NCBI GenBank assembly: GCA_031262595.1
Contig: JAISHI010000019.1
Span: forward strand, 1 to 47,399
Origin: Christensenellaceae bacterium
GTDB taxonomy: Bacteria > Bacillota > Clostridia > Christensenellales > UBA1242
Length of the DNA stretch: 47,399 bases
Direction: 5' to 3'
Translations under genes and position numbers: made by a program
Shown: one piece after another, positions 1 through 47,399 of the stretch
Numbering within the stretch: the stretch's first letter is position 1
Layout: every line of letters starts with the position of its first letter
Notes under the pieces: model-generated
The model's input: the letters and a program-made list of their open reading frames with translations, nothing else
Database searches by the model: none
What the model was told of the DNA's origin: nothing

Positions 1-1292
1 TCGCTGATTTCGAGCCCGCCGATTATAAAAACTTCGTTATTTAGGCAAAGCATCGGGATTTTATCGCGCAATCTCGCGGGAACTTTTTTATCGCCTAAAA
101 ATTTATTAACCGTTGCCGTTCCGCCGCCGAATTTCGTGAAAACGTCGCCGTCTTTTCGGAAACGCCATTTCGCATTTTTAGGAAGTTTGTCCGCATCAAC
201 GACCATAAGCCCGCGGTTCGACGCGTCGCGATAGGAAACGGTTTTCGTCGTTATAATTACGCCGAAGTTCGGGATAGAAATCTTACCGACTTTAAAACTG
301 TATGTAAGTTCCGTCGGCTTCGGTTCTTCTTTTTTAACTAAGGTCAAGCATTCGTATTCTTTAATCGCGCGAACGCCTTTCGGTAAGTCAATTTTTGCGC
401 CGTTCTCGCCGGTTTTTGCGGTTTCGATAACGAGCGCGATATGCTTGGATTCAAGGTCCGCCGCGCCTGCGAGTTTCTTAAACGCCTCGGCGATAACTCG
501 GTTTATAATAGAAGGCTTAAACTCGAACCAAGCAAGCGGAATTTTAACGTTATTGCCGCTGCGGATAATCTCGTTCGTTGGGACTAAACCGCCGATAAAC
601 TCGTTATCCTCACGCGCGATTTCCGCGAAATTCGAGAGCGTTGCCTCAATTCCGCGCCATTGCCTCTTTAAAAGCGGGAAAATTTCGTTGCGCAAAAAGT
701 TCCGCGCATAATTATTGTCGGCGTTGGTTTCGTCGTCGACGTGATTTAACCCGTGTTGGTAGTTATATTTAATGATGTCTTGTTTCGCGGTTTTAAGGAA
801 CGGACGGATAAAAATCCCGCGAACGGCCTCCATTCCTTGCGCGCCGGAAAGCCCAGAGCCGCGCAAAATATGTAAAAGTACTGTTTCCGCTTGGTCGGAT
901 TGGTGGTGCGCTAATGCGATTTTATCGAGTTTATGTTTCTTCGCCATTTCCTCGAACGCGTTATAGCGCAAAATCCGCGCCGCCGCCTCAATTCCTAACT
1001 TATTTTCTTTCGCGAAAGTCGGAACGTCAACGGTTGCGACTTTGCACTCGACCCCGAGCTCGCGGCAAAGTTTTTGAACAAAACGCGCGTCGCGATCCGC
1101 CGTTTCGCGGATTTTATGGTTAACATGAAGCGCAACAATCTCAATTTCAAGCGCGCCCGAGAGTTCGTTTAAAAAATGCAAAAGGCAAACGCTGTCCTCG
1201 CCTCCCGAAACCGCAACCCCGAGCCGACTAACGCCCGAAAGCATCTTAGCTTCCGCGATATAATCAATAACTTCTTTAAATTCGTCGATCAT
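1..1292 (-). CDS. tilS: tRNA(Ile)-lysidine synthase TilS, cut by the window start
   Basis: TilS attaches lysine to C34 of tRNA-Ile(CAU) using ATP, so that the tRNA reads AUA. Read on the minus strand from the ATG at 1292, the frame stays open to base 1. The PP-loop ATP motif SGGEDS lies at about residues 29-34, followed by ALHVNHKIRE and, near residue 120, LAHHQSDQAETVLLHILRG, all typical of the family. The later part (from about residue 300) matches the TilS C-terminal domains, and about 430 residues are visible, so only a short C-terminal piece is missing. The gene is divergent from the sigma factor gene. Its -10 box ends 7 bases before the ATG, so the mRNA is predicted to be leaderless. 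Confidence 0.93.
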   Translation of the reverse strand, partial: MIDEFKEVIDYIAEAKMLSGVSRLGVAVSGGEDSVCLLHFLNELSGALEIEIVALHVNHKIRETADRDARFVQKLCRELGVECKVATVDVPTFAKENKLGIEAAARILRYNAFEEMAKKHKLDKIALAHHQSDQAETVLLHILRGSGLSGAQGMEAVRGIFIRPFLKTAKQDIIKYNYQHGLNHVDDETNADNNYARNFLRNEIFPLLKRQWRGIEATLSNFAEIAREDNEFIGGLVPTNEIIRSGNNVKIPLAWFEFKPSIINRVIAEAFKKLAGAADLESKHIALVIETAKTGENGAKIDLPKGVRAIKEYECLTLVKKEEPKPTELTYSFKVGKISIPNFGVIITTKTVSYRDASNRGLMVVDADKLPKNAKWRFRKDGDVFTKFGGGTATVNKFLGDKKVPARLRDKIPMLCLNNEVFIIGGLEIS

Positions 1293-1299
1293 GATCTAT

Positions 1300-1343
1300 A
1301 TTGTATCATAACCCTTGCTAAATTTCAAGATTTAGGCTAAAAT
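1300..1343. promoter_or_regulatory. Overlapping divergent promoters of tilS and the sigma factor gene
   Basis: For tilS (minus strand) the -35 is TTGAAA at 1323-1328 and the -10 is TACAAT at 1300-1305, with a 17-base spacer. For the sigma gene (plus strand) the -35 is TTGCTA at 1315-1320 and the -10 is TAAAAT at 1338-1343, also with a 17-base spacer. Each -35 lies inside the other promoter's spacer, so the two genes probably compete for polymerase. Both -10 boxes end 7 bases before their start codons. Confidence 0.75.
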
Positions 1344-1350
1344 AAAGTTA

Positions 1351-1851
1351 ATGGAACTCGACGGATTAACCGCGCCGATTGACGAGATAACCGAGAAAGA
1401 GCAACAAATCGCCCGAATTATGGCGCGCCGTTTTTTAAATACAGCCGAAACCGAGGACGACCTCTTCCAATACGCCATGCTCGCGATTTTAAAGGCTAAG
1501 CGAAAGTTTAACCCGAGCGCCGGCGTTAAATATGAAACCTTTATAACGACTTGTATAAAAAACTATCTCATCGACATCTTGCGCAAAAACCAAACTAGCG
1601 GCAACATCGTCGACATCGAGCCCGAAGAAAGTTTAACCGGCGAAACCCTCGAGAAAACCGTCGAAACTATAAACGCGGAAAAAATTATCGCCCGCGCTCT
1701 CGCGGAAGCAAAACCCGAAGAGAAAGTTATCTTCGACGCCTATCTCGGCGGAAATTCTTACGCCGAAATCGCCACCCAAAACGAAAAAACAATAAAACAA
1801 ATCGACAACATAATCCAAAAAATCAAACACAAGATAAAATCCGCAATCTAA
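1351..1851 (+). CDS. Small sigma-70 family RNA polymerase sigma factor
   Basis: This 166-residue protein has the two-domain layout of small sigma factors. Sigma region 2 spans about residues 26-83, with the EDDLFQYAMLAILKAKRKF helix and the YETFITTCIKNYLIDILRK helix that bind core polymerase and the -10 element. A region 4-like helix-turn-helix lies at about residues 110-166 (KVIFDAYLGGNSYAEIATQ...). Regions 1 and 3 are absent, so it is not the housekeeping factor. No anti-sigma gene is adjacent. The start is set by the promoter 7 bases upstream; there is no Shine-Dalgarno site. The stop codon lies within the terminator hairpin. Its promoter specificity cannot be read from the sequence. Confidence 0.8.
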   Translation: MELDGLTAPIDEITEKEQQIARIMARRFLNTAETEDDLFQYAMLAILKAKRKFNPSAGVKYETFITTCIKNYLIDILRKNQTSGNIVDIEPEESLTGETLEKTVETINAEKIIARALAEAKPEEKVIFDAYLGGNSYAEIATQNEKTIKQIDNIIQKIKHKIKSAI

Positions 1852-1861
1852 GCGGATTTTT
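1836..1861 (+). terminator. Rho-independent terminator of the sigma factor gene
   Basis: AAAATCCGC (1836-1844) pairs with GCGGATTTT (1852-1860) across a 7-base loop and runs into T. The stop codon of the sigma gene is within the loop. The stem is symmetric, so it can also stop transcripts arriving from degV on the other strand. Confidence 0.8.
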
Positions 1862-1994
1862 AATACAACACGCGCCTAATTTCGAGAGATTTGAGCGGAT
1901 TTTCGAGATAGAAAACGCGTTCTTTCGCGGGAAGTTTAGTAAAACCTAAACGACCAAGAAAGACACGCGTTTTATAGCCGAGAAGACGCGCAAA
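1860..1994 (-). other. Open frame after the degV stop, coding-like, no normal start
   Basis: Directly downstream of degV and in its frame, two stops (TAG at 2004-2006, TGA at 1995-1997) are followed by 44 open codons ending in TAA at 1860-1862. The translation includes LLGYKTRVFLGRLGFTKLP and ENPLKSLEIRRVLY and uses codons typical of the backbone genes. There is no ATG, GTG or TTG near its beginning, and it runs into the terminator hairpin. It may be a remnant of a lost gene, a gene with a rare start, or chance. Confidence 0.3.
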
Positions 1995-2003
1995 TCACCG
2001 AAA

Positions 2004-2858
2004 CTAGTACGCCATGATAATCCCTTTTTCGGCGGCATAAAAAGACGCGAGCCCGCGAGTAATTAAAATCTTAACTTTTTTAAGACCGAACTTCGATTCG
2101 ATGAGGCTTTTAAGGAAGTTTGCGTCCTTTTCGTTGTTGCAATGGCTTATGTAGAGAGGCATATCGACGCCCTCTTCCGCGATTTTTTCGGCTGGATAGT
2201 TCGACATGGTTTGTAAGCCCTTTTGGGTGGATAACGTCATGCCAACTTTTTCGATTTCGCCCTCTGGCGTCGCGCCACAGATGAGTTTTAGTAAAACGGT
2301 TTTCGCGATGAGGTGCATAATCTTCCCGACGCGCCCGTTTTTCGCGAGGTTCGAAAGGTCTTGGAGGATAAACCGCGTTTGCATTTTGTTGCGGCAATTA
2401 TCAACTTTTTCCGCGATTTCCTCAAACGTCGAGCCCTTCTCGATTTCGTCCTTTATAAAGTATAAAAGTTTCGCTTCGCCAACGCTCGCGCTCCTCGAAT
2501 CGCAAACATGAACCTTCGCGCCCTCGTGTTTCTTTTTATAATTCTCGGCTGCGATTAACGCCGCCGCATACGTCCCCGAAAGATTGCCCGTTATCGTAAC
2601 GACGAAAATATTCTCGCCGCCCGCGTCCTCCATAGCCTTTTCGAAAACCTCCGGGCTCGGGCAAGCCGTCCGCGTAACCGTTTTCTCCGCCTTATACGCC
2701 GCGATAAACTCATTAACGTCGAGCGCCTCGTCGTCAACGAACTGCCTATCCGCAACCGTCATAACGAGCGGGCAAGTCTTAAACGCGATATCCTTCGTCG
2801 TTAAATCCGCCTCCCGAAGGTCGCAACAAGAGTCGCCGATGAGTGTCCATTTTTTCAT
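2004..2858 (-). CDS. DegV family fatty-acid-binding protein
   Basis: DegV-family proteins bind fatty acids; in Gram-positive bacteria the related FakB presents them to the kinase FakA. The 284-residue length is typical. The N-terminus (WTLIGDSCCDL) matches the conserved D-S-x-x-D-L motif, and the central VVTITGNLSGTYAAALIAA matches the conserved S-G-T-Y loop that contacts the fatty-acid carboxylate. VHVCDSRSASVGEAKLL and the C-terminal ASFYAAEKGI also fit. The promoter (TTGCAA at 2888-2893, TAGACT at 2865-2870) has its -10 ending 6 bases before the ATG, so the mRNA is predicted to be leaderless. No fakA is visible in the window, so a role in lipid metabolism is inferred from the family. Confidence 0.9.
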   Translation of the reverse strand: MKKWTLIGDSCCDLREADLTTKDIAFKTCPLVMTVADRQFVDDEALDVNEFIAAYKAEKTVTRTACPSPEVFEKAMEDAGGENIFVVTITGNLSGTYAAALIAAENYKKKHEGAKVHVCDSRSASVGEAKLLYFIKDEIEKGSTFEEIAEKVDNCRNKMQTRFILQDLSNLAKNGRVGKIMHLIAKTVLLKLICGATPEGEIEKVGMTLSTQKGLQTMSNYPAEKIAEEGVDMPLYISHCNNEKDANFLKSLIESKFGLKKVKILITRGLASFYAAEKGIIMAY

Positions 2859-2919
2859 ACCCTAAGTCTATGCTAATAAAACGCGCTTTGCAACAAGAAC
2901 TTGCGTTTTTACCGTAATT

Positions 2920-3198
2920 TTATCTATTAAGATTGTTAATCAGGCACTTTTTCGTATTCTTATTTTTCTCTTTTTCATTTGGTTCTGCGACACACACAAA
3001 ACATAAGGTATTCACTCTCTTGAGTTTGCCATTGTATACTTCATTTGCTTTATTTTTTAGGGCAGGCGCGTCTTCCGGATAAATATGCTCCCCGTCAACC
3101 GCCTCCTCTATCTCATATAATTTTTCTTCTAACTCGCGAAATGCCGCATCCTCATAACGTGATATAATGCCAGTACATAGTTTTTCATTTATTGCCAT
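2920..3198 (-). CDS. Hypothetical protein
   Basis: I do not recognise this 92-residue protein. The internal ATG at 3198 (MAINEKLCTGIISRYEDAA...) is preferred over the longer upstream frame, whose extra residues look like translated promoter DNA. The centre is acidic and probably helical (FRELEEKLYEIEEAVDGEHIY), and the C-terminus is lysine- and asparagine-rich. There is no signal peptide or membrane segment. No strong Shine-Dalgarno site precedes it. It lies divergent from ychF and is more AT-rich than its neighbours. Confidence 0.5.
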   Translation of the reverse strand: MAINEKLCTGIISRYEDAAFRELEEKLYEIEEAVDGEHIYPEDAPALKNKANEVYNGKLKRVNTLCFVCVAEPNEKEKNKNTKKCLINNLNR

Positions 3199-3295
3199 GA
3201 TTATATATACCACACGCCCTAACAAATTACAATACTTATAGCAAAAAAGTTTGTAAGAACTTGCCTTTTTACGGCGCGCGTTATAAACTTTTCTC

Positions 3296-4351
3296 ATGAA
3301 AATTGGAATTGTGGGCTTGCCGAACGTCGGGAAATCGACGCTTTTTAATGCGATAACGAATGCGGGCGCGGAATGCGCGAATTATCCGTTTTGCACAATC
3401 GAACCAAACGTCGGCAACGTCGCTGTTCCCGACGAGCGCATCGATTTTTTGGCGGAACACTACAAAGCGAAGTCCGTCGTTTACGCAACCGCGCAATTCG
3501 TCGACATCGCCGGCCTCGTTAAGGGCGCGGCGCAAGGCGAAGGGCTCGGCAACAAGTTCCTCGGGCATATCCGCGAGGTTGACGCGATTGCGCACGTCGT
3601 CCGCGCGTTCGATAACGGCGAAATCGTTCATGTTTCCGGAAAGCCCAACCCGCGCGAAGATATCGAAACGATAAACGTCGAACTCGCGCTCGCCGACCTC
3701 GAAACAATCTCGAAACGCCTCGAAAAAAGCGCGAAAACCGCGAAAAACGAAGTTCCGCTATTAACAAAAATAAAAACCCACCTCGAAGGCGGATTTCAGG
3801 CGCGAACGCTGGTTCTTAATAAAGAAGAAGACGCCCTCGCAAAAACTTTCGGATTGTTAACAACAAAACCCGTTATCTACGTCGCGAACGGCGAACCGGA
3901 TAGCCCATATTTCGCCGAAATCCGCGAAATTGCAGGCCGCGAGGGCGCAGAGTTCGTTGCGCTCGATGTTAAAATCGAGGAAGAACTCTCGAAAATCGCC
4001 GACAAAGCCGAGCGCGCCGAGTTTATGGAACTTTACGGGATAAAAACGAGTGGCCTTAATAAAATCATAACGACTGGCTATCGGCTTTTAGGGCTAATCT
4101 CGTTTTTAACGGCTGGCGAGCCCGAGGTTCGCGCGTGGAGTATCCTAAACGGCTCTACCGCCCCGCAAGGCGCCGGCAAAATCCATACTGATTTCGAAAA
4201 AGGTTTTATCCGCGCCGAAGTTATCTCGTTCGCCGATTTTAAACGCGCCGGCAACCTTCTCGCCGCAAAATCCCAAGGCCTCCTCCGCGTCGAGGGCAAA
4301 GACTACACCCTAAAAGACGGCGATATCTGCCATTTTAGGTTTAATGTGTAA
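3296..4351 (+). CDS. ychF: YchF/OLA1-type translation-associated ATPase
   Basis: YchF is an Obg-related P-loop ATPase that binds ribosomes and is linked to redox and stress responses. The 351 residues are close to the usual 363. G1 is GLPNVGKST at residues 7-15, the G3 region is [20 protein letters not shown] from residue 70, and the C-terminal TGS domain ends [17 protein letters not shown]...[13 protein letters not shown]. The normal NKxD guanine motif is replaced by an N-G-E segment near residue 197, consistent with this family's preference for ATP. Upstream lie TTGCCT (3261-3266) and TATAAA (3282-3287), the latter ending 8 bases before the ATG. Confidence 0.95.
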
Positions 4352-4366
4352 TTAGCGATAAGAAAC

Positions 4367-4398
4367 TTGACGCCCGCGCGGGCGCGTGTTATTATAAT
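4367..4398 (+). promoter_or_regulatory. Promoter of tRNA-Ser
   Basis: TTGACG at 4367-4372 is followed by TATTAT at 4390-4395 (17-base spacer), overlapping a perfect TATAAT at 4393-4398 (20-base spacer). The tRNA begins 8-11 bases downstream. A GC-rich run fills the spacer. Confidence 0.7.
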
Positions 4399-4405
4399 AC
4401 GCTAA

Positions 4406-4493
4406 AGAGAGATGTCAGAGTGGTCGAATGTGCCTGTCTCGAAAACAGGTGTGGGGCAACTCACCGGCGGTTCGAATCCGCCTCTCTCTGCCA
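4406..4493 (+). tRNA. tRNA-Ser (anticodon CGA)
   Basis: The acceptor strands AGAGAGA (4406-4412) and TCTCTCT pair fully, followed by discriminator G and an encoded CCA. The anticodon arm is CCTGT-CTCGAAA-ACAGG, giving anticodon CGA for serine codon UCG. A long variable arm follows, as required for serine tRNAs, and the T arm is GGCGG-TTCGAAT-CCGCC. It has its own promoter and terminator. Confidence 0.96.
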
Positions 4494-4516
4494 AAAAATC
4501 CCGCAAGGGATTTTTT
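4493..4516 (+). terminator. Terminator directly after tRNA-Ser
   Basis: AAAAAATCCC pairs with GGGATTTTTT across a GCAA tetraloop. The hairpin begins at the last base of the CCA end. A pyrimidine-rich stretch with repeated TTCACT units follows to about 4580. Confidence 0.85.
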
Positions 4517-4588
4517 AACTTATTCACTCTTCACTCATTCACTTATTCATTAATTTTTTTTATTTTTCACTCTTCCCTGTCCAATATG

Positions 4589-4819
4589 TTAGTTCCTCGA
4601 CCTTCTCAAACTCAACAAATTTAATATAATCATAAGTAGCCCGAACCCGGCGATAACATAACCTATAATGATTAAGAACATAAGGTTTTGCGCGTATCCA
4701 AACGCAAGCGAAATCCCACCCATAATAAGGTTAAATATCCCAATAATTATGCGGTTGATAATACAGCCCCGAGATTCGCAACCGCCAAACACAAATACCC
4801 CACCAATCGGAATGAACAT
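4589..4819 (-). CDS. Small membrane protein, two transmembrane segments
   Basis: I do not recognise this 76-residue protein. It has two hydrophobic helices, at about residues 22-40 (INRIIIGIFNLIMGGISLAF) and 45-68 (NLMFLIIIGYVIAGFGLLMII), and ends in the basic tail LRRSRN, which should face the cytoplasm. The N-terminus is glycine-rich with two cysteines. A TAAAAT box lies 5 bases upstream of the ATG, with no Shine-Dalgarno site. Confidence 0.55.
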   Translation of the reverse strand: MFIPIGGVFVFGGCESRGCIINRIIIGIFNLIMGGISLAFGYAQNLMFLIIIGYVIAGFGLLMIILNLLSLRRSRN

Positions 4820-4860
4820 AGTTTATTTTACGCAATATTAACGATATTATTTATTGCGCC

Positions 4861-5685
4861 CTAAATCAGCGCATCCAAGCATTTCTTCGTTATCTTGCCG
4901 GAACGGTAGTCGTCGAGGATAAGGCGAGCGGTGCGTATTTCGTCGACCTTTCCGCGAGCGACGCAACCGCGTTTTAGGGCAATTTGCGAGAACATCTCAT
5001 CGGCGTTCAGCGTTTCTTTTATACCAAAACGATTCGCGACCGAGCCCGCGTTTATTTTTATTAAATCGAGCAGTAAATCCTTCGAGAGCGAAACAATATC
5101 CAAAATATCGTCCTTTATCGCGCCGATATAAGCTAGGTTTTGCGCAACCCTAGCGTTTTCTAAGTTCGGGTAAAGCGTTCCCGGCATATCCAATAACCAA
5201 AAATTATCGCTAACCGCAACCCATTGCTTGGTTCGGGTTACACCGGCTTTATTGCCCGTTAAGGTCTTGGCTTTATTCGCCATGCTGTTTATAAAAGTGC
5301 TTTTACCAGAGTTAGTAACGCCAATAACAACCGCGCGCAAAATCGGCGAGATGCCCTTTGCCCGTTGCCGCGCGATTTTCTCGGCTAAAATCTCGTTAAC
5401 TTTATCTAAAACTTGCTTCGACGAGAAATTTCGCGTGCTGTTTTTTAAAATATAATTAGGCTTGTTAAACTCTTTAAGCTCCGCCCTATCGACTAAATCG
5501 ACTTTATTAACGACGAAAAGCGTCGGCTTTCGCTCGCAAAACTTCTCATACTCCGGATTAAAACAAGACTTCGGCGCCCGCGCATCCAGCATATAAATAA
5601 TTAAATCGCAAAGTTTAAGCTCCTTGTCGATGCTCCGAAGCGTTTGCGCCATATGGCCGGGGAACCACGAAATTTTTGCTGTCAT
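4861..5685 (-). CDS. rbgA: Ribosome biogenesis GTPase RbgA/YlqF
   Basis: RbgA is a circularly permuted GTPase needed for late maturation of the 50S subunit. The GTPase motifs appear in permuted order: G4 NKVDL first, then G1 GVTNSGKSTFIN, then G3 DMPGT. The start MTAKISWFPGHMAQTLRSI is the family's usual N-terminus; the ATG at 5685 has AAAGGAGG about 12 bases upstream. The protein is 274 residues. It lies 4 bases downstream of the GNAT gene, as the third gene of the trmD operon, where Bacillota often place it close to trmD. Confidence 0.93.
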   Translation of the reverse strand: MTAKISWFPGHMAQTLRSIDKELKLCDLIIYMLDARAPKSCFNPEYEKFCERKPTLFVVNKVDLVDRAELKEFNKPNYILKNSTRNFSSKQVLDKVNEILAEKIARQRAKGISPILRAVVIGVTNSGKSTFINSMANKAKTLTGNKAGVTRTKQWVAVSDNFWLLDMPGTLYPNLENARVAQNLAYIGAIKDDILDIVSLSKDLLLDLIKINAGSVANRFGIKETLNADEMFSQIALKRGCVARGKVDEIRTARLILDDYRSGKITKKCLDALI

Positions 5686-5689
5686 CTTT

Positions 5690-6232
5690 TTATCTTGCCT
5701 CCTTTTGTGTTGCGCGCGCTTCATTCGTATATTCGTAAACATACCATTTCAACGCACGGGTTCCGCTTTTAGTATATTTGCGCGGCGTCCATTCCCCAAT
5801 TTTTGTAAACCCAAGCCGCAAACACATTTTTTGAATAGCTATATTGTTTTCGCCAGTGTCTATCACTATATTTGGGCATAACGAAACAACATAATCGAAA
5901 ATAACGCGGACTAAACCTAAATCGAATTTTGCCAACGCAAGCCGACCTATTTCAATGTTTGGCTGTGTGCATTGCGTGCCGCTGTATGTGAAATTATCTT
6001 CGTTTGACGTATCATGGTTGTGGCTTAGCGCAAAACAAGCGACCGTTTCGCCGCCGCGAATTACAAGATAATATTCTTCGCGTGCGATTTCGTTTTTTAT
6101 GAAAGCTTTTGTTAGGCCATCCCATTGGATATTGTTGTGCTTTCGCATAAGCGACCGCGCGTGTGTTAACAATCGCCAAATATCGTTAAAATCCTCTATC
6201 GTTGCTCGGCGGAATTTAATATCGGTTGTCAT
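5690..6232 (-). CDS. GNAT family N-acetyltransferase
   Basis: The 180-residue protein has a GNAT fold: an N-terminal IKFRRATIEDFNDIWRLL strand-helix, a central YYLVIRGGETVACFAL strand pair, and a C-terminal NNIAIQKMCLRLGFTKIGEW segment that is the usual motif B. The acetyl acceptor cannot be told from sequence. The ATG at 6232 overlaps the trmD stop as ATGA and is preceded by AAGGAGAGGAAGT, so it is translationally coupled to trmD. A longer upstream frame overlapping trmD was not chosen. Confidence 0.8.
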   Translation of the reverse strand: MTTDIKFRRATIEDFNDIWRLLTHARSLMRKHNNIQWDGLTKAFIKNEIAREEYYLVIRGGETVACFALSHNHDTSNEDNFTYSGTQCTQPNIEIGRLALAKFDLGLVRVIFDYVVSLCPNIVIDTGENNIAIQKMCLRLGFTKIGEWTPRKYTKSGTRALKWYVYEYTNEARATQKEAR

Positions 6233-6906
6233 ACTTCCTCTCCTTTCCCCGTCATTGCGACTTTTTGCGTCATAACCGCGCTTTGCTCGCGTTTCCATTT
6301 TTCGATTTCCGCGTGGTTGCCCGATAATAAAACCTCGGGAACAGTTAAGCCCATAAACTCGCGCGGACGAGTAAATTGCGGATATTCTAGCTCGTCGCCG
6401 TTCGCATAACTCTCGTTTTTAAGGCTCTCGGGAGCGATAACGCCGTCAATGTAGCGCGCAACCGCGTCAACAACCGCCATGCAAGCAATCTCGCCGCCAG
6501 TTAAAACGAACTTCCCGATCGAAACGACCTCGTCGAAACAAAGGTCAATCGCGCGCTGGTCAACGCCCTCGTAGTGCCCGCAAAGGAGCAAAATTCGCTC
6601 AAATTTCGCAAGTTCTTGAACTTTTTGTTGGTTAAAAATCGGCGCGCTCGGGGTTAAGAAAATTCTATGCGCCTTATGCTCGGGGTCGATTGCGGATACC
6701 GCGTCATAAACAACATCCGCGCGAATTAAAAGCCCTGCGCCCCCCGAGAAATTATAATCGTCAACTTTTTTATGTTTGTCCTTCGTATAGTCGCGCAAGT
6801 CGAAGATATTTATGTCGATTAAGCCATTCTTTCGCGCGCGGGAAATTATGCTCTCGTCGAAAACGGAGAAAGATTTCGGGAAAAGCGTTATGATATCAAT
6901 TCGCAT
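6229..6906 (-). CDS. trmD: tRNA (guanine37-N1)-methyltransferase TrmD
   Basis: TrmD methylates G37 of tRNAs reading CNN codons and prevents +1 frameshifts. The start MRIDIITLFP at 6906 is the family's N-terminus. The SPOUT trefoil-knot segments are present: LLLCGHYEGVDQRAID and IGKFVLTGGEIACMAVVDA, followed by the C-terminal helical domain with YPQFTRPREF. The protein is 225 residues, slightly short. The promoter (TTGTTT, 17 bases, TAAAAA) ends 5 bases before the ATG. rimM and rplS, frequent neighbours of trmD, are absent here. Confidence 0.95.
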   Translation of the reverse strand: MRIDIITLFPKSFSVFDESIISRARKNGLIDINIFDLRDYTKDKHKKVDDYNFSGGAGLLIRADVVYDAVSAIDPEHKAHRIFLTPSAPIFNQQKVQELAKFERILLLCGHYEGVDQRAIDLCFDEVVSIGKFVLTGGEIACMAVVDAVARYIDGVIAPESLKNESYANGDELEYPQFTRPREFMGLTVPEVLLSGNHAEIEKWKREQSAVMTQKVAMTGKGEEV

Positions 6907-6953
6907 ATCTCTTTTTATCACACAGAAACGCAAAAAACAACATATATAAAGTT

Positions 6954-7253
6954 ATGAATTTCGACCCATACAGCGAATATCGCGACAAAAACGTTTTAAA
7001 ACGCCCGCTAAAAAAGGAAACGCCGCCTAAAAAGTTGGGCGCTTTCGATGAGTTTGGGCTGAAAATGCTTGTTTCGCATTTTTCCGGCATGTCCGACGAC
7101 AAACTTATGGAGGAACTTACGAAACAAATCGAAAAAAAGCGCGCAAACGGAACTCTCGGCGATATCGAGCAAATGCTGCCGATAATAAAGCCACTATTAA
7201 CGCCCGAACAACAAAAACGCCTCGATAAAATCTTAGGCGAGGTTTTAAAATGA
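6954..7253 (+). CDS. Hypothetical protein, first of a coupled pair
   Basis: I do not recognise this 99-residue protein. The N-terminal third is basic and proline-rich (LKRPLKKETPPKKL). The rest is probably helical and ends with MLPIIKPLLTPEQQKRLDKILGEVLK. It is soluble and without cysteines. A TATATAAAG box lies just before the ATG, which suggests a leaderless start. Its stop overlaps the next ATG (ATGA at 7250-7253), so the two products probably work together. Confidence 0.65.
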   Translation: MNFDPYSEYRDKNVLKRPLKKETPPKKLGAFDEFGLKMLVSHFSGMSDDKLMEELTKQIEKKRANGTLGDIEQMLPIIKPLLTPEQQKRLDKILGEVLK

Positions 7254-7789
7254 CCACGAACTTGCCCCCTTATATAGGAAGCGTTTCCGCGCCGCCGCCG
7301 TTTGACTTGCCGCTAGTGGCATTTCCTCAAAACGAACCGCGCCCCGCTGTCCCAAACCGAAACTCCTATCGCGGGAAAATCAAATCGTTTAAATTGCCGA
7401 AAATTGGGGGCGAACCCATAAACGAACCGCCACTTGGCTCGCAATTCTTCGGCAATAACGCGAACCAAACCTCCGGCTCGCCGTTCTCGCAATTTTTCGG
7501 TGGCAACGCAAACCAAAATGCTAAAAAATCCGCGGACAACGCGCCGTTTTCGCTCGAAAATATGATGAAACTCTTAACGATTTTCCAAAATTCTACTAAT
7601 AAAAACACCGCGCAGGCAAAACCCGAAATTCCGCCGTTTATGTCGCTACTCGAAAACTTCGGCAACATAAGCCCGAAGCAAAAACTCATGCTCTCGCTCC
7701 TGCCTATGTTGCTCGCGAAAAAGCCCGAACCAAAGCCCGCGCCAAAAACCGAACAAAAACGAACAATCTCATTAGAGAATTATGCTTAA
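7250..7789 (+). CDS. Hypothetical low-complexity protein, second of the pair
   Basis: I do not recognise this 179-residue protein. The N-terminus is rich in P, N and F, with two copies of a short repeat (SQFFGNNANQ, then SQFFGGNANQ, near residues 63-89). A helical part with LENMMKLLTIFQN and KLMLSLLPMLLAKK follows, and it ends with a KPEPKPAPK linker and ISLENYA. Both members of the pair carry leucine-rich helices with KLML/LPMLL or MLPIIKPLL segments, so they might associate. There is no signal peptide. The stop is immediately followed by the aspS stop on the other strand. Confidence 0.6.
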   Translation: MTTNLPPYIGSVSAPPPFDLPLVAFPQNEPRPAVPNRNSYRGKIKSFKLPKIGGEPINEPPLGSQFFGNNANQTSGSPFSQFFGGNANQNAKKSADNAPFSLENMMKLLTIFQNSTNKNTAQAKPEIPPFMSLLENFGNISPKQKLMLSLLPMLLAKKPEPKPAPKTEQKRTISLENYA

Positions 7790-9073
7790 TTATGGGGTTA
7801 TTCGATTTGGACCGCGGAACAAAAACATCGATTGTTTTATTGTTGGGATTTCGAGTAAGAGCATCGTCATGCGGTCGATTCCGACGCCGAAGCCGCCGTG
7901 CGGAGGGCAACCGAACTTGAAAAATTGCAGATAAAACTCAATATCCTTGCCGAGCCCCTTTTCTTTTGCTTGGGCTTTTAAAATTTCGAGGCGATGTTCG
8001 CGGATTGCGCCGGTTGTAATTTCCGTGCCTTTCCAAATAAGGTCGTAGCCTTGCGGAACGCCGTTTATGCGCGTATGGTAGAACGCGCGTTTTTTCGCTG
8101 GGAAGTCCGTAACGAAAAGAAACTCGCTGCCGAAGATATCAAGCGAAAGTTGCTTGCATTTACGCTCGGCTTCGGTCGAGAGGTCGTCTTTTTCTTCCTC
8201 GATTTCAATATAACCGTATCGTTTTTCGAGCTGCTCGTAAACTTCGGCGAGTTTCATGCGCGGGAACGGAAGTTTCGGAATATTAACTTCAACGCCGAAA
8301 ACTTCTTTAATTTCTGCGCCGACTTTTTCTTTAATTTGGGTTAATGCGTAAGCGAGCCATCTCTCCTCAATTTCCATAACCGCGTCAAGATTCTCGGGAT
8401 AGGCGAACTCAAGGTCGAAGCCCGTAAACTCGGTCGCGTGTTTGTAGGTATTGCTTTTCTCGGCGCGAAAAACCGAACCTTGGGTGAAAACGCGCTCTAA
8501 GCCTCCCGCCATAGCCATTTGTTTATAAAATTGCGGACTTTGCGCTAAAAACGCCTTATCGCCGAAATATTTAACCTCAAAAACCCCCGCGCCGCTTTCG
8601 CTCTCCGCGCCGATAATTTTCGGCGTATTGATTTCAACGAATTTTTCCTTAATGAGAAACTCGCGCAAGGCATTTATTAAAACCGTTTGCGCTTTAAACA
8701 TAACCGCGTCTTTCCTCCCGCGCATTGCAACCCAACGATAATCCATTTGAAGGTCAATCGCGCTGTTTTCGTCAATCGGCAAAACATCAGCGATGCTGTC
8801 GACGGTTAATTTCGTCGGCAAAATCTCTTTTCCGCCGTTTCTAACGAACTCACTAAAAACGCATTTCCCTTCAACCGTTATAAAACTATGCGGGGTGAGG
8901 GCTTTCGCTTGTTCGTAAATTTCTGGGTTTTCGTCTTTAATAATCGTTATTTGAACCGCGCCCGAAATATCGCGCAAAACGATAAACATAATCTTTTTAT
9001 CGCGGATAGTTTCGATAAAACCCGAAACCTTAACTGCGCCTTCGCTCAAATCCTTAATATAACTTCTTTCCAT
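7790..9073 (-). CDS. aspS: Aspartyl-tRNA synthetase, short archaeal-type form
   Basis: This class II synthetase charges tRNA-Asp. It has the N-terminal OB-fold (VKVSGFIETIRDKKIMFIVLRD), class II motif 2 at FRAEKSNTYKHATEFTGFDLEF and motif 3 at GGFGVGIDRMTMLLL. At 427 residues it lacks the GAD insertion of the usual bacterial enzyme of about 590 residues, so it is the archaeal/eukaryotic-type AspRS found in some Clostridia. That form is often non-discriminating, but an asnS gene lies just upstream, so which tRNAs it charges here is open. It starts 33 bases after asnS and is probably co-transcribed, with TTAAAGGGAAAAACT before the ATG. Confidence 0.93.
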   Translation of the reverse strand: MERSYIKDLSEGAVKVSGFIETIRDKKIMFIVLRDISGAVQITIIKDENPEIYEQAKALTPHSFITVEGKCVFSEFVRNGGKEILPTKLTVDSIADVLPIDENSAIDLQMDYRWVAMRGRKDAVMFKAQTVLINALREFLIKEKFVEINTPKIIGAESESGAGVFEVKYFGDKAFLAQSPQFYKQMAMAGGLERVFTQGSVFRAEKSNTYKHATEFTGFDLEFAYPENLDAVMEIEERWLAYALTQIKEKVGAEIKEVFGVEVNIPKLPFPRMKLAEVYEQLEKRYGYIEIEEEKDDLSTEAERKCKQLSLDIFGSEFLFVTDFPAKKRAFYHTRINGVPQGYDLIWKGTEITTGAIREHRLEILKAQAKEKGLGKDIEFYLQFFKFGCPPHGGFGVGIDRMTMLLLEIPTIKQSMFLFRGPNRITP

Positions 9074-9106
9074 AGTTTTTCCCTTTAAAATTTCCTTAAA
9101 ATTCTC

Positions 9107-10480
9107 TTAAAATTCGCAATTTTTCGGCGTTCGCGCGAACGGTATAACGTCGCGGATATTCTCGACGCCAGTTATATATATAAGGAAGCGTTCGAACCCC
9201 ATGCCGAAGCCGCCGTGAACGCAAGAGCCGAACCTGCGCAAGTTAGCGTACCAACTCAGGCTCTCCTCGTCTATACCAAAATGCCTCATGCGATTAACGA
9301 GTTTAGCGTAATCCTCCTCGCGCTGGCTTCCGCCCATAAGTTCGCCCGCGTCAGGAACTAATAAGTCAACCGCAGCAACGGTTTTTCCGTCTGGGTTTAA
9401 CTTCATATAAAACGCCTTAATATCTTTCGGCCAATCATATAAGAAAACGGGTCCGCCAAAATGTTCCGTCAACCATTTTTCGTGTTCTTTCGCGATATCC
9501 TCGCCTTGGGTTGGCTTAAACTCGAAATGCTTAACTTTATCCGCCTCGATGAGTAAGTTAATCGCGTCCTCAAACTTTATGCGCGTAAACTTAGCAGTTT
9601 TGCAGTTATTTATCCGCGATTTAAGGTCAACTCCGGTAAATTTTTCGAGGAACGCGAGTTCGCTCGGGCATTTCTTTTCGACATAACTAACGATAAAGCG
9701 CAAGAAATCCTCTTGAACATCCATAATCTCGTTAATATCCGCGAACGCAATCTCCGGCTCAATCATCCAAAACTCCGCCGCGTGTTTCGTCGTGTTGCTG
9801 TTCTCTGCTCTAAAAGTTGGGCCGAAGGTATAAATTTTCCCGAACGCAAGCGCAAACGCCTCGCCTTCGAGTTGTCCGCTAACCGTCAGGCTAACTGGTT
9901 TTGCGAAAAAGTCTTTCTCGAACTCTAATTTTCCACTCTTCGCGACTTTTTCTAAGTCAAGCGCCGTCGCCGTAAAGGTATTGCCTGCGCCCTCGGCATC
10001 GGTTGCGGTTAAAATCGGCGCATGGAGATAAATATAACCCCGTTCTTGGAAATATTCGTGGATTGCCATAGCCGAAACGGAACGCACGCGGAAAATCGCT
10101 TGGAAAAGGCGCGTTCGCGGGCGCAAATACGCAACCTCGCGCAAAAATTCAAGCGTATGGCGTTTAGGTTGGATTGGGTAATCGGCCGGGCAATCGCCGA
10201 GAACCGCGATTTTATCCGCTTGAATCTCGAAACCGTTTTGCGTTTTTGCGAGCGCGCCCGAAACCTCGATACAAGCCCCCGCTAAAATCTTTTCGCAGCC
10301 CGAAAACTTCGCGTTCGTTGGGTCATAAACGACTTGGATAGATTCGAACGCGCTCCCGTCAAATAAATCGATGAACGCGATATTCTTTTGCGGGCGATGA
10401 TTGCGCACCCAACCGCGCGTCGAAACTGACTTCGCGCCGCTCGCCGCACTCCCGCAAATTTCTTTTATTGTTTGAAACAT
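9107..10480 (-). CDS. asnS: Asparaginyl-tRNA synthetase
   Basis: AsnRS charges tRNA-Asn directly. The 457 residues match the bacterial length. The OB-fold begins VSTRGWVRNHRPQKNIAFIDL; class II motif 2 is TFRAENSNTTKHAAEFWMIEPE, with the AsnRS-typical EFWMIEPE; motif 3 is GGFGMGFERFLIYITG followed by NIRDVIPFARTPKNCEF. The promoter TTGACT (10510-10515), 17 bases, TATATT (10487-10492) ends 6 bases before the ATG, so the mRNA is predicted to be leaderless. Confidence 0.96.
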   Translation of the reverse strand: MFQTIKEICGSAASGAKSVSTRGWVRNHRPQKNIAFIDLFDGSAFESIQVVYDPTNAKFSGCEKILAGACIEVSGALAKTQNGFEIQADKIAVLGDCPADYPIQPKRHTLEFLREVAYLRPRTRLFQAIFRVRSVSAMAIHEYFQERGYIYLHAPILTATDAEGAGNTFTATALDLEKVAKSGKLEFEKDFFAKPVSLTVSGQLEGEAFALAFGKIYTFGPTFRAENSNTTKHAAEFWMIEPEIAFADINEIMDVQEDFLRFIVSYVEKKCPSELAFLEKFTGVDLKSRINNCKTAKFTRIKFEDAINLLIEADKVKHFEFKPTQGEDIAKEHEKWLTEHFGGPVFLYDWPKDIKAFYMKLNPDGKTVAAVDLLVPDAGELMGGSQREEDYAKLVNRMRHFGIDEESLSWYANLRRFGSCVHGGFGMGFERFLIYITGVENIRDVIPFARTPKNCEF

Positions 10481-10486
10481 ATACGA

Positions 10487-10584
10487 AATATAGCCATTTA
10501 AACGGGGTTAGTCAAGTTATATGTTCGGGCGCGGCGAAAACTACCCTTTTTCGAGTTGCCCGCGCCACCGAAAAAGTATAAAAT
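10487..10584. promoter_or_regulatory. Divergent promoters of asnS and dinD
   Basis: For asnS on the minus strand, the -35 is TTGACT (10510-10515) and the -10 is TATATT (10487-10492). For dinD on the plus strand, the -35 is TTGCCC (10556-10561) and the -10 is TAAAAT (10579-10584). Both spacers are 17 bases and both -10 boxes end 6 bases before the start codon. I see no LexA-type site near the dinD promoter. Confidence 0.7.
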
Positions 10585-10590
10585 GCAAAT

Positions 10591-11508
10591 ATGACAAAAG
10601 AAATTGAAAAACAAAAACAAAGTTTAGAGTCGATTAAACGAATCGACGACCGAGAGGAAGAGTATTGGACGGCGCGAGAATTAGCCCCAATTTTAGGCTA
10701 TAATAAGTGGCAAAACTTTCAAAAGGTTATCGATAGGGCTATGGTGTCTTGCCAAAACAGCGGTGTTGATATTTTTAATCACTTTCGTGAGGTCACGAAA
10801 GCGATAGAAATGCCATTAACCGTTAATGACAAAAAAAAGAAGAACGGTTTTACTGACGTCAGTAAAACCGATAAGAAGTATAAAAATGTTATCGATTACG
10901 AACTCTCCCGCTATGCTTGCTATTTAATCGTGCAAAACGGCGACCCAAGAAAACCCGTAATTGCGTTCGGGCAAACCTATTTCGCCGTTCAAACAAGACG
11001 CCAAGAATTAAACGACAATTATAATAATCTAACCGAAGACAATAAACGGCTCGAAACCCGAAACAGCATAAAACAATGGAACCAACTATTAGCGGAAGCC
11101 GCTCACAACAGCGGAGTTATAACGGATATAGAATATGCCGAGTTCCAAAACGCGGGCTATGCCGGTTTATACGGCGGCGAAACGGTTGCGGACATTCATA
11201 ATAGGAAGGGCTTAAAAGAAAATGAAAAGATTTTAGATTTTATGAGCAGCCCCGAGCTTATTGCGAACTTATTTAGAATTTCCCAAACCGAAGAGAAGTT
11301 AAAGAATGATAGGGTGGCAACCAAAGAACAAGCCACCGCAACCCACGGCGAAGTTGGTGAAAAGGTTAGAAAAGCGATAAAAGATATTGGCGGAACCTTG
11401 CCCGAAAATATGCCAACGCCGGAAAAAAGCGCCCAACAAATCGCAAAAGAACAAATAAGGCGAATAAAACGGTTAGGACGGCAAGGCAAACTTATGCTAG
11501 ACGAATAA
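10591..11508 (+). CDS. dinD: DinD-like DNA-damage-inducible protein (copy 1)
   Basis: E. coli DinD is an SOS-induced protein reported to affect RecA filaments; the family has an N-terminal BRO-like domain. This 305-residue copy keeps the family pattern: YWTARELAPILGYNKWQNF, LSRYACYLIVQNGDPRKPVIA, FGQTYFAVQTRRQEL, GYAGLYGGETV and LPENMPTPEKSAQQIAKE. Compared with E. coli DinD and the second copy in this window (32912-33730), it has about 18 extra residues between HFREVTKAIEM (residue 64 on) and LSRYACYL, built of inverted-repeat DNA. It is predicted to be leaderless. There is no visible LexA site. Confidence 0.9.
   Translation: MTKEIEKQKQSLESIKRIDDREEEYWTARELAPILGYNKWQNFQKVIDRAMVSCQNSGVDIFNHFREVTKAIEMPLTVNDKKKKNGFTDVSKTDKKYKNVIDYELSRYACYLIVQNGDPRKPVIAFGQTYFAVQTRRQELNDNYNNLTEDNKRLETRNSIKQWNQLLAEAAHNSGVITDIEYAEFQNAGYAGLYGGETVADIHNRKGLKENEKILDFMSSPELIANLFRISQTEEKLKNDRVATKEQATATHGEVGEKVRKAIKDIGGTLPENMPTPEKSAQQIAKEQIRRIKRLGRQGKLMLDE
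10782..10870. repeat. Three consecutive inverted repeats inside dinD copy 1
   Basis: Repeat one is CTTTCGTGA-GG-TCACGAAAG (10782-10801), repeat two is CATTAAC-C-GTTAATG (10814-10828), and repeat three is a perfect 26-base palindrome (10845-10870) whose half is CGGTTTTACTGAC. All are perfect within their arms. Repeats one and three each encode F-x-[DE]-V-[ST]-K (HFREVTK and GFTDVSK). Repeats two and three fall in the extra residues absent from other DinD proteins. Confidence 0.9.
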
Positions 11509-11572
11509 TTATATTAAGAAACAAGTAAACTTCCCGTTGCTTTTTCGGGCGCGGGGTCATATATTTATAAAC

Positions 11573-12112
11573 ATGGAAAAATTGCATCTAATAATAACAG
11601 GCGGAACTATCGACAGCGAATGGACGCCTTCGGGCGCAGACACTTTTTTTGTCGGCGATGAATGCCATACCCTCGTCCAACCGCGCCACCACAGCCACAT
11701 TAGGAAATATATTTTGCGAAATATTCGCCCGACCTTCGAAATCGTCGAGAGCGTCGTTTCCATGGTTGACAGCAATAACATGACCGACGAAATCCGCGCG
11801 GATATAATCGCCGAAATCGAAAAAAGCGACTGCGAAAACTTTATCGTTTCGCATGGAACGGATACTTTAATCGCGACCGCGAAAATGGTTAAAAATCATT
11901 TTAAAAATACGACAAAAAAAATCGTCTTTTTAGGCGCTTTCGTGCCCCTCGTTTCCGGCGAACCCACCGACGCGCCGTTTAACCTCGGCTATGCGGTTTC
12001 AAAGTTCGATTGCCTCGCCGGCGGGGTTTATATCGCGATGAACGCCCAAATCTTCGACCCCGAAAACTGCGCAAAAAACTTCGAAACAAAGGTTTTTCAT
12101 ACGGTTAAATAA
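11573..12112 (+). CDS. Single-domain asparaginase-like protein
   Basis: The 179 residues match only the N-terminal domain of L-asparaginases (about 330 residues). The two catalytic motifs are visible: TGGTIDSEW near residues 9-17, with the nucleophilic threonine, and SHGTDTLIATA near residues 89-99. The C-terminal domain that helps form the active site in dimers is absent, but one-domain members exist, so it is not necessarily broken. Asparagine hydrolysis is therefore only suggested. The ATG at 11573 is chosen because TTGCTT (11537-11542) and TATATT (11560-11565) end 7 bases before it. Confidence 0.75.
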   Translation: MEKLHLIITGGTIDSEWTPSGADTFFVGDECHTLVQPRHHSHIRKYILRNIRPTFEIVESVVSMVDSNNMTDEIRADIIAEIEKSDCENFIVSHGTDTLIATAKMVKNHFKNTTKKIVFLGAFVPLVSGEPTDAPFNLGYAVSKFDCLAGGVYIAMNAQIFDPENCAKNFETKVFHTVK

Positions 12113-12125
12113 CAAAAATTATCGA

Positions 12126-12344
12126 CTACCCCTCAAAAAACTCGGCGTATTCTATGCCGAATTTTTCGTGCAATTTAAAAAGCGTTATATAACTCGGAAG
12201 ACTTTTCCCGCTCGCGAGATTACTTATTTGACTTTGGCGGATTTCGAGAATTTCGGATAATTCCGCCTGAGTAAGGTTTTGTTCTCTTAATATCGAGTGC
12301 ATACGCCTCGCGAACAACAATTTATCTAGGTTTTTTGTTGACAT
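12126..12344 (-). CDS. XRE-family helix-turn-helix regulator
   Basis: This 72-residue protein is essentially one Cro/CI-type DNA-binding domain: FARRMHSILREQNLTQAELSEILEIRQSQISNLASGKSLPS, with the recognition helix at about QSQISNL. There is no effector domain. It is divergent from a second XRE gene at 12451, and a symmetric GTTGACAT/ATGTCAAC pair flanks its promoter, so autoregulation is plausible. Its start codon sits at the expected transcription start. Confidence 0.8.
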   Translation of the reverse strand: MSTKNLDKLLFARRMHSILREQNLTQAELSEILEIRQSQISNLASGKSLPSYITLFKLHEKFGIEYAEFFEG

Positions 12345-12380
12345 GAGATATATTTACTACACAATAATTGCAATGTCAAC
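12337..12380 (-). promoter_or_regulatory. Promoter of the XRE gene, flanked by an inverted repeat
   Basis: On the minus strand the -35 is TTGACA (12374-12379) and the -10 is TAAATA (12351-12356), with a 17-base spacer. GTTGACAT at 12337-12344, overlapping the start codon, and ATGTCAAC at 12373-12380, overlapping the -35, are perfect reverse complements. They could be the two halves of an operator. The -10 ends 6 bases before the ATG. Confidence 0.6.
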
Positions 12381-12450
12381 TCCCCTTGCAACATTTGTTG
12401 CGAGGGTTATAACTCGACAACGGTTATACTATAAGTTAGGAGTATATATC

Positions 12451-12696
12451 ATGAACGTAAGAGAGGCAGTCGCCGCAAGAACCGAACAATTACTTAGAGA
12501 GCGGGCAATGTCGCGGCATCAGCTCGCGAAAAATATGGCGGTTGGCGATGGGCTATTATATAACATAATAAGGGGCAAAAACCGAAGGAGCGTTGACTTC
12601 AATACGGTTTGCGCAATCGCCGACGGTTTCGACATGAACGTCATCGAATTTCTAAACGTTCCGCTATTTTACAACGACAACCTCGACCTAAATTAG
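12451..12696 (+). CDS. Second XRE-family helix-turn-helix regulator
   Basis: The 81-residue protein has one HTH domain: LLRERAMSRHQLAKNMAVGDGLLYNIIRGKNRRSVDFNTVCAIADGFDM. The ATG at 12451 has TTAGGAG about 8 bases upstream, and a TATACT box lies at 12425-12430, so the longer upstream frame is not used. It is divergent from the other XRE gene and may control it or the downstream recJ region. No toxin partner is recognisable next to it. Confidence 0.75.
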   Translation: MNVREAVAARTEQLLRERAMSRHQLAKNMAVGDGLLYNIIRGKNRRSVDFNTVCAIADGFDMNVIEFLNVPLFYNDNLDLN

Positions 12697-12772
12697 TTTT
12701 TAAATAAACCCTTGCGCAAACCCTTTTTTTGGTCTAAAATAAAAATGTAGAAAAAGGACTACCGTTTTTATT

Positions 12773-14806
12773 ATGGAATATGTTGCGAGATGCGGTTCGG
12801 AATTAACGCCCGAACAGTTGGCAATTTATTCTGGAGCGGGTCTTGATGAGAAAATATGCAGGATTCTTTTAGCAAGAGGGGTTGACACGCGCGAAAAGTT
12901 CAAAGAATTTAAGGATTTTTCGCTAGAAAAGTTGCATAATCCATTCCTTTTAAAGGGAATGCAAGACGCCGCCGACAGGATACAAAAAGCCATTCAAACA
13001 AAAGAAAAAATCTTAATTATCGGCGATTATGATTGCGACGGGATTTCCGCGACGGCGATTATGTATAAATATTTGCTCTCGCGCCACGCGAACACGTCGT
13101 ATTTTTTGCCTGACCGCGTTGAGGACGGCTATGGGCTTAACCTCGATTTAATCCGTGCGCTTAACGAGAAGTTTGCGCCGAAACTCATTATAACCGTGGA
13201 TTGCGGGATTTCCTGCCCTGACGAAATCGAACTCGCGAAGTCGTTGGGTGTTGATTGTATCGTAACTGACCACCACACCATCCCCGAAAAAATTCCGGAT
13301 TGTATCTGTATCGACCCGAAACTGCCCGACCAATCCTATCCGTTTAACGATTTATGCGGCGCGGGCGTCGCGCTTAAAGTTGTCCAAGCTTTGAGCAACC
13401 TCCAAACCGCCGAAAAATATCTCGACTTAGCCGCGCTCGCGACAATCGCCGATATCGTTTCGCTAACCGACGAAAACCGCGTTATCGTTAAGCGCGGGCT
13501 TGATATGATAAATAGCGGTTCGAATATCGGGCTCTCTGCGCTTATAAAACAAAGTAAACTAAGCGGAACGCTAAAATCTACGGACATTTCTTATAAAGTT
13601 TCGCCGAAAATCAACGCCGCGGGCCGCATGGGCAACGCAAAGCGCGGGCTCGACCTCTTGCTCGAAAACGACCCAACCCGAATCCCGAAAATCGTTGAGA
13701 GCCTTTCCGCGTATAATGTTGCGCGCCAAGACCTTTGCAACAACATTTACGCCGAAGCCGAACGAATTGTTGAAGAAAACACGCTCTTTAAACAACCAAT
13801 CATAATAGTTTCAAGCCCCGAATGGGAAAGCGGCGTTTTAGGGATTGTTGCCGCGAAATTAACGGAAAAATATAATATCCCTGCCCTCGTTATGGGGCAA
13901 GCAGCGAACATTCTTAAAGGAAGCGCCCGCAGCACGCCAAACATAAATATCGTTGAGGCGATGGCACGCCAAAAAGACTTGCTGGTTTCCTTCGGCGGGC
14001 ATCACATGGCGGCTGGCGTTTCGATTGACGAGAAAAACTTCGAAGCGTTTAAGGCGGCGATACTAGGCGACCTAAATAATATCCTAGAAAACCAAGACGA
14101 CACCGCGACTAAATATTACGACCTCGCGCTCGACCTAAAAGACCTAACGAAAGATTTTATAAGCGGGCTCGAAATCCTCGAACCTTACGGTTGCGGAAAC
14201 CCGACGCCGCTCTTCGCGCTCGAATGCGGAAAACTCGAGCCAAACCGCATGCCAAGTTATCCGCAACACCTTAAAATCGCGACAAAAGGCGTTTCGATGA
14301 CGTATTTTAACGGCGCGCCCTTCTTCGAGATTTTAAAAAACAGTATCCCAAAACTAGTTCTAATCGAAATCCAAAACGATACTTTTTCCGCGCGCTCGAA
14401 ATATGTTTGCGCGATAATCCGAAAGGTCGTCGTTCCAAACGTTCGAACGGGGCACGACTTCGCGCTGGTTTTAGAACGCATTTTCGCGGGCGACCTTAAA
14501 ATGCGAACCGACGACGGCTTTAAGGCTTTCATAAACTCGCTAAAAACCGACCGCGACGCCTTTATCGGCTTCTATAAAGATTTAAAACGCCTTGAGGGAA
14601 CGAAAATGCTCGGCGGATATTTTACGCTCTTTATGTTTCATATAAAACGAGGCTCGGTTGCGCAATTTATCTTCGCTTGTAAGGTTTTCGAGGACCTCGG
14701 CATCCTAAAACTCGAAAACAACATAATAAAAATCGACGACAGCAAGAAAACCGACTTCGCCGACAGCAAAACCTTCAACCTAATAAAAAGTTTGCAAGAA
14801 AACTAA
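12773..14806 (+). CDS. recJ: Single-stranded-DNA exonuclease RecJ
   Basis: RecJ degrades single-stranded DNA 5' to 3' in recombination and repair. The DHH-domain metal motifs are GDYDCDGIS (from residue 84), VDCGIS, VTDHHTIPE and the AAGRMGNAKRGL segment. The DHHA1 motif is SFGGHHMAAGVSI near residue 405, followed by an OB-fold. At 677 residues it is longer than the E. coli enzyme (577), with a C-terminal helical extension as in Bacillota. TTGCGC (12712-12717) and TAAAAT (12735-12740) form its promoter. Unlike most genes here it has a leader of about 25-30 bases. Confidence 0.95.
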   Translation: MEYVARCGSELTPEQLAIYSGAGLDEKICRILLARGVDTREKFKEFKDFSLEKLHNPFLLKGMQDAADRIQKAIQTKEKILIIGDYDCDGISATAIMYKYLLSRHANTSYFLPDRVEDGYGLNLDLIRALNEKFAPKLIITVDCGISCPDEIELAKSLGVDCIVTDHHTIPEKIPDCICIDPKLPDQSYPFNDLCGAGVALKVVQALSNLQTAEKYLDLAALATIADIVSLTDENRVIVKRGLDMINSGSNIGLSALIKQSKLSGTLKSTDISYKVSPKINAAGRMGNAKRGLDLLLENDPTRIPKIVESLSAYNVARQDLCNNIYAEAERIVEENTLFKQPIIIVSSPEWESGVLGIVAAKLTEKYNIPALVMGQAANILKGSARSTPNINIVEAMARQKDLLVSFGGHHMAAGVSIDEKNFEAFKAAILGDLNNILENQDDTATKYYDLALDLKDLTKDFISGLEILEPYGCGNPTPLFALECGKLEPNRMPSYPQHLKIATKGVSMTYFNGAPFFEILKNSIPKLVLIEIQNDTFSARSKYVCAIIRKVVVPNVRTGHDFALVLERIFAGDLKMRTDDGFKAFINSLKTDRDAFIGFYKDLKRLEGTKMLGGYFTLFMFHIKRGSVAQFIFACKVFEDLGILKLENNIIKIDDSKKTDFADSKTFNLIKSLQEN

Positions 14807-14881
14807 GCAACTAGTCCATTTATAATGTATTTTCTATTGTCGGCGCGACTTGCGCGTTGGTTTGTGATTGCGACCCAACGA

Positions 14882-15175
14882 TTATTTTTCTGAGATTTCT
14901 TGGATTTCTTGTCGTATTGAGTTATTAGTACTATCACGTTCGGCAATTCCTTTCTCAAGCCACTCGATAGTCTCATCAATCGACATTATCTCGTTCTTGA
15001 GTTCTTCAAGTTTACTAGTATCGTTTGTGCGCAACGATTTATCTACACACTCCTGCTTCGCGTCTTTCAACTCTTGCAGCGTTTTCTGCTCGTTATACCC
15101 ACCACACCCGACAACATTCAGCAAAATTGCCCCAGCACCAACCGCGCCCAAAACATTTTTTGTAAATTTTTTCAT
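14882..15175 (-). CDS. Small coiled-coil lipoprotein
   Basis: This 97-residue protein starts with a lipoprotein signal: basic MKKFTK, hydrophobic NVLGAVGAGAILLNVV, and lipobox VVGC with the cysteine at residue 24. The mature part is charged and heptad-like (LQELKDAKQECVDK, LEELKNEIMSIDETIEWLEK), so it is probably a membrane-anchored coiled coil. Function unknown. The promoter contains a run of nine C/G (see 15182-15212), which may make expression switchable. It is AT-richer than its neighbours. Confidence 0.75.
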   Translation of the reverse strand: MKKFTKNVLGAVGAGAILLNVVGCGGYNEQKTLQELKDAKQECVDKSLRTNDTSKLEELKNEIMSIDETIEWLEKGIAERDSTNNSIRQEIQEISEK

Positions 15176-15181
15176 GAAAAT

Positions 15182-15212
15182 ATGATACCCCCCCCCTATT
15201 TAAATTTGTCAA
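15182..15212 (-). promoter_or_regulatory. Promoter with a 9-base poly-C tract in the spacer
   Basis: On the minus strand the -35 is a perfect TTGACA (15207-15212) and the -10 is TATCAT (15182-15187), ending 6 bases before the ATG of the lipoprotein. The spacer is 19 bases and contains nine consecutive C on the plus strand (15188-15196). Slippage in this tract would change the spacer length and therefore promoter strength. Confidence 0.7.
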
Positions 15213-15310
15213 GCACTTTTTAAAAATTCGTTTATCGAAATTAAACACGTATTTTCACCACTTCTTATAAAAATCTTGCGTAAACACGCGTGGCTTGTTA
15301 TCATAACTTA

Positions 15311-16207
15311 ATGAAAATAGCGGAAAATTGGCGGGATTTTGAGTTAATCGCGAGCGGAAACGAGCAAAAACTCGAACGTTGGGGCAAGTTCTTTTTGTTG
15401 CGCCCCGATCCGCAAGCGATTTGGAACGCGCCATTTAAACTCGCTGATGATAAGCGCATAAACGCGGTTTACGAGCGGTCGGCGACCGGCGGCGGGGCTT
15501 GGAATATCCTTAAAAAAATCCCCGACGAATGGACAATCGAATATAAAAACCTAAAATTTATAATCAGCCCTATGGGTTTTAAACATACCGGGCTTTTCCC
15601 AGAACAAGCCGTTAATTGGGATTTCGCGATGAACGCAATTTCCGCCGAGAAACGAAATAATCCCGCGCGCGAAATTCAAGTTTTGAATTTATTCGGCTAT
15701 ACGGGCGGCGCGACTGTTGCGGCGGCGGCGGCGGGCGCGAAACTAACTCACGTCGACGCATCGCGCGGAATGGTTGAGGTTTGTAAGCGAAATTGCAAGC
15801 TAAACGCGCTCCCCGAGAACGCGGTTCGGTTTATCGTCGATGATTGCGTTAAGTTTTGCGAGCGGGAACTTAGGCGCGGAAAACAATACGACGCGATTAT
15901 AATGGACCCGCCGAGTTTCGGGCGCGGGGCTAACGGCGAGGTTTGGAAACTCGAAGCCGACTTAAACCGCCTCGTTTCGATTTGTGTTAAATTTTTATCG
16001 CCAAAGCCGCTCTTTATCCTAATAAATAACTATACGAGCGGCGTTCAACCAACGGTTATAAAAAATGTTCTTCAAAAAAATCTAGCGGAACAAAAAATCG
16101 CCGCAAACATAGATTGTTTCGAAATCGGGTTGCCTTCCACGGATGGCATAGTCCTCCCAGCCGGAACGACCGCGGTCGCGACGTTCGCCGCTGCCGCCCC
16201 AAAATAG
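15311..16207 (+). CDS. Class I SAM-dependent methyltransferase, RlmI-like
   Basis: The 298-residue protein resembles the catalytic part of the RlmI/COG1092 family. The SAM-binding motif I is VLNLFGYTGGATVAAAAAGA, with the acidic motif II in LTHVDASRGMVEVCKRN, and the catalytic-loop motif is IIMDPPSFGRG. It lacks an N-terminal PUA domain, so it is a short family member; the substrate is probably RNA but is not shown. The ATG at 15311 is supported by TTGCGT (15276-15281) and TATCAT (15299-15304), which ends 6 bases before it. The HIT gene follows 60 bases downstream. Confidence 0.85.
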   Translation: MKIAENWRDFELIASGNEQKLERWGKFFLLRPDPQAIWNAPFKLADDKRINAVYERSATGGGAWNILKKIPDEWTIEYKNLKFIISPMGFKHTGLFPEQAVNWDFAMNAISAEKRNNPAREIQVLNLFGYTGGATVAAAAAGAKLTHVDASRGMVEVCKRNCKLNALPENAVRFIVDDCVKFCERELRRGKQYDAIIMDPPSFGRGANGEVWKLEADLNRLVSICVKFLSPKPLFILINNYTSGVQPTVIKNVLQKNLAEQKIAANIDCFEIGLPSTDGIVLPAGTTAVATFAAAAPK

Positions 16208-16267
16208 CCCATCCGCCCCGCCGCACTAACCACCAAAAAACTAAATTTAAGGAGAAATAAAAAAATT

Positions 16268-16567
16268 ATGTGTATATTTTGCGATTTAAAATATAACGCC
16301 ATTGCCGAAAACGAACTTTGTTATGCTATCCTCGATAAATTCCCGCAAACAAAAGGTCATACCCTAATTATCCCGAAACGCCATATCACGACCGTTTTCG
16401 AGATGGCGCCGGAAGAAAACCGCGACGCATTCGCGCTAATAAACGAAATGAAATCGCGCCAAGACGCAGAAAACAACCCGCGCGGTTATAATATCGCGGT
16501 AAATTGCGGCGAAGTTGCCGGTCAAGCCGTCATGCACGCGCACGTTCATTTAATACCGAGGTATTAA
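16268..16567 (+). CDS. HIT family nucleotide-binding protein
   Basis: HIT proteins hydrolyse nucleotide phosphoramidates or similar bonds at alpha-phosphates. The N-terminus CIFCDLKYNAIAEN, the middle FPQTKGHTLIIPKRHITTVFE and the histidine triad HAHVHLIPRY at the C-terminus are all present. At 99 residues it is a little short and ends directly after the triad. An AAGGAGAAAT Shine-Dalgarno site precedes it, which fits co-transcription with the methyltransferase gene. Confidence 0.92.
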   Translation: MCIFCDLKYNAIAENELCYAILDKFPQTKGHTLIIPKRHITTVFEMAPEENRDAFALINEMKSRQDAENNPRGYNIAVNCGEVAGQAVMHAHVHLIPRY

Positions 16568-16573
16568 CGCAAC

Positions 16574-16600
16574 AAAAACTCCGTTTATCGCGGAGTTTTT
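16574..16600. terminator. Bidirectional terminator between the HIT gene and the next gene
   Basis: AAAAACTCCG (16574-16583) pairs with CGGAGTTTTT (16591-16600) across a 7-base loop. T-runs on both strands allow it to end the HIT transcript and the converging transcript from 17303. Confidence 0.85.
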
Positions 16601-16610
16601 AGAATTTGGA

Positions 16611-17303
16611 TTAAGACGATAAACCTCGCTCGTCGGTGTTCTCGATTTCTTTTGGCGATTTTTCGGCATTGAATCTTGTTAATAGGTCCTTCTTTATATT
16701 TATTGTTCTACGTTGCCACCATGCCCTCAGTGATTCCCCTCGCGAAGGTATGTCCTTTGCCGACTCATAACCTTTGTCAAGAATCTCCCTAACTCCCAAT
16801 TCTTCAATTTGTTCTTTGGTAAGCTCCATAATCTCAAGTTTCACTACTGATGCTCGAGTCTCTGGGCGACTTTTTCTAGATAAAGCTTCCGGCGTGCTGT
16901 AGGCCTCTAACCAGCCGTTACATTGCCCTTCACGATAATATATCTTGAGGCCCAATGGACAATCCTCATTTCCGAATTTGTAGAGTTCTATATTTTTATG
17001 ATCTTTACCGCGACTACCTTCTTCAAAAAAACCCATTATATGTTGCGGTGATTGTTCTACCGAAGTCCCTTCGATTTGCATGCCCTGAAAAAATCCTACC
17101 ACCATATTAGACCAAATGCCTTCACCGTCACGAAAAAATTTATAAGTTTCTTCCGTTTCAATATAACCCTCATTTTTACATATCGGCCCGAGCGTTAAAT
17201 CACCACGCGGATCCCCAAGCGACGGCGTCTCGGTCTCAATCCATTCATGCGCCCTCTCTTCCCATGAAATTTTATAAATTTTCATACTTTCCATATTGTC
17301 CAT
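16611..17303 (-). CDS. Hypothetical protein behind a poly-C promoter
   Basis: I do not recognise this 230-residue protein. It is soluble and acidic, with a beta-rich first half (MKIYKISWEERAHEWIETE, ICKNEGYIETEETYKFF, MVVGFFQGMQIEG) and a helical second half (LTKEQIEELGVREILDKGY, SLRAWWQRRTINIKKDLL). No signal peptide, membrane segment or metal motif is visible. A strong AAAGGAGGAAG site precedes the ATG at 17303. Codon use (many aga, ata, tta) differs from the backbone, suggesting transfer. Expression may vary through the poly-C tract. Confidence 0.6.
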   Translation of the reverse strand: MDNMESMKIYKISWEERAHEWIETETPSLGDPRGDLTLGPICKNEGYIETEETYKFFRDGEGIWSNMVVGFFQGMQIEGTSVEQSPQHIMGFFEEGSRGKDHKNIELYKFGNEDCPLGLKIYYREGQCNGWLEAYSTPEALSRKSRPETRASVVKLEIMELTKEQIEELGVREILDKGYESAKDIPSRGESLRAWWQRRTINIKKDLLTRFNAEKSPKEIENTDERGLSS

Positions 17304-17329
17304 ATTTTCTTCCTCCTTTAAAATAGGGA

Positions 17330-17358
17330 AGTATGCCCCCCCCAGTCGGGTTTGTCAA
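17330..17358 (-). promoter_or_regulatory. Promoter with an 8-base poly-C tract in the spacer
   Basis: On the minus strand the -35 is TTGACA (17353-17358) and the -10 is CATACT (17330-17335), with a 17-base spacer. Eight consecutive C on the plus strand (17336-17343) fill the -10 side of the spacer. The bases around the -35 (GCTTGACAAA) match those of the lipoprotein promoter at 15207. These are the only two C-runs of eight or more in the window. Confidence 0.7.
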
Positions 17359-17403
17359 GCGTTTTCTTAAAATAGTTTTATGCAAATTAACCAAAAATTA
17401 AAA

Positions 17404-17433
17404 ACAAAAACGACGCCCTACGCGCCGCTTTTT
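17404..17433 (-). terminator. Probable terminator of the HicB-like gene
   Basis: On the minus-strand RNA, AAGCGGCG pairs with CGUCGUUU using two G-U pairs, and is followed by a U-rich tail interrupted by one G. It begins about 10 bases after the HicB-like stop codon. Confidence 0.55.
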
Positions 17434-17443
17434 AGTTTATTTC

Positions 17444-17701
17444 TTATATAGAAGCAGTTATCAAACTAGCTTTATACCCCACCCATTTTTTTATGATGTC
17501 GTCGAGAGTTGAGGGCAACGGAATTTCCGTATCATGTTTATACGCGAGCAAAAGATAGTATTCCAAAAGTTCCTCGGCGTTCGCGTAAGTCTTTTCGAGC
17601 GTTTCGCCGTCGCAATAAAGCGCAAGGTCGGGGATATAACCGTTATATTGCCCCGTTTCCTCGTTGAAAATAAATACGATTGGATACGTAAACTTAACCA
17701 T
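17444..17701 (-). CDS. HicB-like (UPF0150) protein without a HicA partner
   Basis: This 85-residue protein has the partial RNase H-like fold of HicB: YPIVFIFNEETGQYNGYIPDLALYCDGETLEKTYANAEELLEYYLLL. HicB proteins neutralise the HicA mRNA-interferase toxin. No hicA-like frame is found on either side, and the C-terminus (DDIIKKWVGYKASLITASI) lacks a clear DNA-binding domain. It may be a solitary HicB or belong to a toxin elsewhere. TAGACA (17731-17736) and TATATT (17708-17713) place its start 6 bases after the -10. Confidence 0.72.
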   Translation of the reverse strand: MVKFTYPIVFIFNEETGQYNGYIPDLALYCDGETLEKTYANAEELLEYYLLLAYKHDTEIPLPSTLDDIIKKWVGYKASLITASI

Positions 17702-17782
17702 TATCTAAATATATTCAATTTATTTTTGTTTGTCTAATGATTTATTGCGGAAATTTACTAAATAGTTTATAATAGTTTTAAG

Positions 17783-19750
17783 ATGCAAAACGAAAACGCG
17801 CAAAGATTTGCCTTAGTCTCAAAATACAAACCCGCGGGCAGTCAGCCCGAGGCGATTTCAAAGTTGGTCGAAGGGCTTAATAACGGCATCGCGAGCCAAG
17901 TTCTTTTGGGCGTAACGGGAAGCGGAAAAACTTTTACTATGGCGAACGTTATCGCCGCCGTCAACCGCCCGACGCTTATCATCGCGCATAATAAAACCCT
18001 CGCCGCCCAACTTTGCAACGAGTTCCGCGGATTTTTCCCGCATAACCGCGTCGAATATTTCGTTTCGTATTACGACTATTACCAACCCGAGGCCTACCTC
18101 CCCGCGAGCGACACCTATATCGAAAAAGACATGGCAATCAACGACGAAATCGATAAGTTGCGCCATTCCGCAACCTCTGCCCTCGCCGAGCGGCGCGATA
18201 CCGTTGTTGTTGCCTCGGTTTCGTGTATTTATGGTTTGGGCGGGCCAGCGGAGTATTACGACCTCGCGATTTCGTTGCGCCCGAACGAAAAAATGAACCG
18301 CAAAACCCTTCTCGATAGGCTCGTTGAAATCCAATACACCCGCGCCGGCGATTCTATCGAACGCGCAACTTTTAGAAGCCAAGGCGACACGGTTGATATT
18401 TTGCCGTCGTATTCGACGTCGATTGCGATTCGCGTTCAATTTTTCGGCGACGAGATTGAAGCAATTTACGAAATCGACGCATTAACCGGCGTAAAAATTT
18501 CAAGCCTAAACCATATCGCGATTTTCCCTGCGACCCACTACGCGGTCGGGAGCGCGAAACTAACCGACGCGATAAAACAAATCCGCGCGGACATGGAAAC
18601 AGAAGTTACCGCGTTCGAGGTGAATAACATGATGCTCGAAGCGCATCGCTTGCGCCAACGCACCAACTACGATATGGAAATGCTCGGCGAAATCGGGTTT
18701 TGCAAGGGCATCGAGAACTATTCGCGCTATTTCGACGGGCGAACGCGCGGCGAACCGCCATATACCCTAATGAGTTATTTCCCAAAAGATTATATAACCT
18801 TTATCGACGAGAGCCATATGACTGTTCCGCAAATTCGGTCGATGTTTTCGGGCGACAAGGCGCGCAAATCAAACCTCGTCGACTACGGTTTCCGCCTAAA
18901 ATCCGCGTATGACAACCGCCCGCTTAACTTCGACGAGTTTAACGCGCGCGTCGGGCAAGTTATTTTCGTTTCCGCAACGCCAGCCGAATATGAAATAGAG
19001 CGCGCGAACGGCGAAATAGTTGAGCAAATCATTCGCCCGACGGGACTTCTCGACCCCGAAATCGAAATCCGCGAGCAAAAAACGCAAATTCTTGACCTAA
19101 CCGCTGAAATTAAAAAAACGACGAAAAAAGGCGGGCGCGTTTTAGCGACGACGCTAACGAAAAAAATGGCGGAGGACTTAACGGAATATTTAACAAACGA
19201 GGGCATCCGCGTTCGTTATCTCCATAGCGACATCGACACCCTCGACCGCGTGCAAATTATAACTGCCCTGCGCCGCGGCGAGTTCGACGTTTTAATCGGG
19301 ATAAACTTACTCCGCGAGGGGCTCGATATTCCTGAAACTATGCTTGTTGCGATTCTCGACGCGGATAAGGAAGGATTGTTCCGCAACCGCCGTTCGCTTA
19401 TCCAAACGATAGGTAGAGCCTCGCGAAACGCCCTTGGTAAAGTTATAATGTATGCGAACGCGATAACCGATAGTATGCGCGCGGCAATCGACGAAACCAA
19501 CCGCCGACGAAAAATTCAATCGGACTTTAACGAAAAACATGGCATAACCCCGAAAACCGTTTTCAGCGAGGTTTCTAATAGTCTCTATATAACCGAAAAA
19601 CCAAAAGACGCGAAACGCCTCTCGAAAAAAGAAGTCTCCGCCGAAATTGAGCATCTTAAAGCCCTTATGGAAATCGCAAGCCGAAGTTTAGACTTCGAAA
19701 CAGCGATAAAATATCGCGAAGAAATCGCTCGCCTAAAATCGCGCGCCTAA
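17783..19750 (+). CDS. uvrB: UvrABC excinuclease subunit B
   Basis: UvrB is the damage-verifying helicase-like subunit of nucleotide excision repair. The Walker A motif is GVTGSGKT (residues 43-50), the beta-hairpin that clamps DNA is YYDYYQPEAYLP (about 96-107), DEAD-type box IDESHMT follows, and motif VI is QTIGRASRN. The C-terminal UVR domain (about 620-655) binds UvrC. The 655 residues are full length. The promoter TTGCGG (17745-17750) and TATAAT (17768-17773) ends 9 bases before the ATG. No LexA-type box is seen, and uvrA is not in the window. Confidence 0.97.
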   Translation: MQNENAQRFALVSKYKPAGSQPEAISKLVEGLNNGIASQVLLGVTGSGKTFTMANVIAAVNRPTLIIAHNKTLAAQLCNEFRGFFPHNRVEYFVSYYDYYQPEAYLPASDTYIEKDMAINDEIDKLRHSATSALAERRDTVVVASVSCIYGLGGPAEYYDLAISLRPNEKMNRKTLLDRLVEIQYTRAGDSIERATFRSQGDTVDILPSYSTSIAIRVQFFGDEIEAIYEIDALTGVKISSLNHIAIFPATHYAVGSAKLTDAIKQIRADMETEVTAFEVNNMMLEAHRLRQRTNYDMEMLGEIGFCKGIENYSRYFDGRTRGEPPYTLMSYFPKDYITFIDESHMTVPQIRSMFSGDKARKSNLVDYGFRLKSAYDNRPLNFDEFNARVGQVIFVSATPAEYEIERANGEIVEQIIRPTGLLDPEIEIREQKTQILDLTAEIKKTTKKGGRVLATTLTKKMAEDLTEYLTNEGIRVRYLHSDIDTLDRVQIITALRRGEFDVLIGINLLREGLDIPETMLVAILDADKEGLFRNRRSLIQTIGRASRNALGKVIMYANAITDSMRAAIDETNRRRKIQSDFNEKHGITPKTVFSEVSNSLYITEKPKDAKRLSKKEVSAEIEHLKALMEIASRSLDFETAIKYREEIARLKSRA

Positions 19751-19788
19751 ACCTCATTAAAAAACCCGCGCCCGCATTATTATAGTTA

Positions 19789-21168
19789 TTGAAAACCTCG
19801 CAAAAACTCGGCTATGGCATAGGCGCTTTTGGTTATGGAGCAACGAACCAAACGCTTGGGAGTTTTTTGATGTTTTTCGGAACTTCCGTCCTCGGCATTT
19901 CCGGCAGCCTTATGGGTATCGCGGTGGGAGTTTCAACGGTTTGGGACGCGGCGACAGACCCGATTGTCGGGCGAATGAGCGACAACACAAAAAGCAAGTT
20001 TTGGGGCAAGCGCCACGGCTTTATGTTCTTCGGCGCGGTTGCGATTGCGGTTATAAACCTCGCGATTTGGGCGATTCCAACCGCCTTACCCGAGTTCACG
20101 AAATTTTTAATCTTGCTCGTTTTGCTCCTTTTAATCGAAACGTTTAATACGGTCTATTCGACGCCCTACGGCGCGCTGGGCTTCGACATTTCGAGCGATT
20201 ATAACGAGCGCACAAGCATCCAATCTTTTAAAACGGTTTTTAGTTTTTTAGCGCTCGCGGTTCCGAGCCTTTTAATGAGCGTCTTTTTAAGCCCGAGCCA
20301 ATTCATAACGATAAGCGCCTCCGCCGACGGCTATAAGTATATGTCGGTGATAACTAGCGCGCTTTGCTTGCTTTGCGCGGTTCTTTGTATCTTAGGAACG
20401 CGCAAAATCCAAAACCAGGCCGCGAATTTAGCCCCCGAAATCCCGATCGAAAAACCAAATAAAAACAGTTTTTTTGAAATCTTACGCGATAAACAAATCC
20501 GAACGCTCATCGTCGGCTATGCGGTTGCGCTTTTCGCGGGCGCGTTCATAACGAGTTTGGGGCTTCATACTTTTACTTATACTTTTCATTTCTCGTCGCT
20601 GCAAATTCCGCTCATAATGCTCTCGCTAATCGGCGGAATAATTTTAGGGCAACCCATTTGGCTCAAACAAAGCGCAAAAAACGGAAAACAAGCCGCGCTC
20701 TCGAAAGGAATCATGACTTTACTCCTCGGCGCATTTATTTTTGCGTTTTTAGTCGCGCTTAGGTTCGCGTTCGCGGGTTCTAACGCGCTGCTCGCCCTCG
20801 TTTGCGCATCGCTTTTTATCTGCGGGGTTGGAACGGGCTGTTTATATAGCATGCCGATGAGCATCTTCGCGGACTTAATCGCAAAAAAGGAAACCGAGCA
20901 AGGTTTTAAATCGACGGCAACCTCGGCGGGGCTAATTACGTTTTGCACAAAAGTTTCCAACGCGTTTATTATGTTCCTAATCGGCGTCGCGCTCGACGTT
21001 ATCGGCTTCGCGCACGGCGTAAAAACCCAAACCTTCGCGGTTCAAAACTCCCTCGGTTTCGTTTTGGTTTGCGGCGTAATTTTAAGTTGCGTTATCTCAA
21101 ACTTCGTTTTTTCAAAAGCAAAACTCGGGGGCTCGCCGCCTAAAAACAAGCACGCCGCGACTAATTAA
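19789..21168 (+). CDS. GPH-family (MFS) cation symporter, TTG start
   Basis: The 459-residue protein has about 12 membrane helices and the GPH sugar:cation symporter pattern: KLGYGIGAFGYGATNQ at the N-terminus, WDAATDPIVGRMSDNTKSKFWGKRHGFMFFG after helix 2, and YSTPYGALGFDISSDYNERTSIQSFK. GPH carriers import glycosides, pentosides or hexuronides with H+ or Na+; the substrate cannot be read here, and no sugar enzymes are nearby. The start is a TTG at 19789, the only start that preserves the conserved N-terminus. A TATTAT box ends 5 bases before it. Confidence 0.85.
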   Translation: MKTSQKLGYGIGAFGYGATNQTLGSFLMFFGTSVLGISGSLMGIAVGVSTVWDAATDPIVGRMSDNTKSKFWGKRHGFMFFGAVAIAVINLAIWAIPTALPEFTKFLILLVLLLLIETFNTVYSTPYGALGFDISSDYNERTSIQSFKTVFSFLALAVPSLLMSVFLSPSQFITISASADGYKYMSVITSALCLLCAVLCILGTRKIQNQAANLAPEIPIEKPNKNSFFEILRDKQIRTLIVGYAVALFAGAFITSLGLHTFTYTFHFSSLQIPLIMLSLIGGIILGQPIWLKQSAKNGKQAALSKGIMTLLLGAFIFAFLVALRFAFAGSNALLALVCASLFICGVGTGCLYSMPMSIFADLIAKKETEQGFKSTATSAGLITFCTKVSNAFIMFLIGVALDVIGFAHGVKTQTFAVQNSLGFVLVCGVILSCVISNFVFSKAKLGGSPPKNKHAATN

Positions 21169-21196
21169 ACCGTATTCAAACAACAGACCCTCACCC

Positions 21197-22246
21197 TCAG
21201 TTATTTCTTATATACGCTGAATTTTTCCCTTGACCGGTTTTCTTAATATAGCCTGACTTTACTAAATCTCTTAAAGTTTTTTCAATCATTGGTTGAGAAA
21301 TGTCCGGTAAAAATTCTTGAATTTTTGATTTCGAAAGTTTGCCGAGATGATTAGCAAACAATTCTTTTATCCTTTCACCCTTGCCAAGTTTTTTCTCATC
21401 AAAGATAACAACTCTCTCTTCGAATTCACGATAGGCAGCAAGAATAATTTTTAGCATATATTTTATAAATGGCATAGGGTCGTTCTTATTATCTAGCCAT
21501 TTATCTGAAGATTGCCGTAGGGATTCATAGTAACTACTCTTTGTCTTTTCAATCATTCTTTCTATTGAAATATATTTGCCAACTATAAATTCATTTTTAT
21601 ACAACAACATTAGTGTTAAAAGCCTGCTCATTCTGCCGTTTCCATCTGTAAATGGGTGGATACATAAAAAGTCTAATAAGAAAATTGGAATTAAAAGCAA
21701 TGGCTCAATTAAATATGAGTTTAAAGCTTTTTCATATTCATCACAAATGTCCGCAACGGCGGCAGGTGTTAAAAACGCTTCTAATGGCTTAAAACGAATA
21801 AACTTATTTCCATTTTCGTCAATTTCTTGAATATAGTTATCAACCGATTTAAACTTTCCACCAATACTGCCTGCTGTATATTTAAATAAGTCTTTATGAA
21901 GTTGTAAGATGTAGTTTGGTTTTAATGGAATACCTTCAAAGTTTTCATGAATTGTATTTAAAACATCGCGATAGCCTATTATTTCTTCTTCATCTCTATT
22001 CTTTGGGGCAGTCTTTTCCTTAAACAATTCCTTTATTCGTTTCTCAGTTGTAATTATCCCTTCAATTTTATTTGAGGCTTCCGTGCTTTGGATTTTTGCA
22101 ATTTCAACCAACTCCGCTAAGCTATCTTTTTTTTGCCCCATGAAAAAATTCTGCTTGCCTTTAAGCTCTTTGATTTCTGATATTAAAGATAAAGTTTCAG
22201 TGTCAATTGACAGCCGCTTTAAAAGTTCGTAGTTAAAAATTCTCAT
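21197..22246 (-). CDS. Fic family protein (AMP-transferase type) with a winged-helix tail
   Basis: Fic enzymes transfer AMP or other nucleotide moieties to target hydroxyls. The 349-residue protein has the catalytic motif HPFTDGNGRMSR around residue 195. Upstream, near residues 57-62, lies SNKIEG, matching the S-x-x-x-E-[GN] inhibitory helix, so this is a class II self-inhibited Fic. The C-terminal part (IKELFANHLGKLSKSKIQEF...MIEKTLRDLVKSGYIKKTGQG) is a winged helix that could bind the operator upstream. AGGGGAGTATA precedes the ATG. AT-rich codons suggest it was acquired. Confidence 0.9.
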   Translation of the reverse strand: MRIFNYELLKRLSIDTETLSLISEIKELKGKQNFFMGQKKDSLAELVEIAKIQSTEASNKIEGIITTEKRIKELFKEKTAPKNRDEEEIIGYRDVLNTIHENFEGIPLKPNYILQLHKDLFKYTAGSIGGKFKSVDNYIQEIDENGNKFIRFKPLEAFLTPAAVADICDEYEKALNSYLIEPLLLIPIFLLDFLCIHPFTDGNGRMSRLLTLMLLYKNEFIVGKYISIERMIEKTKSSYYESLRQSSDKWLDNKNDPMPFIKYMLKIILAAYREFEERVVIFDEKKLGKGERIKELFANHLGKLSKSKIQEFLPDISQPMIEKTLRDLVKSGYIKKTGQGKNSAYIRNN

Positions 22247-22261
22247 TATACTCCCCTTTTA

Positions 22262-22314
22262 TTCTGCATAATAATACCGCAAAATTATGCAGAACGCAAC
22301 AAAAATAGGCAGAA
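22262..22314 (-). promoter_or_regulatory. Fic promoter with a palindromic operator
   Basis: On the minus strand TTGCGT, 17 bases, TATTAT forms a promoter. TTCTGCATAAT (plus 22262-22272) and ATTATGCAGAA (22284-22294) are perfect 11-base inverted repeats that straddle the -10. A third related half-site, TAGGCAGAA (22306-22314), lies upstream in direct orientation to the second. The layout fits repression by a dimeric regulator, possibly the winged-helix domain of the Fic protein itself. Confidence 0.75.
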
Positions 22315-22316
22315 CG

Positions 22317-22724
22317 CTAAACCATATTTAGCGAAACAACAACAACCGCTAATAAAACCAGCGCGATTTGAAAGATAATTAGCCATAACTTTGCGCGTTT
22401 TTGGCGTTTTATAAATTTCGATTCTTCTTCCGTAAAACTCGGCGTCGCAACAACGTCGCCGTCCTTATTGTTAATTATCTCGGAAAGATGTTCGCGCCGC
22501 ATTTCGACAATAACCTTATCGAAATGAAAATATGATTGAATGGAGAAGAAAATCGAAACAATCGCGAGTAGCCCTAATAAAACCGCCGCAACCGTCATAA
22601 CAACAGCGATTTTTAAGAGGACCCCGATAATTAAAGCGATACAAAGCAAAAAAACAAAGAGCAAAATAAATCCCTCGGTTTTATGCCGTTTATAATAATC
22701 TATCGCGTTGCTTATAATTCCCAT
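22317..22724 (-). CDS. Hypothetical membrane protein, three transmembrane segments
   Basis: I do not recognise this 135-residue protein. Hydrophobic helices lie at about residues 18-36 (FILLFVFLLCIALIIGVLL), 38-62 and 111-133 (LWLIIFQIALVLLAVVVVSL). Between the last two is a soluble charged section (FDKVIVEMRREHLSEIINNKDGD). The stop lies next to the Fic operator. It follows the 22731 gene by 6 bases and is probably in the same operon. Confidence 0.6.
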   Translation of the reverse strand: MGIISNAIDYYKRHKTEGFILLFVFLLCIALIIGVLLKIAVVMTVAAVLLGLLAIVSIFFSIQSYFHFDKVIVEMRREHLSEIINNKDGDVVATPSFTEEESKFIKRQKRAKLWLIIFQIALVLLAVVVVSLNMV

Positions 22725-22730
22725 AGCGAA

Positions 22731-23015
22731 TTATTTTATAACGAGCGGAAGAATATAGCCAAGCAAAACGAAAATAAACGCAACAATCCAAGCAATTAAA
22801 TACCAGCCGCGCCTTGCCCTCGCGTAAAAGAACGAATAGAAAAGCACAACCAAGGTCGCTAACGCATAGCCGATTGTTTGAATCGCCTCGATAACCGCCC
22901 CGCCACTCGTTTTAAAAATCCCCGTAATCAAAAGCACAACGCTTATGAGTATGATCGCCCAATAAGCAAGCGCATCGAAGAAGCTCGACCTTACTCTTAT
23001 TGTTTTTTCTGCCAT
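22731..23015 (-). CDS. Hypothetical small membrane protein
   Basis: I do not recognise this 94-residue protein. After a short basic cytoplasmic N-terminus (MAEKTIRVRSSF) it has three hydrophobic helices: LAYWAIILISVVLLITGIF, TIGYALATLVVLFYSFFYA and GWYLIAWIVAFIFVLLGYILPLVI, with a basic ARARRG turn before the last. AAAAAAGGAGAAAAAAT precedes the ATG, so it is probably translated from a leadered mRNA. It appears to be co-transcribed with the membrane gene downstream. Confidence 0.6.
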   Translation of the reverse strand: MAEKTIRVRSSFFDALAYWAIILISVVLLITGIFKTSGGAVIEAIQTIGYALATLVVLFYSFFYARARRGWYLIAWIVAFIFVLLGYILPLVIK

Positions 23016-23045
23016 ATTTTTTCTCCTTTTTTAATATATGTATGA

Positions 23046-23942
23046 TTATGTTCTTCTTCCGCTGACTATGTCAAACGTTTTATCGAACTCCGCCGTCGTT
23101 TTTATCGCGATTTTTGTCGGTTCGTTAGTTATCGGGTGCAAGAACTCTAATTTAACGGCTTCGAGCATCTGTCCGCTTAAATTTTTTATGCTACTGTTCG
23201 GGTTGTATTCTGGGTCGCCGACTAGCGGATGCCCGATACTTTTAAGATGAACGCGAATTTGATGCGTCCGACCTGTTTCGAGATTAAACTCACAAAGCGT
23301 ATGCCTCGCGAAAACCTCGATCGGCTTAATATGCGTAATCGCAACGCGCCCCGCCGTTTCGCTAACTTTAAAAAGCGTTCTATGCCTCTCGTCGCGAGTT
23401 ATTTTTTTATTTATGGTTAGGTCGTTTTCGATTCTCCCCTCAACAATCCCTAAATAAGTCCGCTTAACCTCATGTTTCTCGAACATTTTCGAAAGCGCGC
23501 TTTGCGTTTTCGCGTTTTTTGCGATAACCATAAGCCCCGCGGTATTCTTATCGAGGCGATGAACAATCCCCGCGCGCTCGACCTCGCCGCTTTTGTATGA
23601 GTTAAGCGCTAAAAGCCCATTTAGTAGCGTGCCATTTTTGTTGCCGGCGCCGGTATGAACAACAAGCCCGCGCGGTTTGTTTATAATCATCAAATCCGCG
23701 TCCTCATAAACGATATCAATCGGCATCTCTTCAGGCTCGGCGGCTAGCGGCTCGCGTTTTATATCAATTTGAACTTCATCGTCGATATTTAACTCGTATC
23801 CGTTCTTAACGCGCGCCCCGTTAACCGTTATCGCACCGTTTTTTATGTGCTTCGCGATTTGGCTGCGGGTATGTTCGCCGCCGAAAAACTCGAATAAAAA
23901 TAAATCTAACCGCCGGCCCTTATCATTTTGCTTTATCTTCAT
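23046..23942 (-). CDS. RluD-type pseudouridine synthase
   Basis: This family converts uridine to pseudouridine in 23S rRNA. The 298-residue protein has an N-terminal S4 RNA-binding domain (LDLFLFEFFGGEHTRSQIAKHIKNGAITVNGARVKNGYEL...) and the catalytic motif GIVHRLDKNTAGLMV with the essential Asp, plus GRTHQIRVHLKSIGHPLVGDPEY. RluD, RluC and YtzF-like members are hard to separate by eye, so the target uridine is not assigned. It overlaps the lspA end by 20 bases, the common lspA-rluD order of Bacillota. Confidence 0.93.
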   Translation of the reverse strand: MKIKQNDKGRRLDLFLFEFFGGEHTRSQIAKHIKNGAITVNGARVKNGYELNIDDEVQIDIKREPLAAEPEEMPIDIVYEDADLMIINKPRGLVVHTGAGNKNGTLLNGLLALNSYKSGEVERAGIVHRLDKNTAGLMVIAKNAKTQSALSKMFEKHEVKRTYLGIVEGRIENDLTINKKITRDERHRTLFKVSETAGRVAITHIKPIEVFARHTLCEFNLETGRTHQIRVHLKSIGHPLVGDPEYNPNSSIKNLSGQMLEAVKLEFLHPITNEPTKIAIKTTAEFDKTFDIVSGRRT

Positions 23943-24471
23943 TCTTCGCCTCGCCCTCCGCCGCGCTTGGGGTGTCGCGTTGGGTTTTCGCCTCGCTCTC
24001 CGCCTCTTCGTCCAAAGTTTTATAATTTTTTAAAAACCAAACGAGTAAAAGAACCGCGCCAACCGTTATAAAAGCGTCCGCGAGGTTAAACGAGGTATTA
24101 AAAAACGGCGCGTTGATTAAGTCGAACGAGATAAAATCGCGAACGCCGCCGTAAACTGCCCTGTCGTATAGATTGCCAAAAACGCCGCCGCAAAACATCC
24201 CGAGCGAAATCGCTAAAAACTTATTATTATCACGCCTTCTAAAAAACCAAACAATAACGATAACTAAAACCGCAACCGCGAGCGCGCAAAAGAAAATCCG
24301 CGCGAAAACCCCCGCGCCCGAAAGAAATCCCCAACCCGCGCCCGTATTTATCGTTTTATAAACTGAAAATAAATTCGGGATAATTACGCCGTTCTCACCC
24401 AAAAAGACGAAAGTTTTACTTAAAACATCTAAAAGCGCAAACGCGCAAAACGAAATTACGAAAATAAGCAT
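23923..24471 (-). CDS. lspA: Lipoprotein signal peptidase LspA with an acidic tail
   Basis: LspA cleaves signal peptides from diacylglyceryl-modified prolipoproteins in the membrane. Four membrane helices are visible, and both catalytic aspartates are in place: GNLYDRAVYGGVRDF and FNLADAFITVG. The 182 residues exceed the usual 150-165; the extra part is a charged tail from about residue 155 (EEAESEAKTQ...AKNEDKAK). Lipoproteins at 14882 and 29487 are likely substrates. TTTACA, 18 bases, TATAAT ends 5 bases before the ATG, so the mRNA is predicted to be leaderless. Confidence 0.94.
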   Translation of the reverse strand: MLIFVISFCAFALLDVLSKTFVFLGENGVIIPNLFSVYKTINTGAGWGFLSGAGVFARIFFCALAVAVLVIVIVWFFRRRDNNKFLAISLGMFCGGVFGNLYDRAVYGGVRDFISFDLINAPFFNTSFNLADAFITVGAVLLLVWFLKNYKTLDEEAESEAKTQRDTPSAAEGEAKNEDKAK

Positions 24472-24541
24472 ACGGCATTATAAACTAAACGCATTCGCCT
24501 TGTAAAACAAACTTTATGTCGTTTGAATAATCCCAGCGAGG

Positions 24542-26041
24542 TTAATCTTCCGTCAACTTCTTAAGCCTTGCGAGGAGTTCCTCGTCATCCGCCGCATTAA
24601 CGCTCCCCGAGAAGGGTTGCGCGGTTTTTTGTTTATTTTCTTGTTCGATACTATCGAGAATATCGCTCTCTTCTTCCTCGCCAACCCGAACGCCCTCTAT
24701 TTTTGTTTCCTTAACCTCAACGATTGGCGCGGAATCGCCATTATCTTTAAAAGCGTTGAGCGAGAATTTTTTATCTTGGTCGCCGTGTTTTTGCTGGGCT
24801 TCCAACCTCGCAAGATCCTCCATAGTCAGCCCGTGCTCACGCGCGTAGTTAAGCCTTTGGCGCTTCTCGGCAAGCATTTGCGCAAACGATTTCTTCTCTT
24901 CTTTGTCGCTTAAAGTTGTGTTGTCCTCGATGCGCGCCTCTTCGTTGGCTTTTTCGTGTTTAACTGAGGCTGCTATTTTTTTAGGTTTTTTAATAACCGC
25001 GCCGTTAATTTTAAGATAGTTCCGCTCTATCCTGCGCGCGTCGACTTCTGCGAGTTTTGTCGAAATCATCGGCCAAAAGAACCCTAAAACTCCGCCTAAA
25101 ATAGCAAGAAGCCCTAAAACTAGAAATAAAACATACGGCGGATTTTTTATCGCCCCCGCGGGTCCCAAATTATCTATAACGAAAACGCCTATCGTATCGC
25201 TGTTATCCGCGTTATAAGCGCGAACTATATATTCGCCCTTTTCAAGTTCCTCTGGAAAACCTATAAAGACGCGCGCACCCGAACCAGAGTTATAACCCTC
25301 AATATCGAACCTATCGCTAACGTCAACTCCTAAAAGCGAAACGGAAAATTGCATATTCGACGCCGTTATTTCTTCGGCTGAACTATAATTCCCGAAACTT
25401 AAAGCGTCGCCCGTTTTTTGCGCTAAATTATACGCGCCCTCGCTCATATTAAGTACAACTTCAACCGAAGAAACGCCTTCGTTCTCATATAAATCGAACT
25501 TGGCTTCGCCGTCGATTTTTAAATTTATGTATTTAAGCGCGCCGACGTAAACGATATTATAATAAAAACTCTCGTCTCGCAATTCCTCTAACGGCTCGCC
25601 CATAAGCGGAACAACCCTAATCCCGTAATGCCCTGCCTCCGCGCTCTTTTCGAGCGCCCAATACGCAAACCTAGCGTTATCTAGGGGCGCAACAGAAAGA
25701 GTTTCGCTAGGCGCGCCTATCCACTCGCCATTCTTTAAAATAACTGCCTCGTATTTAAAACTCGGGTAATCGCGCCCATCGAAAACTATAATTCCGTTTT
25801 CGTATATGCCGTTCTCGTCCTCAGTTTTTTTAATATAAACGCCGCTTTCGATTTCCGTCCGTGTTAGCCCGTCGCCGGTTGAAATCCGTTCCGAAAACTC
25901 GCCGACGATAACGCTTTGCCCCGAAAACGACGGAAGGGCTTCCGCGCTGGCGGTTTTAACTTCGTTAGGTTGCGCAAAAAAACTCGCGATAAGCCCTAAA
26001 GCCGCAACCGCAAAAACGCTAAAAAACCCCCAACGTTTCAT
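24542..26041 (-). CDS. Secreted-domain membrane protein with a long cytoplasmic tail, function unknown
   Basis: The protein of about 499 residues has a signal peptide (KRWGFFSVFAVAALGLIASFFA, likely cut near TASAEA), an extracellular beta-rich part to about residue 300, one transmembrane helix (VLFLVLGLLAILGGVLGFFWPMIS), and a charged cytoplasmic tail of about 170 residues with coiled-coil character (FAQMLAEKRQRLNYAREHGLTMEDLARLEAQQ) ending in LLARLKKLTED. I do not recognise a family. The second ATG (26041) is chosen because TATACT (26049-26054 on the other strand) ends 7 bases before it; the first ATG is at 26047. Confidence 0.65.
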   Translation of the reverse strand: MKRWGFFSVFAVAALGLIASFFAQPNEVKTASAEALPSFSGQSVIVGEFSERISTGDGLTRTEIESGVYIKKTEDENGIYENGIIVFDGRDYPSFKYEAVILKNGEWIGAPSETLSVAPLDNARFAYWALEKSAEAGHYGIRVVPLMGEPLEELRDESFYYNIVYVGALKYINLKIDGEAKFDLYENEGVSSVEVVLNMSEGAYNLAQKTGDALSFGNYSSAEEITASNMQFSVSLLGVDVSDRFDIEGYNSGSGARVFIGFPEELEKGEYIVRAYNADNSDTIGVFVIDNLGPAGAIKNPPYVLFLVLGLLAILGGVLGFFWPMISTKLAEVDARRIERNYLKINGAVIKKPKKIAASVKHEKANEEARIEDNTTLSDKEEKKSFAQMLAEKRQRLNYAREHGLTMEDLARLEAQQKHGDQDKKFSLNAFKDNGDSAPIVEVKETKIEGVRVGEEEESDILDSIEQENKQKTAQPFSGSVNAADDEELLARLKKLTED

Positions 26042-26094
26042 TTTCATTAGTATACGTAATTGTTATATATTTTCGCGCTTAAAGTCAAACAAAA

Positions 26095-27837
26095 TTACAT
26101 TCTCTCAACGGTATCTATCGCGAGAACATTAAGCGCCTCGGTTATCGCGGTTTTAGTTAGCGCGCAAACCGAAAGCCAATCGTTTTTAAGCGCCGCGTCT
26201 TTTTCGTTTTGAATGTTATGCGTCGCGTAGAATGCGCTGAAATTTTGGGCTAAAACGTAAACCGCGTCGCAAATATTATTTAGCGTTAGTGTTTCCGCTG
26301 CGTTTTGAATAGCCTCGCAAATACGCAAAACCGCGACAATTATCGCCCGAATTTCGTCATCGAGTTTTAAAATCTCGCCAAAACCCTTACTTTGTTCGAT
26401 TGCGTTTTTCGCTAAAATCGAATTTATGCGCGCAACGGTATAAAGAAGGTAAGGCCCAGTTTTGCCCTCAAACGAAATGCATTTTTCTATGTCGAAAATG
26501 TAATCTTTCCTAACGTTGTTGGATAAATCCGCGAACTTTAACGCCGAGAGCCCGATTTTTTGTGCGGTTTCGCGGTCGCCAGCCTTTTCCAGCCTCTTTT
26601 CCGCCTCATCGGCAACGAGATTTATAATATCTTCGAGTTTAATCGTGTCGCCACTTCGCGTTTTAAACGGCTTGCCGTCCTTTCCGTTAATCGTTCCGTA
26701 AGGAATGTGAACAAGTTGCGTGCCCGCACTTACAAATCCCGCCTTTTTAACGCAACGGAAGACTTGGTTAAAATGTAAGTCTTGGCGCGCATCGACAACA
26801 TAAACGAATTTATCCGGCTTAAATTCCTTATAACGCGCGAAAATCGTCGCGACGTCATTAGTCGCATAAAGCGCGCCGCCGTTGTGCTTTTTTAAAATAA
26901 TCGGCGGCATAGGGTTTTTGTATTTCCCGTCCTCGCCTAAAATATGCTCGCCCTCGCCCGCAACGTCCATTATAACAGCGCCGTCGCTCGTTCGCGTTAA
27001 ACCTTTGAGGCAAAGTTCCGCTAAAACGCGCGGAATAAAATCTTGCGCCGCACTCTCGCCACCCCAAATGTCGAACTCGCAATTTAAATTCTCGTAATTT
27101 CGTTTTATCGCAACTAAACTTATCTCGCGAATTTTTTTCCAAACCGAAAAATAAGTCGGCGTCTTGGATTGTAAAAGAACCGTTGCTTTTTCGGCGCGAG
27201 CATAAAATTCCTTATCGTCGTTCTTACGTTTCGAGGCGCGCGGATAGATTTCGTTTAAAAGCTCGAGCGTAATTTCTTTATAATATCGAACTTCATCGCC
27301 TAAAATTTCTAAAATTCCCTCGTCCTCGGCCTGCGTTATAATAAGCCCGAACTGCAAACCCCAATCGCCCAAGTAAACGTCGCTGATTGTGTCCGCTCCT
27401 AGTTCCCTATAAACGCGCTTAATCGCCTCGCCGATAATCGCGCTCCTTAAATGCCCGATATGAAGTTCTTTCGCGATATTCGCGCCGCCGTAATCAAAGA
27501 AGACTGTTTGCCCAAGTTGCGACCTAACTAACGGCAACTTGCCCGTCGAAAAAATTTCGTTCGCGAACGATAAAATCGCATCATTTTTTAGCGTTATGTT
27601 AACGAACCCCGCTCCAGAAGGCTCAAATTTCGCCAAGGTTGAACTTTTATTCATTTCGGCGCAAATCTCGACCGCGATAGAAGCCGGACTTTTGCCTATC
27701 CGTTTCGCGAGCGCGAACGGCGCATTGCATTGATAATCCGCCTGCGAACTTGCCGAAACCGCTGCTAATTCTTCATCGAAATTTAGCGTTTTAAAAACTT
27801 TTTTAAGTTCCTCTTCGAGTTGTTTTTTAATGAACAT
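26095..27837 (-). CDS. argS: Arginyl-tRNA synthetase
   Basis: ArgRS charges tRNA-Arg. The N-terminal additional domain (MFIKKQLEEELKKVFKTL...) is followed by the class I signature HIGHLRSAIIGEAIKR, the catalytic loop KPFKTRSGDTIKLEDII in place of KMSKS, and the C-terminal anticodon-binding helical domain ending ALNVLAIDTVERM. The length of 580 residues is normal. The ATG at 27837 lies within the last codons of the ABC-F gene (11-base overlap) behind GGAGAAGGGAA, so it depends on the upstream transcript; a longer frame beginning further upstream was rejected. Confidence 0.95.
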   Translation of the reverse strand: MFIKKQLEEELKKVFKTLNFDEELAAVSASSQADYQCNAPFALAKRIGKSPASIAVEICAEMNKSSTLAKFEPSGAGFVNITLKNDAILSFANEIFSTGKLPLVRSQLGQTVFFDYGGANIAKELHIGHLRSAIIGEAIKRVYRELGADTISDVYLGDWGLQFGLIITQAEDEGILEILGDEVRYYKEITLELLNEIYPRASKRKNDDKEFYARAEKATVLLQSKTPTYFSVWKKIREISLVAIKRNYENLNCEFDIWGGESAAQDFIPRVLAELCLKGLTRTSDGAVIMDVAGEGEHILGEDGKYKNPMPPIILKKHNGGALYATNDVATIFARYKEFKPDKFVYVVDARQDLHFNQVFRCVKKAGFVSAGTQLVHIPYGTINGKDGKPFKTRSGDTIKLEDIINLVADEAEKRLEKAGDRETAQKIGLSALKFADLSNNVRKDYIFDIEKCISFEGKTGPYLLYTVARINSILAKNAIEQSKGFGEILKLDDEIRAIIVAVLRICEAIQNAAETLTLNNICDAVYVLAQNFSAFYATHNIQNEKDAALKNDWLSVCALTKTAITEALNVLAIDTVERM

Positions 27838-29407
27838 TTCCCTTCTCCAAATATTCTTCATACCCGCACATTCTATCGATAACCTTATCTTTCGTTATAT
27901 AAATTATGCGCGTCGCAACCGTTGCCATAATCTCCTCGTCGCTCGTCGCGAAAAGCATAACGCCTTTATATTTTTTCATGCCCTCGTTAAGCGCGGTTAT
28001 GCTTTCGAGGTCAAGATGGTTCGTAGGCTCGCTCATAATAAGTAGATTCCCTTGCGCGAGCATAGTTTTCGCGAGCATACATCTAACCTTTTCGCCGCCC
28101 GAAAGAACGCCAGCCTCTTTAAGCGCCTCTTCGCCCGAAAAAAGCATCCGCCCGAGCCAACTCCTAATAAACGTTTCGTTTGTATCTTTCGAAAAACCTT
28201 TAAGCCACTCAACAAGATTTAACTTAACGCCGTCAAAATATTTATCAAAGTTTTGCGGTAAATACGCCGTCTTAATTGTTTTCCCGATTTCAACTTCGCC
28301 CGACGTCGCTTCCGCCTCCGAGGCGATACAATCGAAAAGTTTGTCGACGATAAGGCTGTTGTCGCTTAAAAACGCAACCTTCTCGCCCTTATTTACGCGG
28401 AATGAAACGTTTTTAAAATATCCGTCGAGCGTCAAGTTCTTAACCGCAAGAACCTCGTTCCCGACCTCGCGTTCGATATCAAAGTTTATATAAGGATACT
28501 TTCGGCTCGACGGTTTTAAATCCTCGATTGTTAATTTTTCGAGTTCGCGCTTTCGGCTTGTCGCTTGGCGAGATTTTGAGGCATTCGCCGAGAACCGCGC
28601 GATAAATTCTTTAAGTTCGTCAGCCCTCGCCTCGGCTTTTTTGTTCGCTTCTTTTTGTTGCCTTAAAAGAAGTTGGCTCGTTTCATACCAAAAATCATAG
28701 TTCCCGACAAACATATTTATCGCGCCATAATCAACGTCGCAAATTCGCGTGCAAACCTTGTTTAAGAAGTACCTATTATGCGAAACGATTATGACGGTAT
28801 TGCGGAAATCATATAAAAAGTCCTCAAGCCAATGAACAGCCTTTATATCGAGGTTGTTTGTCGGCTCGTCTAGGATTAAAATATCTGGGTTCCCGAAAAG
28901 CGCACTCGCGAGAAGAACTTTCACCTTTAATTTCGCGTCGAGTTCGCCAACCATCGCGTCTTGTTTATCCTCGGGTATCCCTAAACTCGTCAACATAATC
29001 CGCGCGTCGGCGTCGGCCTCCCAACCGCCCATTTCCGCGAACTCGCCTTCAAGTTCGGCTAATTTATTGCCCTGAGCCTCGGTAAAATCCGTTAAAAGAT
29101 ACATCGCCTCTTTTTCTTTCATTACGCGATAAAGTTTTTCGTGCCCCGAAATAACGGCCTCAACGCAAGAAAGCCCATCAAGCGCGTTTTGGTCTTGGCG
29201 CAAAATCGAGATACGCTTACCCCGATCAACAATAACCTCGCCCTTATTCGGCGGAATTTCGCCCGAAAGTATTTTTAAAAACGTGGACTTCCCCGCGCCG
29301 TTCGCGCCGATTATCCCATAACATTCCCCCGCCAAAAACTTAATATTGACGTCTTTAAAGAGGACCCGCTTGCCGTATTGCAGCGTTATATTGCTCGCAC
29401 TAATCAT
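27827..29407 (-). CDS. ABC-F ATPase of the YkpA/YbiT type with a degenerate second site
   Basis: ABC-F proteins act on the ribosome, not in membranes. The 526-residue protein has NBD1 with Walker A GANGAGKS (34-41), Walker B LILDEPTNNLD (D180, E181) and the H-switch SHN (H210). The interdomain linker (about 245-300) is charged and helical. NBD2 has the signature LSGGEK (435-440), but its Walker A region (347-355, LSDNSLIVD) lacks GxxGxGK[ST], its Walker B reads IMSEP (S459 for D), and the switch His is replaced (ATSDEE). NBD1 lacks an LSGGQ signature. A leaderless promoter (TTGATT 29438-29443, TAATAT 29415-29420) precedes it. Confidence 0.92.
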   Translation of the reverse strand: MISASNITLQYGKRVLFKDVNIKFLAGECYGIIGANGAGKSTFLKILSGEIPPNKGEVIVDRGKRISILRQDQNALDGLSCVEAVISGHEKLYRVMKEKEAMYLLTDFTEAQGNKLAELEGEFAEMGGWEADADARIMLTSLGIPEDKQDAMVGELDAKLKVKVLLASALFGNPDILILDEPTNNLDIKAVHWLEDFLYDFRNTVIIVSHNRYFLNKVCTRICDVDYGAINMFVGNYDFWYETSQLLLRQQKEANKKAEARADELKEFIARFSANASKSRQATSRKRELEKLTIEDLKPSSRKYPYINFDIEREVGNEVLAVKNLTLDGYFKNVSFRVNKGEKVAFLSDNSLIVDKLFDCIASEAEATSGEVEIGKTIKTAYLPQNFDKYFDGVKLNLVEWLKGFSKDTNETFIRSWLGRMLFSGEEALKEAGVLSGGEKVRCMLAKTMLAQGNLLIMSEPTNHLDLESITALNEGMKKYKGVMLFATSDEEIMATVATRIIYITKDKVIDRMCGYEEYLEKGNVH

Positions 29408-29486
29408 AACTTAGATATTAACTTAAAAAATTCGTTTAATCAAGCGTAAAAGCGCCCAAATCTCAACCCACGAGCCTAAACTAAAA

Positions 29487-29960
29487 TTATTGGGCGCGCG
29501 AAGGCTTTGATTTCTTATTTTTCTCGCAAAAATAAACTAAAAGTCCTGTTAAGATAGCCGCGCCGAGCGCAATCGCGTACCAAATCGGCGTGTTTGCGGT
29601 TCTATAAAGAAGGGTTATCGTTTCGAGTTCCTCTTTTGTCGCGGCTCTAAAAGTATATTGCCAATGCCCGTCTTCCGTTCTTAAAACTTCCGCGTTCCCG
29701 TATTCGCTCGCGCGCAACGGCATAGTTATCGAAACGGAATATCGCTCGTTTTCGGGATAACCTAATGCTTCGTTCTCTCTTATATAGGCTAAATCCTTAA
29801 TCGTCCTTAAAACGGTTTGCTCCGTAAAGAAAACGGATTTCTTTGTCGTTATTTCTATCTCGCCTGCGCCGTCGATTTGCGCGCGGACGCCCTCTCCGCT
29901 GCAAGCCGTTAAAAGAAAAGTCGCAAAAACTAAAACAAAAACCGAAAAAAACTTCTTCAT
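29487..29960 (-). CDS. Lipoprotein with an additional C-terminal membrane helix
   Basis: The 157-residue protein has a signal peptide with lipobox LLTAC (Cys at residue 20), a soluble domain of about 110 residues (VRAQIDGAGEIEITTKKSVFF..., YSVSITMPLRASEYGNAEV), a transmembrane helix near 133-151 (WYAIALGAAILTGLLVYF), and a basic cytoplasmic tail (CEKNKKSKPSRAQ). It is therefore tethered at both ends outside the membrane. Its domain resembles no family I can name; a general likeness to the LppM/DUF3153 type of lipoprotein is possible. It is upstream of the ABC-F gene, which has its own promoter. Confidence 0.7.
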   Translation of the reverse strand: MKKFFSVFVLVFATFLLTACSGEGVRAQIDGAGEIEITTKKSVFFTEQTVLRTIKDLAYIRENEALGYPENERYSVSITMPLRASEYGNAEVLRTEDGHWQYTFRAATKEELETITLLYRTANTPIWYAIALGAAILTGLLVYFCEKNKKSKPSRAQ

Positions 29961-30026
29961 CCTCTATATATATACCACGCAAACTTGGGTCTTTACAAAT
30001 TAAAAATTTGTTATATAATTATGCGT

Positions 30027-31145
30027 ATGGGAAAACTAAAGAGCATTGAATTGAACAGCAACGGCGCGAAAGAATCGCCTTTTAAATTGTCGGTTTCGCC
30101 CGAGGTTAGGGCGCAAGCGGAATCCATCATGTTTCATATGCAAGTTGATTGTATGATAAAACATAGCGATTGGTTTAAGCCCTCCGCGGGCGGTTTTAGC
30201 GTTGAACTCGATAACATCCCAAAAGAAGAATTTAACGAGAGGCTAAAATGGTTGCATAAATATTATAGCGCATTTCTTAAAGTCGGCGAAACCAGAGCCG
30301 ACGTCGTTAACCAAATTTATAAGAATATAACCAACGGTGTCAGCCCATCGGAAAACCCAATTTTTGTTGTTAAAATCGGCGGGATTGCAAGCGGAAAATC
30401 TTGGCTCGACGATAATATTATCCCTGATAAATACGACGGTATAGACTTCGCCTCGCTAGAAAAAGACTTAATGAAGTTCGCGAACCCTTTCCACGACGAA
30501 ATTCACCGTATCTATTCGAAACATGCCACCCAAGTTGAGGACTTTATGCTCAATTTGCGCGGCGAAGTTTATAACGAGTGTTTCAAAAATAACTATAACT
30601 TACTCATCGAGATATCTTGCGGCTCGGCGAAATTCCTTAGCGATTGCGAAAACGCGCTAAAACATAACTATAAAATTAAAGGTGAATGCGTTGTTGCGCC
30701 GATTGAGGTTATGTATGCAAACAACATGAAACGTTATATAAGCGGACGCAAAAAAGACGCCGAAGCGAATTTCGAAACAAAAAACGCGCGTTGGGAATCC
30801 AAGGCGAACATAGAACGTTCGTTTGATAACATTGAGTCCCTCGTTCCACGTCTCACAGACTACGCCGATGCACTCACAGTCTACGGGGTTGATAAATCGC
30901 AACCTATAACAATCGATAAGGGCGATATTGGACACTTGAAGCATACGCTATCTAATAAACTACATGAAACGGCTTTCAGCACAGAAACTTTCGCCGACCT
31001 CGAATCGCGCCTAAAGCTCGCCAATGACAATAAAGACCTCGTCGCCCCAGAAATCAAACCCGAGTTTGATGAGATGCTTAAAAACTTAAACGCTTATCTC
31101 GAAAAAGTCTCGGTAATCGAAAACGAATCGGCTATGGCAATGTAA
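30027..31145 (+). CDS. Zeta-toxin-like P-loop kinase
   Basis: The 372-residue protein has a Walker A motif KIGGIASGKSW (GGIASGKS at 118-125) and zeta-like features after it: an acidic motif (YDGIDFASLEKDL), a conserved helix with NPFHDEIHRIYSKHATQVEDFML, the strand NLLIEISCGSAKFLSD, and VVAPIEVMYANNMKRYISGRKKDAE. Zeta toxins phosphorylate UDP-activated sugars and block wall synthesis. An extra N-terminal domain of about 110 residues precedes it, and no epsilon antitoxin is adjacent. The third ATG (30027) is chosen because TATAAT (30014-30019) ends 7 bases before it. Confidence 0.7.
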   Translation: MGKLKSIELNSNGAKESPFKLSVSPEVRAQAESIMFHMQVDCMIKHSDWFKPSAGGFSVELDNIPKEEFNERLKWLHKYYSAFLKVGETRADVVNQIYKNITNGVSPSENPIFVVKIGGIASGKSWLDDNIIPDKYDGIDFASLEKDLMKFANPFHDEIHRIYSKHATQVEDFMLNLRGEVYNECFKNNYNLLIEISCGSAKFLSDCENALKHNYKIKGECVVAPIEVMYANNMKRYISGRKKDAEANFETKNARWESKANIERSFDNIESLVPRLTDYADALTVYGVDKSQPITIDKGDIGHLKHTLSNKLHETAFSTETFADLESRLKLANDNKDLVAPEIKPEFDEMLKNLNAYLEKVSVIENESAMAM

Positions 31146-31158
31146 ATCGATATAACAA

Positions 31159-31188
31159 CAAAAACGACGGTAAAACCCGCCGTTTTTT
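31159..31188. terminator. Terminator after the zeta-like kinase gene
   Basis: AAAACG-A-CGG pairs with CCG-C-CGTTTTTT with one internal mismatch and ends in a T-run. The A-run on the other side may let it also serve the converging gene at 31221. Confidence 0.7.
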
Positions 31189-31220
31189 GAAGAAGATAAC
31201 TGTTTTAACCGATTAACCAC

Positions 31221-31445
31221 TTATTTGCAGAAATTAAGCCCGCCAAATTTGAAAAGGTCTTTCCCGAAAACGATTGCGATGATTGCGATTGTGCAAAGGT
31301 CAACGCCGAAGAGCCCGCCCTTAAGAACAATCATAAGTAATATAATTATCCAAAGAACGTCGCAGCTCGATGAGCATTTTTTTTCGCAGCCTTCATTGCA
31401 TTTATTGCGTCCAGTAAAACCGTTTAAGATTTCCTCAAAAACCAT
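31221..31445 (-). CDS. Small Cys-rich membrane peptide
   Basis: This 74-residue protein starts at the ATG at 31445 behind AAAGGAG. Near residues 16-28 it has four evenly spaced cysteines (KCNEGCEKKCSSSCD, C-x3-C-x3-C-x3-C). Two hydrophobic helices follow (VLWIIILLMIVLKGGLFGV and LCTIAIIAIVFGKDLF), with two more cysteines. The spacing suggests metal or Fe-S binding at the membrane, or disulfides if the segment is outside. I do not recognise the family. It is a single-gene unit between two terminator-flanked genes. Confidence 0.65.
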   Translation of the reverse strand: MVFEEILNGFTGRNKCNEGCEKKCSSSCDVLWIIILLMIVLKGGLFGVDLCTIAIIAIVFGKDLFKFGGLNFCK

Positions 31446-31559
31446 AATAAAAACTCCTTTATATGTATAGATTTCAAACAAAAGTCTCTTGCGCACGGGA
31501 TTTTTGTTTGTCTATCTCAGTATATGGGAGTTTTTTTAGAGTGTGAGTTTTATTAAAGT

Positions 31560-32369
31560 TTATATGCGATAAAACGCTTTTGCGTTCGCGGTTGTTAACT
31601 CCGCAATTTCGTCGACGGTTAAATTAAGCGCGTCCGCCATAACGCGGGCAGGATATTTTATAAACTCGGGGGTGTTAACTTTTCCGCGAACTGGCTCGGG
31701 CGCAAGATACGGCGCATCGGTTTCGAGCAATAATCTATTTAATGGAACCGCGCGGATTGCATCTTTCATAATTTCGATATTCTTCTTATAAGTTATCGCC
31801 CCGCCGAACGCGAAATAGGCGTCGAGTTCGCCTAAAAGTTTCTTAACTTCTTCTGCGCCGAAACTCGTACAATGAATTAAAACGCCGTTTTTTAATTTAG
31901 ATTTATTGCGTTTTAAAATCTCGAGCGTATCATCGAACGCATCTCGGGTATGGACAACAAGCGACTTTTTAAACTCATTCGCTAATTCTATCTGTTTTTC
32001 AAAAATCTTAATTTGGTCAAGGCGCGCTTGTTCTAACCCGAACGGCGCAACCTCAGCGATATGATAATAATCGAGCCCGCATTCCCCAACCGCAACGAGT
32101 TTCGGGTTATCTTTATTCGCAGTTAAAAACGCCCGAAGCGCGGCGTCGTCGTATTTATAGGTATTGAGCGGATGAACGCCAGCGGTCGCGAAAACGTTTT
32201 TGTGCTTTTCCGCGAAATTTAAAACAATATCGAGTTCGTCTAGCCCCGCTCCAATCTCAACATACCCCGAAAGCCCGAAATCAGCGAGGTTCTCGGCAAA
32301 AAAATCGGCGGTTGCCGATAATCTTGGGTCGGTCGTATGGCAATGGCTATCAAAGAATAAGTTTTTCAT
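31560..32369 (-). CDS. TatD-family metal-dependent DNase
   Basis: TatD proteins are TIM-barrel hydrolases acting on DNA 3' ends and, in some members, D-aminoacyl-tRNA. The 269 residues match the family: N-terminal DSHCHTTDP (HxH metal ligands), ATAGVHPLNTYK, AVGECGLDYYHI (catalytic Glu), VVHTRDAFDDTLEIL, GVLIHCTSFG and LLLETDAPYLAPEPVRGKVNTPEF. It starts 8 bases after greA and is probably co-transcribed with it. The specific substrate is not shown. Confidence 0.93.
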   Translation of the reverse strand: MKNLFFDSHCHTTDPRLSATADFFAENLADFGLSGYVEIGAGLDELDIVLNFAEKHKNVFATAGVHPLNTYKYDDAALRAFLTANKDNPKLVAVGECGLDYYHIAEVAPFGLEQARLDQIKIFEKQIELANEFKKSLVVHTRDAFDDTLEILKRNKSKLKNGVLIHCTSFGAEEVKKLLGELDAYFAFGGAITYKKNIEIMKDAIRAVPLNRLLLETDAPYLAPEPVRGKVNTPEFIKYPARVMADALNLTVDEIAELTTANAKAFYRI

Positions 32370-32377
32370 AACTTTAA

Positions 32378-32854
32378 TTATGCCCCTGCGGAAATCTTAA
32401 CGATTTCGTATCTAATCAGCCCAGCCGGAACTTTTAACGTCGCGATATCGCCAACTTTTTTCCCCATAAGCGCCTTGCCTTTTGGGCTTTCGTTAGAAAT
32501 ATAATCTTTTGTTGGGTCGCTTTCGAGAACGCCGGTTATAATAACCGTTTCCTTTTTATTGCGCGCGGATTTATTTATAAGCTCGACTTTCGTTCCTAAA
32601 TTAACGGAATTCGTATCGCATTTTTGATAATTAAATAACTTAATATCGCCAAGCATCTCTTGTATTTTAATAATCTCGTTTTCGAGGTTATTTTGCGCCT
32701 CTTTCGCCGCCGCATACTCTGCGTTTTCGCTGAGGTCGCCAAACTCGCGCGCAGTCGAAATATCTTGCGCCGCTTTTCCGCGCGAAGCGATAAGTTCGGC
32801 AAGCCTTGCCTCAAGCCGCCTCTTGCTCTCTAATGTTGCCCAAACAATTCCCAT
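32378..32854 (-). CDS. greA: Transcription elongation factor GreA
   Basis: GreA enters the RNA polymerase secondary channel and triggers cleavage of backtracked RNA. The 158-residue protein has an N-terminal coiled coil with the tip motif AREFGDLSENAEYAAAKEAQ (acidic D and E at the tip) and a C-terminal FKBP-like domain with ITGVLESDPTKDYISNESPKGKALMGKKVGD. TTGACT (32886-32891), 17 bases, TATAAT (32863-32868) ends 8 bases before the ATG, so the mRNA is predicted to be leaderless. Confidence 0.96.
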   Translation of the reverse strand: MGIVWATLESKRRLEARLAELIASRGKAAQDISTAREFGDLSENAEYAAAKEAQNNLENEIIKIQEMLGDIKLFNYQKCDTNSVNLGTKVELINKSARNKKETVIITGVLESDPTKDYISNESPKGKALMGKKVGDIATLKVPAGLIRYEIVKISAGA

Positions 32855-32911
32855 ATAACATTATTATACGATAAAACTCATTTTTAGTCAAACTAAATCT
32901 TAGGCGTATCT

Positions 32912-33730
32912 TTATTTTAATTTCTTAGAACGCTCTTTCTCTAACTCTTTTGTGCTTTTTGTTGGTGTTGGGAGTTCTTCTGGCATTGGATTGCCTGCTT
33001 CCGTCATAGCCTTGCGAACAATTTTCCCAACGCGATAGTGCGTTTCGTTCGCCTCGTTAGGACTAGCGATATTATTCCTCTTCATAACGTCTTCCGTTTG
33101 CGTTATGCGAAATAAGTTGGCGGCGAGTTCCAAACTGCCCATATAATCGAGTATGCTCTCTTTTTCGCCGTCAATGCCCTTGCGTTCCGCAATATCTTTC
33201 GCCGTTTCGCCTGCGTATAACCCTTTATATCCGTAATCTTGAAAGACTGCGTATTCTTTATTTGTAATTATGCCTGCGTTTTTGGCGGCCTCGGCAAGCA
33301 GCATATTCTTTTGTTTAATATCGCCACGAATAAAAAGCCGCTTACTATCTTCGTCAAGTTGCGCGAAGAGTTCGTTAAATTCTTGTTGCCTTGTTTTTAC
33401 CGCGAAATAAGTTTGCCCAAGCGCAATCACCTCTTTCCTTGGGTCGCCGTTCATAACGATTAGATAACAAGCGTATCGCGTTAATTTATAATCTTTAATT
33501 TTACGTCGGGTGCCACTGCCTATGTCGACCATTTTGTTGACCTCAACAAAATGGTCGCTGACCTCATGCCCGCTTATTTGACACGCGATTTTTGCAGTGT
33601 TAAGAACTTTTTTAAAATTTCGCCATTCTTTATACTGCAAACATACTTGCAACTCCCTTGCATGCCAAAATTCGGTTCCATCGTCATCGTTCTGTTTAAT
33701 CTCTTCAAAACTTTTGTATTTGATATTCAT
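32912..33730 (-). CDS. dinD: DinD-like DNA-damage-inducible protein (copy 2)
   Basis: This 272-residue copy is close to E. coli DinD in length and order: FWHARELQVCLQYKEWRNFKK, VSDHFVEVNKMVDIGSG, LTRYACYLIVMNGDPRKEVIALGQTYFAVKTRQQEF, GYKGLYAGETAKDIAERKGI and MPEELPTPTKSTKELEKE. It lacks the 18-residue insert of copy 1 but carries a 15-base-arm inverted repeat at the matching place. TTGACA (33760-33765) and CATGAT (33737-33742) end 6 bases before the ATG; the -35 touches the lepA stop region. Two divergent paralogues within 23 kb suggest separate acquisitions. Confidence 0.9.
   Translation of the reverse strand: MNIKYKSFEEIKQNDDDGTEFWHARELQVCLQYKEWRNFKKVLNTAKIACQISGHEVSDHFVEVNKMVDIGSGTRRKIKDYKLTRYACYLIVMNGDPRKEVIALGQTYFAVKTRQQEFNELFAQLDEDSKRLFIRGDIKQKNMLLAEAAKNAGIITNKEYAVFQDYGYKGLYAGETAKDIAERKGIDGEKESILDYMGSLELAANLFRITQTEDVMKRNNIASPNEANETHYRVGKIVRKAMTEAGNPMPEELPTPTKSTKELEKERSKKLK
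33526..33557. repeat. Inverted repeat inside dinD copy 2
   Basis: Two perfect 15-base arms (33526-33540 and 33543-33557) are separated by CC; the core is GACCATTTTGTTGA / TCAACAAAATGGTC. On the coding strand it covers codons 58-69, SDHFVEVNKMVD. The same protein motif in copy 1 (HFREVTK) is also encoded by a perfect inverted repeat. Confidence 0.9.
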
Positions 33731-33766
33731 CAATAAATCATGACAATTCTTAAAAATCTTGTCAAA

Positions 33767-35560
33767 CTAAATCTTCAATATCGTTATGAACGCCTCGCTT
33801 GGAACTTCAACGGAACCTAGCGTTCGCATCTTCTTTTTGCCTTCTTTTTGCTTTTCGAGGAGTTTCATTTTCCGCGTTATATCGCCGCCATAACATTTCG
33901 CGAGAACGTCCTTGCGCATCGCCTTAACCGTTTCGCGCGCGATAACAGTATTCCCGATGCAAGCTTGGATTGGGATTTCAAACATTTGGCGCGGGATAAC
34001 CTCTTTAAGGCGCTCGGTTAGGTTCTTGCCCTTTTCGTATGCCCTATCTTTATGAACAATAATCGAAAGCGCGTCGCAAGTATCGCCATTTAACTTAACT
34101 TCGAGTTTAACGAGGTTCGAGCGGACATAGCCCGCGTCCTCGTAATCAAGGCTCGCGTAACCTCGGCTCGCTGACTTTAATAAATCGAAATAATCGTAAA
34201 CAATCTCATTCAGCGGCATCTTAAAATTTAAAACAACCCGCGATTCACCGGTATATTGCATATCAACGAAAACACCGCGTTTATTTGTCGATAAATCCAT
34301 AAGTGCGCCGATATATTCGGGCGGCGTGTAAACTTTTAAATCGACAATCGGCTCTTCTATATAATCTATCTCAACAACACTCGGCAAGTTCGACGGGTTC
34401 GAAATATCTAAAACATCGCCGCTGGTTTTATGAACCTTATAATTAACGCTCGGCGCGGTCGTTATGAGTTCTAACTTAAACTCGCGCTCTAAGCGTTCCG
34501 TTATGATTTCAAGGTGCAAAAGCCCTAAGAACCCAACGCGGAAACCGTAGCCTAACGCGTTGCTGGTTTCTTGCGAGAACTCTAAACTCGCGTCGTTTAG
34601 TTTAAGTTTTTCGAGCGCGTCTTTTAAGTCCATATAACGCGCGCCGTCAACAGGAAATATCCCCGAAAAAACAACAGGCTTTATCTCCTTATAACCGTCG
34701 AGCGCAACCGCGCAAGGCCTTTTCGCGTCGGTTATTGTATCCCCAACCTTAACTTCGCGAACGGTTTTAATCGACGCGCAAATATAACCGACGTCGCCCG
34801 CCGAGAGTTTCGCAACCGGCGATTGCTTCGGCGAAAAAATTCCAACCTCAACAACATCAAACGATTTTCCCGTTTGCATCATCTTAATTTTTGTTCCCGC
34901 CTCGATTTCGCCGTCAACAACGCGGATTAAACAAACCGCGCCTTTAAAATTATCATAATAACAATCGAAAATAAGGCATTTAAGAGGCGCGTCCTCGTCC
35001 CCACTCGGCGGCGGCAACAAGGCACAGATTTGTTCAAGAACTTCCTCAACGTTTTGTCCGCTTTTCGCCGAAATGCAAGGCGCTAGCGCGGATTCAATCC
35101 CGATAATTTCTTTAATTTCCGCCTTAACCTCTTCTGGGCGCGCGGCAGGCAAATCGATTTTGTTAATAACAGGCAAAACCTCGAGCCCGTTGTCAAGCGC
35201 TAAATATGCGTTCGCGAGCGTTTGTGCCTCAACCCCTTGCGCGGCGTCAACTATTAAAAGCGCGCCTTCGCAAGCCCTAAGCGAGCGCGAAACCTCATAC
35301 GTAAAGTCAACGTGCCCCGGCGTGTCGATTAAGTTAAGCGTATATCGCTCGCCGTTGTAATCATAAAACATCCGCGTCGGCGTCAACTTTATCGTTATGC
35401 CCCGTTCGCGCTCGATGTCCATGCTGTCTAAAAGTTGCTCCGCCATATCGCGCTTCGCAACGGTCCCCGTTTTTTCCAAAAGCCTATCCGCAAGCGTCGA
35501 CTTGCCGTGGTCAATATGCGCAACGATACAAAAGTTGCGTATATAATCTTGCCTACTCAA
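33767..35560 (-). CDS. lepA: Elongation factor 4 (LepA), TTG start
   Basis: LepA is a ribosomal GTPase related to EF-G. With the TTG at 35560 as start ([22 protein letters not shown]), the protein has 597 residues, like the E. coli enzyme (599), and begins as the family does. G1 is AHIDHGKST (14-22), G3 is [12 protein letters not shown] and G4 is NKIDLP. The C-terminus has the LepA-specific domain with [15 protein letters not shown]. The in-frame ATG at 35587 would add MRNHNGWWI, which has no counterpart in the family. GGGTGG lies just before the TTG and is part of a hairpin. Confidence 0.94.
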
Positions 35561-35565
35561 AATCC

Positions 35566-35613
35566 ACCACCCGTTGTGGTTGCGCATAGGGGCGCACCAC
35601 TATATATTGTGGT
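35566..35613 (-). promoter_or_regulatory. Alternating hairpins in the lepA leader
   Basis: ACCAC and GTGGT alternate four times (35566-35570, 35576-35580, 35596-35600, 35609-35613). The possible stems are ACCAC/GTGGT at each neighbouring pair; the middle one, GTGGTTGCGC with GCGCACCAC, is the longest, with one bulge. The stems share arms and so exclude each other. The stem nearest the gene contains the probable ribosome binding site. The 178 bases from 35560 to 35737 hold no other gene. Confidence 0.5.
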
Positions 35614-35737
35614 CGCCAAATTAGTACACCAATCGTACACCACTTTGTTTTATTTTTCGTACTGCTCACAAGAAACATTTTACAGCAAAATTTGAAAAAA
35701 ACAACCATTACATCGCCTTTATTTGCCCCTCGAATCT

Positions 35738-36214
35738 TTAATTGACAATATGTAATGGCCCATTAAGTTTATTATTAACAATAATATCTTTCAATAAAGC
35801 AGGCTTCAAATCGATCGCCGCAATTTTTTCTACTGTCGCCCACCTTAATTCACATTCATGCGTTTCCCCGTTTATTTCTTCATTTCTTATTTCAGTTTCA
35901 AATGAAACATCGCCATTAGGTTTCGCCGTGTAGTAAAAAACTATTTCATGAAAACGCTCTTCGCCTTTATTATAAAAATGCTCATGGATACAAACGAGCC
36001 TTTCAATCGCAACATCAATGCCGACTTCTTCCTTGATTTCACGCAAAACAGCTTGCTCGCTCGTTTCGCCGATTTCTATATGACCCCCGACCATGTAATA
36101 ATATTCACACCCAACGCCTACCGGCCTGAGTATTAAATATCTTCCATCCTTCTCAATAATCGCGCGCGTGCGACAATGGAAACTAGCATTTTCATTTTTT
36201 ATTCGAATGTCCAT
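35738..36214 (-). CDS. Nudix hydrolase
   Basis: Nudix enzymes cleave nucleoside diphosphates linked to another moiety. The 158-residue protein has a full Nudix box, GGHIEIGETSEQAVLREIKEEVGI, at about residues 43-66. Around it are FHCRTRAIIEKDGRYLILRP and HEIVFYYTAKPNG, which fit the beta-rich fold. The substrate is not known. TTGATT (36244-36249), 17 bases, TACATA (36221-36226) ends 6 bases before the ATG. It marks the beginning of the accessory region. Confidence 0.9.
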   Translation of the reverse strand: MDIRIKNENASFHCRTRAIIEKDGRYLILRPVGVGCEYYYMVGGHIEIGETSEQAVLREIKEEVGIDVAIERLVCIHEHFYNKGEERFHEIVFYYTAKPNGDVSFETEIRNEEINGETHECELRWATVEKIAAIDLKPALLKDIIVNNKLNGPLHIVN

Positions 36215-36346
36215 ATTAAATATGTATCAAGATTTACGCTCTAAATCAACGCTTTGAATGACCGTCGCCCTAAGCCAATCTACGATTTATTATTCGATAT
36301 TGCATATAATTTCTTTTAATGCTAAAATGCAGGTAAGGAGGCAAAA

Positions 36347-37540
36347 ATGCCAAAGACAACAGCAACTTCAAGTGAGCTTGATACAGCAAGGAATTATTTA
36401 ATAAATAGCCAAGGTTATCAAAATTTTTCTAATGCTTTAGCAGATTGTAAAAGCAAAATTGAGCAGATTATTTCAGATGGAAGAACAAATGAAACCCAAA
36501 AGATAAAGTGCACAAGGCTCAAATATATTCTTGAACAAGTTGATTCTGTTATAAGACTGAATGGCAGCCCTTTTTTCATCACCGACAAAACTATTAGCGA
36601 TTTGCATACCGCGCTTACTGCGGTCGCGAGTGGTTTGGCACAATTTATGTCGTATAATATGAGCGATGCCTATTGGAATTCGATCAGCACACAAGAACAA
36701 TCAATATTGGACAAAACAGCAAATATAATGTCGCTTACTAATGCTCATCATACTCGTGGAAATTATTCCCAAATTTCAACAAGCCTAGATAGCGTAACCG
36801 CCGCCGCAAAAGGATATACCGATACCATTGCCGGATATAAAAATGAGATTGCTTCTTTGCAAAAACAAATTACCGAATCGAAAAACACACTTGAAAAATT
36901 ACAGATAGATATTAAAGAAGATGCCGCAAATAGATTCGGCGAACAAATCTCTGAATTTAATAAAATTAGCAATGATTATCAAGCTGAGTTCAATTTTCAA
37001 AAAGAGCAAGCGAACGAGATACTCTCTACTCTGGGCTTAAATGCCGACACCAGCAATTACCAAAACGCCGCGAAAGAGTTTGATAAAAAGGCGAAGCGAG
37101 CATACATATGGACATATATCTGTTTCGGCGTTGTTGTAATTTTACCCATTACTTTTTATGTTTTCATGTTTTTAACCCAAGTTAGCTTGGAGCATTGGTG
37201 GCAATATCTTATTCCAATGGTCTCAACGATGCCGCTTTGGATCCTCGTCGCTTACTTATCAAGACAGGCCCACAAACAGTTTTATCTTGCGATGGCAAAC
37301 AGGAAAACCGCCCTCGAATTGGCTACACTAAAACCATGGCTGAATTCTATTGATGACGACAATGCCGACGATGTTACAAGAAATGATATATTAAAATCAT
37401 ACGCACAGAAATTATTTATAGATTCAAAACTCTGGGTTGAACTGAAAGATGATAAAGGTGTTCGCAATCCAATCCAAATCACAGCTGAAATGGTTGCAGA
37501 TGCCTTAACGATAATTATCAATAAACAAAAGAGTAAATAA
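36347..37540 (+). CDS. Coiled-coil protein with two membrane helices, function unknown
   Basis: The 397-residue protein has a helical N-terminal half with a coiled coil (about 155-235, GYKNEIASLQKQITESKNTLEKLQ...), then two membrane helices at about 262-282 and 292-311 (YICFGVVVILPITFYVFMFL; LIPMVSTMPLWILVAYLS), and a C-terminal soluble helical part. This layout recalls DUF6161-type and related membrane effectors of phage defence, but no diagnostic motif confirms it. TAAGGAGGCAAAA precedes the ATG. AT-rich codon use contrasts with the backbone. Confidence 0.6.
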   Translation: MPKTTATSSELDTARNYLINSQGYQNFSNALADCKSKIEQIISDGRTNETQKIKCTRLKYILEQVDSVIRLNGSPFFITDKTISDLHTALTAVASGLAQFMSYNMSDAYWNSISTQEQSILDKTANIMSLTNAHHTRGNYSQISTSLDSVTAAAKGYTDTIAGYKNEIASLQKQITESKNTLEKLQIDIKEDAANRFGEQISEFNKISNDYQAEFNFQKEQANEILSTLGLNADTSNYQNAAKEFDKKAKRAYIWTYICFGVVVILPITFYVFMFLTQVSLEHWWQYLIPMVSTMPLWILVAYLSRQAHKQFYLAMANRKTALELATLKPWLNSIDDDNADDVTRNDILKSYAQKLFIDSKLWVELKDDKGVRNPIQITAEMVADALTIIINKQKSK

Positions 37541-37625
37541 ATCACCTCATATTTGCCGCTCGGCGTATTTCGTTAGCAGAAAATCCAAGCCGCCGTCAAC
37601 GGCAAAAATTATTACATAAGAATCG

Positions 37626-37655
37626 TATTGCATTTAACCGAATGCAATATTTTTT
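37626..37655 (+). terminator. Terminator after the coiled-coil membrane gene
   Basis: TATTGCATT (37626-37634) pairs perfectly with AATGCAATA (37641-37649) around TAACCG and is followed by six T. The remaining bases between 37541 and 37756 show only a weak TTGACT near 37682 as a possible promoter for the next cluster. Confidence 0.75.
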
Positions 37656-37756
37656 GCTGTAATTAACACGAATTATATGGGCGTTGACTGCGGTTGGCTT
37701 TCCTGCTTTTGTTTGTTTCGCCGAGAGGCAAATATGCAATAAAAGGAGGAAACGAA

Positions 37757-38005
37757 ATGAACGAGGAATGGAGAAAGTATTACTTGCGTGAGTTTTCGTA
37801 TCACGATGGCACGCACGACATTACTTTAAACATCGTTGATATCGATTTTGACCGCAAGGAAATTAAGGTTGCGATCACCGACGAAGGTAAGATAAGCGTT
37901 CTCGCGTTTGACTTGAAATCAGACGAGCAAGGGCGTTTATTTTTTGAATACGGCATTTGGCTAGACGAAATCGCCGTAAATGATTTTGAGAAAATCGAAA
38001 ATTAA
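37757..38005 (+). CDS. Small protein of a mobile-element cluster
   Basis: I do not recognise this 82-residue acidic protein with confidence. It looks beta-rich: YYLREFSYHDGTHDITLNIVDIDFDRKEIKVAITDEGKISVLAFDL and LFFEYGIWLDEIAVNDFEKIEN. The ATG at 37757 has AAAGGAGGAAACGAA upstream. It is the first gene of a six-gene run that includes pcfK- and pcfJ-like genes, so it is probably cargo of a conjugative or integrative element. Confidence 0.7.
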   Translation: MNEEWRKYYLREFSYHDGTHDITLNIVDIDFDRKEIKVAITDEGKISVLAFDLKSDEQGRLFFEYGIWLDEIAVNDFEKIEN

Positions 38006-38021
38006 AAAAGGAGAAAATTTT

Positions 38022-38240
38022 ATGAGAAAGAAACTTGATTGGTTTGATATTTTCAATTTGTGTATAACGAATAAAAATATATTGAGCCACGAAAACGGCG
38101 ACGGATACGACGAATTATTAGACAAAGCCGAGGACGGCATTACACAAGCCGAACTTGCGTCTGGTCTTAAACGATACTCGGATTTGAGTGAGGCGGAATT
38201 ATTTCGGATTGTCCGCCCGCTTTTTACGGAGGCAAAATAA
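38022..38240 (+). CDS. Small hypothetical protein of the pcfK/pcfJ cluster
   Basis: This 72-residue protein (MRKKLDWFDIFNLCITNKNIL...GYDELLDKAEDGITQAELASGLKRYSDLSEAELFRIVRPLFTEAK) is helical, acidic and soluble. AAAAAAGGAGAAAATTTT precedes the ATG at 38022. Its stop overlaps the next start (TAATG). I do not recognise a family. Confidence 0.65.
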   Translation: MRKKLDWFDIFNLCITNKNILSHENGDGYDELLDKAEDGITQAELASGLKRYSDLSEAELFRIVRPLFTEAK

Positions 38241-38593
38241 TGGGATATTGCAGCGATGTGCGAATTTTAATTCGCGAGAGCGACTTTAACGAGTTGCTCA
38301 TAAAACAAAAAGACAATTCGTTTATAACTTGCCTTGACGTAAAAGAAACCCGAATTGGTAAAGACGATGACGGCAACGATGTTAAATATACCTATTTCGG
38401 CTGGAACTGCGTGAAATATTACAGCGCCGAAACCGAGGCGATCGACGATTTCGTCAAAGAACTCGACGAGTATCATTATGTTCGCATCGGCGAGTCTTGG
38501 GATGACGTCGACGAGTATTACAACCTCAACCAAACCGACGTTCGAGGCATACAAGTGTGCCGTCATTTTGAGGACATGGAGGGAACGAAATGA
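38240..38593 (+). CDS. Hypothetical protein of the pcfK/pcfJ cluster
   Basis: The 117-residue protein begins MGYCSDVRILIRESDFNELL and has a central YFGWNCVKYYSAETEAIDDFVKELDEYHYVRIGE segment. It is acidic and probably an alpha/beta fold. It overlaps the genes on both sides by a few bases (TAATG upstream, ATGA-type downstream), so translation is coupled. Small proteins beginning MGYCSDV occur in phages and plasmids, but I cannot name a function. Confidence 0.7.
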   Translation: MGYCSDVRILIRESDFNELLIKQKDNSFITCLDVKETRIGKDDDGNDVKYTYFGWNCVKYYSAETEAIDDFVKELDEYHYVRIGESWDDVDEYYNLNQTDVRGIQVCRHFEDMEGTK

Positions 38594-39117
38594 ACCTAAA
38601 TTTATCCGCAGTTAAGGCGGAAGAAATAATTATTAAGGATTATTTAGAAAATAATGCTAGCGAGGTTTTAGCCGAGAAAATCAACAACGGCGTAAAAATC
38701 GTTAAAGACGGCAAGACACTCATCAACAAGAAAACCCTCGCAACCTTTATGAGTTATGCTTGCGAGGAAGCGCGCAAACAAGCCGAGAAAGGCGCGCGGT
38801 TCGCTGTCGTTAGCGACGGCGACGTCTTTATGTGGGCTGTCCACTATTTTGAGGAGGACAGCATCGAAGGCTCTCTCTATAACGAGGACGGCAGCGAATA
38901 CAAGCCGGTTGTGGCGACAAAACCAAAAGTCGAAACGCCAAAACCAAAAATTGAAGTACCGGCAGCACCTAAGACGATATCCATCTTTGATATGATGGAA
39001 GAAAGGAAAGTTGAGGACTTTAAACCCGTTGATGATGGGACAGAACCGCAACAAACTGCCGTGCCGCAATTCTTGTTTGACTTGTTCGGCGATGACTTAA
39101 AAGTTGAGGTGGATTAA
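38590..39117 (+). CDS. PcfK-like protein
   Basis: PcfK-like proteins accompany PcfJ in conjugative elements such as enterococcal pCF10; their molecular role is unclear. The 175-residue protein has the typical core: KKTLATFMSYACEEARKQAEKGARFAVVSDGDVFMWAVHYFEEDSIEG at about residues 47-94. A proline- and lysine-rich linker (PKVETPKPKIEVPAAPK) and an acidic tail with ISIFDMMEERK and FLFDLFGDDL follow. The stop is directly followed by the pcfJ ATG. Confidence 0.82.
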   Translation: MNLNLSAVKAEEIIIKDYLENNASEVLAEKINNGVKIVKDGKTLINKKTLATFMSYACEEARKQAEKGARFAVVSDGDVFMWAVHYFEEDSIEGSLYNEDGSEYKPVVATKPKVETPKPKIEVPAAPKTISIFDMMEERKVEDFKPVDDGTEPQQTAVPQFLFDLFGDDLKVEVD

Positions 39118-40422
39118 ATGAAACCGCGGCCAATACCTAAATATATTTTAAAACGATTGCATGAACTCGACATGAAAAACTGCCCCGATCAAAAGGGGCA
39201 ACCACGGTTCTATGCCTATCTTGCGAAAATCCGTGGCGAACTCGTAAAAATAACAGTCGCGTGCAAAAGTTATTACAAGAAATGGTATTGCAAGCAAGTC
39301 GCAATCCACGGAACGCGCTCCGCATATTGCCTAGCGAAAGATATTGACTACAAGTATTGCGTTGCTGGGTATCGCGTCGGTTGGCACGAAGAAGGACTTT
39401 GTAAATACGAAACCTATTACGAAAAGGGCTGGTTAAAATACGACTTTAAGTATTTCAATATTCCGCATACGACAATCGTCAACAAGGAATTCCTTGCTAC
39501 TTTTCCCGAAATCAAATACAGCGCGTGGCAATATTACGAGGGCGCTTGCATCATAAAATACTTGCGATTATGGGCAAAACATCCGCAAACCGAGTATTTG
39601 TTGAAATTTGGGCTACACAAAATCCACGACAGCATTACGATTTTGAAGTTAATCGCAAAAGACAAGCAGTTTTGTAAATTCTTGATCGCGAATAAAGACG
39701 CCATTATAATGAGCCATTATTATGTGCCCGTAATTATCGCGGGTTATAAAACTGAAAAAAGTTTGAATTACTTACAAAGTCGCGAGGAGTTCAAAAAGCG
39801 TTGCAAAAACGACCAAGGGCTTCAACGATTGGGGAAAATGTTCAATCGTGATTTGGAAAAGTTCTTTACCTATCTTGACGAGCAAAACACAAACGCGCGG
39901 AGTTATTTGGATTACTTGAATGCGTGCGAGTTTCTTGGCCTTAATATGAATTTGGCGAAACACCGCTTCCCGCACAACTTCCAGCGTTGGCACGATACGC
40001 GGATTGATGAGATGAACGCGCGAAAAGCGGAACTCGATGCCGAAAAGAAGGCGCAGCTATACGAACAATTTGGCATGGTCGCGAACAAGTATTTGCGGCT
40101 GCAAAAGAAAGGTTTATATGCAGTAATAATTGCGAAATCGCCCGCCGAGTTAATCCGCGAAGGCGCAGAGCTAAACCATTGCGTCGGGCGCGTGAATTAT
40201 GACCAAAAAATGGCGCGAGAAGAAACGCTTATCTTCTTTATCCGTTCCTTAAGCGAGCCCGATACGCCGTTTGTGACTTTGGAGTATTCGCCGCAATCGC
40301 GAAAAGTTTTACAGTGCTACGGAGTTAAAGATACCCGCCCAGACGAGAGCGTTTTAACTTTCGTAAATAACGATTGGCTGCCATACGCCAACAAACAATT
40401 AAAAAGGAGAAAAATATCATGA
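39118..40422 (+). CDS. PcfJ-like protein
   Basis: The 434-residue protein has the PcfJ signature in its last third: ELIREGAELNHCVGRVNYDQKMAREETLIFFIR, then PFVTLEYSPQSRKVLQCYGVKDTRPDESVLTFVNNDW. The N-terminal part is rich in K, Y and C and contains an AKIRGELVKITVACKSYYKKWYC stretch. PcfJ-like proteins are encoded by many plasmids, phages and integrative elements next to PcfK; their function is not established. Its stop overlaps the next ATG (ATGA). Confidence 0.85.
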   Translation: MKPRPIPKYILKRLHELDMKNCPDQKGQPRFYAYLAKIRGELVKITVACKSYYKKWYCKQVAIHGTRSAYCLAKDIDYKYCVAGYRVGWHEEGLCKYETYYEKGWLKYDFKYFNIPHTTIVNKEFLATFPEIKYSAWQYYEGACIIKYLRLWAKHPQTEYLLKFGLHKIHDSITILKLIAKDKQFCKFLIANKDAIIMSHYYVPVIIAGYKTEKSLNYLQSREEFKKRCKNDQGLQRLGKMFNRDLEKFFTYLDEQNTNARSYLDYLNACEFLGLNMNLAKHRFPHNFQRWHDTRIDEMNARKAELDAEKKAQLYEQFGMVANKYLRLQKKGLYAVIIAKSPAELIREGAELNHCVGRVNYDQKMAREETLIFFIRSLSEPDTPFVTLEYSPQSRKVLQCYGVKDTRPDESVLTFVNNDWLPYANKQLKRRKIS

Positions 40423-40640
40423 ACTATTTTAGAATAACCGCGCATTACCCCACGGAAAACACCACAATCATAATCGACAGCAACGGCAAGTTTGAGCATC
40501 TATGGCAATTCAGTTCCGCCCTGATGGCAAAAGGGTTTAACATCATCGAGGTGTCAAAAGGCGAAAACTTATCGAACCCCGAAATAAGAAAAGCCGAAAT
40601 TAGCGACAAATACATATTGCGGAAAGTCTCCAAAAACTAA
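40419..40640 (+). CDS. Small hypothetical protein after pcfJ
   Basis: The 73-residue protein (MNYFRITAHYPTENTTIIIDSNGKFEHLWQFSSALMAKGFNIIEVSKGENL...) has a beta-alpha-beta look. The ATG at 40419 overlaps the pcfJ stop and is preceded by AAAAAGGAGAAAA. Small proteins of this type often follow pcfJ in mobile elements; no function is known to me. Confidence 0.7.
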   Translation: MNYFRITAHYPTENTTIIIDSNGKFEHLWQFSSALMAKGFNIIEVSKGENLSNPEIRKAEISDKYILRKVSKN

Positions 40641-40681
40641 TATCAGTTTGTTGCAGCCGCAAGAGTATGGTATGATCACGC

Positions 40682-41209
40682 ATGGATAAATTAAAATTAG
40701 TTAAGCCGAGCGCCGAATACAAAGACGATATCGAAGATTTCAAAGCCAACATGGGCGGCTTCGTGCATGGCGTTGCGAGGCTGAACGAAATGTCTGTCGA
40801 TGAGTGGCTTGAATTTCTCAAAACGACGCCCGAAGGTTGGGTTCCAGCAACACAATTTATGACAATTCGCGAGCGCGACGGCAAGATTATCAGCATGATA
40901 AACTTGCGCCACGAGTTAAACGCAGACTTGCTTCATCACGGCGGGCATATCGGCTATATGGTTCGCCCCGATGAGCGGCGCAAGGGCTACAACAAAGAAC
41001 AAGTTCGGTTATGCTTGATTAAAGCCAAAGAAATGGGCATCGGAAAGTTGCTTATAACTTGTTTCAAATGGAACGAAGGTTCGCGCAAAACCATTCTCGC
41101 GAGCGGTGGTGTCTTTGAAAACGAAGTCGAAAAAGACGGCGAGATTTTCGAGCGCTATTGGATTGATTTAACTAATTCCGAGGGCGATTGTGGCAAGCAT
41201 ATTAAATAA
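40682..41209 (+). CDS. GNAT family N-acetyltransferase
   Basis: The 175-residue protein fits the GNAT fold: LVKPSAEYKDDIEDFKANM, MTIRERDGKIISMINLRHELNADLLHHGGHIGYMVRPDERRKGYNKEQVRLCL (acetyl-CoA-binding motif A, R-R-K-G-Y-N), LLITCFKWNEGSRKTILASGGVFENEV. It is close to the family members annotated as acetyltransferases of unknown substrate. TTGTTG (40648-40653), 17 bases, TATGAT (40671-40676) ends 5 bases before the ATG, so it is transcribed separately from the pcfJ cluster. Confidence 0.88.
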   Translation: MDKLKLVKPSAEYKDDIEDFKANMGGFVHGVARLNEMSVDEWLEFLKTTPEGWVPATQFMTIRERDGKIISMINLRHELNADLLHHGGHIGYMVRPDERRKGYNKEQVRLCLIKAKEMGIGKLLITCFKWNEGSRKTILASGGVFENEVEKDGEIFERYWIDLTNSEGDCGKHIK

Positions 41210-41221
41210 ACTCAACTGGAC

Positions 41222-41596
41222 TTACTTTAATAAATCCAAAGGCTCTCTTAAAATTACCGACTTAAAGAATTGCTCTTGAAAGTTTGTCAATTTTTTAATC
41301 TCTTCGTCAGTGAAATTCTCTCCGTTTGTAACTATTAATTTATCATCATTGTCATCCAAGCGATGAATCATTGCGACAGTTTGCCCTTCGTACATTTTCA
41401 ACGGCTCATCTATGCCTAAAACATATGCATCTAATCCGCCACCATCCGCCGCTTTTGTATCTGGGACATATCCATAGTTTACTGGATAAACAAAACCGAA
41501 CTTGGGATGTTTAGAGCCCAACGGCCTATCAATAACAACTGGGACAGTTTTACCAATAAACTGACTGCTGTCGTGTTCATCTTTTATTTCTTTCAT
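41222..41596 (-). CDS. Inorganic pyrophosphatase-like protein, last gene of the radical SAM operon
   Basis: The 124-residue protein is a short relative of family I soluble pyrophosphatase. It has HPKFGFVYPVNYGYVPDT (residues 30-47), then D51-x4-D56 in ADGGGLDAYVLG, and HRLDDNDDKLIV, matching the Asp and Lys residues that bind metal and PPi in the E. coli enzyme. It lacks about 50 residues compared with the normal enzyme, so it may act on a pathway-specific diphosphate. Its ATG overlaps the PHP gene stop (ATGA). Confidence 0.8.
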   Translation of the reverse strand: MKEIKDEHDSSQFIGKTVPVVIDRPLGSKHPKFGFVYPVNYGYVPDTKAADGGGLDAYVLGIDEPLKMYEGQTVAMIHRLDDNDDKLIVTNGENFTDEEIKKLTNFQEQFFKSVILREPLDLLK

Positions 41597-42207
41597 AACA
41601 TACTCCTTATATCGTCAAATTGTGAAATAACTGCATCTTCAATCAATATCTCGCCTTTATGCCCCTCATTGGCTGTTGCAAAACTTTTTCCTAAATAACT
41701 CAGTTCATCATATTCAATGCCGTTGAATTTTCCTTTGCCATCTGGTCGCCAGACATAATCGCTACCACCAGTTAAAAATAGCCCAAGTGATTCTGCCTTC
41801 CTTTTAATTTGTTCGCTATCTTTTTGACTTTGTGCATAGTGCATATATTCCGCACCATCAAAGTCTTTTGGGTCTAATAAATCCAAGTTCTTCGATTTTA
41901 GCGGATGCGCTAAAACTCTTGCACTGCCACTATAATTTAGACGAGGATTAAACCCATACAAAATTGTGTGCTTACCATTTTCCCGCAACTCCATCCCCGG
42001 GATAATCTTGCCCGAATAATGTTTTTCTAACTCGTCTTTACGTGCCATCTCGTATAAAACCCCACCAACACGAAAAATATGAAAATCGTTTCGTGTCAAC
42101 ATACAAATAGATTTTAACTTTTCTTGTTCCGCTCTTTGTAAAATCCGAACAACGTGTTCCTGCGTTTCATTACCATCTAAGTGGATATGTAAATCAGATT
42201 TTTGCAT
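41593..42207 (-). CDS. PHP-domain phosphoesterase-like hydrolase
   Basis: The 204-residue protein carries PHP metal ligands: DLHIHLDGN (H7, H9, D11), PGMEL (E73), LAHPLKSK (H101) and GGSDY (D150). The usual final SDxH histidine is not seen (SDYVW), so one metal site may differ. PHP proteins hydrolyse phosphate esters, nucleotides or histidinol phosphate. It overlaps the HAD gene start-to-stop by 14 bases and the next gene by ATGA, within a compact operon. Confidence 0.78.
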   Translation of the reverse strand: MQKSDLHIHLDGNETQEHVVRILQRAEQEKLKSICMLTRNDFHIFRVGGVLYEMARKDELEKHYSGKIIPGMELRENGKHTILYGFNPRLNYSGSARVLAHPLKSKNLDLLDPKDFDGAEYMHYAQSQKDSEQIKRKAESLGLFLTGGSDYVWRPDGKGKFNGIEYDELSYLGKSFATANEGHKGEILIEDAVISQFDDIRSML

Positions 42208-42865
42208 CCAGCAACTCCTTAACTGCAGAAATAATAATATCAGGCTTTAATAAAATCTCTTTTTCTTCCTTTTTCCATTCATTATCAACTTTCGATCTTA
42301 ACCATGCAGTTTTCACTCCCAAGATTTTCACCGCAACTAAATCTTCAATAAATTCGTCGCTGACAAAAAGTATTTTTGAATAATCTTCCTCTGGGATATC
42401 CTCAAACGCCGTTAAGTATACCTTTAAGTTAGGTTTTCGCTCTTTAATTGTTTCGGATACTATTACCTTATCAAAATATTTTGCGAGGTCATCTCTTTCT
42501 AGTATGTAGTCAACATTATTTTGTGAATTATTACTAATAATCCCTAAATAATATCCTTTTTCTTTTAGTGTCTTTATTGTTTCGATCGTGTCATCATCGA
42601 TTATGTGTGACTCAAGAAGGATTTTGTCTATCTTCTCTAGATCTTCTTTTGAAATTTCTAGCAATCGAGACAAGTCATTATACACTTGCTCTTCGTTAAT
42701 TTTGCCTAGCGATAGCAGCAACTGGTAATTCTTCCAATACTTAAATACATTCTTCCAACTTAGATTATACTTATCCAAAATTTCTTTAATCTCGGAATCG
42801 GTGTTCTTAAACGAACCTGCCAAGGTATAACCCCAATCGAAAAAAATGTATTTAATTTTATCCAT
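42194..42865 (-). CDS. HAD-superfamily hydrolase with D-x-G motif
   Basis: The 223-residue protein has the HAD fold with a helical cap: motif I YIFFDWGYTLAG, motif II LGIISNNSQNN, motif III Lys in KERKPNLKVY, and motif IV LFVSDEFIEDLVAVKILG. The nucleophile Asp (D10) is present, but the usual second Asp at D+2 is Gly (D-W-G-Y-T), as in YihX-type sugar phosphatases. Phosphatase activity on a small phosphate ester is likely. It starts 1 base after the kinase gene stop. Confidence 0.82.
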   Translation of the reverse strand: MDKIKYIFFDWGYTLAGSFKNTDSEIKEILDKYNLSWKNVFKYWKNYQLLLSLGKINEEQVYNDLSRLLEISKEDLEKIDKILLESHIIDDDTIETIKTLKEKGYYLGIISNNSQNNVDYILERDDLAKYFDKVIVSETIKERKPNLKVYLTAFEDIPEEDYSKILFVSDEFIEDLVAVKILGVKTAWLRSKVDNEWKKEEKEILLKPDIIISAVKELLDAKI

Positions 42866-42866
42866 T

Positions 42867-43826
42867 TTATAACTCCTTTACCATATCTACTATACCATTT
42901 ATACTTCCGCGCGCGTCATAAGTTTTTGCGTTCTTTACTAAATCATGGACAAAATCCATGCGCATACGTGCGAGTTTCTTATCATCAAAAGATGGAAACG
43001 GGTCGCCCGTGCTTATAACAACATTTCTTCCCGCACGGATATAATCCGACATAGCCTTCATGTTCGCAAGTGTGGCGACATCAGCAGGCAATTCAGAGAT
43101 TTGCGTTTGTTTATCATCAACTGGATATGTTTGGACATACATAATTTTATCTACTTCTGCTTGCTGTGTGGTTTGTATGCCTAAATCTTCGAACTCTGGA
43201 TTTATGTATATTTTGTTTTGCCAAGGTTGTGCCATTTTCTCAGGATCGACTTTAGATACCAATTGAGGAAAGTATTCGTGCAATACGCCCAGCCGAACAT
43301 GAGTTTGCATTGTGCCTGCAAAGACCTTGCATTTGCCCTCTTCTTTGCCAATAACAACTCGGTCATTTGCTACAAATTTATATCCATCCTTCATACAGAA
43401 TTGCAGAGCAAGTGTCGTTTTACCCGAGCCGGGTTCGCCCGAAAGAACGATCGCTTTTCCGTCTTTTTCAACAACCGCAGAATGTATAAAGTATTTATTT
43501 TGTTTATTAAGTTCTTTCGCAAACATCGAGAGCGCCAAATAAATTAAATCTGGCACATACAATTTGTTTTCAGGACAACTTATGGTTGCCTGATTTTTAA
43601 TCGGATTTATTTCTGCGCGCAACAGTTCGCTGTCGATATACTCCAAAAATGGCTTAGCTCTATCAAATATTTCTTCCGCCACTTTTTCAGTCTTAATATC
43701 TGGAATTGTTTCAGGGACTTGCTCTTTGTCCGTAAGGAAGTAGTTCGCCATATTTTGCGAGTTTGTACGGAACATTATTTCTGCTCCGCTACAAGTCATA
43801 CGAATGTTTTCCATTATGTTTTTCAT
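42867..43826 (-). CDS. HprK-like P-loop kinase
   Basis: The C-terminal two-thirds of this 319-residue protein match HPr kinase/phosphorylase-like domains: FIHSAVVEKDGKAIVLSGEPGSGKTTLALQF (H115; P-loop 130-137) and FVANDRVVIG (D155). No HPr gene is near, and the first 90 residues are not the normal HprK N-domain. HprK-like kinases also occur in peptide-modification clusters, for example those that phosphorylate serine of lasso peptides. Its ATG overlaps the previous stop (TAATG). AT-rich like the rest of the operon. Confidence 0.82.
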   Translation of the reverse strand: MKNIMENIRMTCSGAEIMFRTNSQNMANYFLTDKEQVPETIPDIKTEKVAEEIFDRAKPFLEYIDSELLRAEINPIKNQATISCPENKLYVPDLIYLALSMFAKELNKQNKYFIHSAVVEKDGKAIVLSGEPGSGKTTLALQFCMKDGYKFVANDRVVIGKEEGKCKVFAGTMQTHVRLGVLHEYFPQLVSKVDPEKMAQPWQNKIYINPEFEDLGIQTTQQAEVDKIMYVQTYPVDDKQTQISELPADVATLANMKAMSDYIRAGRNVVISTGDPFPSFDDKKLARMRMDFVHDLVKNAKTYDARGSINGIVDMVKEL

Positions 43827-44851
43827 TATAACACTTTATCTCCTTTAATGTAAATAGATTGAACACAATCATTTTGCAATGTCAAGAAACTTGCATCACT
43901 TCCAACTTTTAGTTCTTGCCCACTCGTTATCGCTGCAAGCAATTGCTCGTTAGTAATTTGTGGAAAATCGTTTTTAACGATTTTTGCCTGCTCGATTAAA
44001 TCCGCCGTTTTGCCCGACGCCAACCCGTCGCTAGAAATCGTCCAAGAAATTCCCGCGCTGTTCATTTGCAAAGGATTTGCATATCGTGTATTCAAAGTGC
44101 GATTGGATATAGGACAAATAGTAATCTTTGATTTTTTTTCGGCTATGATGCCAAAATCTTCTTCTTTAAGATGACCGCAGTGAACTAAAGTTGTTTTTTT
44201 GCCCAATAAATTGAACCTTTTTAACAAATCCATTGAACTTGCCCCATCCCATTTTTGTTGCACCAACTTCTCGCTTTCTGCATCTTCAGCAATGTGTGCC
44301 GCAAGAAAGCAGTCATACTTATCCAGTATAGCTTGCACAAATTTGATTGATTCTTTGTTATTTGTATAAAAGGAGTGTAAAAACACTCCTGGTTCTATAT
44401 TGTTATCAAGGCAAAATTTATAAAAAGCATCAAACCCTTGCATCCCTATACTTGTAAGGTTTCCTAGCCTATCATTTTGCATCACTTGATAGCCACATTG
44501 TGCAGATATAGGGAACTCCATTATCGCTTGATGCGCCCCTAGTGTGTTGATTTTTGTTATGCCATTATTGACACAAGATTGTAATGTTTGTCTTATAATC
44601 TGCGCTCTATCATATGTTGGCTTTGAATGCTCTTTTTCACTATACTTTATATAATCCAACAAATTCATATTATGTGGCAATACGAAACCTTCACCAAGAT
44701 GAATGTGCTGATTATTTAGCGTTGGAATAATTACCTGTTCGCTCGGTTCATTATCATCCCTTGAAAGACCGGTAATAATTCCATCAGAGAACTCCATTGA
44801 ACCTTTAAATCCGTTTTTAACAAAATTACCCTTTATGCACTGTTTCTTCAT
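43826..44851 (-). CDS. Amidohydrolase of the cytosine/guanine/MTA deaminase type
   Basis: The 341-residue protein has the metal and catalytic motifs of the COG0402 amidohydrolases: NNQHIHLGE (HxH at about 49 and 51), LAAHIAED with the H-x-x-E pair (186, 189), VHCGHL (H224) and SSDGLASG (D275). These predict a metal-dependent deaminase or hydrolase of a heterocycle or amide. The ATG at 44851 lies within the radical SAM gene and is preceded by AAGGAAG, so the two are coupled. The specific substrate is unknown. Confidence 0.83.
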   Translation of the reverse strand: MKKQCIKGNFVKNGFKGSMEFSDGIITGLSRDDNEPSEQVIIPTLNNQHIHLGEGFVLPHNMNLLDYIKYSEKEHSKPTYDRAQIIRQTLQSCVNNGITKINTLGAHQAIMEFPISAQCGYQVMQNDRLGNLTSIGMQGFDAFYKFCLDNNIEPGVFLHSFYTNNKESIKFVQAILDKYDCFLAAHIAEDAESEKLVQQKWDGASSMDLLKRFNLLGKKTTLVHCGHLKEEDFGIIAEKKSKITICPISNRTLNTRYANPLQMNSAGISWTISSDGLASGKTADLIEQAKIVKNDFPQITNEQLLAAITSGQELKVGSDASFLTLQNDCVQSIYIKGDKVL

Positions 44852-45932
44852 CACTCACTTCCTTTGCCTTAAAGAACAATGTTGGCAAATAACCATCGTG
44901 AACGGATACTCGACTCAATTTCTCAACGTGAAATTTTTCGGTAGGAATCTCATCATTGTTGCGTGTTGGGCAATATGGATCACGCTCTGCAAAAGTATCG
45001 TACCACAACATTCTTCGATCATAAACCCCACCCTTACATACTTCCTCAATCTTACAGCCCTCACAAGCTTTTGGCGTTTCTACTTCTGCGAACTGCGGAA
45101 AGTATAATTTAGCCAAATCTGCCGTTTTAATGTTTGCTTCATTCCTATATTTAGCATCAATGAGATAAGTCGAAGGGCATATTGTGCCATCTGGCAAAAT
45201 GCGAATGCTTTCTGTCCCCGTATTATCACGAATGTTTACTTGATCAGTAAAAACATTGCCCAATAATGTATCGCTTAGAGATACAATTTCTTGCTCATCG
45301 TTTGCATATTGTAAGGTGTCTTTTAATCCATTATAGGATAAGATGAATCGGTCGTTCTTTTTGTCTTTACTTACTGGCCGATAGATATTCATCCTTAAGT
45401 AGGCATCATATTTCTTTACAAGCTCAAACAACCCCGCCAGATTTTCTTTTGTGCAGGTATCATCACTTCCTACAAAAACAACTGTACACAATTTGCCCAT
45501 TTCTTTACTCATTTGTAATGTTTTGTTAGCCCACTCAAATGCTTGTGAATGTCCTCTCTGCTTGTTGTGTTTATCCTTGTCGTTATAATCGATAGAAACA
45601 TCAATCTCATCAATGCTTTCTTCATAGATTTTTTTGAATAGCGGATTTTGTTCGGCCTTAACTCCAACATATCCATTTGATGTTAAAGATTGTTTAATTT
45701 CTGGATAGTGCTGTCTTACGTATTGCACGAAATAGAAGAAGTCATCCATAATGGCATTCTCTCCTGTTCCATAATTTATCGAGTCAATATGCTGATGATT
45801 CCTATCAACAAAACTTTTCCAATCTTTTATCCCAACATCCGATAATTCTTCTCTCGCTTGTTTAGAATAACAAAAATCGCAGTGCATATTGCACGCCTTT
45901 GTTAACCCCCAACCAATGCTAACTTTCTCCAT
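44826..45932 (-). CDS. Radical SAM/SPASM-domain maturase-like enzyme
   Basis: The 368-residue protein has the radical SAM motif CNMHCDFC (C14, C18, C21) near the N-terminus, binding one [4Fe-4S] cluster and SAM. The C-terminal SPASM-type region has C252 (LPDGTICPSTYL), C290, C293, C299 (CEGCKIEEVC) and C321 (YCP), for an auxiliary cluster. SPASM enzymes usually modify peptides, sometimes small molecules. AAGGAGAAGG just upstream overlaps the stop region of the 67-residue peptide gene 9 bases away, so peptide and enzyme are probably made together. Confidence 0.9.
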   Translation of the reverse strand: MEKVSIGWGLTKACNMHCDFCYSKQAREELSDVGIKDWKSFVDRNHQHIDSINYGTGENAIMDDFFYFVQYVRQHYPEIKQSLTSNGYVGVKAEQNPLFKKIYEESIDEIDVSIDYNDKDKHNKQRGHSQAFEWANKTLQMSKEMGKLCTVVFVGSDDTCTKENLAGLFELVKKYDAYLRMNIYRPVSKDKKNDRFILSYNGLKDTLQYANDEQEIVSLSDTLLGNVFTDQVNIRDNTGTESIRILPDGTICPSTYLIDAKYRNEANIKTADLAKLYFPQFAEVETPKACEGCKIEEVCKGGVYDRRMLWYDTFAERDPYCPTRNNDEIPTEKFHVEKLSRVSVHDGYLPTLFFKAKEVSDEETVHKG

Positions 45933-45941
45933 TCCTTCTCC

Positions 45942-46145
45942 TTATGATTTATATTCGGTGCTAACTTTATCACATATAGAATTTACGACGTAAATACCCA
46001 TGCGTTCAATATCCGCTTTTGTAAATTCCTGCTTGCCTTCCAAAACTGTTAAACATAACGGCCAGCTGTCTTTAAAAATGTTTTTCAAACTTCCAAAAGC
46101 ATTTTCTATTTTACTCTCTTGTGGCATGGTAATTGTTTCCGCCAT
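45942..46145 (-). CDS. 67-residue protein before the radical SAM gene, candidate precursor peptide
   Basis: The ATG at 46145 (MAETITMPQESKIENAFG...) has AGGGAGG upstream; a longer frame from 46217 lacks support. The 67 residues comprise an N-terminal helix-prone part (KIENAFGSLKNIFKDSW), PLCLTVLEGKQEFTKADIERMGIYVV and the C-terminal NSICDKVSTEYKS, with two cysteines and several serines. It is first in the operon, directly before the maturase, as precursor peptides often are. It has no leader or double-Gly motif that I recognise and could also be a helper subunit. Confidence 0.65.
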   Translation of the reverse strand: MAETITMPQESKIENAFGSLKNIFKDSWPLCLTVLEGKQEFTKADIERMGIYVVNSICDKVSTEYKS

Positions 46146-46277
46146 CACACACCCTCCCTTTTTGTGAATTATTTTAATATAAATAATGGTGTCGCAGATA
46201 TGCCCTATTTGTTCCATTAGTGGGGAATTTTGTTTGTAAGTATTGCTTTATTGATTAACCTTGTGATACAATAAGTT

Positions 46278-47174
46278 ATGTTAAGAACAAGCAATACAAA
46301 CTGGAATTTATACAAATCATTTTTAGTCGCCTATGAAACAAAAAATTTAACAACGGCCAGCGAGATTTTGAATCTAACGCGTTCTGCTATTGGGCATAAT
46401 ATTCGTGAGTTAGGACGGCAACTCGATACAAAATTATTTACACCGACACCTTCTAAACGTGGTGTAGAACCGACCAGTAGCGCGATAACGCTTTACCCAC
46501 TTGTTAAGGAATGCTTTGATAAACTCGAAGTGGCTGAAAGAAGCGTCCAGTCGTTTGATAAGGAAACACCCGCACTTATACGCCTAGCAGTTGCCACTTC
46601 ACTTGCGAGTCATCAGTTAGCTCCGTATATTTCAAAATTCTGCAAAGAATATCCTTTGGTCAAATTAGAATTTCTGCGCAAAGAGGCCGTTGATTTGCTG
46701 AATCAAAAGAAAATCGATATTGCTATAACATCAAAGCGTCAATTGCAAAATCGTAGCTTTACTGTAATCGATCTTTTTGATGACAAACTAGCTCTGATTG
46801 CCTCCAGAAACATTATTAACCACACAGAAAATAAAGCCTTCACATTGGATGAAATAAAAAAATATCCCATCATAGATCGGTATGAGGAAAACGTAAACAA
46901 TATTAAAATATTTAACATTGAGGTTTCGCCAAATTATTTTGCTGCGACGTCAGAACAAATTTATTCTATGGTTAGAAGTGGCGTCGGCATAGGCTTTTAT
47001 TGGGATAAGGCAATAAATGGCGAACGATTAGAAAAAGACAGTATCGTCAAATTGAATGTGAAAAATTTCAACATAACTGAAACCGTTTCATGTGCATACA
47101 ATAAATCCGCCCTAACCAATGCCGCAAAAGAATTTATAACGGGGCTGGTTCAATACTGCAAACAATTTAGTTAA
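46278..47174 (+). CDS. LysR-type transcriptional regulator
   Basis: The 298-residue protein has an N-terminal winged HTH (WNLYKSFLVAYETKNLTTASEILNLTRSAIGHNIRELGRQLDTKLFTPT) and a periplasmic-binding-like effector domain from about residue 90 (IRLAVATSLASHQLAPYISKFCKEYPLVKLEF). It is divergent from the radical SAM operon, the usual place for a LysR regulator of the neighbour. TTGCTT (46243-46248), 18 bases, TACAAT (46267-46272) ends 5 bases before the ATG. Confidence 0.92.
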   Translation: MLRTSNTNWNLYKSFLVAYETKNLTTASEILNLTRSAIGHNIRELGRQLDTKLFTPTPSKRGVEPTSSAITLYPLVKECFDKLEVAERSVQSFDKETPALIRLAVATSLASHQLAPYISKFCKEYPLVKLEFLRKEAVDLLNQKKIDIAITSKRQLQNRSFTVIDLFDDKLALIASRNIINHTENKAFTLDEIKKYPIIDRYEENVNNIKIFNIEVSPNYFAATSEQIYSMVRSGVGIGFYWDKAINGERLEKDSIVKLNVKNFNITETVSCAYNKSALTNAAKEFITGLVQYCKQFS

Positions 47175-47197
47175 ATTTCTCGTATGCTTTCCTGGGA

Positions 47198-47285
47198 TGT
47201 TAGAACTGGACCTACCCTATATAAGTGGACATTGAAACATGAAGTGGGAGTATGTTATCATGAAACACATAAAAGGAGAAAAAAT
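47198..47285 (+). mobile_element. Probable left end of an IS3-type element
   Basis: From about 47198 the bases begin TGTTAGAACTGGACC and include two copies of TGGAC (47207 and 47232), just before a transposase reading frame with AAAAGGAGAAAA before its ATG. IS3-family ends begin with TG. The exact tip cannot be set without the right end, which is outside the window. Confidence 0.45.
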
Positions 47286-47399
47286 ATGAACAACAAAAGC
47301 AAAAGATATGACGACGAATTTAAGAAAAATATCGTCGCATTAGCCCAAAACGGCAAAACCTACAACCAGTTATCCCGAGATTACGGAGTTTCGCATTCC
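47286..47399 (+). CDS. IS3-family transposase OrfA (HTH), cut by the window end
   Basis: The visible 38 residues start MNNKSKRYDDEFKKNIVALAQNGK and continue TYNQLSRDYGVSHS, the beginning of the HTH_Tnp_1 domain of IS3/IS911-type OrfA proteins. The frame is open to the end of the window. It lies 110 bases after the LysR gene and bounds the accessory region. Confidence 0.85.
   Translation, partial: MNNKSKRYDDEFKKNIVALAQNGKTYNQLSRDYGVSHS

Follow-up and report, generated by a model that had tools for sequence, protein, structure and literature searches.

Poly-G tracts between the -35 and -10 hexamers: a candidate phase-variable promoter class in a Christensenellaceae genome and related lineages

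To our knowledge, switching through homopolymers in promoter spacers has been described mainly in Gram-negative pathogens and spirochaetes. Many of the G/C tracts of Campylobacter and Helicobacter lie within reading frames. For Campylobacter, a cut-off of 7 or more Gs or Cs has been used for such tracts (PMC6321876). In Neisseria meningitidis, porA and fetA have a homopolymeric tract between -10 and -35; spacing-dependent initiation, altered by slippage of the tract, is established for porA and proposed for fetA (PMC2791445). In Treponema pallidum, the tp0126 tract is likewise placed between the two hexamers, and the same mechanism has been reported for this gene, 17 nt being optimal; the tprL tract measures G7-G11 in vivo, mostly G9 (PMC7864442).

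The promoters described here resemble those of porA and fetA in that a G/C homopolymer between -35 and -10 sets the spacing and surface proteins are targets (PMC2791445). They resemble those of T. pallidum tp0126, tprE/G/J and tprL in that genes for surface proteins have about 8-10 consecutive Gs in their promoters (PMC7864442), and the poly-G contingency loci of Campylobacter and Helicobacter in forming a genome-wide set of G/C tracts. Unlike porA and fetA, they occur in a Clostridia-related lineage with reduced genomes, which have as many as 41 such promoters each, many of these preceding members of one paralogous family. Treponema, by comparison, belongs to an unrelated phylum and has far fewer loci, with a spacer location for only some tracts. 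In contrast to Campylobacter and Helicobacter, with their many tracts in reading frames, the present genome has 11 of 12 tracts in the spacers of promoters, and it encodes MutS. Switching in this lineage would be of the porA type.

The window, the whole stretch of 47,399 nucleotides that was analysed, contains two such promoters, both on the minus strand. One precedes a gene for a predicted lipoprotein of 97 aa (MKKFTKNVLGAVGAGAILLNVVGC...; 14882..15175, ATG at 15175). Its -35 hexamer TTGACA (15207..15212), read directly from the sequence like that of the second promoter, lies inside GCTTGACAAA and is followed by a 19-nt spacer (15206-15188) made up of AATTTAAATA and nine Gs (15188..15196; C9 on the plus strand), which fill the -10-proximal half. 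The -10 hexamer TATCAT (15182..15187) ends six bases before the ATG, giving the layout GCTTGACAAATTTAAATA-G9-TATCAT-ATTTTC-ATG. This short distance suggests that the transcript is probably leaderless, with its start expected at or near the start codon, and the leaderless arrangement gives independent support to the choice of -10 and to the 19-nt spacing. A permease gene elsewhere in the genome (L181), with a promoter of the same type, also has six bases between -10 and ATG.

The second promoter belongs to a gene for a cytosolic-looking protein of 230 aa (16611..17303, minus strand, ATG at 17303). Here TTGACA (17353..17358, minus strand), again inside GCTTGACAAA, is followed by a 17-nt spacer (17352-17336) consisting of AACCCGACT and G8 (17336..17343; C8 on the plus strand), a -10 hexamer CATACT (17330..17335) and a ribosome-binding site AGGAGG (17312..17317), in the order GCTTGACAAACCCGACT-G8-CATACT-...-AGGAGG-...-ATG. 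A hairpin with a U-run (AAAACTCCG...CGGAGTTTTT; 16575..16600, assigned to neither strand) separates the HIT gene from the 230-aa gene; from its sequence it is probably a bidirectional terminator, by which the 230-aa gene would be transcribed on its own. The lipoprotein gene, too, forms a single-gene unit, and both genes face a convergent neighbour.

An initial annotation had described a lipoprotein promoter with 9 C in a 19-base spacer and a promoter of the gene at 16611 with 8 C in a 17-base spacer, both with a perfect TTGACA; the lengths proved exactly right, with both promoters reading along the minus strand, and both hexamers were confirmed. Its statement that the window has no other C8 run also holds, the next longest G/C run being a single C6. 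The description of both genes as AT-rich and non-core was partly right: their GC contents of 40.5% and 42.0% are close to the window mean of 43.3%, although below the 45-50% of neighbouring core genes, and a search of the family's 296 other genomes gave no convincing homolog of either gene. The lipoprotein found just two marginal matches there (E 5e-4 to 1e-3), and the 230-aa protein found no relative in these genomes and no Pfam or NCBIfam match. Searches of Pfam, NCBIfam and Rfam assigned no function to either gene or to the region.

Two other features of the window were seen in passing. An 85-aa protein encoded at 17444-17701 on the minus strand resembles, by eye only, a HicB-type antitoxin domain, with no obvious toxin partner adjoining. 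At 12330-12385, divergent TTGACA promoters overlap within an inverted repeat (GTTGACAT...ATGTCAAC) and separate two HTH-like genes (12126-12344, minus strand; 12343-12696, plus strand).

A pattern search of the whole 811-kb genome found 12 G/C runs of length at least 8 in total, and 11 of them sit between -35 and -10 hexamers; the twelfth is in apparent coding sequence. The -35 hexamers of the 11 promoters are TTGACA-like, one being TTGACT, and each is paired with a -10-like hexamer. The run-length distribution is bimodal. In 309 kb of the genome, G/C runs of length 4, 5, 6 and 7 number 784, 130, 16 and 1, and are followed by 12 runs of length 8-11, against 2.3 of length at least 8 expected from a first-order model. 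Tract lengths in the 11 promoters are G8 (three), G9 (four), G10 (two) and G11 (two). A search with a C-run in place of the G-run on the coding strand of the pattern gave no match.

Spacers of the 11 promoters measure 16 (one), 17 (five), 18 (three), 19 (one) and 20 (one), while those of the other TTGACA promoters in the same genome peak at 17-18. The poly-G set thus covers both the states expected to be strong and those expected to be weak, and the peak agrees with the earlier rating of the 19-base spacer as weak and the 17-base spacer as optimal.

To survey relatives, the pattern TTGACA-N3-12-G7 was searched, with the reversed pattern as control. In the family, 144 of 297 genomes and 30 of 42 genera have it, with the reversed control near zero. 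Three other families of the order (f15, f20 and f32) are rich in the pattern, and a fourth (f3) less strongly so. In twelve selected genomes, with each tract counted once, the number of distinct sites ranges from 2 to 41. Across the clade, the majority of 141 sites have spacers of 15-20, spread around the 17-18 optimum. In a phylum-wide sample, matches and reversed controls were both low and scattered, at about chance level. This distribution marks the promoters as a trait of the clade that many members have lost or lack.

Close relatives and strains were sought through UvrB. The best match to this genome, with 64% identity, was a metagenome-assembled genome that bears the label Christensenella sp. 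UBA1259, and poly-G promoters were absent from all the matched loci. Viral contigs gave 18 scattered matches and one match to a g13-type motif, with no strain series of a single promoter. A few viral contigs (L330, L333, L327, L321 and L329) carry promoters of the form TTGACA-N-G8..12-TAnnnT, and the related contigs L330 and L333 have tracts of G8 and G10. In the open-access literature we found no account of poly-G promoters as a class in Clostridia. The mechanism is of a known kind, but neither its presence in this lineage nor so large a set of switches appears to have been reported.

The 11 promoters precede genes for an amino-acid permease, for proteins that look secreted or lipoprotein-like, and for several proteins that have no relatives; of ten scanned, the permease alone gave a convincing Pfam domain. 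By a simple N-terminal hydrophobicity test for signal or transmembrane-like segments, 5 of the 11 are exported or surface-like, against a genome background of 16% (p 0.024), a moderate enrichment. The 230-aa protein and several other targets are not obviously surface-located. Among relatives the trend is stronger: 52 of 56 proteins from G070, G217, G057 and families f20 and f15 are exported or membrane-anchored, against the 16% background of the window genome, with N-terminal signal or transmembrane-like segments in 19/19, 14/17, 3/3, 12/13 and 4/4 of the genes examined in five groups. Exceptions are G027 (2/9) and G022 (1/3).

The genome with the most sites, G070, has 41 poly-G promoters; 18 of the 19 readable target genes examined there are paralogs with N-termini that look, by eye, SipW/TasA-like, and the remaining one encodes a large secreted protein. 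Similar paralogs, some with BspA-type LRR domains, occur in G012, G110, G123 and G217. Targets in f20 and f15 genomes include large lipoproteins with InlB-type or Ig-like domains, and those of G057 are lipoproteins and secreted proteins. Domains found in the targets of relatives are LRR_5, Big_2 and InlB-repeat.

Some relatives have a near-perfect hairpin that begins at the -10 hexamer itself (TAAAATGACCTTGC...GCAAGGTCATTTTA), just past the G-tract (L154, L156 and L158 in G012; L170 in G123; L258-L263 in G217), and its stem sequences differ between copies. The mean folding z past the tract is -5.1 in G012 and -6.9 in G217, and about 0 in G110 and G070. The hairpin is possibly a 5' stabilising stem, an attenuator or an operator.

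Across promoters, tract length spans G7-G23 with the -35 and -10 fixed, and homologous promoters often have unequal tracts between flanks that agree. Within the window genome, the homologous promoters of paralogs on L175 and L179 have G11 and G9; these genes, at L175:7069 and L179:9961, have the N-terminus MKKKN[VI]ILATA... in common. Promoters with pre-tract AAAATGC have G7, G8, G9 and G10, and those with GAATTGC or GAACTGC in G016 have G9, G9, G7 and G8. Tracts are G11 and G12 in G001 and G14-G23 in G057, and between the species G049 and G134 they differ as G9 and G8. For 86 distinct pre-tract sequences, total spacer length has a variance of 4.26, compared with 6.91 if tract and flank were independent, a reduction reached in 8 of 10,000 shuffles; the rank correlation alone is weak (-0.14, p 0.21). 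From the lowered variance, selection appears to act on the distance between -35 and -10, with the tract supplying length.

Tract length is equal in 52 of 73 close homologous pairs, nearly uniform in G070 (exactly G9 in 16 of 20), and G10 in four copies with differing upstream DNA in G518. Such near-uniformity and the many equal pairs indicate either that variability is modest or that one length is favoured. A mode at G9 is also seen in the T. pallidum tract that varies in vivo, so uniformity is not decisive (PMC7864442). In G057, contigs C1, C17 and C20 end inside, or within about 20 bases of, very long tracts (G14-G23), as though the assembly had broken down at these points. The ends are suggestive of length heterogeneity, but they were left out as evidence, since repeats, or difficulty in sequencing poly-G, would produce the same picture.

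Several explanations other than switching were weighed. That two homopolymers fell by chance into promoters of AT-rich, non-core DNA draws some credit from the first-order model, by which about 2 runs of at least 8 arise per 309 kb. Against this, 11 of the 12 runs in the genome lie in promoter spacers and about half of the family's genomes carry the pattern while reversed controls are near zero; on these counts coincidence was rejected, and its probability is negligible. A tract could instead be a passenger in a repeated promoter cassette that is carried with duplicated surface genes and expressed constitutively. Promoter copies in g13 and g34 genomes do agree over flanks that range from tens of bp to above 100 bp, and many contigs stop a short way past the promoter, which is typical of repeats. 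Yet most promoters of the window genome, of G027 and G022, and of family f20 precede unrelated genes and have little in common beyond TTGACA, tract and -10, and descent from one copy would not restore tract and spacing in so many genera. We consider the cassette very improbable.

More serious, but still unlikely, is that the G-tract is a fixed binding element, recognised beside the -10 by a regulator or through some peculiarity of the clade's RNA polymerase or DNA shape, and that these promoters make up one regulon without switching. The tract mostly adjoins the -10, G070 combines its prevalent G9 mostly with a spacer of 16, and genome-specific pre-tract motifs (ATGC, GGCT, GGGC) recur, all as a fixed element would have it. 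A fixed element fits poorly with tracts of G7 to G23 among otherwise similar promoters, and with a -35/-10 distance that is held where tract length is not. Pre-tract sequence, moreover, is unrelated between genera and variable among the 11 promoters of the window genome, and the narrow mode at 9 is found as well in the length-variable G tract of T. pallidum (PMC7864442).

Transcriptional phase variation through slipped-strand mispairing in the promoter spacer is, with good confidence, the best explanation. Behind it stand the anatomy of the promoters, their recurrence across genome and clade, their association with surface genes, and the tract differences between homologous promoters. The housekeeping RNA polymerase would transcribe both window genes from promoters whose -35/-10 spacing is partly a G-run. 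Slippage during replication would add or remove a G, each step would change the spacer by one base, and transcription would rise or fall with it. Cells of a single population would then differ, randomly and reversibly, in making the lipoprotein and the 230-aa protein. At present the lipoprotein promoter, with its spacer of 19, would be weak and that of the 230-aa gene, at 17, strong. The two would be 2 of 11 switches in this genome, within a promoter class used mainly for surface proteins in several families of the order. We infer that the tracts are hypermutable today, that they vary in length within living populations and that this variation affects transcription. Loss of mismatch repair was considered as a booster of slippage and rejected, MutS_I being present in this genome; it is also present in 278 of 297 genomes of the order. 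Any slippage would therefore take place despite active mismatch repair genes, as it likewise does in meningococci.

The initial annotation had proposed phase-variable expression from the two window promoters. Support comes from the recurrence of poly-G promoters throughout the genome and the clade, for the most part before genes that are lineage-specific or encode surface proteins, and from tract lengths that differ between homologous promoters, from which we infer the switching itself. That reading was right and understated its case, as the available evidence is far stronger than its reader could see.

A wider proposal, on which we are evenly divided, is that several families of this uncultured, Clostridia-related order use individually switchable poly-G spacer promoters as a general system of antigenic variation. 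Each paralogous surface protein would have one stochastic switch (up to about 40 per 1.2-Mb genome), the cell surface would be combinatorial, and reduced genomes would leave much of their regulation to chance. The nearest named relatives of the order are metagenome-assembled genomes, many from animal guts. If the interpretation is true, switch promoters would be a prominent class in several families of an order that is mostly uncultured, would diversify the cell surface at random, and would provide a context for many proteins without relatives.
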